From NCBI GenBank assembly GCA_015068345.1, contig SVKS01000007.1, forward strand, positions 1-52,031: a stretch of 52,031 nucleotides of DNA, given 5' to 3'. Shown one piece after another: positions 1 to 52,031 of the stretch. Origin of the DNA: Oscillospiraceae bacterium (GTDB taxonomy: Bacteria; Bacillota; Clostridia; Oscillospirales; QAMX01). Within the stretch, counting starts at the first letter, position 1; every line of letters starts with the position of its first letter. The notes under the pieces were generated by a model. The model was not told the origin of the DNA. It searched no databases and saw only the letters and a list, made by a program, of their open reading frames with translations. The position numbers were made by a program, and so were the translations under genes.

Positions 1-2550
<2,550 letters not shown>

Positions 2551-2822
2551 TTGTCTTACGTTCCTTTTAAGAATTACTGGGCTCCATTAGATTTTTCTTA
2601 CCAACGGCTTTCTTCATGAAATTTCGTACCATCCTTTCGGACGGTTACCTCTAGATCATAATTTTGCCTTTTGTTAATTTTTCTCTATTTGTTGCCTTAC
2701 TTTGCTTTTATGTCTTCTCTTCTCTTTATTCGGTTTTCAAGGTACGTCTTTCCTTCTCTCGTTTCCGATTGAAGGTTTCAACACTCAAATTTCTTTGAAT
2801 GTTCAAATCCTCAGTCGAAGAA

Positions 2823-2899
2823 TGGTGGGCTCAAGTGGAATCGAACCACCGACCTCGCGCTTATCAGGCGCGCGCTCTAACCATCTGAGCTATGAGCCC
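2823..2899 (-). tRNA. tRNA-Ile (GAT)
   Basis: The cloverleaf folds on the minus strand with acceptor GGGCTCA pairing to TGAGCCC, anticodon GAT in the loop CTGATAA, the T-arm GGTTCGATTCC and an encoded CCA at 2823-2825. It lies in the 16S-23S spacer and is the second tRNA transcribed. Confidence 0.96.
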
Positions 2900-2911
2900 T
2901 TCTCGCCTTCC

Positions 2912-2987
2912 TGGTGGAGATGAACAGATTCGAACTGTCGACCCCCTGCTTGCAAGGCAGGTGCTCTCCCATCTGAGCTACACCCCC
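2912..2987 (-). tRNA. tRNA-Ala (TGC)
   Basis: The gene reads on the minus strand with acceptor GGGGGTG pairing to CATCTCC. This includes the G3:U70 pair that marks alanine tRNAs. The anticodon is TGC and CCA is encoded at 2912-2914. It is transcribed before tRNA-Ile, 12 bases away. Confidence 0.96.
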
Positions 2988-3108
2988 GCTTTTCTCGCGG
3001 TGAGTGCCCTCTAAATTAAACAACATCAGTCAGTCTACCTTCTGACCTTTTCGTCGAGTTCACCTTCTAATGCCTTTGGTTCTCACCTTAGTACATCCTT
3101 CGGTTCTC

Positions 3109-4630
<1,522 letters not shown>

Positions 4631-4923
4631 TGTTATATGAACGACGTTTCCGTCGATCGTATACTCACTCAGAGCTTTTGTTTGCTCTTAGCTTGTCTTC
4701 CCCTACTGTTAAGAGAAGACTGAAAATTTGTTGTAATCTGTGGTTACAGATTCGCAATTATTATCTCAGGTGTTCTGTCTGACGTTGTTTAATTTACAAG
4801 GTACTCACCCTGTGAATCGATTCTAAAAGTTCGCGTTTCCGCTCCTTTTTGAAGTTTCGGTTCACATTCGGAACGCTCATGTTCGAGATCGATGAGGCTT
4901 CGTGACCCCCGCTCTCTTGAGCG

Positions 4924-4959
4924 CTTGTATATAATACCACATCCCCCTAACTTTGTCAA
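4924..4959 (-). promoter_or_regulatory. rRNA operon promoter
   Basis: On the minus strand TTGACA (4954-4959) is followed by a 17-base spacer and TATTAT (4931-4936). An A-rich tract like an UP element lies just upstream. Transcription would start near 4924, leaving a leader of almost 300 bases before 16S. The region 4631-4923 holds only this leader; no gene is seen. A near copy of the promoter drives the tRNA-Ala gene at 44.4 kb. Confidence 0.85.
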
Positions 4960-5045
4960 CACCTTTTTTGCCTTTTTTTCGTCTCCTTTTACTCCCTCCC
5001 GGGCGTGTTTTTCTGCGTTCTGCTTAGTGTTTTTCAAATGTTTTC

Positions 5046-5075
5046 TTGTCAAGTCCACCACACATGTGATATAAT
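5046..5075 (+). promoter_or_regulatory. rnpB promoter
   Basis: TTGTCA (5046-5051), an 18-base spacer and TATAAT (5070-5075) lie directly before the RNase P RNA. It points away from the rRNA promoter about 90 bases to the left. Confidence 0.75.
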
Positions 5076-5081
5076 AAAGAA

Positions 5082-5433
5082 TGCAGGAAAGCCGAACGAC
5101 CGCGTTGGGAAACCGATGAGGAAAGTCCGGGCACCACAGAGCAGGGTAACGGATAACATCCGCCGAGGGTAACCTCAGGACAAGTGCAACAGAGATATAC
5201 CGCCTGTCTTCCTGACAGGTAAGGGTGGAAAGGCGGGGTAAGAGCCCACCGAACTCCCGGGTAACCGGGAGCTCCTGTAAACTCTATCCGGTGCAACACC
5301 CGAATTGCCGGCACCCTTCGGGGTGCAATGCTTGCTCGGCATGGCAGAGGTCGGTGGCATGAACCTTCCGGCAACGGAGGGGCTTAGATAGATGGTCGTT
5401 TAAGACAGAACCCGGCTTACAGACTTTCCTGCT
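5082..5433 (+). ncRNA. rnpB: RNase P RNA component, type A
   Basis: This is the catalytic RNA of RNase P, which trims the 5' leader of tRNA precursors. The conserved core GAGGAAAGTCCGGGC near the 5' end and ACAGAACCCGGCTTACAG near the 3' end are both present, as are GTGCAACAGAGA and the GTAAGAG loop. The ends pair to form P1: GCAGGAAAG at 5083-5091 with CTTTCCTGC at 5424-5432. The T-rich tail just after it would end transcription. The length of about 350 bases fits a bacterial type A RNA. It lies divergent from the rRNA operon. Confidence 0.95.
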
Positions 5434-5462
5434 TTTTTAGTTTCTACTTATATTATATAGAG

Positions 5463-5580
5463 AATCGAACGAGGGCGTCCCATGGGAACAGATCTTCAGA
5501 AAAACGATGCAGACAAGATAGTCGCTTGACACCGACAAAGTCGGTGCGTCGGTTTCTGTTCCGGGGACCTTTTGTTTTAT
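5463..5580 (+). promoter_or_regulatory. Structured leader or attenuator before the FAD oxidoreductase operon
   Basis: Between rnpB and the next gene is a compact fold. GTCCC (5477-5481) and GGAACAG (5485-5491) pair with GGGAC (5564-5568) and CTGTTCC (5556-5562). Inside it CACCGAC (5530-5536) pairs with GTCGGTG (5540-5546) around an AAA loop. A second GTCGGT at 5548-5553 could compete for the same partner. A T-rich tract follows at 5570-5579, as in an intrinsic terminator, and the gene begins 28 bases later. A weak TATTAT lies at 5451-5456. I recognise no known riboswitch class; it could also be a small RNA of its own. Confidence 0.4.
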
Positions 5581-5607
5581 CCGATTTTGTGATACGAGGT
5601 GAAAGCT

Positions 5608-7374
5608 ATGTCTATTTTCCCCAAGCTTGAACTCCAAACCCAATTTTGCGTGGTGGGCGGTGGTCTTTCGGGCCTTGCCGCCGCCGTTTCCGCCGCAAGG
5701 CGGGGCACCAAGGTGGTTCTGGTACAGGACCGTCCCATGCTGGGCGGCAATGCCTCCAGCGAGGTACGTATGTGGATCTGTGGCGCCCACGGCAAGAACA
5801 TGCGGGAAACCGGCATTGTGGAAGAACTGGAAATGGAAAACCAGCACCGTAACCCCTACAAAAACTACAACATCTGGGACAGCGTCATGCTGGAGATGGT
5901 ACAGAAGGAACCCAACATCACACTGCTGCTCAACACCACCTGCATGGATGGGGTCTGCCAAGATAATCGCCTTCGCTCCATTACCTGCTGGCAGATGACC
6001 ACCCAAACCTTCTATACCATTACCGCCGACCTGTTTGCCGACTGCTCTGGAGACTCCATCCTGGCTCCCATCACCGGCGCCCCCTACCGCATGGGGCGAG
6101 AAGGCCGGGAGGAATACCAGGAAAGCATTGCTCCCGAAAAGGCCGACGCCCGCACCATGGGTATGAGCACCATGATCGTGGCCCGGGAATACCCCGAAGA
6201 GCGGATTTTCGTAGCCCCCACCTGGGCTAGGAAAGTGACAGCTGAGGATTTGAAGCTTCGAACCCCCAACCTTCGCAGTTCCAGTGAAAACTTCTGGTAT
6301 CTGGAATTGGGTGGTATGGTGGACGCCATCAAGGACACCGAAACCGTCCGTGACGAGCTTCTGCGGCTTGCCTATGGCATCTGGGACTACCTAAAAAATG
6401 ACCCGGAGCAAAAGGAAAAGAATAAAAACTTCGACATTGACTGGATCGGCATTTTGCCGGGCAAGCGAGAATCCCGCCGCTACATCGGCGACCATGTTAT
6501 GACCCAACACGACGTTTCCTCCGGTGGACACTTCGATGACATCATCGCCTACGGCGGTTGGACCATGGACGACCACCACCCCGGCGGTTTCGATGCTGCA
6601 AACGAACCTCCCACCATTTTCCATCCGGCTCCCTCCCCCTATGGCATCCCCTACCGCTCCCTCTACTCCAAAACCATCGAAAATCTCTTCTTCGCCGGTC
6701 GCAACATCAGCGTAACCCACTCCGCCATGAGCTCCACCCGGGTCATGGCCACCTGCGCCCTGTGCGGTCAGGCAGTGGGCACCGCCGCCTCCATCGCCGC
6801 GGAACGAGGTATCACACCCCGGGGCGTTTACCAAAACCACATCCGGGAGCTCCAGCAAAAGCTGATGGATGACGACTGTTATCTTCCTTATGTATCCCGT
6901 GAAATCGCCCCCATGACCCGGGACGCTGTTCTGGAGTCCGACATGGAAAACGCCGAAGCCCTGCGATACGGCGTTGACCGCCCGGTGGGCGAGAGTGACA
7001 ACGGTGCCACCGGAAAACTCGGTTGCCACGTCACCTACAGGCTCCCCTTGGGCGCAAAGGCCACCCTGGCCAGAATCGTACTGGACAGCGACCTGAACCG
7101 GGAGACCCTGCCGGAGGAGGAATACCGGCTGAACCGCCCCATGTTCCACAACATGCTCCTGAAAAGAGAGGCTTCCTACACCCCCAAAACCATCCTGAAG
7201 GATTTCACCCTGATTTGCCAAACCGAAACAGGAGAGGTCCGGATTCCCGTCCGGGGCAACTACCAGCGACTGGTAAAGCTCCCCCTGCCGGAGGGTTGCC
7301 GGGAGATCACTTTGGTGGCCGAAGCTACCCACGGGGTGGACTACGTACATATTTTTGCCTTTGAAATTCAATAG
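5608..7374 (+). CDS. FAD-dependent oxidoreductase (FAD_oxidored type)
   Basis: A 588-residue soluble flavoprotein. The N-terminus has the Rossmann dinucleotide fold with VVGGGLSGLAAA at about residues 15-26 and the acidic end of the second strand near residue 40. The matching C-terminal FAD segment is NLFFAGRNIS with the MSSTRVMATCALCGQA helix near residues 370-395. A distinct domain of about 160 residues follows. No signal peptide is seen, so it should act in the cytoplasm. It heads an operon with an unknown protein and a Gfo/Idh/MocA dehydrogenase, which suggests oxidation of a sugar or sugar acid; the substrate cannot be told. The ATG at 5608 is chosen because GAGGTG at 5596-5601 sits six bases before it; an upstream GTG overlaps that site. 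Confidence 0.88.
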   Translation: MSIFPKLELQTQFCVVGGGLSGLAAAVSAARRGTKVVLVQDRPMLGGNASSEVRMWICGAHGKNMRETGIVEELEMENQHRNPYKNYNIWDSVMLEMVQKEPNITLLLNTTCMDGVCQDNRLRSITCWQMTTQTFYTITADLFADCSGDSILAPITGAPYRMGREGREEYQESIAPEKADARTMGMSTMIVAREYPEERIFVAPTWARKVTAEDLKLRTPNLRSSSENFWYLELGGMVDAIKDTETVRDELLRLAYGIWDYLKNDPEQKEKNKNFDIDWIGILPGKRESRRYIGDHVMTQHDVSSGGHFDDIIAYGGWTMDDHHPGGFDAANEPPTIFHPAPSPYGIPYRSLYSKTIENLFFAGRNISVTHSAMSSTRVMATCALCGQAVGTAASIAAERGITPRGVYQNHIRELQQKLMDDDCYLPYVSREIAPMTRDAVLESDMENAEALRYGVDRPVGESDNGATGKLGCHVTYRLPLGAKATLARIVLDSDLNRETLPEEEYRLNRPMFHNMLLKREASYTPKTILKDFTLICQTETGEVRIPVRGNYQRLVKLPLPEGCREITLVAEATHGVDYVHIFAFEIQ

Positions 7375-7385
7375 GAGGAATTCAT

Positions 7386-8387
7386 ATGCGCGACATTGAA
7401 CCGATCCTGCAAAAAATCCGGGATACCGTCAAGTCCCACAAGCTTGCCGCCGAAGGGCAATACTCCCGCTATCTCCACTTCATTCCCGAGGGCGAGACCC
7501 TGCGTCTGAATGAGTATGGCGTAGCCGATGCCGCAAACATTCTTTATTCTTTGGGAGACTTTTCGGCGTCTCCCCTCTTCCGTGAAGGCTTCGTGGATGC
7601 CTTTGCCGCCCTTCAGGATCCCACCACCGGTCTGTTCCGGGAGCCCACCCATTTCCCGGTGCACACCACCGCCCACTGTACCGCCGCCCTGGAGCTCTTC
7701 GACCGGCGCCCGGCCCCTCCCAAAGACCTTCTCCCTTATATCAATAAGGAAAAGCTCTACGAACTTCTGGAGTCTTTAGAATGGGTCAAATCGCCCTGGA
7801 ACAATTCCCACATCGGTGCAGGCATCTACGTTTCTCTGATGCTTTCGGGAGTCGCCGGCAGAGAGTTCGAAAATGACTACTTTGCCTGGTTCTGGGAGGA
7901 AGCCGATCCCGAAACCGGTCTGTGGCGCAAGGGTTGTGTCAATCAGCCCGGTGCGGCCCCGCTGTACCAGCATATGGCCGGTTCCTTCCATTATCTATTC
8001 AACCACGAATACGCCTGCCGTCCCCTGCGTTACCCCGACAAAATGATTGACTGCAACCTGGAAATGTACCGGACACCCGGCGCACTGCCTGCAAACTTCG
8101 CCACTACCTGCGGTTTCATCCAGATCGACTGGATCTTCTGCCTGACCCGGGCCTCCCGCCAGACCCCCCACCGTTTCCACGAAGTCAAGGCCGCCCTGCG
8201 CCGCTTTGCCAATGACTACTTCGATTACCTGGAGGCGGTAGATCCCACCAAAGACAAGAGCTTTGACGACCTGCATGCCCTGTTTGGCACGGTATGCGCC
8301 ATTGCAGAGCTCTACCGGGCTCTCCCCGGGGAGTTTACCGCCGCCAAGCCCCCCAAGCTTGTGCTCGACCGCCGTCCCTTCATTTGA
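7386..8387 (+). CDS. Uncharacterised protein of the sugar oxidoreductase operon
   Basis: A 333-residue soluble protein without signal peptide or membrane segments. I do not recognise a named family. The sequence is helix-rich with repeated aromatic and His/Trp clusters such as the stretch around HTTAHC (near residue 98) and WFWEEADPETGLWRK (near residue 175). These resemble alpha/alpha-toroid enzymes acting on sugars or terpenes, but that is only an impression. An AGGAGG site at 7373-7378 precedes the ATG, and the gene starts 11 bases after the oxidoreductase stop, so the two are co-transcribed. A role in the same carbohydrate route is inferred from position. Confidence 0.8.
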   Translation: MRDIEPILQKIRDTVKSHKLAAEGQYSRYLHFIPEGETLRLNEYGVADAANILYSLGDFSASPLFREGFVDAFAALQDPTTGLFREPTHFPVHTTAHCTAALELFDRRPAPPKDLLPYINKEKLYELLESLEWVKSPWNNSHIGAGIYVSLMLSGVAGREFENDYFAWFWEEADPETGLWRKGCVNQPGAAPLYQHMAGSFHYLFNHEYACRPLRYPDKMIDCNLEMYRTPGALPANFATTCGFIQIDWIFCLTRASRQTPHRFHEVKAALRRFANDYFDYLEAVDPTKDKSFDDLHALFGTVCAIAELYRALPGEFTAAKPPKLVLDRRPFI

Positions 8388-8421
8388 TTAACGTACATAT
8401 TATATATAAGGAGAAAGATAT

Positions 8422-9516
8422 ATGGAAAAGAAACTTCGTATTGGTATCATTGGTACCGGCGGCATTGCCCATGCCCACATGCGTGCTTACCTGCAACTGC
8501 CCGATGTGGAAGTGGTAGCCGGGGCGGATATCGTCAAGGGTAAGGCCCGAGAATTTTTCGACGAGTTCGACATGCCCCAGGCTCTGGCGTTTGACAGCGC
8601 CGAAGAAATGCTCCGCTCGGTAGAACTGGACGGGGTCAGCATCTGCACCTACAACCAGACCCACGCTGAATGTACCGTGGCCGCCCTGGAAGCCGGGTTG
8701 GACGTGCTCCTGGAAAAGCCCATGTGCGTCACCATGGACCAGGCCGCCGAAATCCTGCGGGCCGAAAAGAAGAGCGGCAAGTTCGTCACCGTGGGCTTCC
8801 AGCCCCGTTACGACCCGAACTCCAAGAAGATCAAGGAGATCGTGTCCTCCGGCATTCTGGGCGACATTTACTATGTACAGACCGGCGGCGGCCGTCGTCG
8901 CGGTATTCCGGGACGCACCTTCATCGAAAAGAAGACCGCAGGCGTTGGCGCCCTGGCAGATATCGGCTGCTACGGCCTGGATATGCCTTTGAATGCTTTG
9001 GGTTATCCCAAGCCCCTGACGGTTTCGGCTTCGGCCTTCAACAAATTCGGTACCAGTCCGGAATACAATCCCCAGGATTATAAGCGTTTTGACGTGGACG
9101 ATTTCTCGGTGGCCCTGATCCGTCTGGAAGGCGGCATTACCCTGGACTTCCGTATGTCCTGGGCCATGCACATGGACACCACCGGCGCTACCTTCTTCCT
9201 GGGCGACAAGGCCGGCTTCAAGGTCATGCCCGCCAACCCCGAAAAGCTCTGGGGCGGCGCCTGGGATGGCACGGTCGGTCCCATGACCATCTTCCACGAT
9301 TCCTTCGGCATTCCCACCTCCACCCCCATTCCCTACATCCAGCATAACGTGAACCTGTTCTTAGAAAAGGTGAAGGCCTTCACCGAAGCCATCAAGACCG
9401 GCGGTCCCGCCCCCATCCCCACCAGCGAGATCATCTACAACCAGGCTATCCTTTCGGGTATTCTGGAATCCTCCGAAACCGGTCACGAAGTGGAAATCGT
9501 TATCCCCAAGGTATGA
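8422..9516 (+). CDS. Gfo/Idh/MocA family oxidoreductase
   Basis: A 364-residue NAD(P)-dependent sugar or inositol-type dehydrogenase. The N-terminal Rossmann domain carries IGIIGTGGIAHAHM at about residues 8-21, and the typical EKP motif is in VLLEKPMC near residue 97, whose lysine is the usual catalytic residue. The C-terminal alpha/beta domain contains ADIGCYGLDMPLNALG near residue 180, with the conserved aspartate of the GG-D-H-like region. The AAGGAGAAAG ribosome site precedes the ATG. It overlaps trmL by four bases (ATGA), so translation is coupled. Together with the flavoprotein at the operon head it points to oxidation of a sugar derivative. Confidence 0.9.
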   Translation: MEKKLRIGIIGTGGIAHAHMRAYLQLPDVEVVAGADIVKGKAREFFDEFDMPQALAFDSAEEMLRSVELDGVSICTYNQTHAECTVAALEAGLDVLLEKPMCVTMDQAAEILRAEKKSGKFVTVGFQPRYDPNSKKIKEIVSSGILGDIYYVQTGGGRRRGIPGRTFIEKKTAGVGALADIGCYGLDMPLNALGYPKPLTVSASAFNKFGTSPEYNPQDYKRFDVDDFSVALIRLEGGITLDFRMSWAMHMDTTGATFFLGDKAGFKVMPANPEKLWGGAWDGTVGPMTIFHDSFGIPTSTPIPYIQHNVNLFLEKVKAFTEAIKTGGPAPIPTSEIIYNQAILSGILESSETGHEVEIVIPKV

Positions 9517-9980
9517 TCCATCTCGTTCTGGTTGAGCCGGAGATTCCCCAAAACACCGGCAATATTGCCCGTACCTGTGCCGTAACCGGGTCAGTCCTGC
9601 ATCTGGTGAAACCCCTGGGATTCAAAATTGACGACGCCAAGCTCAAGCGGGCAGGTCTGGATTACTGGGACCTTCTGGATATTCGGGTCCACGAAAGCCT
9701 GGAAGCCTACCTTGCAGCCTACCCCGACGTGGAGCGCTTTTTGGCCACCACCCGGGCCACCAGAAGCCACACCGAGGCGGTGTTCCACGACGGGTGTCAC
9801 ATTCTCCTGGGAAGGGAAACCGCAGGGCTTCCTCAGTGGCTGGTGGACCGCTATCCTGAGTGCGGCTTCCGTATCCCCCAGATTCAAAACGCCCATGCCC
9901 GCTGCCTGAACCTTTCCAATGCGGCAGCAGTCATGTGCTACGAGGCCCTGCGCCAGCTGGGTTTTCCGGATATGAAATAG
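9513..9980 (+). CDS. trmL: tRNA (cytidine(34)-2'-O)-methyltransferase
   Basis: A 155-residue SPOUT-class methyltransferase that 2'-O-methylates the wobble base of certain leucine tRNAs using S-adenosylmethionine. The family signature EPEIPQNTGNIARTCA is at residues 8-23, LVKPLGF follows, and the knot region has LLGRETAGLP near residue 100 and IPQIQNAHARCLNLSNAAAVMCYEALRQL near the end. Length matches the family. The start codon overlaps the stop of the dehydrogenase (ATGA), an unexpected pairing of a housekeeping tRNA enzyme with a sugar operon. A strong terminator follows. Confidence 0.95.
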   Translation: MIHLVLVEPEIPQNTGNIARTCAVTGSVLHLVKPLGFKIDDAKLKRAGLDYWDLLDIRVHESLEAYLAAYPDVERFLATTRATRSHTEAVFHDGCHILLGRETAGLPQWLVDRYPECGFRIPQIQNAHARCLNLSNAAAVMCYEALRQLGFPDMK

Positions 9981-9989
9981 TCCTCTCCC

Positions 9990-10025
9990 ATCCCCGAAGA
10001 AGTTCCTCTTCTTCGGGGATTTTTC
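9990..10025 (+). terminator. Terminator after trmL
   Basis: A perfect 13-base stem ATCCCCGAAGAAG with loop TTCCT is followed by TTTTTC. It closes the sugar oxidoreductase-trmL operon. Confidence 0.9.
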
Positions 10026-10131
10026 TTTTCCCCAAGGCCGCTTTTGCCCTCTTGTGGGTTTTCTCCCAAGCGAAAGGCATGGGATAAGATGAAATTTAGA
10101 AATATTTCGCCAACTTTTTTGGAATTATGGC

Positions 10132-10160
10132 TTGATTTCTTTCGGGTTATGGTCTATAAT
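10132..10160 (+). promoter_or_regulatory. pgk operon promoter
   Basis: TTGATT (10132-10137), 17 bases, TATAAT (10155-10160). Transcription would start near 10167, which puts the in-frame codons before 10216 largely inside the untranslated leader. Confidence 0.8.
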
Positions 10161-10215
10161 ATAATTGCTTCCTTCGGGGGGTATCCGAACAAAATCATTA
10201 CGAAAGGACACCACT

Positions 10216-11406
10216 ATGAATTACAACAAGAAGACCATTGAAGACATCTGTGTCTCCGGTAAGAAAGTTCTCGTAAGATGCGATTTTAACGTTCCTCAGA
10301 ACGATGAAGGCGTTATCACCGACGACAAGCGCATTGTTGCCGCCCTTCCCACCGTTAAGTACCTGGCCGACCAGGGCGCCAAGGTTATCCTTTGCTCCCA
10401 CCTGGGCAGACCCAAGGGCGAATTCAAGATGAAATATTCCCTGGCTCCCGTAGCCGCCCGCCTTTCCGAGCTTCTGGGCAAGGAAGTTGCCATGGCTAAG
10501 GACGTCATCGGCGAAGATGCCGCCGCCAAGGCCGCTGCCCTGAAGGACGGCGAAGTTATGCTCCTTGAAAACGTTCGCTTCCATAAGGAAGAAGAAAAGA
10601 ACGATCCCGCTTTCGCTAAGGCCCTGGCTGACATGGCCGAAATCTACGTCAACGACGCTTTCGGTACCGCTCACCGCGCCCACGCCTCCACCGCCGGTGT
10701 CGCCGATTACCTGCCCGCTGTCTGCGGCTACCTGATCGGCAAAGAAGTCGGCATCATGGGCAAGGCTCTGGAAGATCCGAAGAGACCCTTCGTCGCTATC
10801 CTGGGCGGCGCCAAGGTTTCCGATAAGATCGGCGTTATCAACAACCTCCTGGAAAAGGTCGACACCCTCATCATCGGCGGCGCTATGGCTTACACCTTCA
10901 TCGTTGCCCAGGGTGGCACCGTTGGCAACTCCAAGCTGGAAGCCGACAAGGTTGACTACGCCCGCGAAATGCTGGAAAAGGCCAAGGCTAAGGGCGTAAA
11001 CCTGCTCCTGCCGGTTGACACCAACGTTACCGTTGAATTCGACGCCAATGCTGAAAGCAAGGTTGTTGACTCCATGGCTATCCCCGAAGGTTGGCAGGGT
11101 CTGGACATTGGTCCCAAGACTGTTGAACTCTTCTCCGAAGCGATCAAGAACGCCGGCACCGTTGTTTGGAATGGTCCTATGGGCGTTTTCGAATTTGAAA
11201 AGTTTGCTGTTGGCACCAAGGCTATCGCCAAGGCTGTTGCCGAAAGCAACTCTGTCAGCATCATCGGTGGTGGCGACAGCGCCGCTGCTGTTGCTCAGCT
11301 GGGCTACGCTGACAAGATGACTCACATCTCCACCGGCGGTGGTGCTTCCCTCGAGTTCCTCGAAGGACTCGTTCTCCCGGGAATCGCCTGCCTTCAGGAT
11401 AAATAA
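10216..11406 (+). CDS. pgk: Phosphoglycerate kinase
   Basis: A 396-residue glycolytic enzyme transferring phosphate from 1,3-bisphosphoglycerate to ADP. Family blocks are all present: [12 protein letters not shown] near the N-terminus, SHLGRPKG near residue 60, [14 protein letters not shown] near residue 155, the [12 protein letters not shown] hinge near residue 195, [12 protein letters not shown] near residue 320 and the nucleotide-binding [11 protein letters not shown] near residue 355. The ATG at 10216 has GAAAGGA eight bases upstream and gives the family's normal N-terminus. It is the first gene of a glycolytic cluster; no gap gene precedes it here. Confidence 0.97.
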
Positions 11407-11436
11407 TTCTTCCACAGGAAAGGAAATAGAGATATC

Positions 11437-12207
11437 ATGAATCGTAGATACCGTAAAACTGTTATTGCCGGTAACTGGAAAATGAACAAGACCCCGGCCG
11501 AAGCAAAAGCCCTGATCAACGAAATCAAGGAAACCGTTGGCAAGGTCAAGTGGTGCGACGTGATCGTTTGCGTCCCCTACGTTGACATCCCCGCCGCCGT
11601 AAAGGCCTGCAAGGGTGCCAAGATCTCCGTCGGTGCTCAGAACATCCACTTCGAACCCAAGGGTGCTTACACCGGTGAAATCTCCGCCGATATGCTCAAG
11701 GAACTGGGCGTTAAGTACGTTATTGTTGGTCACAGCGAAAGAAGACAGTACTTCGCCGAAACCGACGAAACCGTCAACAAGAAGGTCCATACCGTTCTGG
11801 AAGCCGGCATGCAGCCCATCGTATGCGTTGGTGAATCCCTCCAGCAGCGCGAACAGGGCGTTACCGCTTCTGTTATCGAAACCCAGGTTCGCATCGCCCT
11901 GAACGGCGTTGCCAAGGAACAGATGAGAAAGATCATCATCGCCTACGAACCCATTTGGGCCATCGGCACCGGCAAGACCGCAACCTCCGAGCAGGCTGCT
12001 GAAGTTTGCACCGGTATCCGTGAAATCATCCGCTCTCTCTACGGCGCCCGCGTTGCCCGTTCGGTTTCCATCCAGTACGGTGGTTCCATGAACGCCAAGA
12101 ATGCCGCTGAGCTCCTTGCTCAGAACGACATCGACGGCGGCCTCATCGGTGGTGCTTCCCTGAAGGCCCCCGACTTCGCCGCTATCATCAACGCTGCCAA
12201 CCAGTAA
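11437..12207 (+). CDS. tpiA: Triosephosphate isomerase
   Basis: A 256-residue TIM-barrel enzyme interconverting glyceraldehyde 3-phosphate and dihydroxyacetone phosphate. NWKMNK near residue 14 holds the catalytic lysine, IVGHSERR near residue 95 the electrophilic histidine, and AYEPIWAIGTGKTAT near residue 170 the catalytic glutamate and flexible loop 6. SIQYGGSMN and DGGLIGGASL complete the phosphate site. It lies 30 bases after pgk with AGGAAAGGA upstream, so it is co-transcribed. Confidence 0.97.
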   Translation: MNRRYRKTVIAGNWKMNKTPAEAKALINEIKETVGKVKWCDVIVCVPYVDIPAAVKACKGAKISVGAQNIHFEPKGAYTGEISADMLKELGVKYVIVGHSERRQYFAETDETVNKKVHTVLEAGMQPIVCVGESLQQREQGVTASVIETQVRIALNGVAKEQMRKIIIAYEPIWAIGTGKTATSEQAAEVCTGIREIIRSLYGARVARSVSIQYGGSMNAKNAAELLAQNDIDGGLIGGASLKAPDFAAIINAANQ

Positions 12208-12221
12208 GATGAATCGTCCAT

Positions 12222-12256
12222 ACAGCCCTTTCGGTCCTCCCGAAAGGGCTGTATTT
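12222..12256 (+). terminator. Hairpin terminator after tpiA
   Basis: A perfect 13-base stem ACAGCCCTTTCGG with loop TCCTC is followed by ATTTTC. It lies only about 20 bases before the next gene. It is probably a partial terminator that lowers expression of the last two genes. Confidence 0.75.
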
Positions 12257-12273
12257 TCACCGGAGGTATCCTT

Positions 12274-12837
12274 ATGATGACAACCCCGAACGTTTTGATT
12301 CTGGCAAAAATCAAAGAAAGCCCCATGTATGAAGAAAAAATATTATCCCTTTTCCAGAAAGAACCGCATATTATTCTGGAAAACAAGGGTAAAATAGAGC
12401 TGGACGTATTAAAGGACTTTGCATCCAAGATTCGGCTTTCCCTTTTCGAGGCGGCCGACCGTTCTTTCTTCCGCAAACGTCACAACGCCGTGAAAACCAT
12501 TCGCATCATGCGGGACTCCCTATTATACGAATACACCCAGCGCCAGAGTAATCTGTTGGTAGCCCACTTTATTGATAAGGTGGACCCCTACACCTCTCCC
12601 ATTGAAGAATATAACCGTTCCATTTATGACATGTGCAGTCACGTCTACAATGCCGTATCCGATGGAGGCTCTATCGCCGTATTCTGCGTAATTTTAGGGA
12701 CCGATATGCACATGTTCCTCACTGGCACCGATGCCTCCCTGGCTGCAGGAACGCTGAATGACGTAATCCCCACACTGTTGGATCTCATCGGCTTGGCAAA
12801 GCCAGAAGAAATGAAAGGTACGTCCATTATTATCTGA
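12274..12837 (+). CDS. Short protein derived from cofactor-independent phosphoglycerate mutase; likely not a mutase
   Basis: A 187-residue protein in the position normally held by gpmI between tpiA and eno. The end, LNDVIPTLLDLIGLAKPEEM plus KGTSIII (161-187), closely matches the C-terminus of cofactor-independent mutases. Residues about 93-145 also align with their last phosphatase-domain strands. The metal-binding motifs are gone: where the family has NPDMVGH and ADHGN, this protein has DKVDPYT and VILGTDM. The catalytic serine part and the whole phosphotransferase domain are absent (187 residues against about 510). The first 90 residues are not recognised. The frame is open and has a good GGAGG site, so it is probably expressed as a repurposed protein rather than a dead gene. 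Function unknown. Confidence 0.75.
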   Translation: MMTTPNVLILAKIKESPMYEEKILSLFQKEPHIILENKGKIELDVLKDFASKIRLSLFEAADRSFFRKRHNAVKTIRIMRDSLLYEYTQRQSNLLVAHFIDKVDPYTSPIEEYNRSIYDMCSHVYNAVSDGGSIAVFCVILGTDMHMFLTGTDASLAAGTLNDVIPTLLDLIGLAKPEEMKGTSIII

Positions 12838-12858
12838 ATATCAGAAGGGATTTTATCT

Positions 12859-14157
12859 ATGCTGCAAACCATGCCGTGCCGCAGGGTGGAGGGTTATTGG
12901 ATTCTGGATTCCCGGGGTACCCCTACCGTTACCTGCCAGCTCACCGCCGAATATGACGGCCGCCTTATTTACGGTTCCGCCGACGTGCCCTCCGGGGCCT
13001 CCACCGGCAGCCACGAAGCCCACGAAAAACGCGACAACGACCCCACCCGCTTTCTGGGTAAGGGAGTGGAAGGAGCCCTTCTTTCCCTGGAGGAGATTTC
13101 CGTCCACCTTCACGGCGCCAACTGTCTGGACCAGCTCGCCTGGGACAGGGCTCTTTGCGACCTGGACGCCAGCGAAAACAAAGAACGATTGGGAGCCAAT
13201 GCCATTTTGGCAGCCTCTCTGGCGGCGGCTGTCACAGGAGCAAGGGCTCTGGACATTCCTCTGTATCGTTATTTGGGCGGTTTTGGTCCGGTGGAATTGC
13301 CGGTTCCCATGCTCAACGTGATCAATGGAGGAGCCCACGCCAAAAACAACGTAGACATTCAGGAATTCATGATCCTTCCGGTGGGGGCCGAAAGCTTTTC
13401 TGAAGGCCTTCGGATGTCCGCCGAGGTGTACCACACCCTGAAGCGCCTTTTGGAGGAAGGAAATCTCGCCACCACCGTGGGAGACGAGGGAGGCTTTGCC
13501 CCCAACCTGAAGCGGGATGAGGATGCGCTAAAATACCTGGTTCTTGCCATTGAAAAAGCCGGATTTACCCCCGGCAAGGACTTTATGCTGGCTATCGACG
13601 CTGCCACTACCGATTGGTATTCCCCCATCGACAAGCTCTACTACCTGCCCAAGGGCAAAAAGCGTATGACCTCTGCCCAATTGGCTTCCTATTGGAAGAA
13701 TCTTGCGGAAAAATATCCCTTGATTTCCATTGAGGATGGCATGAACGAAGACGACCACGAAGGCTGGGCTCTTTTGATGAAACAGCTTGGCAAGCGCATG
13801 CTAATTGTGGGGGACGACTATTTCGTCACCAACCCCGATCGCATCCGCCGTTTTGCCGGGGCTGGCCATGCCAATACCCTTCTTGTCAAGCCCAACCAGA
13901 TCGGCACCCTGAGCGAGACCCGGGAGGCCATCCGAGTGGCCCGAAGCTACGGTTGCCGTCCCATCCTCTCCCACCGTTCGGGTGAAACCAGCGACAGCCT
14001 GCTGGCCGACCTGGCTTGCGGTCTTTCGGCCCCCCTGATCAAGGCCGGTGCCCCTGCCAGAGGGGAACGCACCGCAAAATACAACCGCCTCCTGGAAATT
14101 GAACGGGAGCTTGGCCCAAGCGCCCGCTACGCCGGGATGAGGGCAGTTACCCTGTAA
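12859..14157 (+). CDS. eno: Enolase
   Basis: A 432-residue enolase, the usual length, converting 2-phosphoglycerate to phosphoenolpyruvate. Key blocks are LDSRGTPTV near residue 15, the mobile loop VPSGASTGSHEA near residue 42, NVINGGAHAKNNVDIQEFM near residue 153, GDEGGFAP near residue 210, the metal ligands in AIDAATTDW, ISIEDGM and IVGDDYFVTN, the catalytic lysine in LLVKPNQIGTLSE near residue 340, SHRSGETSD, and the second lysine in IKAGAPARGERTAKYN. Several positions differ from textbook enolases (TDWY, EDGM, KPNQ), but no catalytic residue is missing. The ATG follows AGAAGGGA by eight bases. It closes the glycolytic cluster. Confidence 0.95.
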   Translation: MLQTMPCRRVEGYWILDSRGTPTVTCQLTAEYDGRLIYGSADVPSGASTGSHEAHEKRDNDPTRFLGKGVEGALLSLEEISVHLHGANCLDQLAWDRALCDLDASENKERLGANAILAASLAAAVTGARALDIPLYRYLGGFGPVELPVPMLNVINGGAHAKNNVDIQEFMILPVGAESFSEGLRMSAEVYHTLKRLLEEGNLATTVGDEGGFAPNLKRDEDALKYLVLAIEKAGFTPGKDFMLAIDAATTDWYSPIDKLYYLPKGKKRMTSAQLASYWKNLAEKYPLISIEDGMNEDDHEGWALLMKQLGKRMLIVGDDYFVTNPDRIRRFAGAGHANTLLVKPNQIGTLSETREAIRVARSYGCRPILSHRSGETSDSLLADLACGLSAPLIKAGAPARGERTAKYNRLLEIERELGPSARYAGMRAVTL

Positions 14158-14164
14158 GCAACAA

Positions 14165-14195
14165 AAAAGACGAGAATTTTCATTCTCGTCTTTTT
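14165..14195. terminator. Shared terminator between eno and the acetyltransferase
   Basis: AAAAGACGAGAAT pairs with ATTCTCGTCTTTT around TTTC. A-rich and T-rich flanks make it work for the convergent genes on both strands. Confidence 0.88.
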
Positions 14196-14199
14196 GTAT

Positions 14200-15006
14200 T
14201 TATTCGGTTACACTCCACTTGCAAACCCGGGGACGGGTGGGACAGTCCTTGCAGGGTGGATGTCCGTCTATCCCTTCCTGCAGACACTTGGCAATCACCT
14301 GATACCCCTCCGATAGCTTGTAGAAATTGACGGTGGAATCCCCAATCTTGATCTCCTTATCGATGGCCGCCATGCCGGGTACGTAAGCCCCCATGTCGGT
14401 AATGGGGCAGACCCCGTTTCGCCAGGACCAGGTGTGAGCCATCCGCTCACTCCCGTCTGCCAAGCGGACCGGATACACCTCTCCCCGCAGGTTCAGGCAC
14501 TTGGCCCCTTCCATGGTTTCCACATGGTGATGGAAGGTGTTACTGTGGTATCCTACCCCCAACAGCAGACAATAGCCCCCATCGGCCATCAACCGTCCCA
14601 GGGGAGAATCGGGGCCCATGGCGGAGGTCTTCTGGTGGTCAGCGGTGTAGCGTTCTTTGTCCTTGCCCCAGGCCGCAAAGGCGTGAGTGGGGTTAATGCT
14701 GCGGGCCACCCCTTCCCGCCGCCAGAAGGTATCGGGAATGATACCATTGGTGGTGGGGGTGGTACGCACTTCGAAAATTTCTCCCTTATTATAGGGTGCT
14801 TCGTGATTGAAGGAGGGCATCATTAGGGTTCCCTCCGGAGTTAAAATCTCCATTAAAACGTCAATAACAGCATCGGCGCCCCCTTCCACATAGCCGAAGC
14901 TTTTCAGGGAGGAGTGGACCATGACCTTCATTCCCGCAGTCAGCCCCAGCGCCAGAAATCCCTTTTTCAGATCCTCTCTGGTTACAATGCTTCTTTCCTT
15001 TGCCAT
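14200..15006 (-). CDS. AAC(3)-family aminoglycoside N-acetyltransferase-like protein
   Basis: A 268-residue member of the antibiotic_NAT family, acetyl-CoA-dependent N-acetyltransferases. Typical blocks are VHSSLKSFGYVEGGADAVID near residue 35, EGTLMMPSFNHEAPYNKG near residue 65, GIIPDTFWRREGVARSINPTHAFAAWG near residue 95 and the HHHVETMEGAK region near residue 165. Many gut Clostridia carry such genes without resistance, so the natural substrate is open. The true start is the ATG at 15006, preceded by AAGGAG. It follows the flavoprotein gene by 10 bases and shares its promoter. Confidence 0.85.
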   Translation of the reverse strand: MAKERSIVTREDLKKGFLALGLTAGMKVMVHSSLKSFGYVEGGADAVIDVLMEILTPEGTLMMPSFNHEAPYNKGEIFEVRTTPTTNGIIPDTFWRREGVARSINPTHAFAAWGKDKERYTADHQKTSAMGPDSPLGRLMADGGYCLLLGVGYHSNTFHHHVETMEGAKCLNLRGEVYPVRLADGSERMAHTWSWRNGVCPITDMGAYVPGMAAIDKEIKIGDSTVNFYKLSEGYQVIAKCLQEGIDGHPPCKDCPTRPRVCKWSVTE

Positions 15007-15016
15007 ATGCTTCTCC

Positions 15017-15634
15017 TTATCGGATGAAGTTTGTGCCCACCCGGGGCTCCTTCTCGGGCAGGCCGTAGGTTTCCTTGCCCAGGGCAATGCTCTTCATCAA
15101 AAATGCCATATTCCGGGCCAGGGTCCGCATCATCTGCAACCCCTCTGCGTCTTCCTCCCCCTCACCGGGGCGGGCTCCGTGGATGCCGTTCCAATACTGA
15201 CTGGAGGCCACCGGCATACCCGAAATGGTGAAATATTTATTCAGCACGTCAAAGGATGCGGTCAATCCGCCACGACGGGCGGCCACCACGGCGGCCCCCA
15301 CCTTCATGGTTTTATCGGTCTGGCTGGAATAAAAGAGCCGGTCCAAAAGCGCCAGCAGGGTGGCATTGGGGGATGCATAATACACCGGGCTTCCCACCAC
15401 CAAACCGTCACAGGCATCGAATTTATCGGCCACCTGGTTGACCAGGTCGTCAAACACACACTTGCCGGTGGCAAAACATCCGCCGCAGGCCATACAACCC
15501 CGAATCTCCTTGCCGCCAACCTCTACAATTTCGCACTCGATCCCCTCTGTCAAAAACACCTTTTCCATTTCGTGGAGCGCCAGGGCGGTATTGCCGTTTT
15601 TTCTGGGACTGCCGTTGAGCATTAAGACCTTCAT
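15017..15634 (-). CDS. NADPH-dependent FMN reductase / iron-sulfur flavoprotein-like
   Basis: A 205-residue flavodoxin-fold protein. The FMN phosphate loop NGSPRKNGNT is at residues 7-16, and VVGSPVYYASPNATLLALLDR near residue 85 is the second flavin contact. Four cysteines in CMACGGCFATGKC (47, 50, 53, 59) match the compact cluster motif of iron-sulfur flavoproteins, so it may bind an Fe-S cluster; that is inferred. The ATG at 15634 is placed by GGAGGAAG just upstream. Its partner downstream is the AAC(3)-like gene. Confidence 0.87.
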   Translation of the reverse strand: MKVLMLNGSPRKNGNTALALHEMEKVFLTEGIECEIVEVGGKEIRGCMACGGCFATGKCVFDDLVNQVADKFDACDGLVVGSPVYYASPNATLLALLDRLFYSSQTDKTMKVGAAVVAARRGGLTASFDVLNKYFTISGMPVASSQYWNGIHGARPGEGEEDAEGLQMMRTLARNMAFLMKSIALGKETYGLPEKEPRVGTNFIR

Positions 15635-15662
15635 GTTTTCTTCCTCCATGTTCTTTTTTTCT

Positions 15663-15691
15663 ATTCTACCATGCTTACGAACGAAATGCAA
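15663..15691 (-). promoter_or_regulatory. Promoter of the flavoprotein-acetyltransferase pair
   Basis: On the minus strand TTGCAT (15686-15691), 17 bases, TAGAAT (15663-15668). Confidence 0.65.
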
Positions 15692-15726
15692 TTCTTTCCT
15701 TCATTTTTGTGATTCTGTCACAGTAT

Positions 15727-15754
15727 TTGCCAAAAAAACCGGGTATAGTATAAA
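15727..15754 (+). promoter_or_regulatory. trxB promoter
   Basis: TTGCCA (15727-15732), 16 bases, TATAAA (15749-15754). An AAAGGAG site and the ATG follow. It is divergent from the flavoprotein promoter. Confidence 0.5.
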
Positions 15755-15781
15755 TAAGAAGAATGTAAAGGAGTTTATTTC

Positions 15782-16705
15782 ATGGAACATATTTACGACA
15801 CCATCATCATCGGCGGCGGCCCCGCCGGCTACACCGCCGCCCTCTATGCCGCCCGGGCAGGGCTGGACACCCTTGTGGTGGAACGGCTTTCCCCCGGCGG
15901 ACAAATGGCCACCACCGATATTATTGATAACTACCCCGGTTTTGAAGAAGGCATTGATGGATTTACCCTGGGCATGAAAATGCAGCAATCGGCCGAGCGG
16001 TTTGGGGCCGTCACCCAATACGCCGAGGTCACTTCTCTGGATCTTTCAGGGAATCCCAAAAAACTGGAAACCACCGACGGCCTTCTCTTGGCAAAAACCG
16101 TCATCATCGCCACCGGTGCCAACCCCACCCCCCTGGGAATCCCCGGAGAAGATGCGCTGATTGGCCGGGGGCTTCACTATTGTGCCCATTGTGACGGACG
16201 CTTCTACAAAGGCAAGACCGTCATCGTGGTCGGAGGCGGCAATTCCGCCGTATCCGACGCCTTGTATCTGTCACGGCTTGCCGAAAAGGTTATCCTGATC
16301 CACCGTCGGGATACCCTGCGGGCCACCAAGATTTACCACGAACCCCTGATGAAGGCCGAAAACGTGGAATTCCTGTGGAATTCCCAGGTGGTGGATTGGG
16401 TGGTAGACAAACGCATCACCGGGGCAGTGGTGGAAAACAAGCTTACCGGCGAAAGCCGTACCGTTAACGCCGACGGCTTCTTCGTCAGCATTGGCCGCAA
16501 GCCCGCCACCGATTTTTTGAAGGATAGCCTCCCCCTGGACGAAAAGGGCTACATCATGGCCGATGAGTCCACCGAAACCGGCGTCCCCGGGGTCTATGCC
16601 GTGGGAGACGTGCGGACCAAGGTCCTGCGGCAGGTAGTCACCGCCGTGGGAGATGGCGCCGTTGCCGCCCATATGGCGGAGGAGTATATTTCCAGATTGG
16701 GGTAA
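15782..16705 (+). CDS. trxB: Thioredoxin reductase
   Basis: A 307-residue pyridine nucleotide-disulfide oxidoreductase that reduces thioredoxin. The FAD site [20 protein letters not shown] is at residues 8-27, the redox pair is C134-A-H-C137 followed by DG, the NADPH site [16 protein letters not shown] is near residue 150, and [23 protein letters not shown] near residue 270 closes the FAD site. Most relatives have CATC or CAVC; histidine within the CxxC is a variant. Strong AAAGGAG site. Cytoplasmic. Confidence 0.93.
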
Positions 16706-16784
16706 CAATTCTCCATTCCCATCGAAAGGTTTCTCCAAAAAAGTTGTCTATATTGGTAAACACCCCTTTGAAGGAGGCTTTTTC

Positions 16785-17615
16785 GTGAAGCGCACCATAC
16801 TGCTTTTGATTTTCCTCGTCGTTTTTCTCTTCTCTGCTTGCAAGGAGAGCGAAAAAACGCCGCCGGAGCCACCCTCTGGCACCAAGCCGATGGTTGAATC
16901 GGCGGTGGTGAGTGAAGCCGAGCCGGCATTCTCCTACACCCGTCTGCCGCACGAAAGCTCCAAAGACTACCTTGTCCGGGTAATCGAGCACGAAAAACCG
17001 GAGATGGAGGCCCAGATTGCCCTGGAACAAGAAAACCAGGCCCCAATTTACCCGGCTCCCGCACGGGAACAGGCAGAACGAAACTATCCCCTTTACAACT
17101 ATCACCATAGTGAAACCTCCCCCTATCAAGAGGGGACGCTGGATATGGATCCGGATATGCCAACGGAGGTATTTGCAGAAAACTTTTTCTATCCGCAACT
17201 TGGCATGACCGCCTGTTATGGAATGGAGTATTCCCCCTCCATTGCATGCGTTAACTACCACTTTCCCTACAATATGTGCATTTGGGGACGTGTCATTTCA
17301 GATGAAGGAACCCTTCGTCTGGAGGTAATCGACTCCTATTGGGGAGAAGCGGCACCGGGAGATGTACGCCCTCTGCCCCAGATTGACTACCGCAAGGCCC
17401 ATGAGCACATGGTCGAGGGAAGCGAATGGTTTCTGATGGGTGCTGTGGATGGCAATCACGTTTTTAGCGTCAATGCTTATACTGTGTATCGGGTAGATGA
17501 CGGCAAGGTCAAAGCCCTCACCTACTACAACGACTTTCTCCAATACGACGGTTGGGCTCCCGAGGAGCTTGCCCTGCAGGTGTGTCGTATTCAGGCCAAA
17601 TATTGCTCCAACTAA
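16785..17615 (+). CDS. Lipoprotein of unknown function
   Basis: A 276-residue exported lipoprotein. Starting from the GTG at 16785 (AAGGAGG eight bases before it) the protein opens with VKRT, a hydrophobic stretch and a lipobox FSAC, so the cysteine near residue 19 should be lipid-modified and the protein anchored outside the membrane. The mature part begins with a flexible Pro/Glu/Ser-rich linker and then a domain rich in Tyr, Pro and acidic residues, which I do not recognise. The gene lies 79 bases after trxB and may be read from the same transcript. Confidence 0.82.
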   Translation: MKRTILLLIFLVVFLFSACKESEKTPPEPPSGTKPMVESAVVSEAEPAFSYTRLPHESSKDYLVRVIEHEKPEMEAQIALEQENQAPIYPAPAREQAERNYPLYNYHHSETSPYQEGTLDMDPDMPTEVFAENFFYPQLGMTACYGMEYSPSIACVNYHFPYNMCIWGRVISDEGTLRLEVIDSYWGEAAPGDVRPLPQIDYRKAHEHMVEGSEWFLMGAVDGNHVFSVNAYTVYRVDDGKVKALTYYNDFLQYDGWAPEELALQVCRIQAKYCSN

Positions 17616-17652
17616 AAAATATCGCCGCGTTTTTTACGCGGCGATATTTTTT
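17614..17652. terminator. Shared terminator between lipoprotein and XRE genes
   Basis: A 14-base stem AAAATATCGCCGCG (17616-17629) pairs with CGCGGCGATATTTT (17637-17650) around a T-rich loop. A and T tracts on both sides allow termination of the two convergent genes. Confidence 0.88.
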
Positions 17653-18425
17653 TAGTTTTGCTTCTTCAAAAACGCATCGATCAACCGAAGCATTTCCCCA
17701 TCGCTCATTTTGGGAGTAAAATCCACCCCAAGCTGGAAATATTCGGGAATAACTCCCGGCTTCCGTTCGGAAAGTGCTTCAATCTTCATGGTAAAATAAA
17801 CCAGGATCTTCCGGATGGCTTCCCCAAGGGCTTTGGGATATTCCTCCCCTTCTGTAAGCTCGGGCAGCATGACCTCCCGGCTTTCCCAGACGTGGGAGAG
17901 GGATTTTACCATACCTGTCGCCTCCTCCATTCGTCCCAGTCGCAGATAGAGGAAGAGCAGATTGGCGCTGACAGTCGCTTTCGCCTTCATACTGACCCCC
18001 TCCATGGTCAGAGCACGCTTGAACAGGGTAATGGCTTCCCCCACCGCCCCAGGATCCTCCCCATGAGCCAGGGTCTCTCCCAGGGTGACCAGTAGCCCGG
18101 TATCACCGGGATAGCGTCTGACACTCTCCCTGGCAAGGCGAATGGCTTCCTCGATTTCCCCGGCTTCCACAAAGTTGTGGATTTCCGCATGCAATTCCGT
18201 CATCGCTTCTCCCCGGCGGATTTCATCCATCCCCACCAGGGTATCCACCGAAACGTCAAATAACAGGGCAAGCCCAGGCAGCAGAGTAATATCGGGGTAA
18301 GCCGAATCGTTTTCCCACCGGCTGACCGCCTGGGGGGACACCCCCATAAGCTCCGCCAGTCCCTCCTGGGTCATCCCCTTCCTTTGCCGAAGGTGCTTTA
18401 GGTTGGTTCCGATGCTGATTTTCAT
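17652..18425 (-). CDS. XRE-family transcriptional regulator with TPR-like domain
   Basis: A 257-residue regulator. Residues about 5-60 form a Cro/C1-type helix-turn-helix (NLKHLRQRKGMTQEGLAELM, then GVSPQAVSRWENDSAYPDI). The rest is alpha-helical with tetratricopeptide-like segments (AGEIEEAIRLARESVRRYPGD, GAVGEAITLFKRAL). This is the layout of Firmicute regulators that sense peptides or protein partners, but no ligand can be named. Start at 18425 with AAGGAG upstream; the frame is open to 18467, giving 14 more codons. It is transcribed alone. Confidence 0.87.
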   Translation of the reverse strand: MKISIGTNLKHLRQRKGMTQEGLAELMGVSPQAVSRWENDSAYPDITLLPGLALLFDVSVDTLVGMDEIRRGEAMTELHAEIHNFVEAGEIEEAIRLARESVRRYPGDTGLLVTLGETLAHGEDPGAVGEAITLFKRALTMEGVSMKAKATVSANLLFLYLRLGRMEEATGMVKSLSHVWESREVMLPELTEGEEYPKALGEAIRKILVYFTMKIEALSERKPGVIPEYFQLGVDFTPKMSDGEMLRLIDAFLKKQN

Positions 18426-18536
18426 GGTATACTCTCCTTCTTTCGTGTTCAGAAGCTTCTGTACCACAAGTATAGTCCAGTTTCCCCCGGCAAGCCATAC
18501 CTATTTTGTTGAGTAAATTTCAACCAAAGCGAGAGT

Positions 18537-19295
18537 TCACGATTCACTTCCCGAGTTAAAATAGATACCCCGGTAAAGTTCTACCGTCAAGGGCACCTCC
18601 ACCGTGGTGGGCGGATTCCCTTCAAACGTCACTGTGGCTTTCTTTCGGTCAGATACCACTTCCACCCTTCCCGTGGGATTGGCTCCCATATAACCTGAAA
18701 GACTATCAGCGGTGTGACGGGCAACATGTTCCACCAGTTCGGATTTTGTCATGTTGGCATCCGCTTCCCGGAACAGACGCCAAAGAGCCATACCATCACC
18801 GTTGTGGATTTCCAACTGCAATACTGCTCTGTTGTCCATGTCGACCATCATATCGGCAATCCAGCCGCTGTTAAAATGGATTTCCACCTGCCATACCCGA
18901 ATTACCACGTTGTCGGACAAAAGTGCCAGCATATCTACTGCAATGGTCTCATGCAGATACAAAGGCTCCTCCACAAGATCGTTCAGCAGGACAATAGTCA
19001 TTTCGATCGCTTCCTCACTGATTGAAAAATTATCCGCCTCATGATCCAGCATATCGTTTGGCACGACTACCACTCCATCCCGGAATTCCGCCAACCTCCG
19101 GGCCACCGTCCGGCTTTTTAGAAGCTTTTCCGTCTCTCCGGCATTTTCTATATCGGTTCCCAGTATCGGTTCCTCGGCTGCAAAGGCTTCCGGGTCCACT
19201 AGGTTTTCGTCCAAAATCAACATATAACCTCTTGGCAGAAAAAAACCCACCACCAGAGCCAGAAGGAGCAGGCCCACCGGTATCAATTTCCTCAT
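18537..19295 (-). CDS. Membrane-anchored protein of the VanRS-like operon
   Basis: A 252-residue protein with an N-terminal membrane segment (LIPVGLLLLALVVGFFLP, residues 4-21) and an extracytoplasmic remainder of about 230 residues that I do not recognise. Its start overlaps the stop of the sensor kinase by four bases (ATGA), so it is translationally coupled. Such third genes of VanRS-like operons are often accessory sensors or kinase modulators; that role is a guess from position. Confidence 0.78.
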   Translation of the reverse strand: MRKLIPVGLLLLALVVGFFLPRGYMLILDENLVDPEAFAAEEPILGTDIENAGETEKLLKSRTVARRLAEFRDGVVVVPNDMLDHEADNFSISEEAIEMTIVLLNDLVEEPLYLHETIAVDMLALLSDNVVIRVWQVEIHFNSGWIADMMVDMDNRAVLQLEIHNGDGMALWRLFREADANMTKSELVEHVARHTADSLSGYMGANPTGRVEVVSDRKKATVTFEGNPPTTVEVPLTVELYRGIYFNSGSES

Positions 19296-20689
19296 ACAGC
19301 CCCCTCCTTCAAAATCACGCTGACGCAGGTTCCCTTCCCCTCGATGCTTTCAAATTGAAGTTCTCCTCCGTGGTATTGGACAATCTCGTTACACAAACTA
19401 AGTCCCAATCCGGCGCCGCCCTGGGCCCGGGAGCGGGATTTGTCCACCCGGTAAAATGCCTCGGTTAAATGGCTGATGACCTCCGGTGGCATCCCACGGC
19501 CGTTGTCGATAACCCGGATGCGGCAATCCCCGTCGGGGAAATCCAGAACCATAGCAACCATACCTTCCTTTTCCATAGCCTTGCGGGCATTGTCCAGGAG
19601 ATTGGTCAGCACCGATTCCATCAAAGCCGCATCCATGCGCCATTTACCAGGGGTCGTACGGCACTCCAAACGGATACCGCTTTGCATCAACACGGGACGC
19701 ATTTTTTTCGCCGTCCGCTCCACCAACCGGTTCACCTCCACCCATTCCAGGTCGGGGGTTTCATTTTTGGCAAGATGCAGAGACAGGAGCTTCAGAGACA
19801 GGCTTTCCAGCCGTTTTCCTTCGGTAAAAATATAGTTGGCCGCCTCCTGGGCGTCCCTGGCATTCATTTCCTGCCCCCGGAGCAGGTCAGCATAGCCAAT
19901 GATGGAGGTCATGGGGGTCTTGAGCTCGTGAGCAAAGCTCCCCATAAACCGTTCCTGGGCTTCCACCGTCTCCTCCATATCCCGGATATTGCTTTGAAGA
20001 CGATCGGCCATGTGGTTAAAGTCCCGGGCCAGGGCACCCACCTCGTCTCTGGAGCGGGTCCGGATCCGAACGCCCAGGTCACCCCCCGCCATTTTTCGGG
20101 CAGCCACCGACATTTTCCCAAGCGGACGGGTCAGTGCCGCCGTCAGCAGAAAGCTGATGATAGCCCCCGCCACCAGGGTGACAAGAAAAACCCACTGGAA
20201 GGTGACAAGCATGCTCTCCCGGTCTCTATACACGTCGCTGATATCGGTCACCAGGGTCAAAATCACCCGTTCCTCCCCCATCCGGATTCCTCCGGAAAGC
20301 CCGATATAGGCGGCACTCTCCTTTTCACCGGTACGAAATACCTGGAGAACCAACTGGTTCTCCTGCGGTTCCTGCACAGCCTCCGGAAAAATCTTCCCCT
20401 GCTCCAGGAATACCTTCCCGTCCCGGGTCAATCTCCAGGCCGCCGCATCCACTGCCGTATCCAATCGGTTCATGGTATCCTGCCAGGTTTCGGTACTGCT
20501 TTCCCCCGATCCGGTGGCAATGCGAAGCTCCATGGTGGACACGATCATCCGATAATGCTCCCGACAGGCATCCTTTTCCCGGGCAATAGCCCCCAAAAAA
20601 GAATGCTCCACCATAAAAGCACCCCCCACCCCCAGGGCTACCGACAAAAGCCACACCATGGCAAGCAGAATTTTGGTCCGAAACTTCAT
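19292..20689 (-). CDS. Sensor histidine kinase, VanS-like
   Basis: A 465-residue membrane kinase. A first membrane segment at about 7-25 and a second at 163-185 enclose an extracytoplasmic sensor domain of about 135 residues. A HAMP linker follows, then the phosphoacceptor His254 in FAHELKTPMTSIIGY. The ATP-binding domain has its N box TNLLDNARKA, G1 box IDNGRGMP and G2 box GGAGLGLSL. The ATG follows the response regulator stop directly, so both are made together. With the divergent FemAB and VanY genes it probably watches the cell wall; the signal itself is unknown. Confidence 0.92.
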   Translation of the reverse strand: MKFRTKILLAMVWLLSVALGVGGAFMVEHSFLGAIAREKDACREHYRMIVSTMELRIATGSGESSTETWQDTMNRLDTAVDAAAWRLTRDGKVFLEQGKIFPEAVQEPQENQLVLQVFRTGEKESAAYIGLSGGIRMGEERVILTLVTDISDVYRDRESMLVTFQWVFLVTLVAGAIISFLLTAALTRPLGKMSVAARKMAGGDLGVRIRTRSRDEVGALARDFNHMADRLQSNIRDMEETVEAQERFMGSFAHELKTPMTSIIGYADLLRGQEMNARDAQEAANYIFTEGKRLESLSLKLLSLHLAKNETPDLEWVEVNRLVERTAKKMRPVLMQSGIRLECRTTPGKWRMDAALMESVLTNLLDNARKAMEKEGMVAMVLDFPDGDCRIRVIDNGRGMPPEVISHLTEAFYRVDKSRSRAQGGAGLGLSLCNEIVQYHGGELQFESIEGKGTCVSVILKEGAV

Positions 20690-21343
20690 TCACACCTCCA
20701 GGCGATAGCCCACCTTGTTCACCGCACGGAGTTTCTTTTCCCAGCCCACCTTTTTGCGAAGCCGCTGGATGTGCAGATCCACCGTTTTGCTGCCGTAGGG
20801 GTATTCCTCGTTCCATACCCGTTCGTAAATGGTTTCCCGATAGAGAGCTACGTTGGGGTTCCGGGCAAAAAGCAACAGCAAATCGTATTCCTTTGGCGTC
20901 AGCTTCAAAAGTATACCCTTCCGTTCCACCGTTCTGGCCACCGTGTCGATGAGCAGATCCCCCACCGTCATAAGCGATTCGGTCTTGTTGTAACGTCGAA
21001 GCACCACGTCCACCCGGGCTAATAACTCCAGAATTTCAAATGGCTTTACAATGTAATCCTCAGCCCCCATGCGAAGGCCCTTCACCCGGTCCATGACATT
21101 GTTCATGGCGGTGATAAATATCACCGGCACCCCCATGGGGCGAATATATTCCATCAGCGAAAACCCATCCATTTGGGGAAGCATCACGTCCAGTAGGATC
21201 AGGTCATAGCTGTGTTGTTCCAGAAAATCCATAGCCTCCAGCCCGTCGTAGGCCGCATCGCAGGTGTACCCCGCCCGTTTCAGGCTCATACGGATCAGGT
21301 TATTAATAGGTTTTTCATCTTCAACAATCAAAATATGAATCAC
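20690..21343 (-). CDS. OmpR-family response regulator, VanR-like
   Basis: A 217-residue regulator. The receiver domain has the acidic pocket VEDE, the phosphoacceptor Asp52 in LILLDVMLPQMDG, the switch threonine in FITAMNN and Lys101-like lysine in YIVKPFE. The C-terminal winged helix (about 125-217) ends with KTVDLHIQRLRKKVG and VNKVGYRLEV. It should bind tandem repeats with 11-base period, and two such sites lie just upstream of its own promoter and of the divergent operon. Confidence 0.93.
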   Translation of the reverse strand: MIHILIVEDEKPINNLIRMSLKRAGYTCDAAYDGLEAMDFLEQHSYDLILLDVMLPQMDGFSLMEYIRPMGVPVIFITAMNNVMDRVKGLRMGAEDYIVKPFEILELLARVDVVLRRYNKTESLMTVGDLLIDTVARTVERKGILLKLTPKEYDLLLLFARNPNVALYRETIYERVWNEEYPYGSKTVDLHIQRLRKKVGWEKKLRAVNKVGYRLEV

Positions 21344-21364
21344 ACATTTCCCCCCCTTTTCTAT

Positions 21365-21397
21365 AGTATAACATAAAGTGTCATCAAAACGGCATCA
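21365..21397 (-). promoter_or_regulatory. Response regulator promoter with OmpR-type tandem site
   Basis: On the minus strand the -10 box is TATACT (21365-21370) and there is no good -35 box. Instead CATCA at 21382-21386 and 21393-21397 (TGATG on the minus strand) form a tandem repeat with 11-base period that ends exactly 11 bases from the -10 box. This is the layout of promoters activated by OmpR-family regulators, suggesting self-activation. Confidence 0.65.
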
Positions 21398-21459
21398 TTT
21401 TTCGACAAATTTCCTGTCGTAAAAATATTTTTTCAAAATTTGCCAAGGTGTTGCCGGTC

Positions 21460-21492
21460 TGATGCCATTTTGATGGATTGCCCGCTTACAAT
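21460..21492 (+). promoter_or_regulatory. FemAB-VanY operon promoter with OmpR-type tandem site
   Basis: TGATG at 21460-21464 and 21471-21475 repeat with an 11-base period. Exactly 11 bases further is the -10 box TACAAT (21487-21492), again without a clear -35 box. The 16-base unit TGATGCCATTTTGATG is the mirror image of the one serving the response regulator, with one base changed. Confidence 0.65.
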
Positions 21493-21513
21493 ATAGACAA
21501 AGGAGGTAACCCC

Positions 21514-22521
21514 ATGATCGAATACCTTACCCTGCAAAATCCCCGGGAACTGGATCTTTTCGTGGCTTCTCACACTCGGGGACACTACATGCAAACCGCC
21601 GCTTACGGCAAAAGCCGCTCCGATTACCACTGGAGTTGTGTGGTTTTGCGAAATGATAACGGCGAAATCTATGCCTCCATAGCACTCCTCTCCCGCAAAA
21701 TCCGCATGACCCCTTGCCGAATTTTTTACGCTCCCCGGGGACCGGTTTTCTCGAATCTTACGGAATTCAAAGAGATCTGCACTGCCGCCCGGGATTACTG
21801 CCATCAGCAGGGGGGATACCTTTTACGAATGGATCCTCCCATCCTGGAGAACGACCCAATTTACCCCCATCAAATCCGGAATATGGGCTTTCATATTGAT
21901 CCCCGGGACGACTATTCTGCTTACCAACCCCGGCACGTTTATCAGCTGTCTCTTTTGGGCAAAAGCGAGGACAAGCTTCTTGCCTCCTTTCACCCTAAAA
22001 CCCGCTATAATATCCGCCTGGCCAGCCGCCGGGGTCTTGTCATTCGGGACGGAAATCGGCGGGACCTGCCCATCTTCCACGCCATGATGCGGGAAACCGC
22101 CGCCCGGGACGGATTTCAACCCCGTCCCATAACCTTCTTTGACGATCTTCTCACCGCCATGGGCTCCAACGCCAGCCTTCTGTTGGCTGAAAAAGATGGA
22201 AACGTATTGGCGGGAGCCATTCTGATCGTCCTTGGTAACAAAGCTTGGTACGCCTTCGGCTGTTCCTTTGATGCCGGACGTTCCAATATGCCAAACCACC
22301 TTCTGCAATGGGAAATGATACGTCGTGCACGATGGTTTGGTTGCTCTCTCTTTGACCTGCGCGGGGTTGAGGGGTTACCCTCGCCTCTCAACCCTGCCTA
22401 CGGTCTTCACCACTTCAAGCAAGGCTTCGGATCCCACTTCGTCTCTTATCTGGGACAGATGGATCTTCCCCTTCGCCCCGGGTGGTATTTCTTTATTCAA
22501 ACCCTCCATCGCTTCCTGTAA
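21514..22521 (+). CDS. FemAB-family peptidoglycan bridge aminoacyltransferase
   Basis: A 336-residue member of the FemABX group, which adds amino acids from aminoacyl-tRNA to the side chain of peptidoglycan precursors at the inner face of the membrane. The fold shows as two GNAT-like halves: FYAPRGPVF near residue 73, the substrate region LLASFHPKTRYNIRLASRRG near residue 160, and LAGAILIVLGNKAWYAFGCS near residue 230 with FDLRGVEG and HFKQGFGS near the end. The long coiled-coil arm of FemA is absent. The ATG has a perfect AAGGAGGT. It leads an operon with the carboxypeptidase, divergent from the VanRS-like system. Confidence 0.88.
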   Translation: MIEYLTLQNPRELDLFVASHTRGHYMQTAAYGKSRSDYHWSCVVLRNDNGEIYASIALLSRKIRMTPCRIFYAPRGPVFSNLTEFKEICTAARDYCHQQGGYLLRMDPPILENDPIYPHQIRNMGFHIDPRDDYSAYQPRHVYQLSLLGKSEDKLLASFHPKTRYNIRLASRRGLVIRDGNRRDLPIFHAMMRETAARDGFQPRPITFFDDLLTAMGSNASLLLAEKDGNVLAGAILIVLGNKAWYAFGCSFDAGRSNMPNHLLQWEMIRRARWFGCSLFDLRGVEGLPSPLNPAYGLHHFKQGFGSHFVSYLGQMDLPLRPGWYFFIQTLHRFL

Positions 22522-22542
22522 CCTAACCGAAAGGAGTGCCCC

Positions 22543-23340
22543 ATGGTCGAGCAAGCCCGCCCTCTTCCCAAAGGAAAGAAAAAAAGAAAAAAGCAAATTC
22601 CGCTTTCCCTGCCTCGCTGGGTCTGGCTTTCCCTTGGGCTATTCCTTTTTATTCTTCTCTTGCTTTTGGTTCGTCCAAAGGAGCCAAAATTAACTACCAT
22701 CTCCTTTCTTACCGGAGAGAAGGCCATCCCTGCCGATGTGCAAAAGGTCTCCTCCTCCCACTCTGTTGGTTCGTCCCAATGGAATCTGATACTGGTGAAC
22801 CGATGGCATACCCTGCCGGAAGGGTTTCAGGTGGAATTGACGCAGCTTCGAAATAACCATGCCATTGACTCCCGGGCTTACCCCGACCTGCAGGACATGA
22901 TGGACGATATGCGCACCCAAGGACTTTCTCCCTTGATCTGTTCCTCCTACCGCACCACCGCCGACCAGGAAAAGCTGTTTACCGATCAAACCCAAAAGCA
23001 GCTTGCCCAGGGACTTTCCCAAAAGGACGCCCAGACGGAAGCCGCTCTGCTGGTGGCTCTTCCGGGTACCAGCGAACACCAAACCGGCCTGGCGGTGGAC
23101 ATTGTGGACACCTCCTACCAGCTTCTGGAAACCGATCAGGAGAATACTCCGGTCCAAATCTGGCTCCACCGGAATGCCTGGCAATACGGCTTCATTCTGC
23201 GTTACCCCCGGGGAAAGACCCAGCTCACCGGCAAATCTTACGAGCCCTGGCACTATCGCTACGTGGGTAAAGATGTCGCCCGGGAGATCCACCAAAGCGG
23301 GCTCTGCCTGGAGGAATACCTGAACGACACCCATAGCTGA
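22543..23340 (+). CDS. D-alanyl-D-alanine carboxypeptidase, VanY/M15 family
   Basis: A 265-residue cell wall peptidase with a basic cytoplasmic tail (residues 1-24) and one membrane anchor (about 25-43); the catalytic domain faces outward. The zinc site is complete: SEHQTGLAVD gives His179 and Asp186, and EPWHYRY gives the catalytic Glu234 and His237. SSYRTTADQ near residue 135 is the conserved substrate motif. It would remove terminal D-Ala from stem peptides. The gene starts 21 bases after FemAB. The pair with VanRS-like regulation resembles wall-remodelling or glycopeptide-response modules, but no vanHAX genes are present. Confidence 0.92.
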   Translation: MVEQARPLPKGKKKRKKQIPLSLPRWVWLSLGLFLFILLLLLVRPKEPKLTTISFLTGEKAIPADVQKVSSSHSVGSSQWNLILVNRWHTLPEGFQVELTQLRNNHAIDSRAYPDLQDMMDDMRTQGLSPLICSSYRTTADQEKLFTDQTQKQLAQGLSQKDAQTEAALLVALPGTSEHQTGLAVDIVDTSYQLLETDQENTPVQIWLHRNAWQYGFILRYPRGKTQLTGKSYEPWHYRYVGKDVAREIHQSGLCLEEYLNDTHS

Positions 23341-23447
23341 TACCCTTCTTTCCCTGTGATTCTGCACGTTTCTCTTCTTGACGTTCCTTTCTGAATCCAT
23401 TCCTTTTCTGTTCCTCCACACCGACGCAGAGTCACAGAGATATTTTG

Positions 23448-23479
23448 AAAACACCGGACTTTTCCGTCCGGTGTTTTTT
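23448..23479 (+). terminator. Terminator after the VanY-type gene
   Basis: AAAACACCGGAC pairs with GTCCGGTGTTTT around a six-base loop, followed by more T residues. Confidence 0.88.
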
Positions 23480-23498
23480 ATGGATACCCACTAAAAAA

Positions 23499-23527
23499 TT
23501 GCTTTTCCCAATAAAATGTTTTATAAT
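23499..23527 (+). promoter_or_regulatory. Promoter of the GH13 gene
   Basis: TTGCTT (23499-23504), 17 bases, TATAAT (23522-23527). Confidence 0.75.
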
Positions 23528-23565
23528 AGAGGAACTTCCCATACCTTCCCAAGGAGGATCACATC

Positions 23566-24924
23566 ATGAAATTTCAGGCCGTCACCACCCCCGATTGGCT
23601 GGCGCGGAATGCCATTTACCAGATCAATCCCCGCACGTTTTCGCCGGAGGGCACCATTGCTGCCATTACCAAAACCCTCCCCGAACTGAAGGGAATGGGG
23701 TTCAACATCATCTACCTGTGCCCCATTTTTGAAGAAGACCCTTCGGAAGACCGGGCCAACTGGAGCATTCGTCAAAAGAGATCGGAAACCAACAACCCCA
23801 AAAATCCCTACCGAATGAACGATTATTTCAAAATCGACGAGGAATACGGCACATTGGAGGATTTGCGGGAACTAATCGACACCGCCCACGCCATGGATAT
23901 GCGGGTCCTTCTGGATCTGGTTTATCTGCACATCGGCCCCAACGCCCCCATTCTGAAACGGCATCCCGAATTTGCCAAGCAGGACGAGGATGGCAATACT
24001 CTCCTGACCCAATGGTTCTTCCCCCATCTGGATTTCACCTGTCCGGGACTTCGGGAATATCTTTGGAGCAATATGGTCTTCTACGTGGGCGAGTTGGATG
24101 CCGACGGCTTCCGCTGCGACGTGGGAGACAGGGTTCCCATCGACTTTTGGAACGAAGGCCGCCGCAGAATCCAGGCCATCAAGCCCGATGCGGTACTCAT
24201 CAACGAAGGGCGCAACTGGGACTATCTCCTTACTGGGTTTGACGCCAGCTACTTCTTCTGGTGGCACGAGACCCTCTACTCCATTTTTGGCGGTGTATCG
24301 AATGGTATCAGCGGTCAAAAACCCTCCACCTCTCTGGACGAGCTGCGCCGTGGCTCCACCCCAGAAAACTTTCCGGCGGGCGGACTGCTCCTGCGGGATA
24401 TCGACAACCACGACACCGTTACCGACTGGCCTGTCCGTATTGAGCGCGCAGCAGGACATGACGGTATGGAATTGATCGAAGTGATCAACTACCTCATTGA
24501 TGGCATTCCCATGGTGTACTGCGGCAATGAGCTCGCAGACGAGACCAATCTGAGCATGTTCGCCAACCGCTTCCACATGGGCAAATTTGAGGTCACCGAC
24601 CGCAATATCGCAGGGGAAGCATACAGCATCCGTCGCCAGGAGATCATGAAAACCCTCAATCGCATGAAACAGGAAAACGATGTTCTCCACTACGGTAAGA
24701 CCGTTTGGCTCCCCAACAGCGCCGATGACAAAGTTCTTTCCTTCACCCGTGATCACAAGGGAAATAAAATTACCCTCATCGGCAACGTGACTACCGAGCC
24801 GCTGACCGTAACAGTGGATACCGATCTGGGAGACCGCATCCTGATGAGCCGTGGCGGAAGCCTCCGGGACAATGCCGTTTTCCTGGAAGGGCACGGTTAT
24901 CTGGTACTGGAACATACTGCCTAA
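23566..24924 (+). CDS. Alpha-amylase family (GH13) glycosidase
   Basis: A 452-residue enzyme with the GH13 (beta/alpha)8 barrel. Starting motif IYQINPRTF near residue 17 is typical. The nucleophile is Asp185 in DGFRCDVG, the acid/base is Glu214 in LINEGRNWD, and the transition-state stabiliser is Asp283 in RDIDNHD. A short beta domain closes the protein. No signal peptide, so it works on imported oligosaccharides. It could be an alpha-glucosidase, a maltogenic amylase or a phosphorylase-like member; the sequence does not decide. AAGGAGG precedes the ATG. Monocistronic. Confidence 0.9.
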   Translation: MKFQAVTTPDWLARNAIYQINPRTFSPEGTIAAITKTLPELKGMGFNIIYLCPIFEEDPSEDRANWSIRQKRSETNNPKNPYRMNDYFKIDEEYGTLEDLRELIDTAHAMDMRVLLDLVYLHIGPNAPILKRHPEFAKQDEDGNTLLTQWFFPHLDFTCPGLREYLWSNMVFYVGELDADGFRCDVGDRVPIDFWNEGRRRIQAIKPDAVLINEGRNWDYLLTGFDASYFFWWHETLYSIFGGVSNGISGQKPSTSLDELRRGSTPENFPAGGLLLRDIDNHDTVTDWPVRIERAAGHDGMELIEVINYLIDGIPMVYCGNELADETNLSMFANRFHMGKFEVTDRNIAGEAYSIRRQEIMKTLNRMKQENDVLHYGKTVWLPNSADDKVLSFTRDHKGNKITLIGNVTTEPLTVTVDTDLGDRILMSRGGSLRDNAVFLEGHGYLVLEHTA

Positions 24925-24930
24925 AATACA

Positions 24931-24966
24931 CAACATCGCCGGGCATGCCGCCCGGCGATGTTGGGG
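24931..24966. terminator. Hairpin between GH13 and SDR genes
   Basis: CAACATCGCCGGGC pairs with GCCCGGCGATGTTG around a five-base loop. On the minus strand a TGTATTTTAG tail follows; on the plus strand the T run is weak. It probably serves both convergent genes. Confidence 0.7.
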
Positions 24967-24970
24967 TTGT

Positions 24971-25801
24971 TTACTTCTTCTTTTTGAATTCCTTCATGCC
25001 GTTGGTGCTGCCGCCGTCGCACAGGACGTCCACACCCGCAAGATAGCCGTTGCGTTCATCCGCCACAGTGGCCAGGGCGTAGCCCAGTTCCTCGGGTTTA
25101 CCCATTCTCTCCTCGGCGGAGAAGCCGATGAGCATACCGCCGTCTTCCTTTTCCAGGTTGCCCATGTCGGTGGCAATAAGTCCTGGGCTCAAGGAGACCA
25201 CGCGAATACCCTTGGGGCCATATTCGTAAGCGCACTTTTGGGCGTACCAGATCACGAAGTTCTTGGAAATGGAGTAGGCAAGACCCTTTCTTTGATATTC
25301 GCCCTTGGCCATGCCGGAGCGCTTCACAATTTTTTGGAGGAATACTTCCTCATTGGTTTCGGCCAGGGGGTACACCTTCTTGGGGATAATGAAGGAGGGC
25401 AGGATATAGGCCGAGTTGGAGGACACGTCCACAATGACACTGCCGGGTTTCATCACCTTGGAAAATTCCTGGTTGATGTACACCGTGCCCAGGGCATTGA
25501 TGCGAAGGATCCCTTCCGGGGTACCCTTCATGGCCGGGGAAACCCCTGCCGAGTTGATTACGTTTTTGATTTCACCAAGGCCGGCGGCAAATTCCACCAG
25601 CTCCTTGACGCTTTCCCGTTTGCTGGTATCGCAAGTTTTGGCATAGGCGGTAAAGCCCAGACTTTCCAGCTCCGCCACAGCCCCTTCCAGCTTGCTCATG
25701 GTGCGGCCCGAAAGGACGATGATCTTATCCTTGGGCATGAATTTTGCGGCTTCCAGACCCATTCCGCTGCCGCCTCCGGTGATGACACATACGTTTGCCA
25801 T
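24971..25801 (-). CDS. Short-chain dehydrogenase/reductase
   Basis: A 276-residue NAD(P)-dependent SDR. The cofactor loop is TGGGSGMG at residues 8-15, the structural NSAG motif is near residue 83, the catalytic serine lies in DVSSNSAY near residue 125, and the YxxxK pair is YSISK near residue 176. The insertion between serine and tyrosine is longer than in classical SDRs, about 50 residues. The C-terminus LAGVDVLCDGGSTNG is typical. Its lysine-rich tail is unusual. Substrate unknown. It has its own promoter and AAAGGAGT site. Confidence 0.9.
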   Translation of the reverse strand: MANVCVITGGGSGMGLEAAKFMPKDKIIVLSGRTMSKLEGAVAELESLGFTAYAKTCDTSKRESVKELVEFAAGLGEIKNVINSAGVSPAMKGTPEGILRINALGTVYINQEFSKVMKPGSVIVDVSSNSAYILPSFIIPKKVYPLAETNEEVFLQKIVKRSGMAKGEYQRKGLAYSISKNFVIWYAQKCAYEYGPKGIRVVSLSPGLIATDMGNLEKEDGGMLIGFSAEERMGKPEELGYALATVADERNGYLAGVDVLCDGGSTNGMKEFKKKK

Positions 25802-25849
25802 AGTCGCTGACTCCTTTTCTTTTTATGGTCCTTGCTCTTCTTCAGAGAA

Positions 25850-25878
25850 AGTATACCAAATCCATGTGGGAATTGCAA
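25850..25878 (-). promoter_or_regulatory. Promoter of the SDR gene
   Basis: On the minus strand TTGCAA (25873-25878), 17 bases, TATACT (25850-25855). Confidence 0.7.
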
Positions 25879-25901
25879 GCAGGGATACCGTCTTTTCGCT
25901 T

Positions 25902-28214
25902 TTACGCACCCTCGTATCGGCTGATAACCTCCAGCTGGGACTCCCTGCCCAGTTGTACAAACTGAATACTGAAGCCACCAATACGTATGATCAGATCCTG
26001 ATGGCTTTCCGGATGTTCCATTGCATCCCTCAGTTCCTCCGGATTGGCGGAGGTCACCTGAAGCATCTGCCCGCCGCTTTGGAAGAAAGTACGTATCATA
26101 GCGGCGGTATTTTGCCGCATTTCGGCAGTTTCCAAAAGACTCCGGGGCAGCGTCAGATTCAGGGTGGTACCCCCCACCCCCTTTTCCAGGGGCAGCTTAC
26201 TCACCGAATTGAGCATGGCGGTGATCCCCTCCCGATCCGCACCGGGACGGGGTCCCATGGTATTTCCGAAGGGTTCCCCGGCAAACCGGCCGTCCGGCAT
26301 GGCTCCGGTGGTAAGACCCATCACCGTCCCGCCCTCCAAAAGAGAACAAGCTCCGATGAATACGTCCCCCCGAATGGATTTGTATTTCCCTATTAGGCTC
26401 CAGAAATCGTCCAGTACCCGGCGGGCCATTTCGTCAGCCTTCGGGTCGTCATTTCCAAACTTAGGGGCATGATGCAGGAGCATTTGCCGCAACTCCTCAT
26501 ATCCCTCAAAATTGGCGTCCAGAGCTTGCATGAGTTCGGTTTTGGATATTTTCTTCTCTTCAAATACCAGCTTTTTGATAGCAGTAAGGGAATCCGCCAC
26601 CACTGCAAGACCGCCGGTTTCCACCACACCGTAGTTGTAGATGGGGCCGCCGGCGTCGTGATTTTTCCCCTTTTCCAGACATCCCTCGGTGAAGGGCGTC
26701 TTCACCAATTTGGAGAAGTTGGCCGCCCGAATCTCCTGTCCTCTATCGCATAGTTTCAGGAAAATATCGGTGAAATGGGCCAGTTGTTTATAATAGGCCT
26801 CGTAAAAGGCTTCGAAATCCCCGAACTCCGTAAATTCTCCGGTGGAAAGACCCACCTGAATATCCGGGCTTCGGCGGCTCCTGCCGTTATACAGGGTAAA
26901 TTCCAATATCTTTGCCAGGTTGAATACCCCGTCTTCGCACCCAAAATTGCTTTTACCGGGAATTTCGATCTCCTGGCACCCAAGCTCGCTATAATCCCGG
27001 GCATCTTTCAGGGGAACCCCGATTTGGGTCAACCCCCGGATCACGGTATCATCCCCCACCACCGTGGGATCGGACATACCTTCCTTCCACATCTTGATGG
27101 CCAGATCGAGAATTTCGGGCTCCATCCTATCGTGAATACGAAGCGACATTCTGGGATGGGTGTCGTGGATACTCCGCAGCACCTGCAGGAGCAGATAGGA
27201 CAGCTCGTTTGTGGCGTCGCTGCCATCCTCCGGCTTAACACCCCCCAGGGTCAGGTTGTGAACTCCGTTTTCAAAAATCTTGAAAACCAGGGAAGTGATA
27301 ACCTCCTCGGTGGACACCACGTCCCCTTCGGTTTTAGAGGTCAGGTAGAAGGAATACAGGTATTGATCCATCCGACCAACACAGTCCACCCAATCCCACA
27401 GGGAAAGGGTCCACACAAGCTGGGCCGCCTGGTAAAGGGTTTCCGGTTTCTTATGGGCTACAAAGGCACAGTTTACGGCAATTTCCCGGTACCAGCGCTT
27501 CTGCTCCCCTTCCGATTCAGCTTCGGCAAGCTCCGAAGCTTTCTGGCTGTACTGCATCAGCCAGTCCGACATGCCACGGATAATAATCCGGCAGGCTTCG
27601 TACAAATCAGCGGACTCCCCACCATTCTTTTCGGCACACTTGTCAATATACCCAAACATCCCGTCCAATCCATATTCCAACAAGCGGGGGTAGCTGGGAA
27701 TGGTATGCCCCTGGTAGCCACCGGCACTAAAAAGGTATTCCTTGTTCATGGCCCTCCACTGGGCAGTCCCCAAAAGAGCTCGAGCTTCATCGAAAATATG
27801 CTCCTCATCCAGGGGCTCCATCTGCCGCCGCAGGGCTTCCAGTTTTTCCTTCTCTGTCCCTTCCGTCCCGACGATTTCTTCCCGAAGTCCATCGGTCATG
27901 ACACCCCAATGAAAATGCTCGATATTGGGATAGCGGGGGCGGGTAATTCCCACCAATGCCTCCCCCGGAAAAATCACCACCGGCGTCACCAACCAGGACC
28001 GAACGATGGCACAGGCCTCCTTGATCACGTAGGGAGCATCGGCCATTTCACAAAACACATCCCGGAAGGGATCCTTCCCATCGGTAGATACCGGGCTGGT
28101 ATTGGTATCTTCCCGCAAACGATTTGGCTTGACCCGGGATCGAATCGCTCGGTACACTTTCTCCATTCGGGGGGAAAATACCAGTTTTTCTTCGATTGAC
28201 CGATAATCTTTCAT
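25902..28214 (-). CDS. Glycyl radical enzyme of unknown specificity
   Basis: A 770-residue member of the pyruvate formate-lyase/dehydratase superfamily. The C-terminal radical loop is RIGGFSIQFVQLGRESQ, with Gly747 the likely radical site, and ends 23 residues before the C-terminus. The active-site loop is SELGCQEIEIPGKSNFG, giving thiyl Cys413 and the general base Glu415, as in dehydratase and decarboxylase members (GCxE) rather than in pyruvate formate-lyase (double Cys). GCQE differs from the usual GCVE or GCIE. No radical SAM activase is in the window, so activation must come from elsewhere. The ATG overlaps the stop of the M14 gene (ATGA). Strictly anaerobic chemistry; the substrate cannot be told. 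Confidence 0.9.
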   Translation of the reverse strand: MKDYRSIEEKLVFSPRMEKVYRAIRSRVKPNRLREDTNTSPVSTDGKDPFRDVFCEMADAPYVIKEACAIVRSWLVTPVVIFPGEALVGITRPRYPNIEHFHWGVMTDGLREEIVGTEGTEKEKLEALRRQMEPLDEEHIFDEARALLGTAQWRAMNKEYLFSAGGYQGHTIPSYPRLLEYGLDGMFGYIDKCAEKNGGESADLYEACRIIIRGMSDWLMQYSQKASELAEAESEGEQKRWYREIAVNCAFVAHKKPETLYQAAQLVWTLSLWDWVDCVGRMDQYLYSFYLTSKTEGDVVSTEEVITSLVFKIFENGVHNLTLGGVKPEDGSDATNELSYLLLQVLRSIHDTHPRMSLRIHDRMEPEILDLAIKMWKEGMSDPTVVGDDTVIRGLTQIGVPLKDARDYSELGCQEIEIPGKSNFGCEDGVFNLAKILEFTLYNGRSRRSPDIQVGLSTGEFTEFGDFEAFYEAYYKQLAHFTDIFLKLCDRGQEIRAANFSKLVKTPFTEGCLEKGKNHDAGGPIYNYGVVETGGLAVVADSLTAIKKLVFEEKKISKTELMQALDANFEGYEELRQMLLHHAPKFGNDDPKADEMARRVLDDFWSLIGKYKSIRGDVFIGACSLLEGGTVMGLTTGAMPDGRFAGEPFGNTMGPRPGADREGITAMLNSVSKLPLEKGVGGTTLNLTLPRSLLETAEMRQNTAAMIRTFFQSGGQMLQVTSANPEELRDAMEHPESHQDLIIRIGGFSIQFVQLGRESQLEVISRYEGA

Positions 28215-29260
28215 ACGATTTCCTCTTTTCCGTGCTTTTTCCGCACAAAACGACACACTTCAATCAACAAAAGCCGGTGGGCCAGGTAAATCTGGTCGTA
28301 GGTACAACCGGGCCGGTCAGCTTCCACAAGGCCCTGATTGGATTCGTAGGTCACGGCGGGTTCTCCGCAGGCGTGGTGCATGGCCGAAACCAAATTGAAG
28401 GCGGTGGGCGGGTCGGCCTGTTCTTCCTTCCTGTCGGGCATGAAGTAATAGGGCAGATTCTCCTCCAAATGCCTCTCCTCCACCCGTCGGCTCAGTTCCA
28501 GTGCTTCCCCCATGGCCTTGCCGGACGCATAGGTCGGTGGAATGATGTGGTCGGGACTGTTATCCCCACCGTGGAGCAAGATGGAAAAGTCGGGGACTTC
28601 CTGCCGGCAAACATCCAGCAAAAGCTGGGTTTCGGCGGAAAGCTTTCCACCCAAAAAATCCTCGTGCATCATATTGATGCCGTCGTCATTGAAGTAGCTT
28701 CCCAGATAAGAAACGTGGTCCTTAATGGGGTGTACCAGCTTGCATCCCGGCCAACCACACAGGCTTCCGTCCTTCCAGGCTCCTTGGCAGTAGTAACGCA
28801 GGTCGTGGAAGCTTCTTCCCACAAAGCTGTCAAAGGGTACCCGGGCCCGTCCATCGGGATTTGCCAGGGGAATCAGAATCAAATGCAGCCCTTCACAGGC
28901 TTCCACCAATTCGGGATAAGCATCCCCGGCGTAGTCGGTTCCGGTTTCCAGGAGCTTGATCAAATTCAGGATGGCAGAAGTTCCCTCCACCTCTCCTCCG
29001 TGTACTGCCCCCACCAGGAACACTGTAGGAATATAGTCTTCCCCGGTTTTATCGGCATAGGCTTGATAACTCTTGCCACCCAGAGCACTGGAAAGGTTGG
29101 CCTTTCCCCGCACCAGGTTGCTTTTTCCATATTCCACCATATAGATGGGTCTTCCCCCCGCCGAGTAGGCGGGAATGGATACCCGTCCCTTTTTCACCAA
29201 ATCACAGGTTTCGGCCACATCCTCCGGCCGGGTTTTCCAATAAACAGGCATGGTCTGCAT
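28211..29260 (-). CDS. M14-family zinc carboxypeptidase
   Basis: A 349-residue metallopeptidase without signal peptide. Zinc ligands come from GAVHGGEVEG near residue 88 (HxxE) and a later histidine, probably in LLHGGDNS near residue 230. NPDGRAR near residue 132 is the substrate-binding motif, and ESNQG near the end holds a candidate catalytic glutamate. The start at 29260 is set by AGGAGGGAGGA upstream and by the promoter, which lies further upstream. It is the first gene of a two-gene operon with the glycyl radical enzyme. It may free an amino acid or amide that the radical enzyme then uses, which is inference. Confidence 0.87.
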   Translation of the reverse strand: MQTMPVYWKTRPEDVAETCDLVKKGRVSIPAYSAGGRPIYMVEYGKSNLVRGKANLSSALGGKSYQAYADKTGEDYIPTVFLVGAVHGGEVEGTSAILNLIKLLETGTDYAGDAYPELVEACEGLHLILIPLANPDGRARVPFDSFVGRSFHDLRYYCQGAWKDGSLCGWPGCKLVHPIKDHVSYLGSYFNDDGINMMHEDFLGGKLSAETQLLLDVCRQEVPDFSILLHGGDNSPDHIIPPTYASGKAMGEALELSRRVEERHLEENLPYYFMPDRKEEQADPPTAFNLVSAMHHACGEPAVTYESNQGLVEADRPGCTYDQIYLAHRLLLIEVCRFVRKKHGKEEIV

Positions 29261-29288
29261 CGCAAATCCTCCCTCCTCTTTTAGGGTG

Positions 29289-29317
29289 ATTATACCACGC
29301 GGAGATTCCCTCGTCAA
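29289..29317 (-). promoter_or_regulatory. Promoter of the M14-glycyl radical enzyme operon
   Basis: On the minus strand TTGACG (29312-29317), 17 bases, TATAAT (29289-29294). Confidence 0.8.
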
Positions 29318-29327
29318 TCTGATTCCC

Positions 29328-29356
29328 TTGCGTTTCGTCAATGGTTTTGCTATAAT
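29328..29356 (+). promoter_or_regulatory. Promoter of the cytidine deaminase-like gene
   Basis: TTGCGT (29328-29333), 17 bases, TATAAT (29351-29356). It is divergent from the M14 promoter, 11 bases from its -35 box. Confidence 0.75.
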
Positions 29357-29415
29357 AGGCCCAACGGGAGCAGATATCCTGTCCCGCCATTTTGGATGAA
29401 AGCGAGGCGCATGGT

Positions 29416-29853
29416 ATGAGCGACCTGGAAATCGGATTACAGATGTACCAAAAAGCCACCGATTTCGTAAATAAGCGATTCCCCAGCGGTTGGGGCGGCT
29501 GTGCCGTGGTCTACACAGAGGACGGACAATTTTTGATTTCGGTGGCGTTGGAATCCTTCAATGCAGCTTCCGGCTTGTGTATGGAAACAGGTGCCATGTG
29601 CGAAGCGCAAAAATTCAATTTGCGGATCACCCACTCCCTGTGCGTTTCCAGGGACAGCGAAACCGAAGAGCTGAAAATTCTGACAGCCTGCGGGATCTGC
29701 CAGGAACGGTTCCGTTATTGGGGTGGCAGCGTCAAAATTGCCGTCACAAACCCGCAGAATAGGCTCCTATTCAAAACCTTAGACGAGTTATCGCAATATT
29801 ATTGGGGCAACGCCTTCCCGAAAGAGGAATGGGAAACCTACGATAACCAGTAG
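29416..29853 (+). CDS. Cytidine deaminase-like zinc protein (blasticidin deaminase type)
   Basis: A 145-residue member of the cytidine deaminase fold. The catalytic CxE motif appears as Cys55-Met-Glu57, and the second zinc motif is TACGICQE with Cys92 and Cys95, where most relatives have PCxxC; here the proline is alanine. It would deaminate a cytosine-type base, nucleoside or a nucleoside antibiotic. The ATG at 29416 has GAGG eight bases upstream; a TTG at 29392 is an alternative with no good ribosome site. Transcribed alone, divergent from the peptidase operon. Confidence 0.82.
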   Translation: MSDLEIGLQMYQKATDFVNKRFPSGWGGCAVVYTEDGQFLISVALESFNAASGLCMETGAMCEAQKFNLRITHSLCVSRDSETEELKILTACGICQERFRYWGGSVKIAVTNPQNRLLFKTLDELSQYYWGNAFPKEEWETYDNQ

Positions 29854-29946
29854 GAATTCCTGTTGTTTCCATTTGAATTTCACGAATAGATAAGGGGATT
29901 ACGCTCAACTAAAGGCTAAGATGCCATCCCATCGTAATAAACAAAT

Positions 29947-29993
29947 AATCCGAACCCATTTCCCAAGAGGGAAATCCGGTTCGGATTGTTTTG
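29947..29993 (+). terminator. Terminator after the deaminase-like gene
   Basis: AATCCGAACC pairs with GGTTCGGATT, and an inner ATTTCCC pairs with GGGAAAT around AAGA. GTTTTG follows. On the other strand the tRNA-Leu gene ends just downstream and may use it too. Confidence 0.75.
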
Positions 29994-29996
29994 CTT

Positions 29997-30081
29997 TGGT
30001 GCAGGTAGCCGGGATCGAACCGGCATGAGTTGCCTCGACAGATTTTAAGTCTGTTGCGTCTGCCTGTTCCGCCATACCTGC
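29997..30081 (-). tRNA. tRNA-Leu (TAA)
   Basis: An 85-base tRNA with the long variable arm of leucine tRNAs, acceptor GCAGGTA pairing to TACCTGC, anticodon TAA within ACTTAAAATC, T-arm GGTTCGATCCC and encoded CCA. Confidence 0.95.
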
Positions 30082-30090
30082 GTGGTTATT

Positions 30091-30119
30091 ATTCTACCAT
30101 TCCCAGGACGCTTTGTCAA
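30091..30119 (-). promoter_or_regulatory. tRNA-Leu promoter
   Basis: On the minus strand TTGACA (30114-30119), 17 bases, TAGAAT (30091-30096), with transcription starting just before the tRNA. Confidence 0.8.
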
Positions 30120-30130
30120 TTCTTTTCCGC

Positions 30131-30161
30131 GAAAAAGAAGGAGCGGATTGCTCCGCTCCTT
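30131..30161 (-). terminator. Terminator after pnp
   Basis: AAGGAGCGGA pairs with TCCGCTCCTT around a GCAA loop, followed on the minus strand by CTTTTTC. Confidence 0.88.
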
Positions 30162-30174
30162 CCGAAAAAATGAA

Positions 30175-32331
30175 TTACTTCTTTTCTTCGTCCTTTTTGG
30201 AAACGTAGTGGCTGGTGTCCTTGCGGGAGAAGTTGAGTCTGCCCTTGTCGTCCACTTCGATGAGCTTGACCCAGGTCATGTCGCCCACGTTGACCGAGTC
30301 TTCCACCTTGGCAACACGGTAGTTTTCCAGCTTGGAGATATGAACCAGGCCTTCCTTGCCGGGAGCAAATTCCACGAAGGCGCCGAAGGTCATCAGGCGG
30401 GTAACCTTGCCGTAGAATTCTTCGCCGATTTCGGGATCCTTGACAATGGCGCTGACGATCTTATAAGCAGCGTCGCAAGCATCACGGTTGACAGCGGAGA
30501 TGAAGACGTGGCCGTCATCTTCGATGTCGATCTTGGCACCGGTGTCACCCTGGATCTTCTGGATGACCGAGCCTCCCTTACCGATGACTTCCCGGATCTT
30601 GTCCACTTCGATGACCATCTGGAGCATCTTGGGAGCGTACTTGGAAATTTCAGCTCTGGGCTGGGCAATGCAGGGGAGCATGATCTGATCCAGGATCTTC
30701 AGGCGAGCTTCCCGGGTCTGGCGGAGAGCTTCCTTGATGATGGTGGGGGTCAGACCGTCGATCTTCAGGTCCATCTGGATGGCGGTGATGCCGTCCTTGG
30801 TACCGGCGACCTTGAAGTCCATATCGCCGAAGAAGTCTTCCACACCCTGGATATCGGTGAATACCAGTTCGCGATCGCCTTCGGTCACAAGACCACAGGA
30901 GATACCGGCTACGGGAGCCTTGATGGGAACACCGGCGTCCATGAGGGCCAGGGTGGAGCCACAGACAGAACCCTGGGAGGTGGAACCGTTGGAGGAGAGA
31001 ACTTCGGAAACAAGGCGGATGCAGTAGGGGAATTCTTCCTCAGAGGGGATAACCGGTTCGAGGGCTCTTTCAGCCAGAGCGCCGTGACCGATTTCCCGGC
31101 GGCCGGGGCTTCTGGAGGGACGGGCTTCGCCAACCGAGTAGGCCGGGAAGTTATAGTGATGCATGTATCTCTTGGTCTCTTCTTCGGAGATACCGTCGAT
31201 GAGTTGCTGGTCGGCAACGGTGCCCAGGGTGGCAACAGTCAGAACCTGGGTCTGGCCACGGGTGAACATACCCGAGCCGTGGGTTCTGGGCAGAACACCA
31301 ACTTCGGCGGCCAGGGGACGTACTTCGTAGAGGTTACGGCCGTCAACACGCTTGCCTTCGTCCAGGAGCCAGCGGCGAACCACAGTCTTTTCCAGCTTGT
31401 AGAGGCAGTCTTCGATAGAAGAGCCGGCTTCGGGGTTGGGGTAGGTTTCGTCGAACTTTTCGTGGACTTCCTTATTCAGGGCGGCCAGACGTTCTTCACG
31501 GACGATCTTGTCGTCGGTATCCATGGCGTACTTCATGCCGTCGGTGGCGTAAGCCGCAATGGCGTCGTACATATCGTGGTCCACTTCCACCACGGGGTAA
31601 CCCTGCTTGGGCTTGCCGATTTCGGCCCGGATGGCGTTGATAAATTCGCAGACACGCTTATTTTCTTCATGGGCCAGCATGATAGCGTTGTACATCTTCT
31701 CTTCGTCCACCTGGTTGGCGCCGGCTTCGATCATGACGACCTTCTTTTCGCTGGAGGCAACGGTGAGGGAGAGATCAGACTTTTCACGCTGGGCGGCGGT
31801 GGGGTTGATGCAGTATTCGCCATTGACCATACCGACGGCAACGCCGGAGATGGGGCCAAACCAGGGAATATCCGAAATGGTGATGGCGATGGAGGTGCCG
31901 ATCATGGCGGTCACTTCGGGGGAGCAATCGGGGTCAACGCTCATGACGGTGTTGCAGATGACCACGTCATTGCGCATATCCTTGGGGAAGAGGGGACGGA
32001 TGGGACGGTCGATCACGCGGGAAGCCAGGATGGCCTTTTCACCGGGACGGCCTTCACGGCGCAGGAAGCTGCCGGGAATCTTACCAACCGAGTAGAGCTT
32101 TTCTTCGAAGTCCACCGAGAGGGGGAAGAAGTCGATGCCATCCCGGGGGGCGGCAGACATGGTGGCGGTGGTCAGAACAGCGGTTTCACCATAGCGAACC
32201 AGGCAGGAGCCGTTGGCCAGACCGGCCATCTTACCGGTTTCCACCTTCAGGGGACGACCGGCGAGTTCCATTTCGAATACACGGAAGCCATTAAACTGCA
32301 TGGACTTCATGTCGAGAACAGAATTGGACAT
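30175..32331 (-). CDS. pnp: Polynucleotide phosphorylase
   Basis: A 718-residue 3'-to-5' phosphorolytic exoribonuclease of the mRNA decay machinery. Two RNase PH-like domains (about 10-220 and 310-540), the second with the active-site stretch VCGSTLALMDAGVPIKAPV. The KH domain follows, with IREVIGKGGSVIQKIQGDTGA near residue 570, then an S1 domain (GEEFYGKVTRLMTFGAFVEFAPGKEGLVH) near residue 630. Full length. TAGGAGGAA precedes the ATG. It follows rpsO, the classic pairing. Confidence 0.97.
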   Translation of the reverse strand: MSNSVLDMKSMQFNGFRVFEMELAGRPLKVETGKMAGLANGSCLVRYGETAVLTTATMSAAPRDGIDFFPLSVDFEEKLYSVGKIPGSFLRREGRPGEKAILASRVIDRPIRPLFPKDMRNDVVICNTVMSVDPDCSPEVTAMIGTSIAITISDIPWFGPISGVAVGMVNGEYCINPTAAQREKSDLSLTVASSEKKVVMIEAGANQVDEEKMYNAIMLAHEENKRVCEFINAIRAEIGKPKQGYPVVEVDHDMYDAIAAYATDGMKYAMDTDDKIVREERLAALNKEVHEKFDETYPNPEAGSSIEDCLYKLEKTVVRRWLLDEGKRVDGRNLYEVRPLAAEVGVLPRTHGSGMFTRGQTQVLTVATLGTVADQQLIDGISEEETKRYMHHYNFPAYSVGEARPSRSPGRREIGHGALAERALEPVIPSEEEFPYCIRLVSEVLSSNGSTSQGSVCGSTLALMDAGVPIKAPVAGISCGLVTEGDRELVFTDIQGVEDFFGDMDFKVAGTKDGITAIQMDLKIDGLTPTIIKEALRQTREARLKILDQIMLPCIAQPRAEISKYAPKMLQMVIEVDKIREVIGKGGSVIQKIQGDTGAKIDIEDDGHVFISAVNRDACDAAYKIVSAIVKDPEIGEEFYGKVTRLMTFGAFVEFAPGKEGLVHISKLENYRVAKVEDSVNVGDMTWVKLIEVDDKGRLNFSRKDTSHYVSKKDEEKK

Positions 32332-32450
32332 GGGATTTTCCTCCTAAAATAATATAGAGTGTTTCCCCACCCGCCGTTTAGCACTTGAAACAAAGGCACA
32401 GCACCCTGTGTCCCTCTTTCAACTACTAAATGGCAAGCAGGATAGGATTT

Positions 32451-32482
32451 GCTGCCGTAAGCCAACAGAGGCCTACGGCAGC
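32451..32482 (-). terminator. Strong hairpin between rpsO and pnp
   Basis: On the minus strand GCTGCCGTAGGCC pairs with GGCTTACGGCAGC around six bases, with one mismatch-like G-T pair. No proper T run follows, so it is more likely a processing or attenuation stem than a full stop. In other bacteria the rpsO-pnp spacer is cut by RNase III for autoregulation. Confidence 0.65.
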
Positions 32483-32498
32483 TCTCAGAAATTTCGGA

Positions 32499-32765
32499 TT
32501 ACTTACGGATGCCGAGCTTGGCGATGCAGGCACGGTAGCGTTCGATATCCTTGCGAGCAAGGTAATCGAGCAGGTTGCGGCGATTACCAACCATCTGCAG
32601 AAGACCACGACGGGAATGATTGTCCTTGGGGTGGAGCTTCAGGTGACCGGTCAGATCGTTGATTCTGTAGGTCAGAATGGCGATCTGGACTTCAGGAGAA
32701 CCGGTATCGGTTTCGTGAGTGCGGTTAGCTTCGATGATCTGCTGTTTGATTTCCGGAGTAAGCAT
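32499..32765 (-). CDS. rpsO: 30S ribosomal protein S15
   Basis: An 88-residue S15, the usual size, which binds the three-way junction of 16S rRNA. Motifs [20 protein letters not shown] and [15 protein letters not shown] plus RRNLLDYL are present. The ATG at 32765 gives the family N-terminus (MLTPEIKQ); GAAAGGTG lies ten bases upstream. An in-frame GTG at 32777 overlaps that site and is not favoured. Confidence 0.96.
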
Positions 32766-32804
32766 GCGTTTTTTCACCTTTCAGTTTCTAATTTTTGTGC
32801 GTGC

Positions 32805-32824
32805 CCGCTTGTCATGGTAAGCGG
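32805..32824 (-). promoter_or_regulatory. Hairpin in the rpsO leader
   Basis: In the roughly 120-base leader of rpsO, CCGCTT pairs with AAGCGG around eight bases. S15 represses its own mRNA through leader structures in several phyla; a role here is inferred. Confidence 0.35.
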
Positions 32825-32891
32825 TGGGTGAAATACTCTTCTGATGAAAAGCTTTGTCCGCAAACTTTGCCAAGGGGCCACACTGGGAAAT

Positions 32892-32920
32892 ATAATATCA
32901 CATCTTTTCGAAAAAGTAAA
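32892..32920 (-). promoter_or_regulatory. rpsO-pnp promoter
   Basis: On the minus strand TTTACT (32915-32920), 17 bases, TATTAT (32892-32897). Confidence 0.7.
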
Positions 32921-33040
32921 GGGAAACTCTATACATTTCCGAAAAAAAGTTGTATAATAGTAGGCAAGAGAAGTGGGACCGATTTGCCCAATTGAACAAT
33001 AGGACCCAATAACGACTGTCAAGGAGGATGTTTTTGCGTT

Positions 33041-33730
33041 ATGACTAAAAAAATGCTGATTGCGGAAGATGATTCCAACATTGCGGTTCTTCTCCGCCTT
33101 TATATGGAAAAAGAAGGATATGAGGTTACCATCGCCTCCGACGGCGGGGAAGCTCTCCGCCTTTATCGCACCGTTCGCCCCCACATCATTCTTTTGGATG
33201 TGATGATGCCGGTGGCAGACGGTTGGCAGGTTTGCAACGAAATCCGCAAGGACAGCGACGTCCCCATTATCATGCTGACCGCCCGGGGGGAAACCAGCGA
33301 CAAGGTGTCCGGATTGGACAGCGGTGCCGACGATTATATCGTCAAACCCTTCGAAATGCGGGAGGTTATCGCCCGGGTCAATGCCGTTATGCGCCGGACC
33401 CTGTCTGCCGAGTCGGTAAATACCCATTCGGTTTCCTTCGATAACCTTTTCATCAATTTGGACAACTATCAGCTCTACCTGCGGGGCAAGCTGGTGGACG
33501 TGCCCCCCAAGGAAATCGAACTGCTTTATTTCCTGGCTTCCAACCCCCACAAGGTATTCACCCGGGAGCAGCTTCTGGACCACGTTTGGGGCTTTGAATA
33601 CACCGGGGATACCCGCACAGTGGACGTACACATTAAGCGTCTGCGAGAAAAGCTGGATGGGGTCAGCAACAGATGGATGTTGAAAACCGTATGGGGTGTC
33701 GGTTACAAGTTCGAGCTTGTTAATTTATGA
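33041..33730 (+). CDS. OmpR-family response regulator
   Basis: A 229-residue regulator. The receiver has AEDD at residues 8-11, the phosphoacceptor Asp53 in ILLDVMMP, threonine in MLTARGET and lysine in YIVKPFE. The winged helix (about 130-225) ends in TRTVDVHIKRLREKLDG and TVWGVGYKFE. It is closest in look to PhoP/WalR-type regulators. CAAGGAGG precedes the ATG, and a TATAAT lies at 32953-32958. Its last bases overlap the kinase start. Confidence 0.92.
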   Translation: MTKKMLIAEDDSNIAVLLRLYMEKEGYEVTIASDGGEALRLYRTVRPHIILLDVMMPVADGWQVCNEIRKDSDVPIIMLTARGETSDKVSGLDSGADDYIVKPFEMREVIARVNAVMRRTLSAESVNTHSVSFDNLFINLDNYQLYLRGKLVDVPPKEIELLYFLASNPHKVFTREQLLDHVWGFEYTGDTRTVDVHIKRLREKLDGVSNRWMLKTVWGVGYKFELVNL

Positions 33731-35166
33731 GAAGTCTGTACCAGCGGCTGTTCATTCGGGTTCTTCTGGTCCTTTTGTGCAGTCTTCTGATCCTAAGTAT
33801 TTCCCTTTTCCCACAACTTTATCGTTATTCCGAACGGCAAACCAAATTGATGTTGCAGCGCAGTGCCGAACGCATTGCCAGCACCATTGTTCTGTATTTT
33901 GAAACCTCCTCTGTTCCGGTGGAAAATCTGGCGGAAATCGTGCGTTCCTCGGCAGAGGAAACCGATGCAGAAGTTCTGATCGTCAACCTGCAGCGGGAGA
34001 TTCTGATTCACGCCAACAAGGATCGGTTTGAGGAGGTTTTTTCCACCTACACCTATTCCCCTGTCCGGCAGATTGAGTCGGACTTTCCCGACCGGGTAGC
34101 CGCAGAGGGACTTTCTTCCGAATTCAGTTCTTTGAATGGTTTTTATCCCCAAGCCTGCTACACGGTGGGGGTTCCGGTTCGTTCCCAGATCAACGACAGC
34201 CTTTACGGCACCGTTCTGCTTTCCACCACCTCCTCCTTCCTGAATGCCCTGTCTCAGGATCTGGTCGTGATTGCCCTGTCTTCTCTGGGCATTGCCACCA
34301 TTGCCGCCATGCTATTGACCTATTTCATGGCACGGCGAATTGTTTCCCCCATCAATGCCATGAGCCGGGCTGCAACCGCTTTTTCCCGCGGGGATTTCTC
34401 AACCCGTATCCCCATCACCGGTTCGGACGAAATCACCAATTTAAGCAAGGCCTTTAACGAAATGGCCGCCAACCTGGAAAAGGCTGAAACCAGCCGACAG
34501 GACTTGATCACGAACATCACCCACGAGCTCAAGACCCCCATGACCACCATCTCCGGGTTTATCAACGGCATTTTGGACGGCACCATCCCCCCGGACCGCC
34601 AGAACCATTATCTGCAGATTGTTTTGATGGAAACCAAGCGGCTTTCCCGTATGGTCTCCCAGACTCTGCTTGCTACCCGCCTCTCCTCCGGGGAGGAGGA
34701 GCTGGTCATGCGGCCGGTGGACCTGGGTGAAATCATGCGCCGTACCCTTTTGGGATTTGAGGACGCCGTCAACGGGAAGGAGCTTTCCTGTGCCGTACAA
34801 ATTCCCGATTCCCCCTCCATGGTGGAAGCCGATGAGGACTCCATGGTACAGGTACTTTACAATCTCATCGACAATGCCATCAAATATGCTTCTCCCCGGG
34901 GACATCTTCGGGTATCCCTTCGTCGGGGCGGCGGACGGGCTTACGTGGAGGTTTACAATACCGGCGTCGGTATCTCCAAAGAAGCCCTGCCCCATATTTT
35001 TGATCGCTTTTACAAGGCCGACTCTTCCCGGGGAATCAACAAGGAAAGCTTCGGGTTGGGTCTTTACATCATCAAAACCATTCTGAATCGTCACAACACC
35101 GACATCCACGTGGAAAGTGAGCCTGGTGTTTACTGCATATTCTTCTTTGATCTGCCCCTGGTATGA
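33727..35166 (+). CDS. Sensor histidine kinase with HAMP domain
   Basis: A 479-residue kinase. Membrane segments at about 9-29 and 179-201 flank an extracytoplasmic domain of about 150 residues. HAMP follows (202-255), then the phosphoacceptor His266 in ITHELKTPMTTISGF, N box YNLIDNAIKYA, G1 box VYNTGVGIS and G2 box SFGLGLYIIKT. Four-base overlap with the regulator gene. The sensed signal is unknown; the next gene is a flavoprotein read from the same strand 34 bases later. Confidence 0.92.
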   Translation: MRSLYQRLFIRVLLVLLCSLLILSISLFPQLYRYSERQTKLMLQRSAERIASTIVLYFETSSVPVENLAEIVRSSAEETDAEVLIVNLQREILIHANKDRFEEVFSTYTYSPVRQIESDFPDRVAAEGLSSEFSSLNGFYPQACYTVGVPVRSQINDSLYGTVLLSTTSSFLNALSQDLVVIALSSLGIATIAAMLLTYFMARRIVSPINAMSRAATAFSRGDFSTRIPITGSDEITNLSKAFNEMAANLEKAETSRQDLITNITHELKTPMTTISGFINGILDGTIPPDRQNHYLQIVLMETKRLSRMVSQTLLATRLSSGEEELVMRPVDLGEIMRRTLLGFEDAVNGKELSCAVQIPDSPSMVEADEDSMVQVLYNLIDNAIKYASPRGHLRVSLRRGGGRAYVEVYNTGVGISKEALPHIFDRFYKADSSRGINKESFGLGLYIIKTILNRHNTDIHVESEPGVYCIFFFDLPLV

Positions 35167-35200
35167 TCAGCATATTTTCCGTTTTATGGAGGTAATTCCT

Positions 35201-36568
35201 ATGTTTTTTGACGTCATTATTGTCGGTGCAGGTCCCGGCGGTATTTTTTCCGCTTACGAACTGACACAGCGCCGTCCCGACCTGAAGGTGGCAGTATTTG
35301 AAGCCGGCCATCCCCTTGCCAAGCGCAAGTGCCCTATTGACGGGGACAAGATTAAAGCCTGCATCGGCTGCAAGAGCTGTTCTATCATGAGCGGTTTTGG
35401 CGGCGCCGGCGCTTTCTCCGACGGTAAATACAATATCACCAACGACTTCGGCGGCACCCTGTACGAATACATCGGCAAAGCCAAAGCCCTGGAACTGATG
35501 CGTTATGTGGACGACATCAATATGGCCTACGGCGGCGAGGGCACCAAGCTCTACTCCACGGCCGGTACCAAGTTCAAGAAGCTTTGTATGCAAAACGACC
35601 TTTACCTCCTGGAGGCTTCGGTCCGTCACCTGGGCACCGACATCAACTATGTGGTTCTGGAAAACCTGTATACCTATCTGAAGGATAAGGTCACCTTCTT
35701 CTTCGATACTCCCGTGGAGGAGGTTGCCGTTGCCGAGGGCGGTTACAAGGTCCTCTGCAAGGCCGGGGAATTTTCCTGCAAGAACTGCATCATTTCGGTT
35801 GGCCGCAGCGGCAGCAAGTGGATGGAAACGGTTTGCAAAACCATGGACATTCCCACCAAGTCTAACCGCGTGGACATCGGCGTACGTGTTGAATTGCCGG
35901 CGGAGATTTTCTCCCACCTGACCGACGAGCTCTACGAGAGCAAGATCGTCTACCGCACCCCCAAATACGGAGACAAGGTCCGCACCTTCTGCATGAATCC
36001 CCGGGGCGCTGTGGTCAACGAGAATACCAACGGCATCATTACCGTCAACGGTCACAGCTATGCCGACCCGGAAAAGCAAACTGCAAATACCAACTTCGCC
36101 CTTTTGGTGGCCAAGCATTTTTCCGAACCCTTTAAGGATTCCAACGGCTACGGCGAATCCATTGCCAAGCTCAGCAACATGTTGGGCGGCGGCGTTATCG
36201 TTCAGCGCTTCGGCGATCTGATCCGCGGCCAGCGTTCCACCCCCAGCCGCATCGAGGAAGCTTTCCTGACCCCCACCCTGAACGCCACCCCGGGCGACCT
36301 GAGCCTGGTGCTTCCCAAGCGTATTTTGGACGGTATCATCGAAATGATCTACGCCCTGGACAAGGTGGCCCCCGGTACCGCAAACGACGACACCCTGCTT
36401 TACGGTGTGGAAGTCAAGTTCTACAATATGGAGGTTGCTGTGGACAACCGCCTGGAAACCAAGCACAAGGGCTTCTACGTCATTGGCGACGGCAGCGGCA
36501 TCACCCACTCCCTGTCCCACGCTTCAGCCAGCGGCGTCTTCGTCGCCCGGAATATTGCAGAAGAATAA
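35201..36568 (+). CDS. COG2509-type FAD-dependent dehydrogenase
   Basis: A 455-residue flavoprotein. The dinucleotide motif DVIIVGAGPGGIFSAYEL is at residues 4-21. A cysteine-rich stretch KACIGCKSCSIMSGFGGAGAFSD near residue 50 and the C-terminal GFYVIGDGSGITHSLSHASASG are hallmarks of this poorly understood family. No signal peptide. The ATG at 35201 follows GGAGGT. It sits right behind a two-component system and is probably co-transcribed, which hints at a redox function linked to that signal; the reaction is unknown. Confidence 0.87.
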   Translation: MFFDVIIVGAGPGGIFSAYELTQRRPDLKVAVFEAGHPLAKRKCPIDGDKIKACIGCKSCSIMSGFGGAGAFSDGKYNITNDFGGTLYEYIGKAKALELMRYVDDINMAYGGEGTKLYSTAGTKFKKLCMQNDLYLLEASVRHLGTDINYVVLENLYTYLKDKVTFFFDTPVEEVAVAEGGYKVLCKAGEFSCKNCIISVGRSGSKWMETVCKTMDIPTKSNRVDIGVRVELPAEIFSHLTDELYESKIVYRTPKYGDKVRTFCMNPRGAVVNENTNGIITVNGHSYADPEKQTANTNFALLVAKHFSEPFKDSNGYGESIAKLSNMLGGGVIVQRFGDLIRGQRSTPSRIEEAFLTPTLNATPGDLSLVLPKRILDGIIEMIYALDKVAPGTANDDTLLYGVEVKFYNMEVAVDNRLETKHKGFYVIGDGSGITHSLSHASASGVFVARNIAEE

Positions 36569-36582
36569 ATCCTCAATAAGAA

Positions 36583-36627
36583 ACAGCGACCTTTGGAGCA
36601 AATAGCTCCAAAGGTCGCTGTGGTTTT
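36583..36627. terminator. Shared terminator between the flavoprotein and ArsR-type genes
   Basis: A 17-base stem (ACAGCGACCTTTGGAGC at 36583-36599 with its complement at 36605-36621) encloses AAATA, followed by GGTTTTTT. Convergent genes flank it. Confidence 0.88.
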
Positions 36628-37671
36628 TTACTTGAAGTTTGCCCAGAAGGCATCTGCCGTCTTTTTCACCTTGTGGAAATAGTCGGTATTCAGTTCATAG
36701 AAGATATTTTTCCCTTCCTGACCCTTGATGCGGATCACACCGTCGCTTCTCAGCGATTCCAGATAGCGCCCGGTCATAGGAGGCGAACTGTGGAGAATCT
36801 TGGAAAGCTGAGACGACGTGAGCTTGCCCTGTTCCAGGAGCAGATATACGATACGGATTTTGTTTTCCGAACCGCATGCTGCTACAAAGCTTCTGAAATC
36901 GGTGTTGGAAAGCTCCTGGGGGCCCGCTTCCGCATCCCGGTAGTTCATGCCGCACAGAATCTGGTGGACGATACTCCGTTGGGCATCCATGGGGAACAGA
37001 GCATAGGGCTGGCATAGCGTGATAGCCACGTCGGCTTCGGGAATGTTTTTACCGGTAAGCTTGTAATTCATCCGGCGTTCCAGATCCTTCTGTATCACAG
37101 GATCCTGCAAGCCTTGAACCATGCTTTCAATGCGGGTTGCCGCGGCCACGTGACACGCCTTCACCGCACGATAGATTTTAGCAAACAGCAGGTGCAGTTC
37201 CCGCTTAACATCCTCATAATTGCCGCAAATATAAAGGAGTTCCATTTTGATGGCATCGGGAATATCCAGCTCCTTGCATGCCTGGTACCAGGCAGCCAGA
37301 TCCCGTTCGGTCAAACGGCTTGCCACGCTCCCGCCAAGATCGGGGAAATAATGTCTTGCCAGTGCCCCGAAGAATACCTCCTGCTGATCCACGCAGGAAA
37401 GCAGTCTTTCCTGTGAATAGGCGGGGAGAAGATCTTCGTGCAGGAAAAAGTCCTCACTTTCGGGATAACGTCTGCCACCCACAAAAAAGAGAGCTTTGCA
37501 CCAGGTCGGCATTTCACCGACTTCCTGCTTCACAGCTTCAACAAAGGACATCAAGTCCTCGTCCGAAAACTGCTTTTCTTTCAGCTCGGCTTCTACGGAT
37601 GCCAAATTGTTCACCACGAGGCCGTAACTGATGGTATCGATTACAATACCAAGTTCACTATTTAGGATCAT
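36628..37671 (-). CDS. ArsR-type regulator with a large N-terminal domain
   Basis: A 347-residue protein, three times the size of a plain ArsR regulator. The last ~90 residues are an ArsR-like winged helix: SENKIRIVYLLLEQGKLTSS, then QLSKILHSSPPMTGRYLESL and DGVIRIKGQEGKNIFYELN. The first 250 residues are helical, acidic and not recognised; they contain scattered cysteines (for example near 58, 92, 131, 148) but no clear metal site. AGGAGGGT precedes the ATG. Its promoter carries a perfect palindrome, so self-repression is likely. What it senses is unknown. Confidence 0.8.
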   Translation of the reverse strand: MILNSELGIVIDTISYGLVVNNLASVEAELKEKQFSDEDLMSFVEAVKQEVGEMPTWCKALFFVGGRRYPESEDFFLHEDLLPAYSQERLLSCVDQQEVFFGALARHYFPDLGGSVASRLTERDLAAWYQACKELDIPDAIKMELLYICGNYEDVKRELHLLFAKIYRAVKACHVAAATRIESMVQGLQDPVIQKDLERRMNYKLTGKNIPEADVAITLCQPYALFPMDAQRSIVHQILCGMNYRDAEAGPQELSNTDFRSFVAACGSENKIRIVYLLLEQGKLTSSQLSKILHSSPPMTGRYLESLRSDGVIRIKGQEGKNIFYELNTDYFHKVKKTADAFWANFK

Positions 37672-37704
37672 TTTGCATACCCTCCTGCATAACCCTAGTT
37701 TATA

Positions 37705-37738
37705 CCTGTATTATACAGGGAAATACAGAAAATGTAAA
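37705..37738 (-). promoter_or_regulatory. Promoter and palindromic operator of the ArsR-type gene
   Basis: On the minus strand TTTACA (37733-37738), 17 bases, TATAAT (37710-37715). The palindrome CCTGTAT-T-ATACAGG (37705-37719) covers the -10 box with perfect seven-base arms, as expected for a repressor site. Confidence 0.65.
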
Positions 37739-37893
37739 TACACATTTCTAAATTTTTCCTCCTCTTTGGACAATTTTTCTCCAATAATCACCTTTTAAAG
37801 AAGGTAGTGGTAATAGGATTTCTGTGTAAAAGGCTTATGCAGTCTTCTTCTCATTCTTTTTTCGCGACATTGGCAACTTTTCTTTCCGATTGC

Positions 37894-37922
37894 TTGCAAT
37901 TCGATGGAATTCGTAGTATAAT
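37894..37922 (+). promoter_or_regulatory. pgi promoter
   Basis: TTGCAA (37894-37899), 17 bases, TATAAT (37917-37922). Between 37739 and 37893 I see nothing else. Confidence 0.75.
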
Positions 37923-37979
37923 TTCTTTAGTGTGTTTACCCCGTAAAACCATTTGTATCAATTTAGGAGGAATTCCCCA

Positions 37980-39560
37980 ATGATTACCTGGAAAAATCTG
38001 GATACCCTGGAATCCTATAAGGCTCTGTGTGCCACCGAGAAGATCAACCTGGTTGAGGCCATGTCGGGCGAAGCCGGTGCCGAGCGTGTCAAGACCTACA
38101 CTGTCCCCATGGGCGCAGGCATGGACTTCAACTTTGCTTCCCGTCCGGTTGATGATAAGATTCTTTCTGTTCTGGCTGATTTTGCCAAAGAACAGCAGCT
38201 TCCCGAAAAGTTTGCCGCCCTCTACAACGGTGAAATCATCAACACCGGTGAAAAACGTCGTGTTCTCCATCATATGTGCCGTGGCCAACTGGGCGATGCC
38301 GTTGTTGCCGATGGCGTGGACAAGCGTGAATTCTACCTGGGCGAACAGGCCCGCATTGCCGAATTCGTAAATAAGGTTCACAATGGCGAGATCACAAACG
38401 CCAAGGGTGAAAAATTCACCACCGTTTGCCAGATCGGCATCGGCGGTTCCGACCTGGGTCCCCGGGCCATCTACCTTGCCCTGGAAAACTGGGCCAAGGT
38501 GAATAATACCCTGAAGATGAAGGCCGCCTTCATCTCCAACGTGGACCCGGACGATGCTGCCGGCGTTCTGTCCACTCTGGATCTTTCCCGTTCTATCTTT
38601 GTTTTGGTTTCCAAGTCGGGTACCACCCTGGAAACCCTCACCAACGAATCCTTCGTGAAGGATGCCCTGGCCAAGGCCGGCCTGGATGCCTCCCGCCACA
38701 TGGTGGCTGTCACCAGCGAAACCTCCCCCCTGGCCAAATCCTCTGATTACCTGGCCGCCTTCTTCATGGATGACTACATCGGCGGTCGTTTCTCCTCCTC
38801 CTCCGGTGTTGGCGGTTGTGTCCTGTCCCTGGCCTTCGGTCCCGAAGTCTTTGCCGATTTCCTGAAGGGCGCTGCCGAGGCTGACGAAATTGCCAAGTCC
38901 GCCGACCTTCTCCAGAACCCCGCCATGCTGGACGCCCTCATCGGCGTTTACGAACGCAACGTACTGGGTTACCCCACCACCGCTGTTCTGCCCTACTCCC
39001 AGGCTCTGAGCCGCTTCCCGGCCCACCTGCAGCAGCTTGATATGGAATCCAACGGTAAGTCGGTGAACCGTTTCGGTGAACCGGTGAACTACGTCACCGG
39101 CCCCGTGATCTTCGGTGAACCCGGCACCAACGGTCAGCACTCCTTCTACCAGCTCCTGCACCAGGGTACCGATATCATCCCCCTGCAGTTCGTTGGCTTC
39201 CGCAAGAGCCAGATGGACACCGACATCGTTATCCAGGACAGCACCAGCCAGCAAAAACTCGCCGCCAACGTGGCCGCCCAGATCGTGGCTTTCGCCTGCG
39301 GCAAGCAGGATGACAACCTGAACAAGAACTTCAAGGGTGGTCGTCCTTCCTCCATCATCATCGGCGAAAAGCTGACCCCCGCCGCCGTGGGCGCTCTGCT
39401 TGCTCACTTTGAAAACAAGGTCATGTTCCAGGGCTTCTCTTGGAACGTCAACTCCTTCGACCAGGAAGGCGTTCAGCTCGGCAAAGTCCTTGCCAAGAAG
39501 GTTCTGGCTCACGAAACCGACGGCGCCCTCAAGGTTTATAGCGACCTCCTGGGCATCTGA
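37980..39560 (+). CDS. pgi: Glucose-6-phosphate isomerase
   Basis: A 526-residue phosphoglucose isomerase linking glucose 6-phosphate and fructose 6-phosphate. The two SIS folds show as GIGGSDLGPRAIYLALE near residue 150 and VLVSKSGTTLETLTNESFVK near residue 205. The catalytic glutamate lies in the QLDMESNGKSVNRFGEPV region near residue 350, the histidine in GEPGTNGQHSFYQLLHQG near residue 378, and the lysine near the end in SWNVNSFDQEGVQLGKVLAKK. The ATG at 37980 has TTAGGAGGAA before it. It has its own promoter, separate from the other glycolytic genes at 10-14 kb. Confidence 0.95.
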   Translation: MITWKNLDTLESYKALCATEKINLVEAMSGEAGAERVKTYTVPMGAGMDFNFASRPVDDKILSVLADFAKEQQLPEKFAALYNGEIINTGEKRRVLHHMCRGQLGDAVVADGVDKREFYLGEQARIAEFVNKVHNGEITNAKGEKFTTVCQIGIGGSDLGPRAIYLALENWAKVNNTLKMKAAFISNVDPDDAAGVLSTLDLSRSIFVLVSKSGTTLETLTNESFVKDALAKAGLDASRHMVAVTSETSPLAKSSDYLAAFFMDDYIGGRFSSSSGVGGCVLSLAFGPEVFADFLKGAAEADEIAKSADLLQNPAMLDALIGVYERNVLGYPTTAVLPYSQALSRFPAHLQQLDMESNGKSVNRFGEPVNYVTGPVIFGEPGTNGQHSFYQLLHQGTDIIPLQFVGFRKSQMDTDIVIQDSTSQQKLAANVAAQIVAFACGKQDDNLNKNFKGGRPSSIIIGEKLTPAAVGALLAHFENKVMFQGFSWNVNSFDQEGVQLGKVLAKKVLAHETDGALKVYSDLLGI

Positions 39561-39581
39561 TTTTCTCGATTTCAACCATAT

Positions 39582-39614
39582 CCCCCATTCGTGTACCACG
39601 GATGGGGGGTTTTT
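39582..39614 (+). terminator. pgi terminator
   Basis: CCCCCATTCGTG pairs with CACGGATGGGGG around TAC, followed by TTTTTC. Confidence 0.85.
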
Positions 39615-39615
39615 C

Positions 39616-39644
39616 TTGCTCCTCCGGACGTGCTGTGCTATAAT
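39616..39644 (+). promoter_or_regulatory. Promoter of the sialidase-fold gene
   Basis: TTGCTC (39616-39621), 17 bases, TATAAT (39639-39644). Confidence 0.7.
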
Positions 39645-39679
39645 GTAACTACCATTCATCACCGAAAGGAAGCATCACC

Positions 39680-41002
39680 ATGAAAATCACCCTGGGCCCC
39701 GCGCAGGTCGTTGCCATTGGGCCGAGATATGAAGATTCCTATTGGGGACAGTTCCAGTTCCCCAAATTGCACGCCGGTAAGGGCGGCAAGGTTCTCCTTT
39801 GCTTTCACAACGGGGACGACGTTTGGGAGGAGCTGGGCACCGCCGACCTATGGTTTCAAACCGAGAACCAGGGCGAAAGCTGGGAGGCCCTTACTCACGC
39901 CAGCCAGATCGTGCGGGGTGTTCTGCTTCCCAGCGGTGACCGGCTGGTACCCGCCGCCCGTCCTGCAAAAGCGCTGGACATGGCCAAGATAAAGGCCCCC
40001 ATGCGTGTTGCCACCCAAACCATTCCCAGTGATGATATTTGGGCGTCCTCCACCGACACCAACCTGCTGCCTCAACCAAGGGGTGCCTATTGGGACGTAT
40101 TCGGACAAAAGCATCACGTTTACCATATCGCCGATCTTCCGGAAGGGTTGTTTGAGCGGTTGAATCAATGGCCCATGCTCCGCACCAAGGCCGGAGAAAC
40201 CGAAGCCAAACCGGAATGGGCCACTCTTCACGGCTGGGATACCATGGGGCTCCATGTTTCCTTCTCCCAGGATAGGAAAAAGGGAATTCCCCTGATGCCT
40301 CAATGCCTGGGCAATCTGAAAATGGGCCCCGACGGAAAGCTATGGACTGCTGTCTACTGGAACGGACTGCATCCCAGCGGAGCATTTACTCCCTTTACCC
40401 ATGTTTTCGTGTTGTATTCGGAGGATGAGGGCCGCAACTGGTATTTGCAGGGCAGTGTGCCCTACACCCCAGACCCGGAGGAATACGAAAACGCCTATAC
40501 CTGTTGCGGCTATGCCGAACCCGATTTTGTCTTTGCCCCCGATGGGTCCATGGTGATGCTGCTTCGCACCACCGACGTTTTCAAGGGGGATAAGGAATGG
40601 GCCCCCAGCTACATCACCCGCTCCACCGATATGGGCAAAACCTGGTCCAAACCCACCCGCTACGACAATATCGGCGTCCTTCCCGGCATGTGCCGCCTGG
40701 GAGACGCCATATTGGCCATTTACGGACGCCCCGGCATCTACGTCCGGGCTACCAAAGACCCCGCAGGGCTCCAATGGGAGGCCCCGGTGGAGGTCATGAC
40801 CCCGAATGACCGCAGTACAGAGATGAATGAGCCCCCCACCCGGCCCAATTTTCACCAATGGGTGGGTTCCTGCTGTAACTGCACCATTCTGCCTCTGGAC
40901 GAGCACCGGGCTATGATCGCCTACTCCGACTTCTATCACTCCTGCGAAGACGGTGTGCGCCGCAAATCCATCAAAACCCGCATCGTCACCCTGGAACATT
41001 AA
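39680..41002 (+). CDS. Sialidase-fold (BNR repeat) protein
   Basis: A 440-residue six-bladed beta-propeller-type protein. Asp-box repeats SxDxGxxW occur as SEDEGRNW near residue 250 and STDMGKTW near residue 315, with a weaker TENQGESW near residue 62. Unlike secreted sialidases it has no signal peptide, so it should work in the cytoplasm on imported glycan pieces. The arginine triad cannot be placed with confidence, so true sialidase activity is open; it may be another hydrolase or lyase of this fold. GAAAGGAAG lies before the ATG. Confidence 0.82.
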   Translation: MKITLGPAQVVAIGPRYEDSYWGQFQFPKLHAGKGGKVLLCFHNGDDVWEELGTADLWFQTENQGESWEALTHASQIVRGVLLPSGDRLVPAARPAKALDMAKIKAPMRVATQTIPSDDIWASSTDTNLLPQPRGAYWDVFGQKHHVYHIADLPEGLFERLNQWPMLRTKAGETEAKPEWATLHGWDTMGLHVSFSQDRKKGIPLMPQCLGNLKMGPDGKLWTAVYWNGLHPSGAFTPFTHVFVLYSEDEGRNWYLQGSVPYTPDPEEYENAYTCCGYAEPDFVFAPDGSMVMLLRTTDVFKGDKEWAPSYITRSTDMGKTWSKPTRYDNIGVLPGMCRLGDAILAIYGRPGIYVRATKDPAGLQWEAPVEVMTPNDRSTEMNEPPTRPNFHQWVGSCCNCTILPLDEHRAMIAYSDFYHSCEDGVRRKSIKTRIVTLEH

Positions 41003-41014
41003 GCATAGCAAAGC

Positions 41015-41042
41015 AAAAAAGCCGCCCGCAGGCGGCTTTTTT
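41015..41042. terminator. Shared terminator
   Basis: AAAAAAGCCGCC pairs with GGCGGCTTTTTT around CGCA. It serves the sialidase-fold gene and the convergent membrane protein gene. Confidence 0.9.
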
Positions 41043-41045
41043 CTG

Positions 41046-41390
41046 TTAGATCAGGAAAGCGTTAGCAATACCAAGCACCAGACCGGCGGCAGCCAGGATG
41101 CAGGCCACCAGGAACTTCTTTTCGTCCCCCTTGGCGAGGATTGCCAGGACGCCGCCTCCAACGCTCAGCAGGGTAAAGAGGATACCGGCGGCGAACTGCC
41201 CTCCAAAGTCAAAGGTCAGAAAGCTTGGCAGATAACTCACTGCAAGCCCCAGGGATACCAGTACCGAAAGGGCCAGAGAAATCTTTTGCACCAGAGGGTT
41301 CTTGACCACAAACATCACTACCACCGAAAGGAGCGAGAAGGCGGCCACCGCCAGGAATACGATTACCAGGAGATCCAGAAAGTTTAACAT
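41046..41390 (-). CDS. Small integral membrane protein
   Basis: A 114-residue protein with about four membrane segments (residues 5-28, 36-55, 64-84, 90-112) and short loops; the loop near residue 87 is charged (KGDEKK). No family recognised. GAGGAAA precedes the ATG. Its upstream region carries four phased CTTCAGAAA boxes in place of a -35 box, which suggests tight control. Confidence 0.75.
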   Translation of the reverse strand: MLNFLDLLVIVFLAVAAFSLLSVVVMFVVKNPLVQKISLALSVLVSLGLAVSYLPSFLTFDFGGQFAAGILFTLLSVGGGVLAILAKGDEKKFLVACILAAAGLVLGIANAFLI

Positions 41391-41439
41391 TGTTGTTTCC
41401 TCACATTCATTTTGTTTTTGTTGGGTCTTTGCTTTTGTG

Positions 41440-41520
41440 AGTATATATTACCATTTCTTTCTGAAGAATTATCCCAGCTTTTTCTGAAGATTTCTGAAGT
41501 TTTTACGGAAACCTTCTGAA
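41440..41520 (-). promoter_or_regulatory. Phased CTTCAGAAA boxes upstream of the membrane protein gene
   Basis: On the minus strand the -10 box TATACT (41440-41445) has no good -35 box. CTTCAGAAA (TTTCTGAAG on the plus strand) begins at 41458, 41481 and 41491, and a shorter TTCTGAA lies at 41514. The steps of 23, 10 and 23 bases keep the boxes on one face of the helix, as in sites for cooperative activators. Confidence 0.45.
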
Positions 41521-41580
41521 ATCTCGATCATACGATTTCTCCCCTCGCTTTTCCCCGGGTATGTTTTCGGGCTCAAAAAC

Positions 41581-41606
41581 ACAGGGAGCCGAAATCGGCT
41601 CCCTGT
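41581..41606. terminator. Strong hairpin with T tract on the minus strand
   Basis: ACAGGGAGCCGA pairs perfectly with TCGGCTCCCTGT around AA. On the minus strand GTTTTTG follows, so it would terminate minus-strand transcription arriving from the region 41607-41994, where no intact gene exists. Confidence 0.7.
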
Positions 41607-41994
41607 TCTCCTTATTGTTTGCCGTTCCATTGCCCACAGCGCAATCGGCTCGTAAATCACTTTTTATCTTCTGTTACCTTCCATATAATCTGCACTCAAT
41701 GCGTCGAAGGTTACAGGAACTTAGCTCTCGACCCCATATAGTGGCAGGGGGATTACAGCGTTCCCACCAAAGTATCTTTACAGTACACATTCACAGACGA
41801 CACACCGTCTACGGTGATATGTACATTTTACGGTATTGCATTTCCGGATCGATCGGAACATGGAATCTTTACGCTCAAGCCACAGTAGAAACTACAGCAC
41901 GCTCCCACAGAGTGTTGATCACCTGCGAAGCTATAGCGAATACCGCAGTATGGCGTGTGGTTTTATTTAGCTTGCCTTTATGCCTCTCAAATGC
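41607..41994 (-). pseudogene. Possible decayed gene
   Basis: Almost 400 bases hold no intact gene. On the minus strand one frame reads sensibly (for example ITVDGVSSVNVYCKDTLVGTL) but is broken by TAA codons that could each come from CAA, and readable pieces shift into a second frame (VPVTFDALSADYMEGNRR). The block ends at a minus-strand terminator, as a gene would. I cannot name the ancestor. Confidence 0.25.
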
Positions 41995-42000
41995 TATACT
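41972..42000 (+). promoter_or_regulatory. Promoter of the GH35-like gene
   Basis: TTGCCT (41972-41977), 17 bases, TATACT (41995-42000). Confidence 0.7.
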
Positions 42001-42041
42001 AAGGATAAAGAATTCGGATCATACAAGAGGAGATACCAAAA

Positions 42042-43643
42042 ATGAAAAATACCGTATTTTACGTTGACGGCAAACCCTTCTTCACCACCGGGTTGCAGGC
42101 CCACAACTCTTCAGGGTATTCGCTTGCCGAACTGGAGCCGGTTTGGAGAGCCTGTGAGTTGATGGAGGTCAACACCGCTGCCATTGCCATAGCCTGGGAG
42201 CGTTTTGAAGCCAAAGAGGGCGAATTCGACACCCAGCTTGTGAAAGATATTATCCGTAAAGCCCGGAAAAAGGGGCTTAAACTTGTGCTCCTGTGGTTTG
42301 GGGCCTGGAAAAACGGCCACATGAAATACAGCCCCGAATGGGTCAAAACCAATCACAAACGCTTCTGGCGTGTCCGCACCCATGACGGCTATGAAATTGC
42401 GAATCTTTCGTCCTTTTGTGAAGAAACCTGGAAAGCCGATTGCCGTGCCTTCTGCAAGCTGATCGAAACCATCCGGGAAGAGGACGAGGGGAAAAAGACC
42501 GTCCTTGCGGTACAGATTCAAAATGAACTGGGCATCGTTGGCAGAGCCGTCCGTGACTTTGGTGACGTCGCTCAGGCTGCTTACGAAGCGGAGGTTCCCC
42601 AGGAAGTGATCGATGCTCTCAAGAAGGGTGACGAGCGGGAACAAGCAGTAAAAGACTGGAAGGAATGCGGTGCCGCCGAAAGCGGCAACTGGTGGACCCT
42701 GTTTGGTCGCCGGGGCGATGAGCTTTTGCAAGCCTACAGCATGGCATGCTACGTGGACAAAATGGCCATCGCGGGCAAAGCCATCTACGACCTGCCCATG
42801 TACACAAACGTATGGCTGGAGGGCGGCTTCGAGATTCCGGGAACCGATTACCCATCGGGGGAAGCGGTTATGAAAAACCTTGCCTTCTGGCGTTGGTTTG
42901 CACCCCATCTGGATATGATTAGCCCGGACGTCTACGTCTCACAGCCGTCCCAGTTCCAACACGTGTGCCACACCTATAACCGGGAAGACAACCCCCTCTA
43001 CATTCCGGAGACAGGGGCTTCCGCGGCCCATGCCATGGGGATCTACCGTGCCATTGCAGAAGACGGTTTGACCGGGGTTCACGTTTTCGGTGCCGAGAGC
43101 TTGCTTGATGAAAACGGAAATCTGAAGGATTCGGCTCGTCCAATGCACGAAAACTTCCAGTGCCTGAAGGCGATTGCTCCGCTTCTGAATCAGTATCGGG
43201 GTACCGGGAAGATCCACGCAATCATTCAGGAAGAATTTGCCGGGGATACAACGCTCCATGTAGATGGCTGGCAGCTACGTGCCGTATTTGGGGACTACCC
43301 CCGGGGCGGGGACTATCGTCATGCTGTAAAGCAGGAAGCTTACACCAAACGAGGCCGGGGTCTTGTGATCCATACCGATAAGAACGAATTCTTCGTCTGC
43401 GGATCGGCATTTACCCTGCAGTTCCGAACCAATCCGTCCTTGACCACATACAAGGTTCCCCAACAGGATTATCAATTTGAACATGCCCTGGACTATGTCC
43501 GTGTGGAAGAAGGCCACTTTGATGCAGATGGCAACTGGATCGTTGACCGCATTCGTAATGGTGACCAGACCGACTTCGCAATTTTCGTGTACCCGGATCA
43601 CGGCGCGGTTCGCGTTGTGCTGGAAGATATGCTGGAGGAATGA
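42042..43643 (+). CDS. GH35-like beta-galactosidase (DUF5597 type)
   Basis: A 533-residue TIM-barrel glycosidase of clan GH-A. The acid/base glutamate is Glu162 in VLAVQIQNELG and the likely nucleophile Glu323 in LYIPETGA. MEVNTAAIAIAWERFEAKEGEFD near residue 41 and LVLLWFGAWKNG near residue 80 are typical of GH35/GH42 enzymes. A beta-sandwich domain makes up the last 150 residues. No signal peptide: an intracellular enzyme for imported galactosides or related sugars, the exact substrate unknown. AGAGGAG lies before the ATG. The next gene starts at its stop. Confidence 0.87.
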   Translation: MKNTVFYVDGKPFFTTGLQAHNSSGYSLAELEPVWRACELMEVNTAAIAIAWERFEAKEGEFDTQLVKDIIRKARKKGLKLVLLWFGAWKNGHMKYSPEWVKTNHKRFWRVRTHDGYEIANLSSFCEETWKADCRAFCKLIETIREEDEGKKTVLAVQIQNELGIVGRAVRDFGDVAQAAYEAEVPQEVIDALKKGDEREQAVKDWKECGAAESGNWWTLFGRRGDELLQAYSMACYVDKMAIAGKAIYDLPMYTNVWLEGGFEIPGTDYPSGEAVMKNLAFWRWFAPHLDMISPDVYVSQPSQFQHVCHTYNREDNPLYIPETGASAAHAMGIYRAIAEDGLTGVHVFGAESLLDENGNLKDSARPMHENFQCLKAIAPLLNQYRGTGKIHAIIQEEFAGDTTLHVDGWQLRAVFGDYPRGGDYRHAVKQEAYTKRGRGLVIHTDKNEFFVCGSAFTLQFRTNPSLTTYKVPQQDYQFEHALDYVRVEEGHFDADGNWIVDRIRNGDQTDFAIFVYPDHGAVRVVLEDMLEE

Positions 43644-43645
43644 TA

Positions 43646-43996
43646 ATGGAATTTGTCTGCTATTCGAAATGTACCACCTGCCAAAAGGCCAAAAAATGGC
43701 TCGATGAAAAGGGGATCGAGTACCGTCTTCGTGATATCAAGTTGCAAAACCCTACCCGTGAGGAGCTCGCCGCATGGCACAAAAAGAGCGGATTTGAGCT
43801 GCGGAAGTTTTTCAACACCAACGGGTTACTTTACAAATCGCTCGAGTTGAAAACCAAGCTTCCGACCATGACCGAGGAGGAAATGCTCGATTTGCTCGCC
43901 ACCGACGGCATGCTCGTCAAGCGTCCGATCCTGGTCAGCGAAGATCTTGTCCTTGTCGGCTTCAAGGAAACCGAGTGGCTATCGAAGGTGAAATAA
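43646..43996 (+). CDS. ArsC/Spx-family protein
   Basis: A 116-residue thioredoxin-fold protein of the ArsC/YffB/Spx group. Cys9 and Cys12 form CTTC near the N-terminus, KKWLDEKGIEYRLRDI follows, and LLATDGMLVKRPILVSEDLVLVGFKE near residue 85 holds the conserved arginine-proline pair. Such proteins are thiol reductases or, as Spx, redox-sensing RNA polymerase partners; the sequence does not decide. The second ATG (43646) is chosen because GGAGGA lies six bases before it. It shares a transcript with the GH35-like gene. Confidence 0.85.
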   Translation: MEFVCYSKCTTCQKAKKWLDEKGIEYRLRDIKLQNPTREELAAWHKKSGFELRKFFNTNGLLYKSLELKTKLPTMTEEEMLDLLATDGMLVKRPILVSEDLVLVGFKETEWLSKVK

Positions 43997-44323
43997 TACC
44001 TCTTACCTTCCAGAAAAAAACACCTATTTTGTATCAGAGGCAAAGGGTTCTGTGAGCTCTTTACAGCCGCCACAAATTTAGGTGCCCAAAATCAATCCTA
44101 ACATTAGTATAAACAACAAATAACCGGCCGACTCAGATGAGTTGGCCGGTGTATTCTATAGGAGAAACGCAAGAAGGACACCCCTGCAACCCCACTACCT
44201 TCCGGGATGAATCCCGCGATATGACCGCAATAATCGAAGAGGTAAGACTTTGGACACTACAAATTAGTAGTCAAATACGGGTCAAAAGAGATCCGCAAGG
44301 CAAATAAGTTCCCGAAACAAAAG
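43997..44323. other. Intergenic region without a gene
   Basis: About 330 bases with no convincing gene. ACCGGCCGACTC (44127 on) pairs with a matching GAGTTGGCCGGT as a hairpin; T-rich bases follow it only on the minus strand. CACCTA near 44030 and TAGGTG near 44080 form a loose inverted repeat. CGGGAT/ATCCCG make a short hairpin near 44200. No known element is recognised. Confidence 0.5.
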
Positions 44324-44358
44324 AAAAGCCTTGAAAACACACGGTTTTCAAGGCTTTT

Positions 44359-44359
<1 letters not shown>
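44324..44359 (-). terminator. Terminator after tRNA-Ala (GGC)
   Basis: AAAAGCCTTGAAAAC pairs with GTTTTCAAGGCTTTT around five bases, with T tracts on both strands. Confidence 0.88.
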
Positions 44360-44434
<75 letters not shown>

Positions 44435-44447
44435 AAGCGACTTGTAT

Positions 44448-44476
44448 ATAATACCACACGTTTGGGGATTTGTCAA
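44448..44476 (-). promoter_or_regulatory. tRNA-Ala promoter, near copy of the rRNA promoter
   Basis: On the minus strand TTGACA (44471-44476), 17 bases, TATTAT (44448-44453). The flanks AAAAAAGGTG upstream and GTGTGG and ATACAAG around the -10 box match the rRNA operon promoter. Confidence 0.85.
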
Positions 44477-44514
44477 CACCTTTTTTGAAAATTTTCAAAA
44501 ATTTTTAGGAGACT

Positions 44515-45576
44515 TTAGAGACCGAGAATATCGGTGACCGCTCTGCCAATACCCTCCGCCATACGCAGGAAGCCCAGGTCATTGGGATGGCAGCCATCTA
44601 CCGTGCAGGCAAAGCGCTCGTATTCTCCAAAGAAGCTGGCGCCGTCCAGGAAATAGACCTTATCGTCCCCGGCGGCTCTGGCCTTTTCGTAGGTAGCCCG
44701 GATGATCTCCCGCCGCCGGTCGGCATTGGGGTCCAGGTCGGGATCAGGCTTGGACACAAACAGAATAGGGACCTCCGGCCGGGCTTCCCGATAGCGTTCA
44801 TACAGAGGATAGTGCACTTCCTCCAGGAATTCCGGGGTGGGGGCATTGTGGTCAAAATCACACACAAATACCGAGGGGTCATATCCGGTAAGCCAATCCA
44901 CCATGATGGGTTCTCCCTTGGCGGAGCCGGAGAAGCCCAGGTTGATGAAATCCAATCCGAATATCCGGGAAATCATGGCCTGGTAGGCGTTACCCGCACG
45001 AGATGCACATCCCCCTTGAGTAATGGAGGAGCCATAGTAAAGTACCGGCTTCACGTCCTTATAGGGGGAAGCCACCACCCAAGCATCCTTGCCTTCCTCG
45101 ATTCCGATTTCCAGGGAATCCACCGAATTATAGAGGGGGAAGTAGAGCATAATTCTATGCTTTCCCTCCTCCGGGAAGGTATGTACCCCAAGGAAGGGAG
45201 ATTCGCTGCCGGGATTCACCAGGAAATCGATGGCCCGGTACTTGCCGTCCACGATTTCCCACATATCAAACCCGCTGTGACCGATGGCAGAAAAGTTTTG
45301 AGAGGGGATGGTTTTTTCCTGGCGACTCACCCGCAGGGCCACCTTTTGAGAATCGGTTTCAAAAAGAAAGCGAATTCCGCTGGTGTGGGGGGCCAACACC
45401 TTCACACCGTCGTTGGTTTTCTCGGCAATATCCGCCGGTACGCGGTAGAAGGGTTCCCCCTTTTTCGATGCCGGGGAACCGAACATGGTACCGGGCATAT
45501 CCCATACGTCGGCAAATACCAGCCCGGCATCGGCCTCGTTCCGTCCGTTTTTATCAAAGGAAGTGATACACTGCAT
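44515..45576 (-). CDS. SGNH/GDSL-type esterase with N-terminal beta domain
   Basis: A 353-residue hydrolase. The first ~170 residues form a beta-rich domain (carbohydrate esterase 2-like layout). The SGNH domain starts at LYYGSSITQGG near residue 180, where block I has Ser in GSSIT; GFSGSAKGEP near residue 215 is block II, DFDHNAP near residue 242 block III, and DGCHPNDLG near residue 332 block V with the catalytic Asp and His. No signal peptide. It likely removes acetyl groups from imported sugars. GAGGA lies before the ATG. Confidence 0.88.
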   Translation of the reverse strand: MQCITSFDKNGRNEADAGLVFADVWDMPGTMFGSPASKKGEPFYRVPADIAEKTNDGVKVLAPHTSGIRFLFETDSQKVALRVSRQEKTIPSQNFSAIGHSGFDMWEIVDGKYRAIDFLVNPGSESPFLGVHTFPEEGKHRIMLYFPLYNSVDSLEIGIEEGKDAWVVASPYKDVKPVLYYGSSITQGGCASRAGNAYQAMISRIFGLDFINLGFSGSAKGEPIMVDWLTGYDPSVFVCDFDHNAPTPEFLEEVHYPLYERYREARPEVPILFVSKPDPDLDPNADRRREIIRATYEKARAAGDDKVYFLDGASFFGEYERFACTVDGCHPNDLGFLRMAEGIGRAVTDILGL

Positions 45577-45609
45577 GTCGTGATCCTCGCTTTCGCGTAT
45601 TCTATCCGC

Positions 45610-45638
45610 ATTGTATCACGATATAAGTCCCATTGCAA
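45610..45638 (-). promoter_or_regulatory. Promoter of the SGNH esterase gene
   Basis: On the minus strand TTGCAA (45633-45638), 17 bases, TACAAT (45610-45615). Confidence 0.7.
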
Positions 45639-45652
45639 GCCCTTTTGCAAAA

Positions 45653-45678
45653 GAAAAAGCGGCACTTTCGTACCGCTT
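45653..45678 (-). terminator. Terminator after the SASP gene
   Basis: On the minus strand AAGCGGTAC pairs with GTGCCGCTT around GAAA, followed by TTTCTTTTG. Confidence 0.8.
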
Positions 45679-45754
45679 ATTTCCTGGTATCAGCCGGAAT
45701 ATCGGTGGCAGGCTATCCGCATGCCATAATCCGGCGTAACCCTTTGCAATCAGC

Positions 45755-45931
45755 TTACTTCATGCTGTTTTCGTACTGCTCGATCATCTTCTTGACCATC
45801 TGGCCGCCGACAGAGCCGGCTTCCTTGGAGGACAGGTCACCGTTGTAACCATTCTTCAGGTTGACACCGACTTCCCGGGCTGCTTCCATCTTGAACTTTT
45901 CAAAAGCGTCCTTGGCATTGGGATTCATCAT
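45755..45931 (-). CDS. Alpha/beta-type small acid-soluble spore protein
   Basis: A 58-residue spore DNA-binding protein. It coats and protects DNA in dormant endospores and is degraded by the Gpr protease at germination. The signature is clear: FKMEAAREVGVNLKNGYNGD followed by LSSKEAGSVGGQMVKKMIEQ. AGAGGTG lies eight bases before the ATG; a second ATG follows directly. It should be made in the forespore under sigma G, but I cannot mark a convincing sigma G promoter. It shows that the organism belongs to a spore-forming lineage. Confidence 0.93.
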   Translation of the reverse strand: MMNPNAKDAFEKFKMEAAREVGVNLKNGYNGDLSSKEAGSVGGQMVKKMIEQYENSMK

Positions 45932-45991
45932 TTCGTTTCACCTCTTTTCTGTAAACCTTCCGGCCGTCAAGACCGTGGCTTACAGTCCATA

Positions 45992-46016
45992 TTATTTTCC
46001 GGACACCGGAAAATAA
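45992..46016. repeat. Perfect 25-base palindrome upstream of the SASP gene
   Basis: TTATTTTCCGG and CCGGAAAATAA are perfect 11-base arms around ACA. It lies about 60 bases before the SASP start. It may be an operator or a hairpin in the leader. Confidence 0.6.
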
Positions 46017-46038
46017 CCGAGGTAATTTTTGGTGGAGA

Positions 46039-46094
46039 GGAAACACAAAGGCATACCGAGCAGAACAGAGGTTTTATGCCTCCTCAACGTTTCC
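46039..46094. other. Nested inverted repeats, possible structured RNA
   Basis: GGAAAC (46039-46044) pairs with GTTTCC (46089-46094) and, inside it, GGCATA (46050-46055) with TATGCC (46075-46080). The two stems are separated by an internal loop. It lies between the permease terminator and the SASP palindrome. No known RNA family is recognised. Confidence 0.3.
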
Positions 46095-46135
46095 CAGAAG
46101 CACAACAGGCCGATATCACCAAGCTGTTCTCCCCC

Positions 46136-46168
46136 ATAAAAAACAGGGATTGGCACTCCAACCCCTGT
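46136..46168 (-). terminator. Terminator of the permease operon
   Basis: On the minus strand ACAGGGGTTGG pairs with CCAATCCCTGT around AGTG, followed by TTTTTT. Confidence 0.85.
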
Positions 46169-46188
46169 AAGTATTGTTATCCTTTACC

Positions 46189-46482
46189 TTAAAGTTCTCC
46201 GGCGTGTTTCGACGTTTTTTTCTTATTGGAGGTCAAGGCCATCTCACCGTTCAAATACATAGCGACCAGTCCCAGCAGAACCATCACGGTAGATACCTTT
46301 ATAATATAGGGAATAATGAATTTATAGATCACTTCACAAATAGTCGCTGCCGCTTCTCCACCAACCAATAAGGCCGCCAAATATCCGAAGAAAGTCAGAC
46401 CACCTGCAAACAAACAGATCATAATCCCATAACCGAAGATTGTCTTTAATACCGCGGAAATTTTTTTGCAAATCGCTTTCAT
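46189..46482 (-). CDS. Small membrane protein accompanying the TRAP-type permease
   Basis: A 97-residue protein with two to three membrane segments (about 15-40 and 50-80) and a basic tail. It is shorter than the DctQ small subunit (about 160 residues) and I do not recognise it, but its place 13 bases after the large permease and its own AGGAGGT suggest that it is the partner subunit. Confidence 0.72.
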   Translation of the reverse strand: MKAICKKISAVLKTIFGYGIMICLFAGGLTFFGYLAALLVGGEAAATICEVIYKFIIPYIIKVSTVMVLLGLVAMYLNGEMALTSNKKKTSKHAGEL

Positions 46483-46495
46483 TTCTACCTCCTGA

Positions 46496-47857
46496 TTACA
46501 ATCCCAGAATAGGTAACCAATTCATCAACACTGCGACTTCCAGGACAAACTGAGCTGCAACCCACCACATATTATTTTTGAAGGTCTTATCAAAATCGGA
46601 CCCTGCCAAGGTCATACCTGCATACATGCCCAAGCCCAACGGAGGAGTAATCCCACACATAACACCACAAATACAGGGCAGCATAGCAGCAACCAGCAGC
46701 GGATTACAACCTACGTTTGCCAGAGTGGTAATGAACATGGGTCCAAAAATAACAACCAGCGAAGATCCCGGAATCACCATGCCCATAAAACAGGTAATGG
46801 CGCAGATTGCGATAACGGTACCCAGTTTCCCGAAATTCCAAGCAGAAATAATGCCACCCATTTCGTCTGCAACATTCAGTTCACCGAACAACGAGCCAAT
46901 CATATACCCGAAAATGCAGACAGCTATGGACGGAGCAATGGTCTTTACACCATTTGCAAACATCTTGGCAACCGATGGAAGCGTGACCTGAGACTTATCC
47001 TTTGCGATCAGACAGGTATAAATTGATGCCAACCCACCGATAAACAACAGAATGGAGCTGGACATATACTTTGCCCCGGCTTCTCCCAGACGGTCAGTAA
47101 ACAGGGTGCTCTTGAACAGGTAGTCCAAAACAAACGGAAGCAGGATAATCACAGGCAGTAGCAAGCCCTGCCATCCGGACTTCAGGGTTTCCTTCAGATT
47201 GGGCAGCTCTTCTTTTGCCATGGGTTTGACCTTATAGTATTTGCAAAAAGCCCAAACCATGAATAATCGCTGGATAATAAACCAGATCGAAATTCCCCAC
47301 AGCACAATCCAGAACTGCCCGGTGGTCATATTGCTTTCAGGATACAGTGCCACAAAGGCACCCATAGCCGCTACGATGTTGGAGGAAGGAGGAATCATAT
47401 TCCCCATATAGCTTGCATTGCTTTCAATATTGGCCGCCAAATGAGCCGGAAAGCCCGAACGTTTCATTGCCGGGATGGTAATTGCACCAGTAGCCATGAC
47501 GTTACCCGGACCGGACCCTGATAGGGCTCCCATAAATGCACTGGCAATAACTGCCGTATAACCTGCACCCCCAGTAACCCGGCCAATCAAAGAAAGAATT
47601 ACAGCAATACAGCTGTCAATGATCTTTGTTTTTGTCAGAAGAATCGACATAGCTACAAATGCAACCATCGAATAGAGCAGAGATGTGGATAACGCATCTT
47701 CAACGTAGACGAATACGTTCTCCCAAGTTCCGGTTATGGTCAGCAGAAGTAAAAAGCTAATAAAAACAGCTTCATATACAGGCCGCTTGAACAGAACAAA
47801 CCATACGATGATGACTCCCAGCATGACAGCCAGGTAAATAATGGAAGAGGGTATCAT
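46496..47857 (-). CDS. TRAP-type large permease (DctM/IT superfamily)
   Basis: A 453-residue carrier with about 11-12 membrane segments. GALSGSGPGNVMATGAITIPAM near residue 110 and the NASYMGNMIPPSSNIVAA stretch near residue 150 are the first re-entrant loop; MVIPGSSLVVIFGPMF and CGITPPLGLGMYAG near residues 365-420 form the second. This is typical of DctM subunits of sodium-driven uptake systems. No extracytoplasmic binding protein is encoded nearby, so it may work as a simple carrier. Substrate likely an organic acid; not determinable. Divergent from the LysR gene. Confidence 0.87.
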   Translation of the reverse strand: MIPSSIIYLAVMLGVIIVWFVLFKRPVYEAVFISFLLLLTITGTWENVFVYVEDALSTSLLYSMVAFVAMSILLTKTKIIDSCIAVILSLIGRVTGGAGYTAVIASAFMGALSGSGPGNVMATGAITIPAMKRSGFPAHLAANIESNASYMGNMIPPSSNIVAAMGAFVALYPESNMTTGQFWIVLWGISIWFIIQRLFMVWAFCKYYKVKPMAKEELPNLKETLKSGWQGLLLPVIILLPFVLDYLFKSTLFTDRLGEAGAKYMSSSILLFIGGLASIYTCLIAKDKSQVTLPSVAKMFANGVKTIAPSIAVCIFGYMIGSLFGELNVADEMGGIISAWNFGKLGTVIAICAITCFMGMVIPGSSLVVIFGPMFITTLANVGCNPLLVAAMLPCICGVMCGITPPLGLGMYAGMTLAGSDFDKTFKNNMWWVAAQFVLEVAVLMNWLPILGL

Positions 47858-47897
47858 GATTCAATTCACCTTCCCAGTTTTATTAGGTTATTAACTC

Positions 47898-47942
47898 TAT
47901 TCCCTTTTGGGAATATTATATCATGACTGGAAAAAAAGTCAA
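47898..47942 (-). promoter_or_regulatory. Permease promoter with palindromic operator
   Basis: On the minus strand TTGACT (47937-47942), 16 bases, TATAAT (47915-47920). The palindrome TATTCCC-TTTT-GGGAATA (47898-47915) touches the -10 box and covers the start site, the position of a repressor site. Confidence 0.65.
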
Positions 47943-47961
47943 TCCTTTTTTCTTTTTTTCC

Positions 47962-47990
47962 TTGATTTTTTCCCCCACAGCGAGTATCCT
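47962..47990 (+). promoter_or_regulatory. Promoter of the LysR gene
   Basis: TTGATT (47962-47967), 17 bases, TATCCT (47985-47990). Confidence 0.6.
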
Positions 47991-48033
47991 TAATTCATAA
48001 GAAAATTCCTCTTAAATCAAAGGAGTGTCTGTC

Positions 48034-48960
48034 TTGAATTCCCGACATATACAGTATGCCATTTTATTATCCGAACTTCGAAACTTCTCCCAGGCAGCGG
48101 AAAGCCTGGGAATGTCCCAGCCTGCTTTCAGCAAACAAATCATGAATCTGGAGAAAGACCTTGGTGTCAAGCTCTTTGACCGCAAATCCTTGCCACTGAA
48201 GCTGACCCCGGCCGGCGAATTCTTCATCAGAGAGGCAAAGCTGTTGCTTGACAAAGAGACCCAACTTTTTCGCACCATGGAGCGGTTTCGATCCGGAGAG
48301 CAGGGGACGGTAACCATCGGCATTACCCCATTTCGCGCGACCTACTTGTTACCCAATATGATACGTAAGTTCCACGAAGATTACCCGGGGGTACAGGTCG
48401 TTGTCCGTGAAGCCGGCAGCAACGTTTTGAGACAGGGTGCCATAGATGGCCACTATGACTTCGCTATTGTAAACCTGCCGGTGGACGAATCTGTCTTGGA
48501 TATCATTCCCCTGGAATCGGACACCTTGGTTTTGGCTATTCCAACGACTTTGTCCCATACTCTCCCCTGCGCCGACGCCGACACCAGCAGCATCCCTGAA
48601 ATCGCATTCGAAGATTGTAAGGACCTTCCCTTTATCGTGGTAGGGAGTAATCAGGAAATGCGTCAACTGTTTGACCGTTTGTGCGCCAGGTCTTCCATCA
48701 ATCCTCACATCGCATGCGAAGTCGTCGGCATAACCACCGCCTGGTCCATGGCTAACGCTGGAATCGGCGCCACTCTCTTGCCCTTACAGTTTATCAACAG
48801 TCATTTTTTCGAACACAGCCTGCGGCTTTACAAAATTAAGGACGCACATTTCGTTCGTCAGCCGTGTATTATTTCCCGGCACGGACAATATCGTTCCGAG
48901 TTTGCCCAACATGCGATTGATCTGCTGATTGACAATTATTCTTCCAAAACCACAGGGTGA
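48034..48960 (+). CDS. LysR-family transcriptional regulator
   Basis: A 308-residue regulator. The N-terminal winged helix-turn-helix is RNFSQAAESLGMSQPAFSKQ (about residues 16-35), followed by LEKDLGVKLFDRKSLPLKLTPAG. The linker helix and a periplasmic-binding-type sensor domain (about 90-300) follow. The TTG at 48034 is preferred because AAAGGAG lies at proper distance; a GTG at 48025 overlaps that site. It diverges from the permease operon and probably controls it in response to the transported compound. Confidence 0.9.
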   Translation: MNSRHIQYAILLSELRNFSQAAESLGMSQPAFSKQIMNLEKDLGVKLFDRKSLPLKLTPAGEFFIREAKLLLDKETQLFRTMERFRSGEQGTVTIGITPFRATYLLPNMIRKFHEDYPGVQVVVREAGSNVLRQGAIDGHYDFAIVNLPVDESVLDIIPLESDTLVLAIPTTLSHTLPCADADTSSIPEIAFEDCKDLPFIVVGSNQEMRQLFDRLCARSSINPHIACEVVGITTAWSMANAGIGATLLPLQFINSHFFEHSLRLYKIKDAHFVRQPCIISRHGQYRSEFAQHAIDLLIDNYSSKTTG

Positions 48961-49004
48961 GCCATCCTCCTTAGTTTTCTGCAATGTACATACCCTATCA
49001 ACAA

Positions 49005-49036
49005 AAAAGGGTGAGCCATCATTAGCTCACCCTTTT
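49005..49036. terminator. Shared terminator of LysR and ATP-grasp genes
   Basis: AAAAGGGTGAGC pairs with GCTCACCCTTTT around eight bases. Its left arm repeats GGGTGAGCCATC, which also occurs at the very end of the LysR gene (48955-48966). Confidence 0.83.
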
Positions 49037-49046
49037 CATATTGTCT

Positions 49047-50282
49047 TTATTCCAAATCAGGCATCAAATCACGTCGCATGAGATCAGATCCATCTTCACC
49101 AATCACCTTGACGGACTCGACAATTCTTCTGTGCTTCGCATTAAACTCTTCCAAACTGTCACCCACAACAGTAATCCCCGCTATCCGATCGGAACTACTG
49201 AACACACCATTGATTTTCATTCCTTTCGGACGCAGGCTGTAATAGTCGGTTAACACGCCTTCTTCCCGTAGTTCTTCAAACCCCTCCAAATGATCGTATA
49301 CGCCGGGTTTACAATAAATAAAATCATTGACTATGTATTTCCCCTCCGGTGGAGCCAATTCTACATGGGGCTTCTCACCCAAGGTCAAATCGATTACCGC
49401 TCTGATTACATCAAAGCCGCAAGCACGTTTGATCAGCAAATATTTCATATTGCCACCTGTCCGGGCGCAAAACTCCAGAACAGAAACACGTTTCCCATCA
49501 TTGATCATCTGGATCAGCATGGGGCAGTTCTTTAATCCAAACGCATCCGCTATCCGCTGAGCAACCATACGAATTTGTTCCTTGATCTCATCGGATGCAA
49601 TAGCAGGATAACGGCCACGAAAAATAACAAAACGGTCAACATCGTTGATCTTTTCGCTGTTAGAAATACAAAGAACCTTAGCTTCGCCGTCTTCCACATA
49701 GATATCTACGCTAATTTCATCACCGGCCACGAACTCTTCTACGATGACACCACCGGTACGGCTGATCCGTGCCGCTTCTGCAAAGTAAACCGACAGTTCC
49801 TCTTCGTTCGTTACCTTTCGGACACCCCTGGAGCTGTAAGCATCAACCGGTTTTACCACAAGGGGGTATTGCAGATGGCTGATTCTGTCCAAATCCAGCT
49901 GGGTCAGTTCCACGTAACGGGATGTGGGGATACCGTTTTCCCAGAAGATTCTCTTCATGTATTTCTTGTCGGAAACCAGTTGCGCTGTTTTATAATCAAT
50001 ATACCAGGGAAGACCAAGCATTTCCGAAACCTGCGCAACCACAAGCAACACCTGGTCAGCACAGACAGTAATCAGAAAATCTACCTTTTCCTTAATGGCA
50101 ACTTCCTTTACCTCCTCAATATCAAAAATTGCCAGCTGGTAAAAAATATCCGCATAAGGTCTTGCCAGTGCGTTGGGATTACCATCTGCCAAAACAGTTG
50201 TAATACCGCGTGCTTTCAGCTGTTTGATCAGTTCAATCTGGGGAAGGCCACCTGCTAAAACAAAGGCTTTCATTTCTCTCAT
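49047..50282 (-). CDS. ATP-grasp ligase
   Basis: A 411-residue ATP-grasp enzyme, which joins a carboxylate to an amine or thiol through an acyl phosphate. The pre-ATP domain starts with VLAGGLPQIELIKQLKARG. Nucleotide contacts are YPLVVKPVDAYSSRGV near residue 140 and VIVEEFVAGDEISVD near residue 180, and the metal-binding LEFCARTGGNMKYLL is near residue 275. It looks like the carbamoyl-phosphate synthase/amino acid ligase branch. The acceptor is unknown. The neighbours, a polysaccharide deacetylase and a CapA-like gene, point to a surface polymer. GAAAGGG lies close before the ATG at 50282; a second ATG is at 50273. Confidence 0.86.
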   Translation of the reverse strand: MREMKAFVLAGGLPQIELIKQLKARGITTVLADGNPNALARPYADIFYQLAIFDIEEVKEVAIKEKVDFLITVCADQVLLVVAQVSEMLGLPWYIDYKTAQLVSDKKYMKRIFWENGIPTSRYVELTQLDLDRISHLQYPLVVKPVDAYSSRGVRKVTNEEELSVYFAEAARISRTGGVIVEEFVAGDEISVDIYVEDGEAKVLCISNSEKINDVDRFVIFRGRYPAIASDEIKEQIRMVAQRIADAFGLKNCPMLIQMINDGKRVSVLEFCARTGGNMKYLLIKRACGFDVIRAVIDLTLGEKPHVELAPPEGKYIVNDFIYCKPGVYDHLEGFEELREEGVLTDYYSLRPKGMKINGVFSSSDRIAGITVVGDSLEEFNAKHRRIVESVKVIGEDGSDLMRRDLMPDLE

Positions 50283-50345
50283 TTTCCCTTTCTAATATAC
50301 AATAAGATGAATATTCAACAAACACAATGTGTATATAGAACTACA

Positions 50346-51263
50346 TTAATTTTCTGTATCTGAGAAAATTGTATCAATCAATGCGGCAAAATCGTCACCC
50401 GAACGAGGGGTGTATCTCTTTATCAAAATATTATCCGGCGATTCTCCCTTGGTGAAAGGATTATAATTCGATTCATGAATGCTTTCACCCATATAACGAT
50501 AGGCGCTGTCACTATTACCGCAGAACAGCAGTTCATATTCCAAATCGTCACGTAACACAGGGATTGACGGCATAGATACAGCATAATAGGGATATACGAA
50601 AAATCTAGGAGTATATCCTACACAGTTCTTAATGGCTTCATTGAGCGGCTTGAGGTCATTAATCAGCACTTTTCGATAGGTTGCAGTACCTTCATCCGGC
50701 TTCAGCATTGTCCCTGTGCGACCATTTCCCTTGTCGTGCAAATGATAGGTGTGCGCACCAAACTCAACATATCCGGAATCGGCCATTTCCTTAATCTCGT
50801 CCCAATTGCTATAAAGCTTTCTATATGCATTACCCTCCGTCGCTCCATCTGTACGGTTGCCAATTATGGCTGCGTTCATTTTCACACCATACTTCTGCAG
50901 TAGCGGATAGGCATATTTATAAAAACTGATATCACAATCATCCACCGTAAGCAGCATGCACTTCTCCGGCAAATCAATTTTTCCTTCAATATAGTCTAAC
51001 AGTTCCGAAACCGTGATCACACGGATGTTTTCTGCCTCCAGATACTGAAGGTGCTGTTCAAACTGATCCGCCCAAATCGCGTAGGTTCCAAGATCTTCTC
51101 CCTTTTGCTCTTCTGCTAGAGTATAGAACTTATGGTAACAAATTGCGCCAACTTTGATTTGGCTAGGCTTCTTTGCACTGTAGGAATACACCATTACTAT
51201 TATGATAGCACCCAATAGCATAGCGATGACAGCCATGGTATATTTCAGATTGACTCTTTTCAT
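50346..51263 (-). CDS. Membrane-anchored polysaccharide deacetylase
   Basis: A 305-residue NodB-fold enzyme with one N-terminal membrane anchor (about 9-27) and an outer catalytic domain. Metal and catalytic residues are Asp108-Asp109 in LLTVDDCD, where most relatives have TFDDG, and the histidines of AHTYHLH (171, 174, 176). FVYPYYAVS is motif 3. It would remove acetyl groups from N-acetylated sugars of the wall or a capsule. The ribosome site is AGGAG. It is in line with the CapA-like and ATP-grasp genes. Confidence 0.87.
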   Translation of the reverse strand: MKRVNLKYTMAVIAMLLGAIIIVMVYSYSAKKPSQIKVGAICYHKFYTLAEEQKGEDLGTYAIWADQFEQHLQYLEAENIRVITVSELLDYIEGKIDLPEKCMLLTVDDCDISFYKYAYPLLQKYGVKMNAAIIGNRTDGATEGNAYRKLYSNWDEIKEMADSGYVEFGAHTYHLHDKGNGRTGTMLKPDEGTATYRKVLINDLKPLNEAIKNCVGYTPRFFVYPYYAVSMPSIPVLRDDLEYELLFCGNSDSAYRYMGESIHESNYNPFTKGESPDNILIKRYTPRSGDDFAALIDTIFSDTEN

Positions 51264-51378
51264 ATGTTTTACTCCTGATCGGCGCGTGGTTTATAGTTCG
51301 CACCGGAATCCTTCATTAATTATCCTTCCTTCCAATTTAGACTTCAAAAAGGCCTTCAATCAACTCGCAATTTGACTA

Positions 51379-52031
51379 TTAGTTGATAAGCAGTGAGCTC
51401 TTTTTTAATAACTTTAAATACCGCTTAATATGGCTCAAAATAATCCGACACTTTCCCTTTAATTTGATATCCTTTCTTTGGGCCTGAAATTTCAAATTTT
51501 TGCGCTCCTTGACCAAATAATCCTTCATTGCGATGCGAACCTTAGTCAAATAATCAGCATCGTCAGCAATACAGTTGAAAGCAGTGGGAGATTCTGTTTT
51601 TCTGATTTGTGCCGCGTCTCCATCAATATAAATCGGCATATATTCCCACGAGCAGTCATCTTCCTGCAGATCAAGCTTCAAAAGAATGCCTTCCTTGGAT
51701 TCCGCAAAAACACGCATGTAGTTGTCGTCAAAGAGAAAATTCCCAAGCGAATAGAAGATTATTTTTTCAGATACGTATTCGTAATTCTGAACCACATGCG
51801 GATGATGTGCAACAATGATGTCAGCTCCCCAATCAAGGAATCTCAAATATCTATTTCTGATCTCTGGGAAGGGCGTCATGCAAAATTCATCGCCGCCATG
51901 GATCACAAGAATACACCATCTGCTTTTGCTTTTGATCTCCGTAATTCTTCTTTGAATGATGTCATCTTCATCCCAAATAAGGCATCCGGGAAGGTTATTT
52001 GTTGCCCTTGAATGCTTGTTGTGATAGCGAA
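51379..52031 (-). CDS. CapA-like capsule/poly-glutamate metallophosphatase, 5' end outside
   Basis: The C-terminal 217 codons of a CapA/PgsA-type protein; the frame stays open from 51906 to the window edge, so the start lies beyond it. VIHGGDEF and WGADIIVAHHPHVVQNYE are metal-binding motifs of the calcineurin-like CapA family, followed by IFYSLGNFLFDD. The tail is strongly basic. CapA proteins take part in making or anchoring poly-gamma-glutamate and similar surface polymers. The 115 bases before the deacetylase hold no gene. Confidence 0.85.
   Translation of the reverse strand, partial: RYHNKHSRATNNLPGCLIWDEDDIIQRRITEIKSKSRWCILVIHGGDEFCMTPFPEIRNRYLRFLDWGADIIVAHHPHVVQNYEYVSEKIIFYSLGNFLFDDNYMRVFAESKEGILLKLDLQEDDCSWEYMPIYIDGDAAQIRKTESPTAFNCIADDADYLTKVRIAMKDYLVKERKNLKFQAQRKDIKLKGKCRIILSHIKRYLKLLKKSSLLIN

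Follow-up and report, generated by a model that had tools for sequence, protein, structure and literature searches.

In the genome of an Oscillospiraceae bacterium, the operon of a two-component system and an operon for two cell-wall enzymes diverge from a shared intergenic region that contains two mirror-image sequence units. The locus raises the question whether these units are the sites by which the response regulator (RR) controls its own operon together with the adjoining wall genes. The window, i.e. the whole stretch of DNA that was analysed, comprises 52,031 nucleotides, and all coordinates of the locus refer to it.

The divergent operons and their mirror-image units

The following features were annotated, with operators scored by a position weight matrix (PWM):

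18537..19295, minus strand: third gene of the RR operon, N-terminally anchored extracytoplasmic protein, 252 aa; a counterpart follows the kinase in relatives
19292..20689, minus strand: sensor histidine kinase (HK), 465 aa, Pfam domains HAMP, HisKA and HATPase_c
20690..21343, minus strand: OmpR-family RR, receiver and winged-helix, 217 aa, GTG start; Pfam PF00072 and PF00486 over cut-off
21365..21370, minus strand: TATACT, the -10 box of the RR operon, separated from the operator by 11 nt; spacing conserved
21382..21397, minus strand: predicted tandem operator TGATGCC GTTT TGATG of the RR operon (TGATGCCGTTTTGATG, read from 21397 to 21382); a PWM built without this operator gives it a score of 16.9
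21449..21455, plus strand: TGTTGCC, a third and weaker box in phase with the 11-bp period, PWM 15.9; present also in G015, a genome of the same genus
21460..21475, plus strand: predicted tandem operator TGATGCC ATTT TGATG of the femAB-vanY operon (TGATGCCATTTTGATG), PWM 17.8; its counterpart in G253, a species of another family, is TGTTGCCGTTTGGATG
21487..21492, plus strand: TACAAT, the -10 box of the femAB-vanY operon, separated from the operator by 11 nt; TACCAT at 11 nt in G253
21514..22521, plus strand: FemAB/FemX-type peptidoglycan branch aminoacyltransferase, 335 aa; PF02388, E 1.2e-47
22543..23340, plus strand: VanY-type carboxypeptidase (D,D or L,D), 265 aa; PF02557, E 1.9e-38

Both units harbor two TGATG boxes with a period of 11 bp, and together they form a 16-nt inverted repeat with 15/16 matches (one mismatch), whose arms are 62 nt apart. 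The gap between unit and -10 box amounts to exactly 11 nt on either strand (TACAAT at 21487-21492, TATACT at 21370-21365), and a search for sigma-70 -35 matches 16-18 nt from the -10 boxes returned none at either promoter. An earlier note, made from the letters of this DNA, had described the mirror-image units and their 11-base period correctly to the base, and its claims of a distance of 11 bases to each -10 box and of two promoters without a good -35 box hold as well. The third box on the femAB side, located exactly 11 nt upstream of the plus-strand unit, had been overlooked there.

The FemAB protein scores 99 bits against the FemX model (cut-off 500) and the VanY-type protein 186 bits against vanY_BG (cut-off 400), both below the threshold. 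No Pfam domain was found in the 252-aa third protein. Its structure model (pLDDT 76) yielded no identity by fold, with zero Foldseek matches in the PDB at E <= 0.001; a profile search of the PDB gave nothing significant, and the best VIA-align match, 4pw1 from C. leptum (Z 5.3), is itself an uncharacterised protein and does not stand out from common arrangements. A relation to PepSY was rejected, the single weak match (L050, E 3.6e-4) being below cut-off. The third protein is a probable accessory of the kinase by analogy, because wal operons also carry a gene for an extracytoplasmic accessory protein (PMC9210968). It evolves fast: anchored counterparts of 226-277 aa follow the kinase in L018, L020-L024, L050 and L202, often with an identity below 25%. 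A second OmpR-type regulator gene is located 12 kb off at 33053-33715 (plus strand); its product is 41% identical to the RR, and the motif is absent from its promoter.

Conservation of the boxes at regulator promoters

Across the order, KGATRC boxes at an 11-bp period followed by a -10 box are located upstream of RR orthologs. The ortholog set (n=31) was compiled from the family and the order (56-98% identity) plus two named MAGs; the control set of 94 promoters of other OmpR-type RRs included the paralogs of the window's genome and was partly obtained from a contig scan, which mostly returned unrelated regulators. Scoring was based on 12 positions with period 11 on the sense strand within 200 nt. 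Tandem boxes with at least 11/12 matches precede 18/31 RR orthologs in sense orientation, versus 1/31 in antisense orientation and 0/94 of the other OmpR-type regulators, and the Fisher p value of 9e-14 for the contrast between orthologs and controls is nominal, since the orthologs are related. Because the 12-position pattern had been drawn from the very sequences being scored, the test was repeated within 150 nt with the pattern of the earlier note, TGATG-N6-TGATG, leaving out the window and its near twin; at least 9/10 matches were found for 9/30 RR orthologs versus 0/94 others. Four RR promoters illustrate the arrangement:

L010: TGATGCCGTTTTGATG-N11-TATCCT
L011: GGATGCCGTTTTGATG-N11-TATACT
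L014: TGATGCAATTATGATG-N11-TATACT
L015: TGATACCGTAATGATA-N11-TATAAT

The RR ortholog of L017 is preceded by six tandem boxes, and the motif is absent within 200 nt of the RR homologs of L016, L045, L048, L050 and L051. In G253 (L202, 5262-5550), the operator promoter and the RR gene are almost 300 nt apart, and several inverted repeats in this interval give the impression of an inserted repeat element.

The distance to the -10 box was analysed with a PWM from regulator promoters, which was scanned over the fetched loci and provided 39 high-scoring, non-redundant 3'-most sites. In 14/39 of them, a hexamer that matches TATAAT in at least 5/6 positions is located at exactly 11 nt, compared with at most two at any other offset (4-21). 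Exact-pattern sites with a -10 box at 11 nt account for 16/69 in genomes with the RR versus 1/30 in genomes without it (p 0.019), and this lone exception is a perfect promoter in G017, a genome in which no RR was detected but whose assembly is 85% complete and might just not cover the gene. We discarded the excess of KGATRCNNNTNKGATR relative to its reversed form (80 versus 7) as evidence: TAG is part of the reversed pattern and is lacking in coding DNA, and RR-lacking genomes have similar counts of about 2 forward matches per Mb. Raw pattern counts provide no convincing enrichment over RR-lacking genomes, and position-dependent tests alone were retained. In this comparison, the head-to-tail boxes with their 11-bp period, the 11 nt to the -10 box, the missing -35 box and the association with RR orthologs emerge as conserved sequence features.

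Lying between the -10 box and the -35 area, the boxes could also serve to occlude the polymerase, and binding of the RR might result in repression of either promoter or of both, or in predominantly negative autoregulation. However, neither promoter has a -35 box able to work without an activator, and the fixed 11 nt to the -10 box across dozens of promoters is what sigma contact would require, while a repressor would tolerate other positions. We therefore regard repression as improbable and favor activation by the RR. A further alternative is that the boxes mainly serve another OmpR-type regulator or several whose specificities overlap, which would be in line with the presence of about ten OmpR-type regulators in the genome and with the ortholog-lacking promoter of G017. 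But none of the promoters of the 94 other regulators, those of the genome's own paralogs among them, contains the motif, which tracks the orthologs of this RR and adjoins the RR gene. In our estimate, this explanation is even less probable than repression, leaving the RR itself as the preferred user of its boxes.

Predicted targets within and beyond the locus

In G015 both operators are kept, with a single change inside them at a non-box position. RR and femAB are divergent again in G253, where the FemAB protein is 57% identical and facing sites are found on the regulator side (TGATGCCATTTTGATG-N11-TATGAT) and on the femAB side (TGTTGCCGTTTGGATG-N11-TACCAT). The congener G014 exhibits four boxes before femAB and three boxes at a free-standing vanY gene (TGTTACAACTTTGTTACAAGTCGGATA-N11-TATACT, some 45 nt upstream of the ATG), the femAB gene of G055 has one tandem site whose -10 box at 11 nt is not clear, and VanY is encoded downstream of regulator and kinase in G004 and G012. 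These sites and the placement of VanY argue for femAB and vanY as recurrent predicted targets in several gene arrangements, the site being present at a minority of the FemAB/VanY homologs only.

Between the four boxes and femAB of G014 (L242, about 2590-2680, minus strand), a terminator-like hairpin with a T run (GACCTGCCGGCACGCGGCAGGTCTTTTTTT) is located, which could represent either attenuation or the terminator of an upstream gene.

The exact pattern TGATG-N6-TGATG occurs in the 52-kb window in the two units alone, and with one mismatch there are 5 matches versus 3.6 expected from shuffles, which is unremarkable. An inverted repeat that arose by chance between divergent promoters would agree with this count, and the sequence of the window alone does not exceed chance for the one-mismatch pattern. 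The comparative tests do exceed it: sequence, period, strand and -10 distance are conserved across species, and the mirror pair recurs in another family (G253). A chance origin is refuted by these comparative data, and we assign it a virtually negligible probability; very probably, the mirror-image boxes are genuine binding sites by which the RR activates its own operon and the adjoining cell-wall genes.

Promoter-like sites with a -10 box at 11 nt also precede genes for an SH3-NlpC/P60 hydrolase (G018, G019), an Amidase_2 protein (G055) and lipoproteins (G162, G015, G014), and a weaker site was found for a polysaccharide-deacetylase-like lipoprotein of G055. Most predicted target products are secreted or wall-acting. 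The genome-wide search for the unit that the earlier note had proposed was conducted on the 2.8-Mb genome and revealed one further copy at <=1 mismatch, C78:33904 (L002, 1501-1516; also L189). This near-perfect operator, which is conserved in G015, precedes a gene for a solute-binding lipoprotein by about 100 nt; no -10 box was found at 11 nt from it. A very large family of lipoproteins of about 700 aa (L188, L215, L217, L218, L268), whose C-terminal parts are solute-binding-like, has 45 matches in the window's genome, with L188 lacking a Pfam match. Operator promoters precede several of its members in related genomes.

Class of the two-component system and proposed mechanism

The RR combines a receiver with an OmpR winged-helix domain, its operon encodes a HAMP-HisKA-HATPase kinase, a direct-repeat operator of about 11 bp is located upstream of this operon, and the operator occupies the place of the -35 box at a fixed distance to the -10 box. 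RR and HK are accordingly classified, on sequence grounds, as a putative PhoB-type autoactivated two-component system with a predicted envelope regulon. The closest solved relatives of the RR are MtrA, RegX3, PhoP and PmrA/BasR, and its best NCBIfam model is CseB (190 bits, below the cut-off of 350). An identity with VanR/VanS was rejected based on the scores for vanR_FM (172 versus a cut-off of 460), vanR_ACDEGLN (165 versus 350) and VanS (133 versus 400), and the 12-bp box YCGTANGAAAWT is not matched by the operators, which represent KGATRC at an 11-bp period (PMC4405338). The label 'VanRS-like' in the earlier note was too strong, given that both proteins are far below the curated cut-offs. 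WalR/WalK was likewise rejected: YycF reaches 158 bits (cut-off 340) and WalK, the best NCBIfam model of the HK, 187 bits (cut-off 725), and the regulator's own promoter exhibits KGATRC rather than TGTWAH-N5-TGTWAH without autoregulation (PMC9210968).

In the 92% complete assembly, no match to the VanX domain (PF01427) was found and the D-Lac/D-Ser ligase models remained below cut-off; the one clear D-Ala ligase is the housekeeping Ddl (436 bits versus a cut-off of 262). Control of a vanH/A/X- or vanG/XY/T-type cluster was rejected on the VanX domain and the ligase models, and the earlier claim of a response without vanHAX stands, within this assembly, for these two components.

At pho-box promoters, the -35 box is replaced. 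These promoters have a strict spacing to core promoter elements (PMC10294691), and PhoB binds direct-repeat units of 11 nt and contacts sigma (PMC4415409); direct repeats of such units are documented for the OmpR family (PMC4415409, PMC6222199). PhoB/PhoR resembles the present system in two head-to-tail 11-nt direct-repeat units, strict spacing and an autoregulated operon (PMC4415409, PMC10294691), but it has a TGTCAT-type box and phosphate genes instead of KGATRC-N5 and wall or envelope genes. VanR/VanS with vanY shares the OmpR-type regulator beside a VanY-type carboxypeptidase. Besides the resistance promoters, VanR and VanRB each bind the promoter of their own genes, VanRG shows no such self-binding, and the 12-bp VanR boxes (T/C)CGTANGAAA(T/A)T are located upstream of the -35 box (PMC4405338), whereas the present genome has neither such boxes at the locus nor a VanX domain or a D-Lac/D-Ser ligase over cut-off. 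WalR/WalK (YycFG) is comparable in its direct-repeat period of 6+5 nt, its wall hydrolase and envelope targets, the C. difficile kinase without an intracellular PAS domain and the operon with an extracytoplasmic accessory protein, but it differs in its box (TGTWAH-N5-TGTWAH) and in wal operons that are not autoregulated (PMC9210968), in contrast to KGATRC at the RR's own promoter. C. difficile RR_1586 is also a clostridial OmpR-type regulator that binds 11-nt repeats at its own operon; its box is DRTTAAGNWWW and its targets are sporulation and germination genes (PMC6222199), as opposed to KGATRC and envelope targets.

We infer the following mechanism. An envelope signal would reach the kinase, probably with participation of the anchored third protein, and the kinase would phosphorylate the RR. 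Two KGATRC boxes, spaced at the 11-bp period, would then be bound by an RR dimer in head-to-tail orientation. With its end 11 nt upstream of the -10 box, the last box would stand in for the -35 box, and the RR would for this reason recruit sigma-A polymerase as PhoB does. One operator would serve the RR's own operon, and the mirror operator with the weak third box would serve femAB-vanY. The former would represent positive feedback, and self-amplification follows if the action of the RR is positive, as presumed here. The earlier proposal of an OmpR-type activation geometry at the regulator's own and a wall operon gains support from the conservation at RR orthologs, independent targets, FemAB promoters and a free-standing vanY, with binding and activation as its presumptive parts. 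Taken as a whole, the model of RR operators, PhoB-like sigma-A recruitment, positive feedback and control of femAB-vanY is in our judgement highly probable.

The general OmpR-type architecture is already known, and the predicted box differs from those of VanR, WalR and RR_1586. A literature search of open-licence papers revealed no description of the KGATRC motif or of a VanY-FemAB two-component system. On balance, we lean slightly towards the view that RR, kinase and anchored third protein represent an undescribed, widespread clostridial system of envelope control with its own KGATRC code, an autoactivated counterpart of WalRK that would unite FemAB, VanY and wall hydrolases in one positive-feedback circuit. 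The predicted code provides a concrete operator and a testable target list for a regulator of poorly studied gut Clostridia, and it would place a FemAB-type transferase and a VanY-type carboxypeptidase in a single autoactivated envelope circuit that is not part of any vancomycin-resistance cluster. The motif and its fixed spacing to the -10 box may allow the prediction of target genes in unculturable species.
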